29,153 nucleotides of DNA. Origin: a virus. The notes beneath the pieces are model-generated. The model worked only from the letters and a program-made list of their open reading frames with translations. It did no database searches and was not told the origin of the DNA. This document shows, piece after piece, positions 1-29,153 of the stretch; position 1 is the stretch's first letter; each line of letters begins with the position of its first letter. The position numbers were made by a program, and so were the translations under genes. Where the stretch lies: positions 1 to 29,153 of IMG/VR virus record IMGVR_UViG_3300005253_000044. One strand, 5' to 3'.

Positions 1-121
1 AGTATGTAGCTCCGGCAGTAGTTAATATTGCTATTCCATATTGGTTGCTAAATTGTGTTAGTGCATTTATATTTGCTGTACTTGAACCAACAACAATACC
101 TGTATCCAACCATCTAACAAT
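1..121. repeat. Left copy of terminal direct repeat (circular junction)
   Basis: These 121 bases are identical to the last 121 bases of the window. They lie inside the spike gene, whose frame continues across the joined ends to a proper stop. This fits an assembly overlap of a circular molecule (29,032 bp unique), or less likely a true terminal redundancy. Confidence 0.95.
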
Positions 122-3004
122 GCTAAAGCCCCAAACAGCTAAAGTTATTACAGCCATTTTAATTTCATCCTCAATTTGATTATCTCCCGACATGAAAATT
201 AACAACCCAACAATCGTTGCTAAAACAATTAGGAATTTTATAAACTCATCAAACCCATAATCATTAAATAAAGTTAGTTGTCTGAATAATGAATAATCTC
301 CAATAAATTCAGAGCCAATAAACCAAACCCTTTTAATTGTTAATGTTTCGTTGTCTGTTTGGATTATAAATTCTCCAAATAATCTTGTATTATTATCTGT
401 ATTAACTGTTCCAGAAATAAAACCCTGTCCGGCATTACTTACAAATAATCTTTGTGTAGTTGAGTTTGTTATATTCATACTTATTAAAGTAATTGTTTCT
501 CCACTTGTTACATTGAAACTAAATGTAACAATTGTGTTATTGTTTAAGCTTTCATTTGATGGTTGTATTTCATAACTTGTTCCAAGAGAAATTGTAGAAC
601 CATTAACAATAGTAATTGTTGTAGAACCCATAGTAACTGTTCTTAAATCTGTGATAGGAATAAAACTAAACACATTATCTAAAAATCCCGTTTTAGAAAA
701 AGTCGCAGTATATGTTACATCTGGATTTAAAAAGAAAACAACTAATCCAGAACCATCTGTAGTGTCTGATGTTATTGTTATTGGTGAACCAACAAGAGTT
801 CTTGTAATTGTAGCGAGAACACCAACCAGAGTATTTCCTATAGTATCTTGTGTGAAGAATTGAGTAAACAATCCAAGATTTGTTGGAAGTAGGAAAAGTT
901 GTTGTTGTGTAGTTAAATTTGTTAAAGTCGAAAATACTAAATTTGAAATTCTTTGTTGACTTTCAGGATTATTATAACTAATATTTACACTTGTTGTTAA
1001 AGTTTGATTTGGTGGATTAAAACAAAAATCATAATTAAAAGCTTCAGTTGCATTAGCATAACTTAAATCTTTTGTAACGGATCCTCCACCAAGAAAATAA
1101 GTCCATGATGAATCTATAAAGGCAGTAACATCTTCTTGATTTGTAGTTTCATTTGTAAATGTAAAATTTAAGTAAGGAATATTTTGAGGAGCTGCTTGAC
1201 AAAATGTTAAATTTATCAGACCAACACTTTGTTGTTGTGATGAAGAACTTTCTATTACACTATCAATTGTTAAATTAAATAACCATGAATTATTTCCATC
1301 TCCAGTAGGAATATCTATTGTTTGTGATATATTAAAATTATTATTACCTAAACTTGTTACTGTTGCACTTCCTTTATCAGTTCCATTATAAATTAAATTA
1401 GCACTAGATGGAGTAGAACTTGGATCGGTTGTAATATTAATTATAAATTCCTCACTTTTTGTTTCAAACGTAAATGGGTTAAATGTTTGGGAGTTTTCTA
1501 AAAAACGACTGATTGTAAAAGTTCTTGTTGTTGCTATTGAACACCCAAAACTATTACAAGATTCATAAGTCCAGTTATGATTTCCATCTGAAATTGTTTT
1601 TGTAAATAAATAATTTGTATCATTTATTCCAGAAGAATTTGTTTCATTTAAAGTCCCATCTATAAATAATGTTACATTTGTTGGACTATCAACTGTCCCA
1701 TTAAAAATTATTGTTTGATTTAAAGTACTAAAATTATCCACAGGAGAATTTAAAGTTATTATTGGAGTAAAAACATCTCTAAAAACTCTCCCCTCTCCAC
1801 CATTATACCAATCATTTAATAATTCTGTATCACTAACAGACCTATTAAGAACTGTAAATTCATCCCCTTGCATATCAGCAAAATTCACACCGCCACTTCC
1901 AGCTCCAAAAGTATTTATTCCGCTTGGAGCAACAGGAGTTCCTTCGAAATAGCTTAAATAAGTTCCATTTAATCCAAACCTTAAACCTGTCCCGTTATGA
2001 CTTAGTGTTACCATTGTAGTATCTCCAACACCAACAACTAATCCTGTTTCTCGCCATGTGCCATCAAACAATATACAATAATTAGCTACGACACAACCTT
2101 CTCCAGTAGTTCCGTATCTTGCAATCATTAGAGTATCATTTCTTGGCGTAAAAAATCTTTGATCTCCTGAAGTATCACTAACATTTATCCAAAAATTATA
2201 AGTCCAATTAAAAGTTTCATCTTGTATCCATCTGTTAAAAGTAATATCAGTATCTATTCCGTTAAAATCATAACCATTCTCAATAAACCAAGCAATAAAA
2301 CTCATATTATTAGAAGTTCCATTATTTGTATGATCAAAAACATTATCTGTATTTGTTCCAGAAGTTTCATTCATGTCATAGTGAGCTATTACATCAACTA
2401 TCATACTTTCTGTCCAAAGTGCCCACGCTGTCAATCTTTCATTCCCATAAACATTAATAATCCATTCAATTTTATCATTCTTCTTAACATCTGTAAAAAT
2501 ACCAAGAGTTATGTTTTCTGTTTTTAATAAAGAATTCTTTGTAAAATCTTTCCAAACTTGTTTTTGTTCAATATGATTTCCTGCTAATTCTTGAGAACAT
2601 TCTTCATATATCGTTCCATTAGTAGATGTTTTAATTGTACAGACATTTTTATAATCATTTACAATAACCTCTTCAAAAGTCTTATATTTATAATCAACAT
2701 TTCTAACAACCTCATTCATATTATCTTTAATATTATAAAGTTCTATTCCATTAATTATTTGGTCATAATCAAATTCTCTGTTTCTAATTTCAATCTCTGC
2801 TACTTTTTGATAACCACGAGGAACAATATTATTTTGTGGAGTTTTTAATTCTAAATCTGCAATATTCTTTCCCAATCCAAAAAAGTTTTCTAGTGTATAT
2901 ATTTTTTTATCTATATCATAACTTTTTACATCATCAAAATCAATAGCATTTACAATTCCAATTAATAAAATTGTAATAAAAATTAATAACATTAATTTTT
3001 TCAT
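1..3004 (-). CDS. Giant secreted LamG-domain spike/adhesin, N-terminal 1001 residues
   Basis: The gene runs off the window edge and continues at 29001-29032; joined, it encodes 1011 residues. The ATG overlaps the stop of the upstream gene (ATGA). A signal peptide of about 21 residues (MKKLMLLIFITILLIGIVNA) is followed by a long ectodomain full of N-x-S/T sequons. Residues about 245-405 look like a LamG/concanavalin-type jelly roll ending in LLNDWYNGGEGR. An Ig-like domain follows at about 410-500, then further beta-rich sequence. The C-terminus has hydrophobic segments at about 912-935, 945-970 and 990-1005. Inference: virion surface attachment protein, anchored by its C-terminus and made with the small membrane proteins downstream. 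By role it could match the large adhesin of fuselloviruses, but I see no direct sequence match. Confidence 0.85.
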   Translation of the reverse strand, partial: MKKLMLLIFITILLIGIVNAIDFDDVKSYDIDKKIYTLENFFGLGKNIADLELKTPQNNIVPRGYQKVAEIEIRNREFDYDQIINGIELYNIKDNMNEVVRNVDYKYKTFEEVIVNDYKNVCTIKTSTNGTIYEECSQELAGNHIEQKQVWKDFTKNSLLKTENITLGIFTDVKKNDKIEWIINVYGNERLTAWALWTESMIVDVIAHYDMNETSGTNTDNVFDHTNNGTSNNMSFIAWFIENGYDFNGIDTDITFNRWIQDETFNWTYNFWINVSDTSGDQRFFTPRNDTLMIARYGTTGEGCVVANYCILFDGTWRETGLVVGVGDTTMVTLSHNGTGLRFGLNGTYLSYFEGTPVAPSGINTFGAGSGGVNFADMQGDEFTVLNRSVSDTELLNDWYNGGEGRVFRDVFTPIITLNSPVDNFSTLNQTIIFNGTVDSPTNVTLFIDGTLNETNSSGINDTNYLFTKTISDGNHNWTYESCNSFGCSIATTRTFTISRFLENSQTFNPFTFETKSEEFIINITTDPSSTPSSANLIYNGTDKGSATVTSLGNNNFNISQTIDIPTGDGNNSWLFNLTIDSVIESSSSQQQSVGLINLTFCQAAPQNIPYLNFTFTNETTNQEDVTAFIDSSWTYFLGGGSVTKDLSYANATEAFNYDFCFNPPNQTLTTSVNISYNNPESQQRISNLVFSTLTNLTTQQQLFLLPTNLGLFTQFFTQDTIGNTLVGVLATITRTLVGSPITITSDTTDGSGLVVFFLNPDVTYTATFSKTGFLDNVFSFIPITDLRTVTMGSTTITIVNGSTISLGTSYEIQPSNESLNNNTIVTFSFNVTSGETITLISMNITNSTTQRLFVSNAGQGFISGTVNTDNNTRLFGEFIIQTDNETLTIKRVWFIGSEFIGDYSLFRQLTLFNDYGFDEFIKFLIVLATIVGLLIFMSGDNQIEDEIKMAVITLAVWGFSIVRWLDTGIVVGSSTANINALTQFSNQYGIAILTTAGATY

Positions 3005-3324
3005 GTTCGTATCCTCCTTTTCTTTGTCCAATTCTTAGCTAACCACATAACCACAAAAATCAAATAAGTACCAATAAACCAAACCATAGTTAATCCAGAT
3101 ACAAAGCAAGTTGGCCTTCTTGTTAATTTAGCAATGGTATTTCCTTCATCATTATCAAAAGCCGTTTGATTAAAGTTCACCGTTCCCCTACAGTTTAATG
3201 CGGTGGAATCTCTTGCATTATCTAAATTTTCTTTTAGAGGTTCAATCGTTACAAATGCAATTAAGATAAATACAAATACTGCTGTTAAAAGTGCGAAGCC
3301 AACCATTTGTCCACGTTTGTTCAT
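3001..3324 (-). CDS. Small two-helix membrane protein with class III-like signal
   Basis: 107 residues. The N-terminus MNKRGQMVGFALLTAVF resembles archaeal pilin-type (class III) signal peptides cut between G and Q, but the usual Glu at +5 is absent. Helices lie at about 8-28 and 79-97, with an extracellular loop carrying two Cys and one sequon. A good ribosome site (AGGAGGATTTTATCACAATG) sets the start. It is directly upstream of the spike with an ATGA overlap, so a virion membrane or assembly role is likely. No specific family recognised. Confidence 0.8.
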   Translation of the reverse strand: MNKRGQMVGFALLTAVFVFILIAFVTIEPLKENLDNARDSTALNCRGTVNFNQTAFDNDEGNTIAKLTRRPTCFVSGLTMVWFIGTYLIFVVMWLAKNWTKKRRIRT

Positions 3325-3551
3325 TGTGATAAAATCCTCCTAGCTCTTGCTTTTTCTATTCCAGATGCTCTTGGATTATCTAATATTTTTTGGGCTGTTC
3401 TTTCTATTCTACTTTTTAATGTTATTCTTATTTCTTCAGGCGAAATAGCTTTAAATTTAACTTTCTCTTTTTTTACTTTAGCTTTTCTTTTAGTTGGTTT
3501 CCCAAAAAAAATCCTTTCCAATAAATCTTTCTTTATTCTTTTTTTTACCAT
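3321..3551 (-). CDS. Small lysine/arginine-rich protein
   Basis: 76 residues, very basic (KRKAKVKKEKVKFKA), helical, no membrane segment. It overlaps the next gene by four bases and sits among virion genes. Nucleic-acid binding or a tegument-like virion role is an inference from charge and position. Confidence 0.7.
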   Translation of the reverse strand: MVKKRIKKDLLERIFFGKPTKRKAKVKKEKVKFKAISPEEIRITLKSRIERTAQKILDNPRASGIEKARARRILSQ

Positions 3552-3552
3552 T

Positions 3553-4056
3553 TTATGTTATTTTTTTCATCCTCAACATTTCAAATCTTTTAACTCTCAT
3601 TACCAAACTTCTATCTTTTTCAGCTCTAAACAATTTGGTAGGATCTTTTAAATTGCTTTTTGCTTTTTCAACTTGGTCTTTTAATGTTGCAAACCTAACA
3701 TTTCTTTTTGAAATAGTTGGAACTTTTCTATCTGGAACTGAAAAATCAACTTGAGTTTCTCCAGTAACATTTGAAAATACTTTATGAACTTTTAGTCTTT
3801 TGGTCTTTCCTTCTCTAACATCAAAGAAATCTCCCTTAAACTTTTTATCCAGAAACCTTTCCATATTTATTGCAGCTTTCTTTGGATTCTTTGCAAATAC
3901 ATCCCAATCAACTGTGGGTTTTCTTCCTAAGAATTTTGGGAGTTGAACATTGGTTGCCCTAGTTCCGTGAACAGTTCTCCCCGTTTTAGCGAGTCTTCCC
4001 CTTACGAATCTGTTAACCAGATTCTTGTTTCTTTCAAAGAACTTTTCTTTTGTCAT
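3553..4056 (-). CDS. Nucleotidyltransferase-fold-like basic protein
   Basis: 167 residues. Residues HGTRATN (30-36), the pair D50-W-D52 and D104 in VDFS have the order and spacing of the three-acid active site of the polymerase-beta-like nucleotidyltransferase fold (G-S/T, DxD, later D). The flanks are basic (RKPTVDWDVFAKNPKKAA) and the C-terminus FRAEKDRSLVMRV is helical. I remember similar small proteins in large DNA viruses and archaeal mobile elements, not verified. Substrate unknown. It overlaps the 859-residue gene by ATGA inside a virion operon, which is an unusual place for such an enzyme. Confidence 0.6.
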   Translation of the reverse strand: MTKEKFFERNKNLVNRFVRGRLAKTGRTVHGTRATNVQLPKFLGRKPTVDWDVFAKNPKKAAINMERFLDKKFKGDFFDVREGKTKRLKVHKVFSNVTGETQVDFSVPDRKVPTISKRNVRFATLKDQVEKAKSNLKDPTKLFRAEKDRSLVMRVKRFEMLRMKKIT

Positions 4057-6632
4057 CTTCTTTTAAATTTTATTAGTTTAGTTGCTTTTAATCCTAGTGG
4101 TATTTTTCTAGGTTTTTTTAATCCTGCTTTCCTAAATAATTCTGCTCTAACTCTAGCAGCAGATAATTGTTGTTTTTCTCTTTTTGTATCAATAGCAAAT
4201 TTTCTTTTCTCAATTCCTAAATTTATAAGTGGCTGGATTTTTCCTTTAATCTTTCTTCCTCTGTATTTTATTCTTGTTTTCTTGAAGTAAGCTGAAGGAA
4301 CTTTTAATATTGGTTTTTGTGCTTTGAAAGGAACTTGTTTTCTTTTCCATGTTCTTGCGGTCGATCTATCAACAAGCCATGAACCCAAGTCATGTGCTTT
4401 CTTTTTTCCCAGAGGATTTATATTAACTCTTTTAAATTTTCCTTTGCTCTTAACAAAAACATCATATCCCCCTTTTTTTAAAGCAACTCTTATTAGTTTT
4501 CTTTTGGGTTTTGTTGGGGGTTTTTTGAAAAAAGCAATAAATGGTTTAATAGGTTTAAATGGTTTTCCAACTTTTAACAATCTTTTTTTAAGTATTTGTT
4601 TTTGTTTTAAAATTTGTTTTTGTATTTGAAGTGTTCTTTGTGCTTGTAATGTTGTAGATGATTGAATTAGTGATTGTTCTTGTTTGATTAATTGTTGTAG
4701 TTTTTGTCTAGCTTTTTGAATTGTTTGTTGAGAAGATTTTTGAGCAGTTAATATTGTAATTCTATTTCTTTGTGAAGCAATATCTCTTTGAAGTGTTGAT
4801 CTTTTTATTCTTAATTTGTTTATTTCTGAAAGAAAAGTAGCTGCTTGTCGAGCTAAGATAGTTCCTTTTAATGGTACTTTAGGGGGAGTTATCCCAAAAG
4901 GAGGAACACTAATTTTCCCAATAGGGGAAACCCCAACAGCAGAAGGAACAGGAGCTCCCCCTATAACAAATGTTGGTTTTTCTATAATTCCTCTTTCTCT
5001 CCAAGTATTGAGAACCTTTCGAAAATCTATAGTTAATTTTTGTCTTTCTGCAGGAGCTCTAAGTTTTTTATTTAATTCTTCATTAAATTTTTTTGTAAAT
5101 TCTCTGATAATTTCATTTATTCTTTGTCTTGCAAATGTATCTCCTCCCTTTTCTAAATCAACTAAATCTTCTAAGGTATCTGTTAATTCTTGTATATCAC
5201 CTTTCTTTTTCTTTTTTCTTAATAAAACATCCAACTGACTTTGAGCTCTTTTATCTCTAGCTAATCTTAATAATTGAGCTCTTATTTTTTCTAGGGATTT
5301 ACCACCTTTTCTTAATGCAACATTTAATTCTTCTTCTGTCACCAATGTCTTTCCCAATCTACCACCCCTAAAAAGTCTAGGAGTAGTTAAAATAACTCTA
5401 GCCAAAATAGATGTTCCTATGGCGGTACCAACTAGTTGTCCAACAGTAGTAAATGGTCTTTCAGAAATAGTAGAGGGTAATTGTTTTATTTCTTCTATAA
5501 ATTGTTGAGTTGTTTTTATTGGTCTAGTAGAAACACCAATTCCTAATTGTGCAACAGTTATTGGACTAGTTGCTATGGCTTTTAAAGTTTCTTTAAAGAA
5601 TGTTAATGGATCTCTTTCTATTTCTTCTCTATCTCTCTTTAATCTTTCATCAATACTTTCTATTTTAAAAGTTAATGTTTCTTGTTTAAATTTAAGAGCA
5701 TTACCAATTTCTTGTCCTTTTGCAAATTGTTTCTCATCTAGTTCTTTTCCTTCACCAAATTCTCTATTAAAATTTTCTATTTCTTCGTTTAGGAAATTTT
5801 GTTGTCTTTCTAAAAAATTAAAATTTCTTTCAGCTAATTGTCTTAAGTCTTTTTGAGTAGGATCTAAAAATTCTTCAATATTTGTTCTAACATCTTCTAG
5901 TTTAACTATAAATTCATCACCTTTTGTTTGGACTTCTTTTACAAATTCTCCTGGAGGTTTATTCCTAATTCCAGGAGGAAATAATTTCTTAAAAACAGTC
6001 TTCCCAAATTCAGGAAGTTCTACAGTAAAAAATCTAAGTGCGGGGTCAAGTTTTTCTCTTCTGATTATTTCTTCTTTGCTAATTAGTATTTTTGGTATTG
6101 GTATATCAACTCTAACTGGAACACCAGTAACTCCAACAGGAAGTGCTTTTCCGGGTTCGAAGATGGGTTTTATTTCTTTAACTCCTTTTTCTTCTAATTT
6201 TTTTGTTGCTTCTTCTATTGATGTTTCAACTGCTCTTCTTCTTCCAGCCAAAAATTGTCTAAAGAATTTTTTCCCCAATTTACTTAATCCAAATATTGCT
6301 CCGGGTCTTTTAGAAAGGAAGGCCTTCAATGCACCTTCAAAAACATTTCTTTGTCTTTCTTGTTCTTTAATTGCTTCTTCAACACGAACGATTTCTTTTT
6401 CAGCTTTTGCTAGTTGTTGTTCTGCTGGTTTTAACTTGGTTAATTCTTTTTGTTTTGCTGATTGTAGTTGTCTTGATTGTGCTTCTCTCTGCAGTATTTC
6501 AGTTCTTCCTCTAGCCCTTAATTCTGCAGGAGTTAGTGGGGGTAAAGTTGTTCTTTCTATTTGTGTTCTTGCTTGAGTCAGTAATTGTTGTTGTTGAGTT
6601 AATTGTTGTCTGGCCTGTTGTACTGTTACCAT
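4053..6632 (-). CDS. 859-residue coiled-coil and basic virion protein
   Basis: The N-terminal ~100 residues are Gln/Lys-rich coiled coil (QQARQQLTQQQQLLTQARTQ). More coiled coil lies at about 255-350 and 600-680. A hydrophobic, glycine-containing stretch near 395-430 (VGQLVGTAIGTSILARVIL) could insert in a membrane. The C-terminal third is strongly basic and contains KKAHDLGSWLVDRSTARTW, which resembles a motif I associate with large viral structural proteins. The start (TAATG overlap) follows a 52-residue gene. Inference: internal virion or genome-organising/ejection protein, in the position of a tape-measure-like protein; it is not a recognised homologue. Confidence 0.75.
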   Translation of the reverse strand: MVTVQQARQQLTQQQQLLTQARTQIERTTLPPLTPAELRARGRTEILQREAQSRQLQSAKQKELTKLKPAEQQLAKAEKEIVRVEEAIKEQERQRNVFEGALKAFLSKRPGAIFGLSKLGKKFFRQFLAGRRRAVETSIEEATKKLEEKGVKEIKPIFEPGKALPVGVTGVPVRVDIPIPKILISKEEIIRREKLDPALRFFTVELPEFGKTVFKKLFPPGIRNKPPGEFVKEVQTKGDEFIVKLEDVRTNIEEFLDPTQKDLRQLAERNFNFLERQQNFLNEEIENFNREFGEGKELDEKQFAKGQEIGNALKFKQETLTFKIESIDERLKRDREEIERDPLTFFKETLKAIATSPITVAQLGIGVSTRPIKTTQQFIEEIKQLPSTISERPFTTVGQLVGTAIGTSILARVILTTPRLFRGGRLGKTLVTEEELNVALRKGGKSLEKIRAQLLRLARDKRAQSQLDVLLRKKKKKGDIQELTDTLEDLVDLEKGGDTFARQRINEIIREFTKKFNEELNKKLRAPAERQKLTIDFRKVLNTWRERGIIEKPTFVIGGAPVPSAVGVSPIGKISVPPFGITPPKVPLKGTILARQAATFLSEINKLRIKRSTLQRDIASQRNRITILTAQKSSQQTIQKARQKLQQLIKQEQSLIQSSTTLQAQRTLQIQKQILKQKQILKKRLLKVGKPFKPIKPFIAFFKKPPTKPKRKLIRVALKKGGYDVFVKSKGKFKRVNINPLGKKKAHDLGSWLVDRSTARTWKRKQVPFKAQKPILKVPSAYFKKTRIKYRGRKIKGKIQPLINLGIEKRKFAIDTKREKQQLSAARVRAELFRKAGLKKPRKIPLGLKATKLIKFKRR

Positions 6633-6790
6633 TATTTCTTCTCCTTGAAAATGCGTAATTCTACAAATAGCTTATCACTAAATTTTATTGTAGGATCTAT
6701 TTTTTTCATTTCTTTTTTAGAAAGAGTTACAGATGCTTGTTTAGTTTTCTTGTTAACAAAAACTTTTCTAATCATAGACTTATTAGACAT
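6632..6790 (-). CDS. 52-residue basic protein, first gene of virion block II
   Basis: MSNKSMIRKVFVNKKTKQA and so on: short, basic, probably beta-rich (VFVNKKTKQASVTLSKKEM). The pattern is weakly like AbrB-type swapped-hairpin DNA-binding domains. An AAGGAG site precedes the ATG and the TAA overlaps the next ATG (TAATG). As the first gene behind the palindromic promoter it could regulate that promoter or be a minor virion protein; both are inference. Confidence 0.65.
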   Translation of the reverse strand: MSNKSMIRKVFVNKKTKQASVTLSKKEMKKIDPTIKFSDKLFVELRIFKEKK

Positions 6791-6807
6791 TTTTACTAGC
6801 TCCTTAT

Positions 6808-6840
6808 TTTACTAGTAAAATATATTATTTAAAATCTTCT
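6808..6840 (-). promoter_or_regulatory. Promoter of virion block II with TTTACTAGTAAA palindrome
   Basis: Read on the minus strand: AGAAGA, then a TATA element TTTAAATAATATA, then a palindrome centred on ACTAGT (16 bp perfect, 6806-6821), then AAGGAG and ATG at 6790. 31 of 33 positions equal 28220-28252. The palindrome lies where transcription should start, so it fits an operator. Confidence 0.75.
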
Positions 6841-7075
6841 ATCTAATGAACTTCTTATAAGCAATTTCACCATCTTTGTAACAATAACAAATATTTTCTA
6901 TACTATCATAAATGTAAGCATCATATTCACCATCAGCACAAACGTTCAAAACACATTCAGATTCTTCTTCTAATATATCTGTTCCATAATCCCAAGCCCA
7001 AATAATAAAAAGAGTTTCTAAAGTAAATAGAATAATAAATATAATTGCCAATGTCTTCCAAGTAGTTTTATTCAT
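6839..7075 (-). CDS. Membrane-anchored small protein with four-Cys ectodomain
   Basis: 78 residues. One helix at about 8-28, then a short acidic ectodomain with ECVLNVC and ICYCY, probably two disulfides. The style (MNKTTWKTLAIIFIILFTLE) matches small proteins I remember as frequent in DPANN archaeal genomes, not verified. It is the last gene of virion block I; the block II promoter overlaps its stop region. Confidence 0.75.
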   Translation of the reverse strand: MNKTTWKTLAIIFIILFTLETLFIIWAWDYGTDILEEESECVLNVCADGEYDAYIYDSIENICYCYKDGEIAYKKFIR

Positions 7076-7389
7076 TTTTTCTTATCAAAAGGAGAAACTA
7101 TTTTTCCTTGATCATCACGAGTCCACTTAATTGGTTTTTTTCCTTTGGGATATTCTGTGGGAGTAAATGCTTCTTTCTGCATTTCAATCATTTTATTTTT
7201 AAATTCTTCTTCATCAAACCTATTTACACCAAAGAAATTTTTAAGTTTTTCCAACATGGCCAATCCTTTTTCTTTTTCATTCTGGGTAGCTCTTGTACTA
7301 TAAACCACATTATCTCTCCAACCCCAATCAAAGAACGTAAGCTTCGCTGTTAAATACCCTTTCTTATGTTCTTTTTTATCTTTACTCAT
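7072..7389 (-). CDS. 105-residue soluble basic protein
   Basis: I start it at the ATG at 7389, which overlaps the upstream stop as ATGA; a longer frame to 7437 exists but would overlap the previous gene without need. The protein (MSKDKKEHKKGYLTAKLTFF) has no membrane segment, is mixed alpha/beta and has a Lys-rich end. Function unknown; coupled translation suggests it works with the tail-anchored protein before it. Confidence 0.7.
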   Translation of the reverse strand: MSKDKKEHKKGYLTAKLTFFDWGWRDNVVYSTRATQNEKEKGLAMLEKLKNFFGVNRFDEEEFKNKMIEMQKEAFTPTEYPKGKKPIKWTRDDQGKIVSPFDKKK

Positions 7390-7940
7390 ATATAATTTGC
7401 CACTATAATACCACCCACAAGTATTACAAGCCCCCAAAGTATTAATTGTTTTGTGGAAAAGTTTCCAGTGTCAAAACCTCCAACTTTAACAAGTTCAGCG
7501 TGTCTTATTCCTTTTAGAGTATGGTCTTGTAATTCATTGAACTTTTCAAGCATAGGTTTATCTTGCCACTCCTGTGTTCCAAGAGGTATCAAACTCCATT
7601 CAGGAATAATGGCCAAAGGAATTCTATCCTTACCAACAACCCAAGTACAATCTTTTCTTTCGTGATAAGTTTTTTTATCTATATTAAAGAAACCATTCTT
7701 AGCTTCTAGTTGCATTGTTTCTGCTCTTCCATTATTCCTTAAAAAAAGAACCGCAATTAATTTTGGCTTCTCAAAGTTCTTGGATTTGAACATTTTAGAC
7801 CACCAAGTAAGTTTCTTCTTTCCTTTTTCATCTACAGGTTCTTTTGCTTCTTCCATTTGAATAGGTGATTCTTTTTGTGGTTTTGGTACAGGTTCTTCTT
7901 TAGCTTTAACTCCTAAATCAATATATTCGTCTTTTTTCAT
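7386..7940 (-). CDS. Tail-anchored cytoplasmic/virion protein
   Basis: 184 residues: a Lys/Glu/Pro-rich flexible N-terminus (about 1-50), a folded middle (FEKPKLIAVLFLRNNGRAE to IPEWSLIPLG) and one C-terminal helix (LILWGLVILVGGIIVANYI). The topology suggests a protein facing the virion interior and bound to its membrane. No family recognised. It overlaps both neighbours by four bases. Confidence 0.75.
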   Translation of the reverse strand: MKKDEYIDLGVKAKEEPVPKPQKESPIQMEEAKEPVDEKGKKKLTWWSKMFKSKNFEKPKLIAVLFLRNNGRAETMQLEAKNGFFNIDKKTYHERKDCTWVVGKDRIPLAIIPEWSLIPLGTQEWQDKPMLEKFNELQDHTLKGIRHAELVKVGGFDTGNFSTKQLILWGLVILVGGIIVANYI

Positions 7941-8425
7941 GATCTTCTTTTACCTCCCTTTTGTAAATTCTCTATGTTTCCTTTAACTCTAGTTCTTGTT
8001 GTATCCATCTTTCTTGTAACATTTAAGTTCATTGCAAATCCTTTATTGCTCATACCAGAGTCAGTAATGTTTTGAACTTTATTAAAAAAATAATCGGAAA
8101 TTCTATTTTTTCCACTTAATTTTTCAGCAAAACCGTCAAGATAATGGTGTGAAACATCTTCCATATCTAAAAGAAACCTTACACTAAACAAAGGTTTACC
8201 TATTTCTTGTTCCGAAAGAAATGTAGTTCTAACCGTATCTTTTGATTTAATAGCATTACTCAAAAAAGTATGTTGGTTATGTTTTTCTTCTGGTTCAGGA
8301 GATCCATAAAGTTCTGCCATCTCTTGTTGTGCAGATAATCTATCTTCATCTGATTCTTCACCTTCTACCTTTTGTTCTTCTTGATACTCTTCAATTTCTT
8401 CTGGTGTTATTTCTTCTTCAGGCAT
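7937..8425 (-). CDS. Acidic N-terminus soluble protein
   Basis: 162 residues. The first ~50 are highly acidic (EEEITPEEIEEYQEEQKVEG); the C-terminus is basic (NIENLQKGGKRRS). The middle (residues 55-130) is probably helical. No membrane segment. Its charge asymmetry and position between membrane proteins suggest an adaptor or scaffold, an inference only. Confidence 0.7.
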   Translation of the reverse strand: MPEEEITPEEIEEYQEEQKVEGEESDEDRLSAQQEMAELYGSPEPEEKHNQHTFLSNAIKSKDTVRTTFLSEQEIGKPLFSVRFLLDMEDVSHHYLDGFAEKLSGKNRISDYFFNKVQNITDSGMSNKGFAMNLNVTRKMDTTRTRVKGNIENLQKGGKRRS

Positions 8426-8426
8426 T

Positions 8427-8669
8427 TTATTTTAATCTCTCTATTCTTTTTTTAAATTCTTCATCTTTTTTATATCGTGATCTCAATAAAGAACTTCCCT
8501 CAATTAAAGAAAAAGAACCAAAAACATAAAAAACAGATAACATAATTCTAAAAAAATTAGATTCTTGATAATGAAAGTTATATTGTAATATTGAAGTAAA
8601 AACAAGATAAAGGAAAAAAATTCCTATTAGTATTGAAGAAAACTCAAATCTATATAATTTATATTTCAT
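8427..8669 (-). CDS. Two-helix membrane protein with charged tail
   Basis: 80 residues, helices at about 10-30 and 40-60, tail RSRYKKDEEFKKRIERLK. The start ATG lies one base after the upstream stop (TAAAATG). Unknown function; a member of the set of small membrane proteins of virion block I. Confidence 0.7.
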   Translation of the reverse strand: MKYKLYRFEFSSILIGIFFLYLVFTSILQYNFHYQESNFFRIMLSVFYVFGSFSLIEGSSLLRSRYKKDEEFKKRIERLK

Positions 8670-8670
8670 T

Positions 8671-8865
8671 TTATAATCCCATCCTTTTTTCAGGATATAT
8701 TTGTTCCATTCTATCTCTTACCTCTTCTTGTGGTTTAGGTGTTGAGGTAAAATATTTTTTAAGTTTATCAAGAAGCTCTGGGTTTTTTTTAGTCATTTGA
8801 GCAAGTATTATATAAAGAAAGCCAATAATAACTGCCAAAGCTGTTAAACCATCAACTATTCCCAT
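8671..8865 (-). CDS. Single-helix membrane protein with cytoplasmic tail
   Basis: 64 residues: N-terminal helix (GLTALAVIIGFLYIILAQM) and a charged tail of about 40 residues. It overlaps the preceding gene by 14 bases. No family recognised. Confidence 0.7.
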   Translation of the reverse strand: MGIVDGLTALAVIIGFLYIILAQMTKKNPELLDKLKKYFTSTPKPQEEVRDRMEQIYPEKRMGL

Positions 8866-9136
8866 CTTGATGTACTAACCTCCATCCTGATTGTTTAAAA
8901 TCCTTAATTATATCATTGGCTATTTGTTTCTCTGTCTTTAATGCTGCAAGTTTTTCAATTTGTTCTTCATCCATATTCATTTTTTCTATTCTTTCTTTCT
9001 GTTCATCAAGTTTATCTAAATCTATGATTAAAGGAACAAAGTTTAATTCAGGTGTTAAAAAAGAAACTTTTCTTTTATTAACAGATACCTTTCTCATTGC
9101 TCCACCAACCATAAAGTCAATAATTATTGTCATCAA
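8852..9136 (-). CDS. 94-residue soluble alpha/beta protein
   Basis: The N-terminus is beta-rich (MMTIIIDFMVGGAMRKVSV) and the C-terminal half is helical (KLAALKTEKQIANDIIKDF). The start overlaps the upstream stop. Virion or assembly role suggested only by location. Confidence 0.7.
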   Translation of the reverse strand: MMTIIIDFMVGGAMRKVSVNKRKVSFLTPELNFVPLIIDLDKLDEQKERIEKMNMDEEQIEKLAALKTEKQIANDIIKDFKQSGWRLVHQDGNS

Positions 9137-9330
9137 TGTTTCCTCCCAATAGTTTTACCACTGAGAGCTAACCACAGACCAACTCCACCTGCAAGGGTAT
9201 AAAGTACTTTATATAAAAAAGAAATTTCAACAATATTAAAAATCCAAACTGGAAGAATTATAATAACTGCTCCAACCAAAATAAATTTTATCCAAAAACC
9301 CTTATCCAAGTATTCTAAGAATTCTAACAT
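9133..9330 (-). CDS. Two-helix hydrophobic protein
   Basis: 65 residues, helices at about 12-32 and 38-58, basic end KTIGRKH. A strong ribosome site (GGAGGTGGTAAAGAAATG) suggests high expression, compatible with a minor capsid-type membrane protein. Unassigned otherwise. Confidence 0.75.
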   Translation of the reverse strand: MLEFLEYLDKGFWIKFILVGAVIIILPVWIFNIVEISFLYKVLYTLAGGVGLWLALSGKTIGRKH

Positions 9331-9351
9331 TTCTTTACCACCTCCTTATGA

Positions 9352-10014
9352 TTATTCAAAATCATTTCCACTCTCCTCTTGTGTAAAACGTTGATCTTGT
9401 TCATCCCTTGAAAAACTATCTTCAATTAAGAAATAAAATCCCAATGCTATGAGAGAGAATCCCATAACTTTTCCAGTAAGAGTTGTCCAATTTATGAATG
9501 AATATCCCGGAAAGAGAGTTATTACTCCCATCACCATTAGAACAATAGATCCCATGTGTTTGAATAATCTAAACTTTTCATTAAATAATCCTAAAATAAT
9601 GAAAACAATTCCTAAAATAATTATTATAAAAGCCGTTGGAAATTCCTGGAATGGTTCACCGTTGGCAGTTACATCAAAATCGAAATCAATTAATTGTGTA
9701 ACACTTCCATCCTTGCAAAATCCTCCAACTCGATATGTTCCTAGTTGACTTGTTTGTGTTGAATTTAAAGTAATATTATGAAATGCTAAACTAGATGATG
9801 GGGTTGCTTCAACGCCATCTAAAAGAACAACTTCTGAAGGACTAAAAATAGAAGCATTACATTGAGCTGCAGCAGTACAAAAACCAGCATTAATACAAAC
9901 TATTTTTATATTAATATCTTTTGATTGTTCAAAGGTTAATGCAGCAGATACACTACTAACTAAGAAAAAACTCATTAAAACTATTAACCATATTTTTTTA
10001 TTGACCGATAGCAT
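9352..10014 (-). CDS. Membrane protein with Cys-containing Ig-like ectodomain
   Basis: 220 residues from the ATG at 10014; a frame to 10029 begins at a less likely position. Signal peptide about 1-24 (MLSVNKKIWLIVLMSFFLVS). The ectodomain, about 25-115, has IVCINAGFCTAAAQC, sequons and VGGFCKDG: a beta-sandwich with probable disulfides. Three helices follow at about 120-195, then an acidic tail. I remember this Cys pattern from DPANN-associated genes, unverified. It overlaps the upstream structural gene by 17 bases, so it is probably a virion envelope protein. Confidence 0.75.
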   Translation of the reverse strand: MLSVNKKIWLIVLMSFFLVSSVSAALTFEQSKDINIKIVCINAGFCTAAAQCNASIFSPSEVVLLDGVEATPSSSLAFHNITLNSTQTSQLGTYRVGGFCKDGSVTQLIDFDFDVTANGEPFQEFPTAFIIIILGIVFIILGLFNEKFRLFKHMGSIVLMVMGVITLFPGYSFINWTTLTGKVMGFSLIALGFYFLIEDSFSRDEQDQRFTQEESGNDFE

Positions 10015-10846
10015 ATTGTACAAAATCAAAATTTACTTCTATTTGTGACGTTCCTATTGATGTAACTCCTGTTACCCAAATATCTGTTTTTTCATCAAAC
10101 TTTAAATTACCCAAACTAATACCTGAAGTAGGAGAACTTAATCCTTTTAGATCTCTAATTGTTTTAACTGGACTTACTGGTGGAACTATATCATCAGCAT
10201 TTTCTCTAAACTTTGCTGCAATATCGACTTCTTTTCCCGTATCCATTGTAACTCTAAAAGAAGTTATTATTAAATTTTGACCTACAGGAACTGTAAAATG
10301 GGTTGTTTTACTTTGTCCTGATCCAACAGGGATTTCTATTTGAACAGTTGTACTTACTGCTGCTGTTCCAGTAATTGTTCCAGCATTGCTTACAGTATAG
10401 TTTCCAACTTGATTAACTTTCATTCCATTTACCCTAATATATTCTTGAACAGTATTTGTTGTTATACCACTTAAATTAACTATCTCTGAGATTTCAGTAA
10501 AATTTTCATCTAATCCTTCTATGAAAACAGAATTGGCATTTGCTCCTAAAAGAATATCATTTGTTGTATCAGAAGATATAATACCAATAAGTTCTGCAGA
10601 TTGCAAGAAAATTAATGTTCCACCTTGACTTTGAATATCTTCTTCTACTGTTCCAACAGCTAAATTTACCCCAAATTTATTTTTTGCTGTTTGCCCAACA
10701 ATATTTCCTTTAGTTGCTTCAACAAAAAAGTCCCTAACCTTTTCTGTTAATTCTATAACCTGTGTTTGAACAACTTGGGAAGAAACAAAATAAGAAAGAG
10801 TAATAACTAAAAAAATAAAAGAAATAAAGATTAAGGAAACTTTCAT
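9998..10846 (-). CDS. Beta-rich virion structural protein (phage decoration-like)
   Basis: 282 residues: N-terminal signal or anchor (about 1-23), a short helix, then beta repeats. The order LIFLQSAELIGIISSDTTND, VFIEGLDENFTEISE, EYIRVNGMKVNQVG, NAGTITGTAA and FTVPVGQNLIITSF follows a pattern I know from marine phage structural proteins (AGTGARTVTIEGLD, then SFLRVNRA, then IPAGQG). That similarity is from memory. Located directly behind the capsid-like gene with ribosome site AGGAGA, it is a good candidate for a major virion surface protein. Confidence 0.75.
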   Translation of the reverse strand: MKVSLIFISFIFLVITLSYFVSSQVVQTQVIELTEKVRDFFVEATKGNIVGQTAKNKFGVNLAVGTVEEDIQSQGGTLIFLQSAELIGIISSDTTNDILLGANANSVFIEGLDENFTEISEIVNLSGITTNTVQEYIRVNGMKVNQVGNYTVSNAGTITGTAAVSTTVQIEIPVGSGQSKTTHFTVPVGQNLIITSFRVTMDTGKEVDIAAKFRENADDIVPPVSPVKTIRDLKGLSSPTSGISLGNLKFDEKTDIWVTGVTSIGTSQIEVNFDFVQYAIGQ

Positions 10847-10885
10847 TTGAGAAAATCTCCTAATATTGAAACAATATAATTACAG

Positions 10886-11104
10886 TTAGATAAGTCCAAC
10901 ATCTTGGAGTCCTCCTACCGCAATATTTACTCCTGCAATCATAATTCCAAGTGCGAAGAATAAAGTTACCAAACCCAAAATCGTGGACGATGAACCAGTA
11001 ACATTACCTGCTTGAGCTGCAACAACCTGGTCTGCAACTGATGGAATTAAGTTTACTCCAATAAGTATTGTAATGAATCCCTCTAACAATCTGCCTAAAG
11101 CCAT
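10886..11104 (-). CDS. Major capsid protein, spindle-shaped-virus type
   Basis: 72 residues from the ATG at 11104, chosen because GGAGGATAAATATAATG gives perfect ribosome-site spacing; an upstream GTG would place that site inside the gene. Two hydrophobic helices (about 8-24 and 42-62) are joined by a Gln/Ala/Ser loop, with VTGSSSTILGLVTLF at the start of helix 2. As I remember it, the SSV1 capsid protein VP1 has VTGTNATLLNLVPLF at the same place. Small size, two helices, strongest ribosome site and first place in the virion operon all fit. Host-membrane insertion before budding is known for this family. Confidence 0.8.
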   Translation of the reverse strand: MALGRLLEGFITILIGVNLIPSVADQVVAAQAGNVTGSSSTILGLVTLFFALGIMIAGVNIAVGGLQDVGLI

Positions 11105-11139
11105 TATATTTATCCTCCTCACTTTATTTAAATCAAAAC

Positions 11140-11175
11140 ATATTATAAACTCTTCTCAATTAGAAGAATTTAAAA
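11140..11175. promoter_or_regulatory. Divergent promoter pair for capsid operon and ATPase
   Basis: The sequence TCTTCT-CAATT-AGAAGA (11151-11167) places two AGAAGA upstream elements back to back. Leftward it is followed by TTTATAATA (11141-11149) for the capsid gene, rightward by ATTTAAAAG (11168-11176) for the ATPase. The same AGAAGA plus TTTAWA arrangement occurs at 6840 and 28252. Confidence 0.65.
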
Positions 11176-11209
11176 GAATAGATTAATTAATAATATTGAG
11201 GAGTTGTTT

Positions 11210-12019
11210 ATGAAAGAAAAAGAAAAAAAAGTATATATTGATGGTTACTATAAACAACTTTTAGATGATTTTAAGAAAGCAGTTGAAAATCATAACACTT
11301 CTATTGTTGTAATCTTCGATGGAAAATCCGGGAAAGGTAAAACAACTCTTTCAAATCAAACAGGATATTATCTTGATCCAAATTTTGATTTAAAAAATAT
11401 TTATTATGATCCAGAACAATTTTTAAGAGGACTGGCAGATGCAAAACCAGGTTCTTACCATAGTTTTGATGAAGCAATGATACTTTCTTCACGTTCTGCA
11501 ATGTCTTCTGTTAATAAAATGATAATTCAGGCCATGTCAATGATAAGAAGTAAGAAGATTTATGTTGCTTTTTGTGTAAATTCCATATTTGATCTTGATA
11601 AAAACCTTGTTTTATCAAGGGCAGACGCATTAATGCACGTTTATGGGGAAGGATTGGTTGATAGGGGTAGATTTGCTACATTTTTTAAGGCAAAGGGCGA
11701 TAATTTTGATAGAATAAAACTATTATACTTGTATGGGAAGAAATTCTATGACTATGGTAAGCCCAGAGCAAACTTTATAGGGCGATTTGTCAAGGAATTC
11801 ATAGTAAATGAAACTAAATATGAGGTACAAAAGCAAATAGCCATTGATAAATTCCTCACCCAAGAGCCAACAACAAAAAAACAGAAGTCCTATGAAGCAT
11901 TAATCTTTAAATTGGTTAGATTTGATGGATATAAAACCAAGAAGGTGGCAGAATATGCTGAAGTTAGTATTCCAACCATACAAAGAATACTAAATCGCCT
12001 CCAAAATACCCCTAAATAA
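11210..12019 (+). CDS. P-loop ATPase with C-terminal helix-turn-helix
   Basis: 269 residues from the ATG at 11210, six bases after GAGGAG (a TTG six bases upstream is less likely). Walker A is GKSGKGKT (38-45), the Walker B-like acidic pair is D87-E88 in YHSFDEAM, and a sensor-like polar residue lies in YVAFCVNSIFDL. The C-terminal ~37 residues (KKVAEYAEVSIPTIQRILNR) form a helix-turn-helix. The type fits viral packaging or morphogenesis ATPases, and its divergence from the capsid operon supports that. Odd: a DNA-binding domain fused to such an ATPase, and the opposite strand. A regulator is the alternative. Confidence 0.75.
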   Translation: MKEKEKKVYIDGYYKQLLDDFKKAVENHNTSIVVIFDGKSGKGKTTLSNQTGYYLDPNFDLKNIYYDPEQFLRGLADAKPGSYHSFDEAMILSSRSAMSSVNKMIIQAMSMIRSKKIYVAFCVNSIFDLDKNLVLSRADALMHVYGEGLVDRGRFATFFKAKGDNFDRIKLLYLYGKKFYDYGKPRANFIGRFVKEFIVNETKYEVQKQIAIDKFLTQEPTTKKQKSYEALIFKLVRFDGYKTKKVAEYAEVSIPTIQRILNRLQNTPK

Positions 12020-12039
12020 CGGGAAAATGAACAAAAACA

Positions 12040-12058
12040 AAAAACAATTATAATATAA
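12040..12058 (+). promoter_or_regulatory. TATA element before the 116-residue gene
   Basis: The stretch ACAATTATAATATAATAC lies about 10-28 bases before the ATG at 12067, with no ribosome site, suggesting a near-leaderless transcript. Confidence 0.4.
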
Positions 12059-12066
12059 TACTTAAT

Positions 12067-12417
12067 ATGGAAGAGAATTTATCACATAATAAAGAAGTTG
12101 AATGGAATCTTTCAGCAGGTATAGTGGGTGAGATACAGAACCTGTTGAACACTGCCAACCGCCTATATATTAATGGCAACATCCTTAAGGCCTTCTGGTG
12201 TTTGAAGTCTGTGAAGTTTAGATTCATTCAGAGTTTAGAAAAAGATGAAAGAAAAGAATTAAGAAAAACTGAAAAAACTTTCTATGAAGAAAGAGAAAAA
12301 TCTAATAGAAATAAAATGACATTTTATTATGAAGAATATAATGAAAAGATTATGGACTTGCTAGACGAATATGGATATCTAATTCCTAAGAAAAAGGATT
12401 CAAAAAGAATCTCTTAA
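12067..12417 (+). CDS. 116-residue helical protein
   Basis: Entirely helical, no membrane segment: EIQNLLNTANRLYINGNILK then a charged coiled coil (ERKELRKTEKTFYEEREKSN). It is the only gene besides the ATPase on this strand, so the two may act together. It converges on the opposite-strand gene at 12400 with an 18-base overlap. No family recognised. Confidence 0.65.
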   Translation: MEENLSHNKEVEWNLSAGIVGEIQNLLNTANRLYINGNILKAFWCLKSVKFRFIQSLEKDERKELRKTEKTFYEEREKSNRNKMTFYYEEYNEKIMDLLDEYGYLIPKKKDSKRIS

Positions 12418-12618
12418 TATTTTTATTTCAGTATGATTAATAAATTCGATCAATCCTAAGTCTTTCATTTCAAAAAACATCTGTGCTATTACTTGATGGC
12501 TCACTCTAAAACAAATGGCCACATAATACTTTGCCGCCTTCACCCCTATTATATTATTACGGTTCGTGTGCTGTAGGAGTTTCTGCAATATCAAATTGTA
12601 TGGTATTGGTATTTTCAT
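12400..12618 (-). CDS. Small winged-helix-like protein
   Basis: 72 residues. SHQVIAQMFFEMKDLGLIEF looks like a recognition helix followed by a wing. The start (ATGAAAATACC) lies within the previous gene (62-base overlap), and the end overlaps the convergent plus-strand gene. This is the last gene of the accessory operon; possibly a regulator. Low certainty on the start. Confidence 0.5.
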   Translation of the reverse strand: MKIPIPYNLILQKLLQHTNRNNIIGVKAAKYYVAICFRVSHQVIAQMFFEMKDLGLIEFINHTEIKILRDSF

Positions 12619-12922
12619 TTCTCACCCCAAAATTTCCTGGACTTATAATAGATACATTCTGACAGAAAGCCACAGGATCTGAATTGACTTCTTCATAGAA
12701 CCTCACAAACTTAGCTCCTTGAACAAAAAGTCCAATCAGTATAATTACTATAATAATATTCATCCATTTTATCTGTCCCCTCAACATCCATTTTCCTTTC
12801 CAAACTAATGGCTTGACCTGTCTATATTCAACAGAACCTTTTCTCGTTGGGATTGCTTTAACAAATAATCCTGGTCTAACTTCTTCTACGTCTTTTGGTT
12901 CGAGGGCTTTTTTTATATTCAT
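12557..12922 (-). CDS. Membrane-anchored protein, VRPGLFVK family-like
   Basis: 121 residues: a basic N-terminal domain (VEEVRPGLFVKAIPTRKG), one helix at about 55-72 and a short extracellular C-terminus with one Cys and a sequon. Its type is familiar to me from DPANN genomes, without a known function. It overlaps the upstream gene by 47 bases. Confidence 0.65.
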   Translation of the reverse strand: MNIKKALEPKDVEEVRPGLFVKAIPTRKGSVEYRQVKPLVWKGKWMLRGQIKWMNIIIVIILIGLFVQGAKFVRFYEEVNSDPVAFCQNVSIISPGNFGVRNENTNTIQFDIAETPTAHEP

Positions 12923-13115
12923 TTTGTGATTCTAAATATTCTATATGATATTCTAAATGTAAATAAATTATTATAAAAGCTGTAATAGTTGCTATAATAA
13001 GACTAGCAAAACTATTCCATCCATTTACATATTCTCCTATAAATTGAAAAGTAAATAATAAAGATAAAAGAATAATAGCTGAAGTAAGATAATATAATAT
13101 ATATGAAATTTTCAT
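12876..13115 (-). CDS. Two-helix membrane protein with RRRRS tail
   Basis: 79 residues, helices at about 8-28 and 37-55, a charged end KKSPRTKRRRRS. Start overlaps the upstream stop (ATGA). Function unknown. Confidence 0.65.
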   Translation of the reverse strand: MKISYILYYLTSAIILLSLLFTFQFIGEYVNGWNSFASLIIATITAFIIIYLHLEYHIEYLESQNEYKKSPRTKRRRRS

Positions 13116-13624
13116 TTCTTCATTAATACCTCCTTTTTATACGTTGGATAAGCAACCCAATAGAAAAGGAAAAAGTAAATCAAAACATAAGTTGTCGGTA
13201 TTGCTATGAGGTAAGCTAGAACCATAAGCCATCTTGAAATATCAAGAGGTACTAAAATTAATGATGGAATTGCAACAGCAAGGAGTGATGATTGCCAGGT
13301 GGGATTTGTTCCAAATACATGGGTTATTATTTTACTTCTTCTTCGTGTTGGAGAAATGTCTGTTTCAAATCCTAACGGATCTTCTTCTCCAAGCATGGCC
13401 TTAATATTTTGATATTTCTTGTAAGCTGTAATTCCCTGTGTATATGAAATACTGATTCCAAATATAAATGCAAAGATAATATACCAAAGACCTTTTACAA
13501 CTAACATAATACATACTACTGAAATCCCAAGCATCTGCATGAAGTGGCTTTGATATTCGATCTTGGCCAATCTATCCGGTGGGGTGTTTGCTATTGCTTC
13601 TTTGAGTTGTTCTAGTTTTTTCAT
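13112..13624 (-). CDS. Four-helix membrane protein
   Basis: 170 residues. Helices at about 32-46, 47-66, 108-126 and 132-155. The loop between the pairs is soluble and includes SPTRRRSKI. It overlaps the zinc-ribbon gene before it by 53 bases. No transport motif is seen; unknown function, perhaps altering the host membrane. Confidence 0.7.
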   Translation of the reverse strand: MKKLEQLKEAIANTPPDRLAKIEYQSHFMQMLGISVVCIMLVVKGLWYIIFAFIFGISISYTQGITAYKKYQNIKAMLGEEDPLGFETDISPTRRRSKIITHVFGTNPTWQSSLLAVAIPSLILVPLDISRWLMVLAYLIAIPTTYVLIYFFLFYWVAYPTYKKEVLMKK

Positions 13625-13811
13625 TTAATAGTTTCTTAAATCTCCTTTCAGCTTCTTTTTCTGCTTCTGGCGTAGCAGTCATACAATCAAAACATATTTC
13701 TCTTTCATCTTTACTATAAGGTCTTGTTTCTTTTATCTCGAAACAAAATTGGCATTCTTGTGGAGCTTCATCATAGATTATAACAAATCCCTTATCTGTT
13801 TTGTCTGTCAT
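13572..13811 (-). CDS. Small CxxC...CxxC zinc-binding protein
   Basis: 79 residues. ECQFCFEI and EICFDCM form two Cys pairs about 20 residues apart, as in treble-clef or zinc-ribbon knuckles. The tail is helical and charged. Such proteins often bind nucleic acid or partner proteins; no target is evident. Confidence 0.65.
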   Translation of the reverse strand: MTDKTDKGFVIIYDEAPQECQFCFEIKETRPYSKDEREICFDCMTATPEAEKEAERRFKKLLNEKTRTTQRSNSKHPTG

Positions 13812-13812
13812 T

Positions 13813-13941
13813 TCAAATCCTCGATTGAATATAATTTATTACTTGATCTACAAACCATCTTCCGATTTCTGAACCGAATACTAAGCCAACTACAAAACCC
13901 ATTATTGCTCCACTTATGAATGTTAATATTTTTCCTATCAT
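13813..13941 (-). CDS. 42-residue single-helix protein with glycine zipper
   Basis: MIGKILTFISGAIMGFVVGL... has Gly at spaced positions along one hydrophobic helix, favouring helix packing in a membrane. ATG overlaps the upstream stop (ATGA). Its operon position supports it being real. Confidence 0.6.
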   Translation of the reverse strand: MIGKILTFISGAIMGFVVGLVFGSEIGRWFVDQVINYIQSRI

Positions 13942-14096
13942 AATCCATGATTCTCCATGTGTACACTTAAAAGATTAAGAGCAATAGCAATAATAATTAA
14001 ATTAAGAAAAGAATAATTTTCCCAAACTAAAAATCCTAAAAAACTCATTGATATACTAAAATACCCTAACAAAAATATTACTTTACTTAGTTTCAT
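13938..14096 (-). CDS. 52-residue two-helix membrane protein
   Basis: Start set at MKLSKVIFLLGYFSISM (14096), whose ATG overlaps the upstream stop; the longer frame to 14150 would run through the previous gene. Two helices at about 4-22 and 27-45. Unknown function. Confidence 0.6.
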   Translation of the reverse strand: MKLSKVIFLLGYFSISMSFLGFLVWENYSFLNLIIIAIALNLLSVHMENHGL

Positions 14097-14266
14097 TTTT
14101 TCCTGTTGCATTTGGAAACCTCCCAACCAATAGCTGCTAATATATACCAAGTAATATAAAAAGCATTATTATAACCAATAGGATTAAAAAGGTAACTTAA
14201 AAATATAATTAAAATTAAACTTAACCAAAGAAAATTCTCTTTAAAATATTTTATATATTCATTCAT
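14093..14266 (-). CDS. 57-residue membrane protein, paralogue of the gene at 16332-16520
   Basis: Two helices. The second half, AFYITWYILAAIGWEVSK, matches LYVTWLLLAAIGWQISK of the protein at 16332-16520, so the two arose by duplication. ATGA overlaps on both sides. Function unknown. Confidence 0.65.
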   Translation of the reverse strand: MNEYIKYFKENFLWLSLILIIFLSYLFNPIGYNNAFYITWYILAAIGWEVSKCNRKK

Positions 14267-14484
14267 TTCCTCACCTTCTTATAGGGATGTTTTTTATTTT
14301 CTTTTTGTGAGTTCTTTTTAGTTGGTCTTTTTTCTAAAGCGTCCTCCGAAGCAGTTTTGTTAGATAAACTACCCAAATTTCTCACATCAGAACCGAGTGA
14401 AGGATGTGCTTCACTTTGTATCTGCTCCTTTGGACTATGATTTTCTTCTCGATTGTTTCTTCTTCTTTCCCAATATGTTTCCAT
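14263..14484 (-). CDS. 73-residue disordered basic protein
   Basis: Hydrophilic, low complexity (METYWERRRNNREENHSPKE; end KENKKHPYKKVRK), with no predicted fold. It directly follows the recombinase; a nucleic-acid-binding accessory is possible. Coding status rests on the overlapped neighbours. Confidence 0.5.
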   Translation of the reverse strand: METYWERRRNNREENHSPKEQIQSEAHPSLGSDVRNLGSLSNKTASEDALEKRPTKKNSQKENKKHPYKKVRK

Positions 14485-14485
14485 T

Positions 14486-15037
14486 TTATAGGCTAACCTC
14501 TACACCTCCAATTTTCTTCTTTGATTTCTTCTTAGGTTTCTTACCCCCCCTGAATCCACCAATCTTTTTTCCAAGATTTTTGGCTTTTCTCATCCCAGAC
14601 TTAACTTTTTCACTTCTAATTCTAGATTCCCATTCAGCCATCATTAACATCATAGTTGACTGAATCCAACCTTTAGAACTTGTAACTTCAAATTCTCCTT
14701 CTTTCAATGAAATTAATTGGACATCTATATTTCCAAGTTCTTTAAGCCATTGCAATCCTAATGAAAGATTCCTTGAAAATCTAGTCATATCTTCAATATA
14801 TATTTCCTTAATAAAAAATCTTTTACAATCATTAAGAAGTTGTTTAAAAGCTGGTCTTTGATTAAAATCCTCTGTAAAAGCAGATTTACCATCATCAATA
14901 TATTCTTTCCATTGATTAACCCCTTTTCTCTTAAGAAATTCACGCATATTTTCTAGTTGCCTATTAATATCTTGTCTTCTTTCTCCATCTTCTTTTTTCT
15001 TAGTTCCTGAAACTCTTGCGTAAATTGCGACTTTCAT
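14486..15037 (-). CDS. Serine recombinase (resolvase/invertase catalytic domain)
   Basis: 183 residues. Y6-A-R-V-S10 carries the nucleophilic Ser10 and Arg8. R61-P-A-F-K-Q-L-L matches the conserved Arg-Pro region, and D83-M-T-R86-F-S-R89 supplies the paired active-site arginines. The long helix at about 130-155 (MAEWESRIRSEKVKSG) is the dimer helix. In place of the usual helix-turn-helix there is a Gly/Lys tail (GGFRGGKKPKKKSKKK). Likely role: resolving dimers of the circular genome, inversion or integration. No crossover site was identified. Confidence 0.88.
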   Translation of the reverse strand: MKVAIYARVSGTKKKEDGERRQDINRQLENMREFLKRKGVNQWKEYIDDGKSAFTEDFNQRPAFKQLLNDCKRFFIKEIYIEDMTRFSRNLSLGLQWLKELGNIDVQLISLKEGEFEVTSSKGWIQSTMMLMMAEWESRIRSEKVKSGMRKAKNLGKKIGGFRGGKKPKKKSKKKIGGVEVSL

Positions 15038-15282
15038 TTTTTCTTTTTTGGTTTTAATTTCCTGAAAAATTCTTGTTGTTTTTCTCTTTGTTCAACATTA
15101 ACATTCTCATAAATTCTAACTAATCTCGATAAGATAAGACTCTTTCCTTCTTTGATACCATTACTGTCATCTACAAAACTATAATCTATAAAATTATTAG
15201 ATACAATTTTATGTATTGCATTATCTAATTCTTCTTCTGCTTCTACATACCAATCTGGAAAAATTATAACAACCATTTTCAA
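15034..15282 (-). CDS. 82-residue soluble alpha/beta protein
   Basis: Starts MKMVVIIFPDWYVEAEEEL and ends in a Lys tail (RKLKPKKKK). It overlaps the recombinase start by ATGA. No family recognised; could modulate the recombinase, a guess from coupling only. Confidence 0.6.
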   Translation of the reverse strand: MKMVVIIFPDWYVEAEEELDNAIHKIVSNNFIDYSFVDDSNGIKEGKSLILSRLVRIYENVNVEQREKQQEFFRKLKPKKKK

Positions 15283-15470
15283 TCATCACCTCGTTGTTTT
15301 TCTTTTATAAACTTCCTCAAATCCTGAATATAAAATATACTTCCTACAAACAACCCAAGTGAAAATGCTAACATTCCCCAAAATGGTTTGATAAAATAAT
15401 AAACAAAAGAACCACTAATAAAACCAATAGTTATTCCCCACCAAATCCACCAAAAACCCAATATTTTCAT
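15279..15470 (-). CDS. 63-residue two-helix membrane protein
   Basis: Trp-rich first helix (MKILGFWWIWWGITIGFISG), second helix at about 32-48, charged tail. ATGA overlaps both neighbours. Unknown function. Confidence 0.6.
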   Translation of the reverse strand: MKILGFWWIWWGITIGFISGSFVYYFIKPFWGMLAFSLGLFVGSIFYIQDLRKFIKEKQRGDD

Positions 15471-15733
15471 TTTATCCCAAGTTTTATCTTTAATTCTTTA
15501 AATCTCTTTTCTACTTTTTCACCATCTTCAAACTTGTCAAAATCATAAATAAGAACTGCTCTATAAGTATCAATCACCTTGCCGACTTCGGCGAAAGTTG
15601 TGTCTATTGCTTCTTTCATAACATCTTTTATATCTTTATAAGTAAAATAAGAACTATCAATATTTTTATTATGAAGTCCTTCAATTAAAGGAGATGTATC
15701 TTTCAAAACTTTTTCTTTTATTTTATTTACCAT
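15467..15733 (-). CDS. 88-residue soluble helical protein
   Basis: Mostly helical and mildly acidic (DIKDVMKEAIDTTFAEVGKV). No motif recognised. Translationally coupled to its neighbours. Confidence 0.6.
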   Translation of the reverse strand: MVNKIKEKVLKDTSPLIEGLHNKNIDSSYFTYKDIKDVMKEAIDTTFAEVGKVIDTYRAVLIYDFDKFEDGEKVEKRFKELKIKLGIK

Positions 15734-15978
15734 ACTTCAAAATTCTCCCAATATATTTTATGTTCATAAAAAAGACAACTTGCTATACGAATTTCTTTCC
15801 TAATTCTATCTGTAAACCAATACTTCCAGAATCCCAGTCTTTCTCTTAATAATCTTCTTGCTTCTGGAATAAAGGTTTGTAAAGATAACAGTTCATTATC
15901 TAATCTATCTGGCATTGACATTCCTTGACTTCTTTTCAAATGTTCTTTATATGAAACTTCTTCTTTTATGTTTTTCAT
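15727..15978 (-). CDS. 83-residue soluble protein
   Basis: Helical, Arg-rich middle (FIPEARRLLRERLGFWKYWF), ending YWENFEVW. The central stretch may be amphipathic. No family recognised. Confidence 0.6.
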   Translation of the reverse strand: MKNIKEEVSYKEHLKRSQGMSMPDRLDNELLSLQTFIPEARRLLRERLGFWKYWFTDRIRKEIRIASCLFYEHKIYWENFEVW

Positions 15979-15979
15979 T

Positions 15980-16111
15980 TTAACATCCTGTTAAATTCAT
16001 AGCATTACAAATATTATGAGAATCTATAATTACAAAACCGATATAAAATAACATCCCAAATAATAAAAACAATCCAAACCCTATAATAATGGGAGTCCAA
16101 TTAAATTTCAT
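15980..16111 (-). CDS. 43-residue single-helix membrane protein
   Basis: MKFNWTPIIIGFGLFLLFGM... then an outside tail with two Cys and a sequon (NLTGC). ATG overlaps the upstream stop (ATGA), and its TAA lies one base before the next ATG. Confidence 0.6.
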   Translation of the reverse strand: MKFNWTPIIIGFGLFLLFGMLFYIGFVIIDSHNICNAMNLTGC

Positions 16112-16335
16112 ATCCCATTCTCCGAGTATAATTTAATTGCTTGTTTTAAGTTGGTGATTTTTTCTTTAGTAAAAATATTAGACAAAATTTTATTTTCTAA
16201 AAACTCCAACCATCTCTCGCATGAGGATTTGTGTTCTCCACATTTAATAACATTTCTTATATATAATTCAATATTTCCTTTATAAGATTTCATACTTTCA
16301 ATATTCTCCTGTGCGATTTGTGTTTCTGTTTTCAT
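16108..16335 (-). CDS. 75-residue soluble helical protein
   Basis: Contains IKCGEHKSSCERWLEFLENK, a Cys/His cluster that may bind a metal, in a helical protein. Four-base overlaps on both sides. Unknown function. Confidence 0.6.
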   Translation of the reverse strand: MKTETQIAQENIESMKSYKGNIELYIRNVIKCGEHKSSCERWLEFLENKILSNIFTKEKITNLKQAIKLYSENGI

Positions 16336-16520
16336 TTTTCAATTCCCATTCCTATTTTTGAAATTTGCCATCCTATCGCAGCTAATAGTAACCATGTAAC
16401 ATATAAACTATTATCATGACTTATTGTACTAAAAAAATAAGATAATATAAGGATAATTGTCAAAATAACCCAAAACCAACTGTTCCCATTATAATACTCT
16501 TGTAGTTTCTTTTTTTTCAT
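16332..16520 (-). CDS. 62-residue membrane protein, paralogue of the gene at 14093-14266
   Basis: Two helices (about 14-33 and 38-55) with LYVTWLLLAAIGWQISK shared with the protein at 14093-14266; the N-terminus is Lys-rich. It marks an old duplication within this operon. Confidence 0.65.
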   Translation of the reverse strand: MKKKKLQEYYNGNSWFWVILTIILILSYFFSTISHDNSLYVTWLLLAAIGWQISKIGMGIEK

Positions 16521-16702
16521 TTTAACTCCACCAAGAAAGAAATTTCTAAATTTTCAATCTTAAAACCATCCTCATTTTTATTAATAGAAAATATTATTTT
16601 ATTTATTACATCATCTAAATTTTCCTTTTTCCAATCTATATCTATAACAGTGTTCCCATTAACTCTTTTTGATTTCCAATAAATAAAATATAGTTTTTTC
16701 AT
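16517..16702 (-). CDS. 61-residue soluble protein
   Basis: Beta-rich start (MKKLYFIYWKSKRVNGNTVI), then a helix and strand. No family recognised. Overlaps both neighbours by four bases. Confidence 0.6.
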   Translation of the reverse strand: MKKLYFIYWKSKRVNGNTVIDIDWKKENLDDVINKIIFSINKNEDGFKIENLEISFLVELK

Positions 16703-17016
16703 CCCTTCTGCTCCTTTTTTAGTTCTTCAATTTCATAAGAAACAACACTCGCATCTATTTCTTTTATTGTTTCTAAATTATATAATTTGTTTCTTAGTTT
16801 ATTGTTAAATTTTTCTATGTTTTGTTTTAACCATTCTTGACATTCATAACAAATTGGTCTAAAAATTGAACTACCCTTACAAAAACATCTTCCATACTTT
16901 TTGAAATTTGTAGCTAATCTTAACCCGGCTAAAAATCCTTCTTTATATACTCCTTTTTCTATGTGTTTGACTTCAAAATGTTTTAGTAAATTAAGATTAC
17001 TTATTCTTTCTTTCAT
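16699..17016 (-). CDS. 105-residue Cys-cluster protein
   Basis: Residues about 40-62 hold RCFCKG and ICYECQEW, four Cys in a zinc-knuckle arrangement, inside a helical charged protein. The basic/aromatic surroundings suggest nucleic-acid binding, unproven. Confidence 0.65.
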   Translation of the reverse strand: MKERISNLNLLKHFEVKHIEKGVYKEGFLAGLRLATNFKKYGRCFCKGSSIFRPICYECQEWLKQNIEKFNNKLRNKLYNLETIKEIDASVVSYEIEELKKEQKG

Positions 17017-17450
17017 CTTCGAGTAAGTTCCTCTCCCGCTAGTTTGTTTATTTTATACCATTCTACAACCCACATTTCTTTTCCTTTATCATCTTCTATC
17101 CAAAAAACATTATCTTCAATCTTCTTGATGAATGTTTTCACTTCAAAAGGAAAAATATAATGTCCTAGTCCTTTTTCGTATTGAATACATTCACTTAAAT
17201 TATTAAAATCGCCCGATTTTTGTGGTTTTAATTCTGCTATTCTTAAACCATTATCAACTAAATCTTTTAATTCTTTCTCACTTTTTTCAGGGAAATCTCT
17301 CTTTAATCTATTAAGACTCTTTTCTTTTTTATCTTCAGCTTCAAATTTCTCGCATGAACAACCGCATATAAAACATTTCCAATTATTCTTTAGACCATGC
17401 CATTCTCGATGTTCTTTTTCATCATGCCCACACTTTTTACAGGTTTTCAT
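17013..17450 (-). CDS. 145-residue N-terminal zinc-finger protein
   Basis: The N-terminus MKTCKKCGHDEKEHREWHG plus CFICGCSC (about 25-33) gives a Cys/His cluster able to hold one or two zinc ions. The rest is a soluble alpha/beta domain ending in VEWYKINKLAGEELTRR. I remember the CxxCGH...EH signature from many DPANN hypothetical proteins. Function unknown. Confidence 0.7.
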   Translation of the reverse strand: MKTCKKCGHDEKEHREWHGLKNNWKCFICGCSCEKFEAEDKKEKSLNRLKRDFPEKSEKELKDLVDNGLRIAELKPQKSGDFNNLSECIQYEKGLGHYIFPFEVKTFIKKIEDNVFWIEDDKGKEMWVVEWYKINKLAGEELTRR

Positions 17451-17620
17451 ATTAAATATAAATCCTTTCTTATTTTTTCTATTAGTTCAAGTCTTTGCTT
17501 TAATCTTGTTCTTTTATTATATTTTATTGACACTTCCATTCCTTTCCAAGTTATTTTATAAGATACTAAATCTTTCTTAGATATTTTCTTTTTTAATTCA
17601 TCATCCTTACAATTTTTCAT
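17447..17620 (-). CDS. 57-residue basic protein
   Basis: MKNCKDDELKKKISKKDLVS... with a central strand pair and a basic helix (RTRLKQRLELIEKIRKD). ATGA overlaps on both sides fix the frame. Possible nucleic-acid binder, by charge only. Confidence 0.6.
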   Translation of the reverse strand: MKNCKDDELKKKISKKDLVSYKITWKGMEVSIKYNKRTRLKQRLELIEKIRKDLYLI

Positions 17621-17955
17621 TCTAACACCTCGCAGTTTTCACCACTTTCTCCTGCTTCAACAGCTTCAAGACTTTCTAAATAATCTTGATGATCTGTGAA
17701 ATTAATCTCTGTATATATGAAGGCACTTTTAGAATTAACAAAAGGAGAATAATTACATTCAACTTTCAAAGTCCAAACAGGAACTTTTTCCTGGCAGGAT
17801 TGGAGTTGGGCTTCAAACTCTGGATGAGCTTGAATATCAAAAACCCATAAAGAAAGAAAAATAATAAAAAATCCTGTTGCAACAAAAAACATTAATTTCC
17901 ACTCAAGTTCTTTTTCTTCAAGTTCTCTTATTTGTTTATCTTTTGATTTTGTCAT
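17617..17955 (-). CDS. 112-residue single-helix protein with outside domain
   Basis: A charged cytoplasmic start (MTKSKDKQIRELEEKELEWK), a helix at about 21-40, then an acidic ectodomain with three Cys and one sequon. Unknown; perhaps exposed on the infected cell surface. Confidence 0.65.
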   Translation of the reverse strand: MTKSKDKQIRELEEKELEWKLMFFVATGFFIIFLSLWVFDIQAHPEFEAQLQSCQEKVPVWTLKVECNYSPFVNSKSAFIYTEINFTDHQDYLESLEAVEAGESGENCEVLE

Positions 17956-17956
17956 T

Positions 17957-18211
17957 TTATACTATACCACTTTCTTTTAAATTGTAAAAAAGAACTATAC
18001 CCATTAAAGGAAAAACGGGAATAAAACTTAAAATAAAATAATCATTAAATAATAATCCTGCAAATCCAATAAATGTAAAAAAAGCAGCTATCAACGTTAA
18101 AGTATGAGATTTATTCATTATCTTTTCATGCTTTTCTAAATCTTTAATTATAAGTTTTCTATCATGTTTGTTAGTACAATTTGCTATTAATTGTTCTTTT
18201 GATTTTGTCAT
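17957..18211 (-). CDS. 84-residue two-helix membrane protein
   Basis: Start set at MTKSKEQLIANC (18211), directly after the upstream stop (TAAAATG), giving the same MTKSK N-terminus as the gene at 17617-17955. Helices at about 38-55 and 58-76. Unknown function. Confidence 0.6.
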   Translation of the reverse strand: MTKSKEQLIANCTNKHDRKLIIKDLEKHEKIMNKSHTLTLIAAFFTFIGFAGLLFNDYFILSFIPVFPLMGIVLFYNLKESGIV

Positions 18212-18212
18212 T

Positions 18213-18695
18213 TTAATCATCCTCCATTTCAATTCTTGGTGCTATAACAAAACACATACTACAACCAAATACAAACATTACAGGATTATCTTTTAGAAAT
18301 TCTTTTTTATCTTTATTATAATACATAAATATTTCAGGAGTATCAGAAAACCAAACAGAAGCAATTTTCTTAATTTGGTCTACAAGTTCCTTTGAGATTC
18401 TAGTTCCATTAATTGTTAAAGCAGCTCCAGATTTTAAATGATTATAATCTAATGTTATTTTAGGTTTATCTACTTTTTTATATAATCCTAAAGAGGTATC
18501 AATTTCATCTACTTCCCCCATCTCTTTTTTTATTGGGTGAATACAACAAACATTAGCAGGGTCAGTAATAATATATTCTTTTAAGTCTAGTTCTTTTTCA
18601 ACCTCTTTTATTGTAACTTTCTTCTTTTCAAGTTCTTTAAATTTTGAAAGTTTAATGTATTCTACACCATCAATGATAATTTTATTTTTTGTCAT
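18213..18695 (-). CDS. 160-residue soluble protein
   Basis: Begins MTKNKIIIDGVEYIKLSKF. A helical middle is followed by a beta-rich half (KPKITLDYNHLKSGAALTIN). The C-terminus has GCSMCF and an acidic end. No family recognised. Confidence 0.65.
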   Translation of the reverse strand: MTKNKIIIDGVEYIKLSKFKELEKKKVTIKEVEKELDLKEYIITDPANVCCIHPIKKEMGEVDEIDTSLGLYKKVDKPKITLDYNHLKSGAALTINGTRISKELVDQIKKIASVWFSDTPEIFMYYNKDKKEFLKDNPVMFVFGCSMCFVIAPRIEMEDD

Positions 18696-18711
18696 TTTAT
18701 TTTTTGATTAT

Positions 18712-18733
18712 GAGGGGGCGAATGAACGCCCTC
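18712..18733 (+). other. GC-rich hairpin between operon genes
   Basis: GGGGGCG (18714-18720), loop AATGAA, CGCCCTC (18727-18733). Its single imperfect pair is G-U on the plus strand but A-C on the minus strand. No T-run follows in the minus direction, so it is not a standard terminator of the operon. It may be an RNA-processing, attenuation or protein-binding element. Confidence 0.5.
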
Positions 18734-18738
18734 CTATT

Positions 18739-19119
18739 TTAGTAAGCCCTGAAAACAAGGTAACCTGAATCATCTTCTACAGTCATACATGTTTTTCCTT
18801 CAAGATCCTTTACCTTCTCGGCTTTCATGAAGCTTAGGAAATTAGCCAACAACGAACCTTTCCTTATGTTTTTATCTTCATCCTGATTAAACCAAAGTCC
18901 ACCAATAGCTAACTTAAAGGCCTTTGCTTCAATCTTAGCAGATGAAATCTTAATGTTGTCTTGTGCTGCTGAATGTTCAACTTCACATACAACTTTCTTG
19001 GAATTCTTATCTCCAACAGGTTCTACAGTAGCTTTTACAATCTTCACAATTTCGGGCTTTAGTTTTTCTATTTCTTTTGTGCCTACTCCTACATCTTCAA
19101 GATTTTCTTGTTCTTGCAT
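18739..19119 (-). CDS. 126-residue soluble protein with own ribosome site
   Basis: Strong site (AGGAGGAATAAAAAATG), so probably abundant. Residues about 35-126 form a beta-rich domain (KKVVCEVEHSAAQDNIKISS, then ISSAKIEAKAFKLAIGGLWF), ending VEDDSGYLVFRAY. I remember related unannotated proteins with the GLW...DE...KGS...L pattern in archaeal viruses and DPANN genomes; function unknown. Confidence 0.7.
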   Translation of the reverse strand: MQEQENLEDVGVGTKEIEKLKPEIVKIVKATVEPVGDKNSKKVVCEVEHSAAQDNIKISSAKIEAKAFKLAIGGLWFNQDEDKNIRKGSLLANFLSFMKAEKVKDLEGKTCMTVEDDSGYLVFRAY

Positions 19120-19310
19120 TTTTTATTCCTCCTGGTTTGTTTAATTGAGTTTAATTCATATTGTAATCTTCCAATTCCTAACATAGTAATCAAAGCTACA
19201 AAATCTAAAACGAAAAATTGTGTTGATGTTGCTTGTGTATATATAAAATACCAATTAGCTACTAAAAACCCAAACAACCACATTAAATCTCTCGAATAAT
19301 ATTTTATCAT
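19089..19310 (-). CDS. 73-residue two-helix membrane protein
   Basis: Helices at about 9-27 and 31-47, basic tail (RRNKKCKNKKILKM). It overlaps the following gene by 31 bases and contains that gene's ribosome site. Unknown function. Confidence 0.6.
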   Translation of the reverse strand: MIKYYSRDLMWLFGFLVANWYFIYTQATSTQFFVLDFVALITMLGIGRLQYELNSIKQTRRNKKCKNKKILKM

Positions 19311-19429
19311 TTTCTTTCCTCCATTTCATTTAAAAGTTCTTCAGCTGTTTTGAATTCTGGATTTAATCTTTTATGCTGTTCATATAATTCCTTCAATTGT
19401 TTTATTGTAAGATCTTCAAATTGTTTCAT
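19307..19429 (-). CDS. 40-residue helical protein
   Basis: MKQFEDLTIKQLKELYEQHK... is a short amphipathic helical protein. ATGA overlaps at both ends place it firmly in the operon. Could be an oligomerising peptide or regulator. Confidence 0.55.
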   Translation of the reverse strand: MKQFEDLTIKQLKELYEQHKRLNPEFKTAEELLNEMEERK

Positions 19430-19614
19430 TTTTTCCTTTTCTCAATTTTATCTATTTTATCACTTAGTTCGCTTAAACCCAAACTTATAATATAAATCAA
19501 AAGAATAGTTCCTACCCCAAAAAATAATAAACTATCTTCATAAACTCCTACAAGTATCATTGCCATACCAAAAATAAAAGATAATGTTTCCCACCAATCA
19601 TATTTAGATTTCAT
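19426..19614 (-). CDS. 62-residue two-helix membrane protein
   Basis: Start chosen at MKSKYDWWETL (19614), which overlaps the upstream stop (ATGA). Helices at about 11-27 and 29-47, then a charged tail (SDKIDKIEKRKK). Confidence 0.6.
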   Translation of the reverse strand: MKSKYDWWETLSFIFGMAMILVGVYEDSLLFFGVGTILLIYIISLGLSELSDKIDKIEKRKK

Positions 19615-19844
19615 TTCATCTTCCTCCAATATACTTTTCTTGAATCTTCATATTTAAGAATAGAAATTAAAAAAGCCAAAAAACTTGCTCCATTAAAGAA
19701 AGCCGTAAAAACAATTCCTAAAAAATCTGCTTTATCAATAAAAAGAAAAAACGGAATGATGAGAGAAGCTAATCCAAAAAACCAAGCAAAATTTAAATAT
19801 TCTTTATCTCCTTCAACGACTTTTTCAAATTTTATTTGTTTCAT
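19611..19844 (-). CDS. 77-residue two-helix membrane protein
   Basis: Soluble start (MKQIKFEKVVEGDKEYLNFA), helices at about 20-36 and 42-62, basic tail (DSRKVYWRKMK). No family recognised. Confidence 0.6.
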   Translation of the reverse strand: MKQIKFEKVVEGDKEYLNFAWFFGLASLIIPFFLFIDKADFLGIVFTAFFNGASFLAFLISILKYEDSRKVYWRKMK

Positions 19845-19845
19845 T

Positions 19846-20070
19846 TTACCAACCTGTACTTAACCTCCATCCAATCATAACAAAAGTAACACCTAAAGTT
19901 ACTAAATAACTTGAACCAATTACTGTTTCAATTATAATAGTACCTGTTATTACAGAAACTCTAATTAAATTTCTAATTGCACGAGTTCTTTCAAACTCTT
20001 CTATGTTTAATCTTTCTACTTTTCCATCAGTAAATTCTACTAATGCTCCACCATCTTTAGTTCTTTTCAT
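19846..20070 (-). CDS. 74-residue protein with C-terminal hydrophobic segment
   Basis: MKRTKDGGALVEFTDGKVER starts with a small beta-hairpin, then Arg-rich helix, then one or two hydrophobic stretches (IIIETVIGSSYLVTLGVTFV). Unknown. Confidence 0.6.
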   Translation of the reverse strand: MKRTKDGGALVEFTDGKVERLNIEEFERTRAIRNLIRVSVITGTIIIETVIGSSYLVTLGVTFVMIGWRLSTGW

Positions 20071-20414
20071 TTTTTCTTATTCTCCATTTCTTCTTCAACT
20101 CTTAGTTCTGCCTTTTTCCAATTTGTTTCAAGCCATTGTTCAAATATTAAATATAATATCCAACCAAATCCAAAAAAGACCATACTTAAAACAGTTAAAA
20201 TCATAAACCAAAAAAGACCAACCGCAAATACATTAGTTGAATTATATGGTTCTTCTTTACTACCAATATTTATTCCTTCTGGATCAATTTTTAAAGAAAT
20301 AATCCCAATCAAATATATTAAAACCAAAATCCCAACAATTATTAAAACTGTTGTTATTACCTCCTTTCTTTTTTGTTCCCAAAAATATTTTTCAATTAAT
20401 TGCTGCTTATTCAT
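20067..20414 (-). CDS. 115-residue two-helix membrane protein
   Basis: Start chosen at MNKQQLIEKYFWEQ (20414) with ATGA overlap; a longer frame to 20456 would run through the zinc-ribbon gene. Helices at about 22-42 and 63-88, an outside loop with a sequon (NSTN), and a charged C-terminus. Confidence 0.65.
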   Translation of the reverse strand: MNKQQLIEKYFWEQKRKEVITTVLIIVGILVLIYLIGIISLKIDPEGINIGSKEEPYNSTNVFAVGLFWFMILTVLSMVFFGFGWILYLIFEQWLETNWKKAELRVEEEMENKKK

Positions 20415-20542
20415 TTTTTCTTTTCTCTCTTTTTTAATTCCATGATTATTTCCCAATCATATCTTTTACACTTTGGACATTGTTTTGGTTTTCTAACTCG
20501 TGCAACCCATTCATATTTACAGATCTTACATTTGTGTTTCAT
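20411..20542 (-). CDS. 43-residue zinc ribbon
   Basis: MKHKCKICKYEWVARVRKPK then QCPKCKRY: a complete CxxC-x13-CxxC zinc ribbon with a Lys-rich tail. It is the first gene of the accessory operon and lies directly behind repeat array A. A DNA-binding or transcription-related role is likely for this fold. Confidence 0.75.
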   Translation of the reverse strand: MKHKCKICKYEWVARVRKPKQCPKCKRYDWEIIMELKKREKKK

Positions 20543-20554
20543 TTTTTGTTTTAA

Positions 20555-20761
20555 CCTTGCCTTACTCTACCCAACCAAACCACACTACACCTAACACTTC
20601 CGGGCTAAACAGTGAACATGATTCCTTACCTCGCCATACCCCACACAACCACACACTACAAGACACATCCAGACTTTGCAGCGAATATGATTCCTCACCA
20701 TACCTAACCATAACGTACCGCACACCACCGAACCTGACCCGACCAAACAGTAAATATTATT
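20555..20761. repeat. Pentamer-phased repeat array A (three 69-bp units)
   Basis: Units start at 20555, 20624 and 20693, each exactly 69 bp: eleven pentamers beginning with C (CCTTA, CCTCG, CCATA, CCCCA...) then a 14-bp AT-rich spacer (CAGTGAACATGATT, CAGCGAATATGATT, CAGTAAATATTATT). The pentamers differ between units, but the 5-base phase does not. The plus strand is C/A-rich, the minus strand G/T-rich. It lies between the RAMP-like gene and the accessory operon. Not coding: other units of this family break any frame. Confidence 0.85.
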
Positions 20762-21315
20762 TATTCTACCCACTTAGTAATTTTAAACTTTCCAAAATTA
20801 CCTGTTTTTTGTGGACGAAAATCAAGTAGGCCAACTCTCTTACCAGCTTCTTCTAATATTTCTTTTATAATTTCAGGATTTCCAATAAGTGTTTCATCAT
20901 ATTCAATTTCAAAACTTACTTTCCAATTATCAATTTTTGGTCTTACTTTAACAACTCTATTTCTTTGAATCACAACTGTTCTTATATCCAAAGAATATTT
21001 TTTAATCCCAAGACCAACCTGACTTGGTACTATCTGAACACCACCAGCAATAATTGGTTTTGCACTATACTTACCAATCTTTTTCCATGATGAAGCTCCA
21101 ACTAAACTTCCTTTAATAGCTTCAGAAGAAATATAAAGTTCACCGTTTGATTTCTTATAAGCAAGTTTGTCTGCTTCCTTTTCCACTTCAGCTCTAGTTC
21201 TTGTTTTCATACGAACAGCTTTTTTTACATTACCAACTGCTTCTTCAATCATTGAAGCCGGATTATTCATTAAGAGAGGTGTTTCTCCTTTTATTTCTAC
21301 TTTTATTTTTTTCAT
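20761..21315 (-). CDS. RAMP/Cas7-like nucleic-acid-binding protein
   Basis: 184 residues. The N-terminal strand with TPLLM (12-16) and LYISSEAIKGSLVGA (60-74) resemble the first strand and the 'IPGSSLKGALR' loop of RAMP (Cas7/Cas5-like, RRM-fold) proteins. RTVVIQRNRVVKVRP (112-126) and VGLLDFRPQKTGNFGKFKI (161-179) are conserved in phage proteins I remember, without assigned function. No catalytic residues are evident. Repeat arrays flank it on both sides, and its stop touches array A. Inference: it binds single-stranded nucleic acid as an oligomer, perhaps these arrays. Alternative: a phage single-strand-binding or annealing protein. Confidence 0.6.
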   Translation of the reverse strand: MKKIKVEIKGETPLLMNNPASMIEEAVGNVKKAVRMKTRTRAEVEKEADKLAYKKSNGELYISSEAIKGSLVGASSWKKIGKYSAKPIIAGGVQIVPSQVGLGIKKYSLDIRTVVIQRNRVVKVRPKIDNWKVSFEIEYDETLIGNPEIIKEILEEAGKRVGLLDFRPQKTGNFGKFKITKWVE

Positions 21316-21343
21316 TTTATTTTTTATTTATTTAATTCAATAA

Positions 21344-21356
21344 CGAGGAAACCTCG
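21344..21356. other. CGAGG-AAA-CCTCG hairpin at the edge of array B
   Basis: A 5-bp perfect stem with a three-base loop. Its right arm is the first pentamer of array B. In the minus direction it follows the array and precedes the RAMP-like gene, so it could end or protect an array transcript. Confidence 0.45.
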
Positions 21357-21622
21357 CCTTACCGAACCTTGCTCAACCCAACAATACAACACAACGCTAA
21401 ACCAGTCCTTGTAAATATGAATACCTTACCTCGCCGCACATGACCGCACTCTACCCCACCAAACATTGAATATGAACCTTACCACACATTACATAACGCT
21501 ACCGAACAGTGCAGAACAACACAACAAATATGAATATCATTAAATTACCTTACCAAGCCACTCCCCGCAACACCACACACCGCCCCGCACAACAAAGCCC
21601 CACAGTGAATATGATTAAATTA
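21352..21622. repeat. Pentamer-phased repeat array B (four units)
   Basis: Units start at 21352 (12 pentamers, 72 bp), 21424 (8, 53 bp), 21477 (10, 71 bp) and 21548 (11 pentamers plus a 20-bp spacer). Every pentamer begins with C. Spacers are related to array A (CATTGAATATGAA, CAGTGAATATGATTAAATTA). The unequal unit lengths change by whole pentamers, which shows that the 5-base step is the element under selection. The last spacer runs into the stop codon of the ParB-like gene. Confidence 0.85.
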
Positions 21623-22301
21623 AACTTCTTAATTTGTTGAGTAAATCATTTACTTTTTTATTTGATGTATCTAAAAAACCTCCTTCAATTAATTTAATTA
21701 ATGTTGAAAGTAATTCAGCTTGATCTCTTACATAAATTTCTTTTTGCGTTGTCTTTATTGCAGCAAAATCTTTCTTATTAAATTTATTTCCGGCAAGATG
21801 TTTAAAGGCACTTTTTACAACAACACTTCTATCAACAAGAGTATCTCCAGTAGTAGCACTTATTAATCTTTGACCAATAAAATCTTCAAGTTTATCAAAA
21901 GGAACTTGTATAAGTTGGCTTACTTCTTTTAAATTATATTTCATATTCCTTAATCTAAGTGCTATATTTCTTTTTTCATAAGGACTTAAAGGTCTTCCAT
22001 GTTGAATGTTTCTGGTGATTGCTTCTTCAAACATTCTTTGATAATTCCATCCAGTATAAACTTCTGCAAGAATTGTTTTCTTCTTCAATATTTTATTTGC
22101 TTCAAATCTATGTCTTCCATCAATAAGAACTAATCTTCTTTTATATAAAGCAACAACAATTGGTGGGAACTTACTCCCAACTTTCATAGATTCAGAATAA
22201 TCATAACCCGTCTGCCAACTATATTGACTTCTTGGATAAATCTTTTCATCAAACTTGATTTGTTTCAATTCAATGTTTTTTAAAGTTTTTCTTACACTCA
22301 T
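21615..22301 (-). CDS. ParB/Srx-like DNA-binding protein
   Basis: 228 residues. LVLIDGRHRFEA (57-68) is the ParB/sulfiredoxin-fold signature, and RNIQHGRPLSPYEKRNIALR (98-117) matches the following conserved box. A helix-turn-helix follows at about 120-140 (NLKEVSQLIQVPFDKLEDFI). The C-terminus is helical. The family includes partition proteins (CTP-dependent clamps) and plasmid/phage regulators; no ParA-type ATPase is present. Array B and a two-pentamer stub at its promoter make these repeats candidate binding sites. Whether it partitions or regulates cannot be told. Confidence 0.8.
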   Translation of the reverse strand: MSVRKTLKNIELKQIKFDEKIYPRSQYSWQTGYDYSESMKVGSKFPPIVVALYKRRLVLIDGRHRFEANKILKKKTILAEVYTGWNYQRMFEEAITRNIQHGRPLSPYEKRNIALRLRNMKYNLKEVSQLIQVPFDKLEDFIGQRLISATTGDTLVDRSVVVKSAFKHLAGNKFNKKDFAAIKTTQKEIYVRDQAELLSTLIKLIEGGFLDTSNKKVNDLLNKLRSLI

Positions 22302-22323
22302 TTTATTATTAATATTAATATTA

Positions 22324-22333
22324 CCTTACCCTT
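22324..22333. repeat. Two-pentamer stub and TATA element before the ParB-like gene
   Basis: CCTTA CCCTT follows ATTAATATTA, like the start of an array unit. On the minus strand this lies next to ATATATAAAG (22330-22339), a likely TATA element for the ParB-like gene, so binding here could give autoregulation. Confidence 0.4.
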
Positions 22334-22584
22334 TATATATCTTTAGGTTTTTGGGGGTTCGTGTGGAAATAGAGTCTATTCCTAATATTTCTCTTTTTTG
22401 GATGTAATTTGGTGTGTTCTCCTCGTGAAACCATTTGAAGATTCTCTATTCTATTATCTTTTCTTTCTCTATTGATATGGTGAATTATTTTTCCATTGGG
22501 AATTTTCCCATAATGTTCCTCCCAAATCAATCTATGTTTAAGAACTGTTTTTCCTTTTTTTGATGTGGTATTATAATCTGACAT
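22333..22584 (-). CDS. HNH endonuclease (homing-type)
   Basis: 83 residues. NGKIIHHINRERKDNRIENL (30-49) is a classic HNH core: H35-H36, N38, D43-N44, N48-L49, then H57 and H61. It is shorter than most homing nucleases and has no separate DNA-binding module. Free-standing viral HNH proteins are often mobile or assist packaging. It is the neighbour of the structured non-coding segment at 22601-22830, transcribed away from it. Confidence 0.85.
   Translation of the reverse strand: MSDYNTTSKKGKTVLKHRLIWEEHYGKIPNGKIIHHINRERKDNRIENLQMVSRGEHTKLHPKKRNIRNRLYFHTNPQKPKDI
22569..22577 (+). promoter_or_regulatory. Possible TATA element for the structured RNA
   Basis: TATTATAAT lies about 27 bases before 22600, where the structured segment begins, the usual archaeal spacing. 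It overlaps the 5' end of the HNH gene on the other strand. Confidence 0.35.
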
Positions 22585-22600
22585 TTTATTTTAATTTTAT

Positions 22601-22830
22601 TGGGTGGAATAGGACAGCAGAGAAGAACACAGGAAGCGAGGGGAAAAGAGGTGATCTGCCCACACCGAAAACCCTTGCTTCCTCCAAAGTAAGATGGTAC
22701 ATGTTTTCCTCTGCTGTCTTTGGTGTGGGAATATGAATACGCTCCGGCAGGGATTAATTGGGCGAGGTACGACGATAAAAATAGTACTTTCCCGTCTGCC
22801 ATTACTGGACAGACTTACCTGCCGAAGACT
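22601..22830 (+). ncRNA. Candidate structured RNA: pseudoknot plus three-way junction
   Basis: The segment is GC-richer than its surroundings and has no convincing frame. Stems: 22613-22622 with 22709-22718 (10 bp); 22631-22642 with 22672-22683 (12 bp, one wobble); 22659-22669 with 22719-22729 (11 bp, one wobble), which pairs the loop of the second stem with sequence abutting the first, an H-type pseudoknot. Then 22745-22751 with 22818-22824 encloses 22760-22770/22784-22793 and the hairpin 22794-22801/22806-22814. The wobbles are G-U on the plus strand and A-C on the minus. T-rich sequence follows. I cannot match it to RNase P, SRP, tmRNA or intron cores. Confidence 0.6.
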
Positions 22831-22841
22831 TTGATTTGATT

Positions 22842-23324
22842 TCATTTTGGTATTTTCATGAATGTGAACCATTTAGTTTTTCCGGCCTTTGCTGTAGGGT
22901 GACCAAATAAAGGTTGAACATCAAAACAAGATAAAACTTCTTTTATATGAATAGAATATTCATTCCATTTAAACACTAAAACACCATAATCATCTAAAAC
23001 TCTCCAAATCTCGTTAAATCCTTTTCTTAAATCTTCTCTCCAGGTTTCCTTATTTAATTTTCCATATTTCTGAACTTGCCATCCTGTTTCTCCCCCTTGT
23101 GTGAAATGTGGAGGATCCCATACAATTAATTTAAAAGATTTATCTTTAAATTTCATCTTTCTAAAATCACCAAGAACATCAGGGGTTACATTGTGGTTTG
23201 GTCTTAGTTTTACATGGCCTTTTTTTGCTATTCTAATATCTTGATATATTGTATTTGGGTGTTTTTTATTGAACCAAAAAGCTCTTCCACCACAACAAGC
23301 ATCTAAAATAAATTTATCTTTCAT
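22842..23324 (-). CDS. SAM-dependent DNA methyltransferase (amino type)
   Basis: 160 residues. ILDACCGGRAFWF (6-18) is the SAM-binding loop and DPPH (70-73) the catalytic motif of the N6-adenine/N4-cytosine type. The Asp-Pro-Pro-His form is common in short phage enzymes. The domain is minimal, with no target-recognition insert. No restriction nuclease accompanies it, so protection of viral DNA is the likely role. It overlaps the C5 methyltransferase gene by ATGA. Confidence 0.82.
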   Translation of the reverse strand: MKDKFILDACCGGRAFWFNKKHPNTIYQDIRIAKKGHVKLRPNHNVTPDVLGDFRKMKFKDKSFKLIVWDPPHFTQGGETGWQVQKYGKLNKETWREDLRKGFNEIWRVLDDYGVLVFKWNEYSIHIKEVLSCFDVQPLFGHPTAKAGKTKWFTFMKIPK

Positions 23325-23923
23325 AGTTTTGTTTGTTTATCTTTGAAAGCCATTTTAAATATTCTTAATGCAATTTCTGGTTCTACACAATTTCTTAATA
23401 TTTTTATCTTATCAATTCCATTATAATTTGAAAGATTAAAACCCTTAAATTTTTCTAATTCTTCTATTGTTTCTGTGTGCATTCTACTTTTTATTCTTAT
23501 ATTATTTATAATAAAACTACTCCAATAATAATGAAGTCCACATTCAAATGGTTTTATTAAAGGATTATAATATGAAATTACATTCTCAATAACCCATTCT
23601 CCCTTAAAATAATATTTCAAAAATAATATTTCTTCATAAAGTTTCATATTAGGGTATTTATTTTTTATTTCATCCCTTCCAGAGTTACTTAAAGCTAGTC
23701 TGCTATGTGTAGGACATGGGGGAGATCCCCATATAAAATCAAACTCCTTATAATGTTCTAAAAGATATTGGTGGGCATCTGCAATAATAACTTTATCATT
23801 TGGAAAGAAGTCTTGATATATTTTAGCTATCTTAGGATTTATTTCAATAGCTGTAATTTTATGTTTATCTCCCCAGAGTTTTCTATTCCCTCCGATTCCT
23901 GCATATAAATTTAAGATTTTCAT
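23321..23923 (-). CDS. DNA (cytosine-5)-methyltransferase, short form
   Basis: 200 residues. Motif I is LYAGIGGNRKLWG (6-18), motif IV GSPPCPTHSRL with catalytic C70 in the PPC triplet, motif VI ENV (113-115). It is much shorter than typical C5 enzymes (300-400), and a large target-recognition domain is absent. C-terminal PEIALRIFKMAF fits motif X. It may protect viral DNA or act on a short sequence. It overlaps its neighbours by ATGA. Confidence 0.85.
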   Translation of the reverse strand: MKILNLYAGIGGNRKLWGDKHKITAIEINPKIAKIYQDFFPNDKVIIADAHQYLLEHYKEFDFIWGSPPCPTHSRLALSNSGRDEIKNKYPNMKLYEEILFLKYYFKGEWVIENVISYYNPLIKPFECGLHYYWSSFIINNIRIKSRMHTETIEELEKFKGFNLSNYNGIDKIKILRNCVEPEIALRIFKMAFKDKQTKL

Positions 23924-24063
23924 TTTAATTTCCTTTGTTCAGAGTGTTCTCTTGCATGTTTTAATCTTTCTTGGCTGCTACATTCACAAGTGCAATTATT
24001 AGTATCACAATCCTTGTGTATATCATAACTACAAAATCTACATGGATTAATTCCTTTATCCAT
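23920..24063 (-). CDS. 47-residue Cys-rich zinc protein
   Basis: MDKGINPCRFCSYDIHKDCD then NNCTCECSSQERLKHAREHS: six to seven Cys and several His, enough for one or two zinc sites. ATGA overlap with the methyltransferase gene. I remember the CxCECSxQERLKH signature from DPANN genomes. Role unknown. Confidence 0.7.
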   Translation of the reverse strand: MDKGINPCRFCSYDIHKDCDTNNCTCECSSQERLKHAREHSEQRKLK

Positions 24064-24064
24064 T

Positions 24065-24121
24065 TTATAATTTTCTCTGTTCTAAAAAAAGTTTATATTG
24101 TTTTTGTTGTTGATATTTCAT
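24065..24121 (-). CDS. 18-residue peptide, first frame of the methyltransferase operon
   Basis: MKYQQQKQYKLFLEQRKL, with ribosome site AGGAGAACTCACAATG and the stop one base before the next ATG. The site quality argues it is translated; a leader peptide that couples translation to the next gene is as likely as a functional product. Confidence 0.45.
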   Translation of the reverse strand: MKYQQQKQYKLFLEQRKL

Positions 24122-24153
24122 TGTGAGTTCTCCTGTAGGATAGTCCATAAAGC

Positions 24154-24162
24154 TATTTTAAA
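24154..24162 (-). promoter_or_regulatory. TATA element of the methyltransferase operon
   Basis: TTTAAAATA on the minus strand, about 33-41 bases before the 18-residue frame, leaving a short leader with a ribosome site. Confidence 0.45.
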
Positions 24163-24163
24163 G

Positions 24164-24320
24164 CGTTTTGGGGGACTTTTTTAGTTTTTATAGGTATTTC
24201 CTTATCTTAAGTATAAACCCTAAAGTTTATCTATTAACATTATTAACATTATTATTGTATATTCACTCTATTCTTACATGAAGAAATAAGTAGAATATTG
24301 GTTAATATCATTAATATGGT
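24164..24320. other. AT-rich non-coding gap beside the helicase; possible replication origin
   Basis: No supported gene. Adjacent direct copies of TATTAACAT (24232-24240, 24241-24249) are followed by TATTAT, and TTAATAT repeats occur near 24302-24316. It lies directly downstream of the helicase gene. AT-rich short iterons next to a replication gene fit an origin, but nothing proves it. Confidence 0.35.
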
Positions 24321-25850
24321 TCACTTTTCCTTTAAACCAAAGATAAACCTCCCATTTTTATCATCTCTTGAAGCATTTTTTACCTGAAATCCTTCAGCAG
24401 TTAGCTGTTTTCCAACCATAATGGCACTCAATAGTCTATGTCCCCTTTCATCAAGGTAAGTATTAAATCCCTCAAAGAACTCTGTAAAAAAGACAGCCCC
24501 ATTAATATCTTTTTCATAATCTTCTTTTACGTATTGCATCATGGGATTTGATTTTTCTTCATACCTTTGTTTCCTTTCCTCAAATGTTCCATCATTAGTA
24601 AAAACACGATCTTTCCATAATCTTTTAGCAACCTCTAAACACCTTAAAGCTAGATTCTCATATTCTTTTGAAGGTATATTTCCTAAAACATTTGATTCAA
24701 CAGTAAATTTATTTGCAAATTCTATTATTTTCCATCTCCTATAAAATCCATCCGTTTTATCTGCTGTTGGTGGAATCGAATTTGTAGCCATTATTAACTT
24801 AGCATAATTTTTATAATCAAATCCATCCTTTCCTTTAAACTCACATCTTATTGTATCTTCCCCCGTTATTTTTTTTAGAAGATCTGTATTTGTAATCATA
24901 TTAAAATTAGTTTCTCCAATTAGACAAACCAATTTCTTTAGTAGTTTACTTCCTTCAAATCTTTGTTTTAACAAAAGATGTAATGAACTTGAAGTTATAT
25001 TGTAATCTCCTATAAATTTTTCTAGTATTGTTAGGAATGTACTTTTTCCGTTTGCTCCTGAACCAATCAAACAAAATTGCCTATGTATAAAATAAGAAGG
25101 AATAAGACAAAAAGCCAGAATTTCATAAAGTTCTTCCTTATGTTCCTCTCCAACCCAACTAATAAAAAGTTTATCTATTTCTGGAGTTTCCGGGTTAGAG
25201 CCAAGTTTCCATTTAATAGGATTTGAAATAAAATATTTTGATGATGCTGCATATTCTTTTCCATCATCAATATCTATTATTTTATCCTGGAATTGTACCC
25301 AACTTGATTTAGGTTTTAGTGGTTTCTTTTTTCTTGATTCTTGTCTTAGAGCTTCAAGCAATTCATTTTTTTCTTTACTGTTAATTGTGTTTGATTCTGC
25401 TACATCATTTATAGCATTAAAAATATCTGTTTCATCAATCTTTTCCCAGAAGAATTCTTCATCATTCCACATCCACCATAATTTATATTTATCATAAAAA
25501 ATAGGAGTAATTTCAAGAAAATCTTTTATTAATTCTCTTTTATCTAAAGTCTTTTTTATTTTATCTTTTATTTTCATACCTAAAAAAAATCTATTAATAA
25601 ATTCATTAAATTGTTCAATACTTTTGTGAATTGGTGAATCGTGTGCAGTATAACTTAAACTATAAGATTCTTTAATATCATATCTTCCACCACTTTCATA
25701 AAGTAATCCAACTTGCACACCATAATCTAAAATTTCTCTTGTTTGTTGACCGTCTATTGAAAACCCTTTTGAAAGTATTTCCGTAAGCCATTCAACAGAA
25801 ACAAAATCTTTATGTTTATTAATTAAATTAAGAATTTTAGTTCCTTTCAT
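24321..25850 (-). CDS. Superfamily 3 (D5/P4-like) replicative helicase
   Basis: 509 residues. Walker A GSGANGKST (263-271); acidic B motif in LVCLIGET (about 307-314); KITGED (327-332); motif C KLIMATNSIP (351-360); arginine finger near R371-R372. The N-terminal ~60 residues look like a winged helix, and residues 70-240 match the D5_N-type region. No primase active site is visible, so priming must come from the host or another protein. The gene overlaps the small barrel-like gene by ATGA. It is the only clear replication enzyme here. Confidence 0.9.
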   Translation of the reverse strand: MKGTKILNLINKHKDFVSVEWLTEILSKGFSIDGQQTREILDYGVQVGLLYESGGRYDIKESYSLSYTAHDSPIHKSIEQFNEFINRFFLGMKIKDKIKKTLDKRELIKDFLEITPIFYDKYKLWWMWNDEEFFWEKIDETDIFNAINDVAESNTINSKEKNELLEALRQESRKKKPLKPKSSWVQFQDKIIDIDDGKEYAASSKYFISNPIKWKLGSNPETPEIDKLFISWVGEEHKEELYEILAFCLIPSYFIHRQFCLIGSGANGKSTFLTILEKFIGDYNITSSSLHLLLKQRFEGSKLLKKLVCLIGETNFNMITNTDLLKKITGEDTIRCEFKGKDGFDYKNYAKLIMATNSIPPTADKTDGFYRRWKIIEFANKFTVESNVLGNIPSKEYENLALRCLEVAKRLWKDRVFTNDGTFEERKQRYEEKSNPMMQYVKEDYEKDINGAVFFTEFFEGFNTYLDERGHRLLSAIMVGKQLTAEGFQVKNASRDDKNGRFIFGLKEK

Positions 25851-26071
25851 CTTATTTCAGTATCCCCTTTTATTTCTACAATATGATTATAAGAATAGGC
25901 AACTTTCCCATCCCTAATTTCTTCTAATTCAAATCCATTATTACCAACAGAAATAACAATTCCTCTTTTAATTATAGCCCTATCACTAGAAGGATATTGA
26001 AAAATTATCTTAATAAATTCTTTAAGTAGAAATGCTTTTTCTATTCGCTTCTTAAATATATTCGCCTCCAT
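25847..26071 (-). CDS. 74-residue LSm/SH3-barrel-like protein
   Basis: Start set at the ATG at 26071: the longer frame begins with TTG, and a TATA element (GTTTATAAAG, 26094-26103) lies at the distance expected for leaderless transcription at 26071. The helical start is followed by strands (AIIKRGIVISVGNNGFELEE, then GKVAYSYNHIVEIKGD) spaced like an LSm/Hfq-type small barrel. That is a pattern judgement only. It is coupled to the helicase. Confidence 0.6.
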   Translation of the reverse strand: MEANIFKKRIEKAFLLKEFIKIIFQYPSSDRAIIKRGIVISVGNNGFELEEIRDGKVAYSYNHIVEIKGDTEIR

Positions 26072-26093
26072 TCCCTTTTTAAAATCCAATTAA

Positions 26094-26103
26094 CTTTATA
26101 AAC
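26094..26103 (-). promoter_or_regulatory. TATA element of the replication operon
   Basis: GTTTATAAAG on the minus strand, centred about 28 bases before the ATG at 26071. No ribosome site precedes that ATG, so a leaderless message is likely. Confidence 0.5.
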
Positions 26104-26110
26104 ATATCTT

Positions 26111-26566
26111 TTAATCTTCAGAGAAATCCAATGTAACAGTTATGTTTTGATTACATACTCTATTATTAACTGCAACAACTTTAAAATTAAAATCATTAAA
26201 TCCAGGACTCATAGAAAAGTTTGTTCCATTCAATATTTCACTTCCTTTGCTCAACTCAAATGAAATATCACCCATAGGATCACAACCAGGTGTTACGCCT
26301 GTTAAATTTCTTTCAAGTAAATAAATAAAGTTTGTTGCTCCATTCTGATTTAATATAGTAAGATCTTGTGTGGATGTTAAATTTTCACTTACATTAAAAA
26401 CTTGATCCGTTAAATCTAGCGTAATAGTTAAATTTCCTTTTGCTCCAATTATTTCATAATCTACTGTTTTATTATAATCAAAAATAAAGAATGCAAAAAC
26501 TCCTCCAGAAACAAGTAAGATACTAGCAAAAATAATAAAAAATTTATTAAAAAGAATATTCTTCAT
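26111..26566 (-). CDS. Membrane-anchored glycosylated beta-domain protein
   Basis: 151 residues: signal-anchor helix at about 9-29, then a beta-sandwich-like ectodomain with at least five sequons (GNLTITLDL, SENLTSTQD, NGTNFS) and two Cys (C95, C138 approximately). Probably a virion or cell-surface protein. It has its own TATA element, placed for leaderless transcription. Confidence 0.7.
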   Translation of the reverse strand: MKNILFNKFFIIFASILLVSGGVFAFFIFDYNKTVDYEIIGAKGNLTITLDLTDQVFNVSENLTSTQDLTILNQNGATNFIYLLERNLTGVTPGCDPMGDISFELSKGSEILNGTNFSMSPGFNDFNFKVVAVNNRVCNQNITVTLDFSED

Positions 26567-26581
26567 CTTTTTTTAAAATGT

Positions 26582-26604
26582 TTAAACTATATAAAGTTAT
26601 CTTC
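26582..26604 (-). promoter_or_regulatory. Promoter of the 26111-26566 gene
   Basis: AGAAGATAACTTTATATAG on the minus strand. The TATA core is about 25 bases from the ATG at 26566, so the transcript should be leaderless. The AGAAGA doubles as Arg codons of the 20-residue gene. Confidence 0.5.
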
Positions 26605-26659
26605 TTTTTTTTCTAGGTCTTCCTACTCTCTTTTTTTTCCTAGCTTTTTTTCTTGCCAT
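26597..26659 (-). CDS. 20-residue hyperbasic peptide with AT-hook-like core
   Basis: MARKKARKKKRVGRPRKKRR: 14 of 20 residues are Lys or Arg, with GRPRKK as in AT-hooks, which bind the minor groove of AT-rich DNA. Ribosome site GGAGGAAAAAATAATATG. It is the last of six tiny basic genes; a virion DNA-condensing peptide is the likely role. Confidence 0.6.
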   Translation of the reverse strand: MARKKARKKKRVGRPRKKRR

Positions 26660-26660
26660 A

Positions 26661-26816
26661 TTATTTTTTCCTCCTCTTCATTGTCGTTTCTTTAAACTTC
26701 GCAACTTCTACAATTTTATTATTACGAAATCCCAAACGAATATTATCTTTGAATCTAAACCTGGTTGGCTTAACTCCTTTCATCCTAAAAACAATTTTTT
26801 CTTTTTTTAATACCAT
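26661..26816 (-). CDS. 51-residue basic protein (MVLK group)
   Basis: MVLKKEKIVFRMKGVKPTRF, probably beta-rich, ending in KRRKK. Its last codons AGG AGG AAA AAA TAA also form the ribosome site of the next gene. Confidence 0.6.
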   Translation of the reverse strand: MVLKKEKIVFRMKGVKPTRFRFKDNIRLGFRNNKIVEVAKFKETTMKRRKK

Positions 26817-26828
26817 TTAAAATTGTTT

Positions 26829-26948
26829 TTATTTTGAAAATTCTTTTGTTTGTCTTTTAGCGAGTTTTTTTATAGATTCTCCTTTTTTTCTTTTCAAAAC
26901 TTTTCCAAAACCAGATTTACCTAAACCAGTCTTTTTTCTTTTTCCCAT
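26829..26948 (-). CDS. 39-residue hyperbasic peptide
   Basis: MGKRKKTGLGKSGFGKVLKR followed by a Lys-rich helix. Gly/Lys pattern suits nucleic-acid binding or membrane interaction. Its ribosome site lies in the end of the gene before it. Confidence 0.6.
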   Translation of the reverse strand: MGKRKKTGLGKSGFGKVLKRKKGESIKKLAKRQTKEFSK

Positions 26949-26949
26949 T

Positions 26950-27054
26950 TTATTTTTTCCTCCTTACAATTTTCTTAATAAATCCTGTGAACTTCAATTT
27001 CAGTTTGGATTTTACATTCCCAATAGTTTTTTTGGCTCTAAAGTCTATCGCCAT
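26950..27054 (-). CDS. 34-residue basic peptide
   Basis: MAIDFRAKKTIGNVKSKLKL then IKKIVRRKK, an amphipathic basic peptide. The start overlaps the preceding stop (TAATG). Final codons AGG AGG AAA AAA TAA serve the next gene as ribosome site. Confidence 0.6.
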   Translation of the reverse strand: MAIDFRAKKTIGNVKSKLKLKFTGFIKKIVRRKK

Positions 27055-27197
27055 TATACTCTCCTTACTGCTGCTGCAGTTTCTGATAATAATGCAACAC
27101 CTAATAAAGCAGTAATCCCACCAACTAAAAGACCTCTAACCGGTTTTCCTTTAGCTCTTTTTTTTAGTTTAATTAAAGAACTAGCTTTTAATACCAT
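27054..27197 (-). CDS. 47-residue basic protein with one hydrophobic helix (MVLK group)
   Basis: MVLKASSLIKLKKRAKGKPV, then a helix at about 22-38 (GLLVGGITALLGVALL), then RRV. The basic face plus membrane helix would suit linking DNA to the virion membrane. TAATG overlaps at both ends. Confidence 0.6.
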   Translation of the reverse strand: MVLKASSLIKLKKRAKGKPVRGLLVGGITALLGVALLSETAAAVRRV

Positions 27198-27280
27198 TAT
27201 CTTTTTCTCCTCTTACTTTTATTTTTTTTAAACATGGCCTTCTTTTGTTTATCTTTTAGTCTATATGCTTTTAATACCAT
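27197..27280 (-). CDS. 27-residue hyperbasic peptide (MVLK group)
   Basis: MVLKAYRLKDKQKKAMFKKN and a Lys/Arg tail. It shares the MVLK start with the 47- and 51-residue proteins, and its stop overlaps the next start (TAATG). Confidence 0.55.
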   Translation of the reverse strand: MVLKAYRLKDKQKKAMFKKNKSKRRKR

Positions 27281-27281
27281 C

Positions 27282-27701
27282 TTATCCAAAATATGATTGC
27301 CTTTGAAATGGTTTATGTATATTGTTTGTTTTTTTCATTTTTTCTTCTTCCAAAGCTTTTTTTAATTCATCTCTATTTTTGAGGTTTTCTTCTCTCTTTG
27401 CCATATTCCTATGTGTGTATTCACTTAACTTTCCTAAAAATCCTGAAGGATTTTTTTCTAATTTCTCTAGGTTTCTTACTCTATTCATTGCACGAAGTTT
27501 TTGTAACCCTGATTTTTCGGCGGCTTCTTTCTTTGCTTTTCCTGTAACAATCTTGAAGATGTTTTTTTTAAATTCTTCTTCAAACACCCTCTTCTTTTCG
27601 ACTTCAGCTTCAATTTTAAGTCGCCGAACTATTTCATCCTCTTCCTTTTTTATTCTAGCACGTTCAGCCCATTCTTCTTTGAGATTATCCCAAAAGCCCA
27701 T
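27282..27701 (-). CDS. 139-residue charged coiled-coil protein
   Basis: Highly charged helix (WAERARIKKEEDEIVRRLKI), a possible short fold in the middle (KNIFKIVTGKAKKEAA), and a Lys/Arg-rich second half. No membrane segment. Its start overlaps the stop of the glycosylated membrane protein. Probably an internal virion protein, by position. Confidence 0.7.
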   Translation of the reverse strand: MGFWDNLKEEWAERARIKKEEDEIVRRLKIEAEVEKKRVFEEEFKKNIFKIVTGKAKKEAAEKSGLQKLRAMNRVRNLEKLEKNPSGFLGKLSEYTHRNMAKREENLKNRDELKKALEEEKMKKTNNIHKPFQRQSYFG

Positions 27702-28201
27702 TACTTTTTACCAAACCCTTCTATAAAGTTTCTCATAGAACCTTCCTTCATTACTATAGTTACTACAAAAACTAATATTGCAAGAGTACCGAAGATAATA
27801 ACTAAACTTAATAGTAATCCTCCAGCTCCAGGTACAAATCCATCAGGAACGAAAAAGTAAGTTACATTTACGCTTGTTCCGTTGTTTGGAACTCCTGAAT
27901 CATTGACTTGTAAGAAAACCGTTTGAACTCCATTAATTAGTCCATCCGTTACAAATACTCCTTCATTTTGTAAACTTATCCCAGTTGAATTTCTAACTAC
28001 CGGTGTTGCTCCAGTTAATGATCTTCCAGTTAATGTAAGGGTTTCATTTATTGCGGGAGCTGTAACAGTTTCATTTGTATTATTAAAAGTATTTGTTGAG
28101 GTAAAAATTGTATCTGCTGCAGGAGTTAAAAGTGCAATAGCCAAAATTACTCCTATAAAAATCATAAAGAATACCTTTATATCCGAATTGAATTTACCCA
28201 T
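27701..28201 (-). CDS. Glycosylated virion membrane protein, two anchors
   Basis: 166 residues: helix about 9-27 (VFFMIFIGVILAIALLTPAA), a Thr/Asn-rich beta ectodomain with several sequons, helix about 126-150, and a basic tail. The layout recalls surface membrane proteins of archaeal viruses. It is the first gene behind the second palindromic promoter; ribosome site GAGGAG. Confidence 0.75.
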   Translation of the reverse strand: MGKFNSDIKVFFMIFIGVILAIALLTPAADTIFTSTNTFNNTNETVTAPAINETLTLTGRSLTGATPVVRNSTGISLQNEGVFVTDGLINGVQTVFLQVNDSGVPNNGTSVNVTYFFVPDGFVPGAGGLLLSLVIIFGTLAILVFVVTIVMKEGSMRNFIEGFGKK

Positions 28202-28219
28202 ATTTTAAACTCCTCTTTG

Positions 28220-28252
28220 TTTACTAGTAAATTATATTATTTAAATTCTTCT
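28220..28252 (-). promoter_or_regulatory. Promoter of virion block III, twin of 6808-6840
   Basis: AGAAGA, TATA element TTTAAATAATATAA and the 12-bp palindrome TTTACTAGTAAA (28220-28231). It differs from 6808-6840 at only two of 33 positions, although the flanking sequence is unrelated. Confidence 0.75.
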
Positions 28253-28272
28253 CTTTATTTTTATTTTTTTAA

Positions 28273-28545
28273 TTATCTATTTCCAATTAATTTTTGGAAA
28301 ACTGCTGCTAACATGAATCCAAGTAATACAGTTATGAAAGCATATAAAGTTGAAAATCCTGTCAAGGTTAATCCAAAAATTAAAAGTATTGGAATCCCAA
28401 CCACAATTGAAGTTCTAAACCCAACTTTAATTTTTGATGAAAATACGAAGAAAAGTATTGATGCAAGTATGATTGAAAGAAACGCACTACCAACTAGTTC
28501 ATTCACAAAAATACATCTTATATCTAGCAAATCACATCCAGGCAT
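28273..28545 (-). CDS. 90-residue three-helix membrane protein
   Basis: Short Cys-containing start (MPGCDLLDIRCIFV), helices at about 18-36, 43-61 and 65-84. It ends just before the next promoter. With the gene before it, it may form a membrane complex with the spike; inference from order. Confidence 0.7.
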   Translation of the reverse strand: MPGCDLLDIRCIFVNELVGSAFLSIILASILFFVFSSKIKVGFRTSIVVGIPILLIFGLTLTGFSTLYAFITVLLGFMLAAVFQKLIGNR

Positions 28546-28600
28546 TTTGTTTTTTCCTCGTTGTAATATTTTTAATATTTTTCATTTTATTTTTTATTGA

Positions 28601-28999
28601 TCAATCTTTTCCACGAAGCCACTCCAAAACTGTAAATAGGAAGAGTATCATTATTGGAGCCATAATTATTGTTGCAAATACTACATTTAATGATGCTAGA
28701 TGCACAAATATTGTTGCAAAATCTCCCACCATAGTAGCCATTCCCAATGCAATTGGAATGAAGAAGAAAAACTCTACATTTCTTGTAACGATTCCAACAA
28801 CAACGGAAGTTGTTAAAGTTAAAAGAGTAAGTCCTCCTGTTATAATTAATGTCCAAATTTGACTGGATTGAATATTTCCAGGATCTAAAAGTGCTTGAGT
28901 TATTGCAGAGGTTGGACTATTTGTTACAATTTGTCCAGTGATTATAAATAATAAATCTATAAAAAGTAATATTGAAACCATTCTTATTAATTTTCCCAT
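28601..28999 (-). CDS. 132-residue four-helix membrane protein
   Basis: Helices at about 6-25, 48-72, 75-92 and 100-124 with a basic end (LEWLRGKD). The ATG lies one base after the spike stop (TAAAATG). Small multi-helix proteins right behind a viral spike are often its assembly partners; no family recognised. Confidence 0.7.
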   Translation of the reverse strand: MGKLIRMVSILLFIDLLFIITGQIVTNSPTSAITQALLDPGNIQSSQIWTLIITGGLTLLTLTTSVVVGIVTRNVEFFFFIPIALGMATMVGDFATIFVHLASLNVVFATIIMAPIMILFLFTVLEWLRGKD

Positions 29000-29000
29000 T

Positions 29001-29153
29001 TTATATTTCTCTAAGTATCCTCCTAAGTATGAAGTATGTAGCTCCGGCAGTAGTTAATATTGCTATTCCATATTGGTTGCTAAATTGTGTTAGTGCATTT
29101 ATATTTGCTGTACTTGAACCAACAACAATACCTGTATCCAACCATCTAACAAT
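29001..29153 (-). CDS. C-terminal end of the LamG spike (other side of the junction)
   Basis: Same frame as the gene at 1-3004. It encodes the last membrane segment and the basic tail YFILRRILREI, then TAA at 29003-29001. Only 29001-29032 is unique; the rest repeats positions 1-121. The stop is one base before the ATG of the next gene. Confidence 0.9.
   Translation of the reverse strand: MVRWLDTGIVVGSSTANINALTQFSNQYGIAILTTAGATYFILRRILREI
29033..29153. repeat. Right copy of terminal direct repeat
   Basis: Exact second copy of positions 1-121. In a circular map it should be removed. The length looks like a k-mer overlap from short-read assembly, which is an inference. Confidence 0.95.

Follow-up and report, generated by a model that had tools for sequence, protein, structure and literature searches.

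The window, the whole 29,153-nucleotide stretch of virus DNA that was analysed (IMG/VR record IMGVR_UViG_3300005253_000044), carries on its minus strand a gene for a RAMP protein (20761-21315), flanked by two intergenic stretches, 20555-20752 and 21352-21607, that hold seven units built of pentamers. Unit boundaries were taken from a state-model segmentation. The parts of the locus, with the basis of each assignment, are the following.

21615-22301, minus strand: ParB-like (ParB/Srx domain) protein, candidate accessory (vap) gene (phrog_1033, TIGR00180)
21608-21618, minus strand: leader element AATCATATT ahead of unit 1 (sequence)
21548-21607, minus strand: vrRNA-like unit 1, 12 pentamers, first of the upstream array (segmentation)
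21477-21526, minus strand: vrRNA-like unit 2, 10 pentamers (segmentation, decoding)
21424-21468, minus strand: vrRNA-like unit 3, 9 pentamers (segmentation)
21352-21411, minus strand: vrRNA-like unit 4, 12 pentamers, with a terminal short hairpin CGAGG-TTT-CCTCG (segmentation, folding)
20761-21315, minus strand: vipr, RAMP (Cas7/Csm3-like) protein of 184 aa, phrog_4652 (homology and predicted fold)
20693-20752, minus strand: vrRNA-like unit 5, 12 pentamers (segmentation, decoding)
20624-20683, minus strand: vrRNA-like unit 6, 12 pentamers (segmentation, decoding)
20555-20614, minus strand: vrRNA-like unit 7, 12 pentamers, last of the downstream array (segmentation)

On the plus strand, C recurs at every fifth base in runs of 12, 12, 7, 12, 9, 10 and 12, which start at 20555, 20624, 20718, 21352, 21424, 21477 and 21548, respectively. 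No comparable runs of C or G were observed at the other lags from 2 to 9. At lag 5, 111 C-C pairs were counted compared with 57.1 ± 5.1 in 2000 dinucleotide shuffles (maximum 72), and the five-base phase proposed in an earlier sequence-only reading of this DNA stands almost as written. C-C pairs were likewise raised at lags 10 and 15 and at none of the remaining lags. The segmentation yielded units of 12, 12, 12, 12, 9, 10 and 12 pentamers (79 in total); read on the minus strand, 78 of the 79 end in G and 75 start with a pyrimidine. An earlier hand count of 74 pentamers, 73 with C at the beginning and 70 with A or G at the end, was essentially right but slightly short, and the unit sizes given with it (8, 10, 11 and 12) have to be replaced by 9, 10 and 12. 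A scan of both strands of the whole window showed no further pentamer tract outside the seven units.

Base composition was determined for the 58 internal pentamers on the minus strand. Position 1 is T in 78% and C in 16%. Positions 2 and 3 vary freely, with 1.9 bits each; at position 4, G makes up 53%, T 33%, A 12% and C 2%; and position 5 is G in 98%. The scaffold in the window is YNNDG. The middle bases had been described as varying freely, which holds for positions 2 and 3 but not for position 4, restricted to G, T or A. The AT-rich spacer noticed near CAGTGAATATGATT is real and corresponds to a YATATT element; it had been placed after the unit, but on the minus strand it precedes each one, and leaders of the YATATT, AATATT or CATGTT type were found ahead of all seven units. 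Six of the seven units folded no better than shuffled sequences, the exception being unit 4 (z −2.2), and a common structured 3′ tail was looked for in the seven units and found to be absent. An Rfam search gave no match, and the arrays lack CRISPR repeats. Promoter-like sites were fewer than in shuffles in a bacterial promoter scan, a scan for bacterial terminators found none, and no tRNA was detected in the window. Elsewhere in the window, the segment 22585-22850, between an HNH gene (22333-22584) and a methyltransferase gene, contains a purine-rich run and overlapping doubtful short ORFs but no array. An Asn/Thr-rich ORF of at least 1010 aa (2-3031, minus strand) extends past the window end; its product is probably a secreted or virion-surface protein.

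The product of 20761-21315 matches phrog_4652 (E 4e-20), a family of unknown function in that library. The solved Vipr of SUSP1 (PDB 36pp) matched the window protein with E 8.5e-5 in a single-sequence phmmer comparison and with E 3.5e-58 when a seven-sequence family profile was applied. The AlphaFold (AF2) model of the protein, with a pLDDT of 83, was closest to Csm3/Cas7 chains in the PDB (best E 1.7e-5, probability 1.0). Among ten window proteins scanned, Vipr was the sole Cas-like match. The ParB-like neighbor was assigned by phrog_1033 (E 7e-10) and TIGR00180 (E 3e-4), and L001, a virus contig of 57 kb, has a homologue of it (33% identity, E 5e-44) next to vipr as well. In most phages the second small gene after vipr is phrog_5926, present in 7 of 9 relatives tested; the vipr neighbor in the window is a different gene.

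Homologues of phrog_4652 were found in Pseudomonas, Vibrio/Listonella, Gordonia, Mycobacterium, Escherichia and Salmonella phages as well as in proteobacterial prophages or chromosomes. Sixteen other loci (L001 and L003-L017) were examined, and in all 16 tracts with the five-base phase adjoin phrog_4652 on the same strand. The sequence-only reading had named related loci lacking the phase as evidence against itself; its view that phase rather than sequence is conserved, and that array and RAMP-like gene form one system, is borne out by these loci. The context of the cassette varies widely, from head or tail gene clusters to a DNA ligase or a ParB-like neighbor, and in some relatives it lies on the strand opposite to the head and tail gene clusters. 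The RAMP protein of L001 is 54% identical to that of the window and its array has the same pattern; a search of viral contigs for further relatives of the window clade found the L001 contig alone. At pentamer position 4, G amounts to 78% in Felixounaviruses and to 91-93% in Pseudomonas-type, actinophage and DSL-LC04 loci. In the window, and likewise in five of the six other groups, entropy is maximal at positions 2-3. In phage wV8 and VpaE1, 97.4% of the vipr-vap DNA is shared and the flanks are the same, whereas the guide dinucleotide series differ, which fits guide turnover.

Several relatives showed local peculiarities. The phiHSIC-type loci (L004:4652-4890 and L008:2341-3302) have a constant CA..G with the free dinucleotide at positions 3-4, in a shifted register. 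The array at L001:6494-6817 contains a tRNA-Ile gene (6724-6800), which is preceded by the TTTCATATTCA leader of the units and followed by more pentamer-like sequence up to the contig end. In wV8, deposited DR_4 repeats (L011:2259-2316 and 3652-3709) overlap the constant flanks of the vrRNA units. The tract L005:3626-3695 opens with CTTAGTGGGG, and directly after it stands CCCCACTAAG, the reverse complement of CTTAGTGGGG, suggesting a long-range stem that may close the unit. The unit at L013:2853-2932 contains five consecutive identical CAAGG pentamers, so part of this guide is without distinctive information.

A 2026 preprint from the Doudna group (PMC13142463) describes VIPR (Viral Interference Programmable Repeat) as a phage RAMP protein, Vipr, acting with vrRNAs of 9-16 YNNGG repeats, whose NN dinucleotides recognise dsDNA with a one-base skip, and by which competing elements are repressed. 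Seven types, forms with "a related consensus" and archaeal viruses are mentioned there, and the type II vrRNAs (SUSP1, P. fulva) are given an invariable structured 3′ tail (PMC13142463). The window locus resembles the type II systems (SUSP1, P. fulva; PDB 36pp) in its homologous RAMP protein, viral carrier and several guides per locus, and shares with VIPR the pentamers, constant in G and Y and free in NN, that flank vipr on the same strand. Its 9, 10 or 12 repeats per unit lie inside the range of 9-16. In contrast, the fourth base is relaxed in the window, where type II has GG; the structured 3′ tail of type II is absent and a short YATATT leader is present; and the partner of vipr is a ParB-like gene instead of the usual phrog_5926. 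Considering the seven types, the related consensus and the archaeal viruses of the preprint, these differences may already be covered, and the window locus may be one of the other published VIPR types.

The one-base skip was investigated in L013, a Pseudomonas prophage relative. A search of 299 Pseudomonas genomes, allowing two mismatches, was made with the pattern AGNTCNGCNAG... of its guide L013:2409-2463 (AGNTCNGC...). Two matches were obtained (L266 and L267), both 20/20 over the first ten dinucleotides, compared with an estimated chance expectation of ~0.003 for exact 20-base matches; the reversed-pattern control gave no match in the same 299 genomes. The two mismatches of each match are confined to the final dinucleotide, contributed by the constant CAAGG repeat, suggesting that this terminal repeat is outside the guide. 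Both matches are located in a prophage gene for the major capsid protein (PF05065, E 2.6e-34), where the target reads RNLVTILAEL and the skipped base is the wobble position. A second L013 guide matches, in codon register and in two genomes, the sequence VWDHCPQNC in a phage protein whose N terminus is antirepressor-like; this match is weaker because its control also gave two matches. The 1-nt skip rule is thus confirmed independently in this relative.

The guides of the window were decoded by the same rule. Read in codon register, unit 6 (20624-20683) gives [FL]S[IM]P[HQ]TL[RS][HQ][RS][FL]A on the reverse strand and unit 5 (20693-20752) gives T[FL]R[HQ]SGAT[IM]Y[IM][DE] in the forward direction. 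Both fit HxLRHxxAT, which we take to be the box II motif of tyrosine recombinases. When dinucleotides were shuffled among the guides 60,000 times, the box II form arose 0 times for unit 6, 8 times for unit 5 and in no shuffle for two guides at once, odds that are only suggestive and overstate the weight of the match, since the motif was recognised post hoc. Unit 2 (21477-21526) decodes in reverse as [FL]T[FL]YL[DE]V[DE]TT, which resembles motif I of DEDD/PolB exonucleases. The decoded peptides are too short to be scored against Pfam and PDB profiles.

Targets of the window guides were searched in viral contigs. Exact 20-base searches found none, a 16-base search gave one chance match, and matches to 14-base cores were mostly due to chance. 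The recombinase of contig L172, with the sequence LLRHSGATLFLE, agrees at 19 of 24 bases, no better than the chance matches of that scan. The tyrosine recombinase of L001 was rejected as a target, its box II (HTFRKTHGNWL) being mismatched, and so was self-targeting of the virus or of L001, for which the best match outside the units themselves (~15/20) was not above chance. Since the exact searches gave nothing convincing, the targets of the window guides are presumptive; the likeliest are tyrosine-recombinase genes of rival elements. The virus has no tyrosine recombinase family but carries a serine recombinase, which is consistent with a target in another element.

Taken with the anatomy and phase of the arrays, the homology and fold of the RAMP protein, the conserved arrangement and the skip rule observed in a relative, the locus is very probably a VIPR-type viral RNA-guided interference locus. 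VIPR as a kind has already been described in 2026, and the window locus is a divergent member, its guides decoded but unproven. Expression, RNP assembly and targets in the window virus we infer along the following lines. Transcription of both intergenic arrays on the minus strand would yield seven guide RNAs (vrRNAs), each of which would comprise a tract with 9-12 pentamers of the form YNNDG. Judging from the homologues, subunits of the RAMP protein (20761-21315) would assemble along the tract and hold each pentamer by its constant bases, G and pyrimidine, while the free dinucleotide (positions 2-3) would pair with target dsDNA, leaving one unpaired target base between dinucleotides. The skipped base would usually be the wobble position of a codon, so the guide would read a short peptide motif. 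Binding of the guide would repress or block genes of competing mobile elements.

It is very unlikely that the locus derives from a VIPR system but no longer targets, its arrays serving only to regulate its own genes or to sequester the RAMP protein. The relaxed fourth base, the absent structured tail and the empty target searches would fit such a loss, but all seven units strictly retain the G phase and the pyrimidine, the dinucleotides are unique to each unit and decode to plausible protein motifs, and, the units aside, no match exceeds ~15/20 in the window and L001. A DNA element, with the tracts serving as an origin of replication or a partition site where the RAMP or the ParB-like protein would read ssDNA or dsDNA much as at DnaA-trios or ParB sites, is extremely improbable, because the AT-rich leaders beside GT-rich tracts and the ParB-like gene adjoining the array in the window and L001 are outweighed by the same arrays next to phrog_4652 in phages whose replication systems are unrelated, often within structural gene clusters and without a ParB neighbor, by the variable dinucleotides that match rival phage genes in L013, and by seven units of different sequence that an origin does not need.

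The earlier suggestions of origin opening or segregation give way to the occurrence of the same cassette in unrelated gene contexts. DnaA-trios are likewise short repeats in which the phase is conserved and a single base is strongly fixed, and a multimer reads them, but they have a period of three, act at the DNA level and lie in chromosomal origins beside DnaA boxes, none of which applies to the window; here the period is five, lag 3 is not raised and the arrays follow vipr, not origins, so the proposed analogy fails. A guide-RNA-like use and a multimeric RAMP protein on a repeating scaffold, also anticipated, agree with the homologues, which perform RNA-guided DNA recognition via variable dinucleotides; a protein that reads single-stranded DNA is not supported. 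The Cas7/Csm3 backbone of Class 1 CRISPR-Cas shares the RAMP fold and, by inference, the multimer on a guide RNA with periodically interrupted pairing, whereas the window has no CRISPR repeats or spacers, a period of five with a fixed base and a minimal two-gene locus. TIGR-Tas systems of phages and prokaryotes also have compact arrays with short split guides, but with a Nop-domain protein and 36-nt tigRNAs in place of the RAMP protein and pentamers.

Within the VIPR reading, we consider it possible, if tentative, that the locus is a variant from an apparently archaeal virus, with a relaxed YNNDG, short leaders replacing structured tails, a ParB-like accessory and several guides against conserved catalytic motifs (tyrosine-recombinase box II, exonuclease), so that one guide could act on many rivals. 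An archaeal, DPANN-like host is only suggested, by a single feature, the KRGQ N terminus of a membrane protein. With the window, the known VIPR loci gain a divergent member whose seven guides are readable, and the prediction of real prophage targets by the noncontiguous code in a relative is an independent demonstration of that code. If the integrase decoding holds, the wobble skip would let guides strike those residues of rival proteins that tolerate mutation least, and guide sets that are fixed and non-adaptive could generally remain effective in this way.
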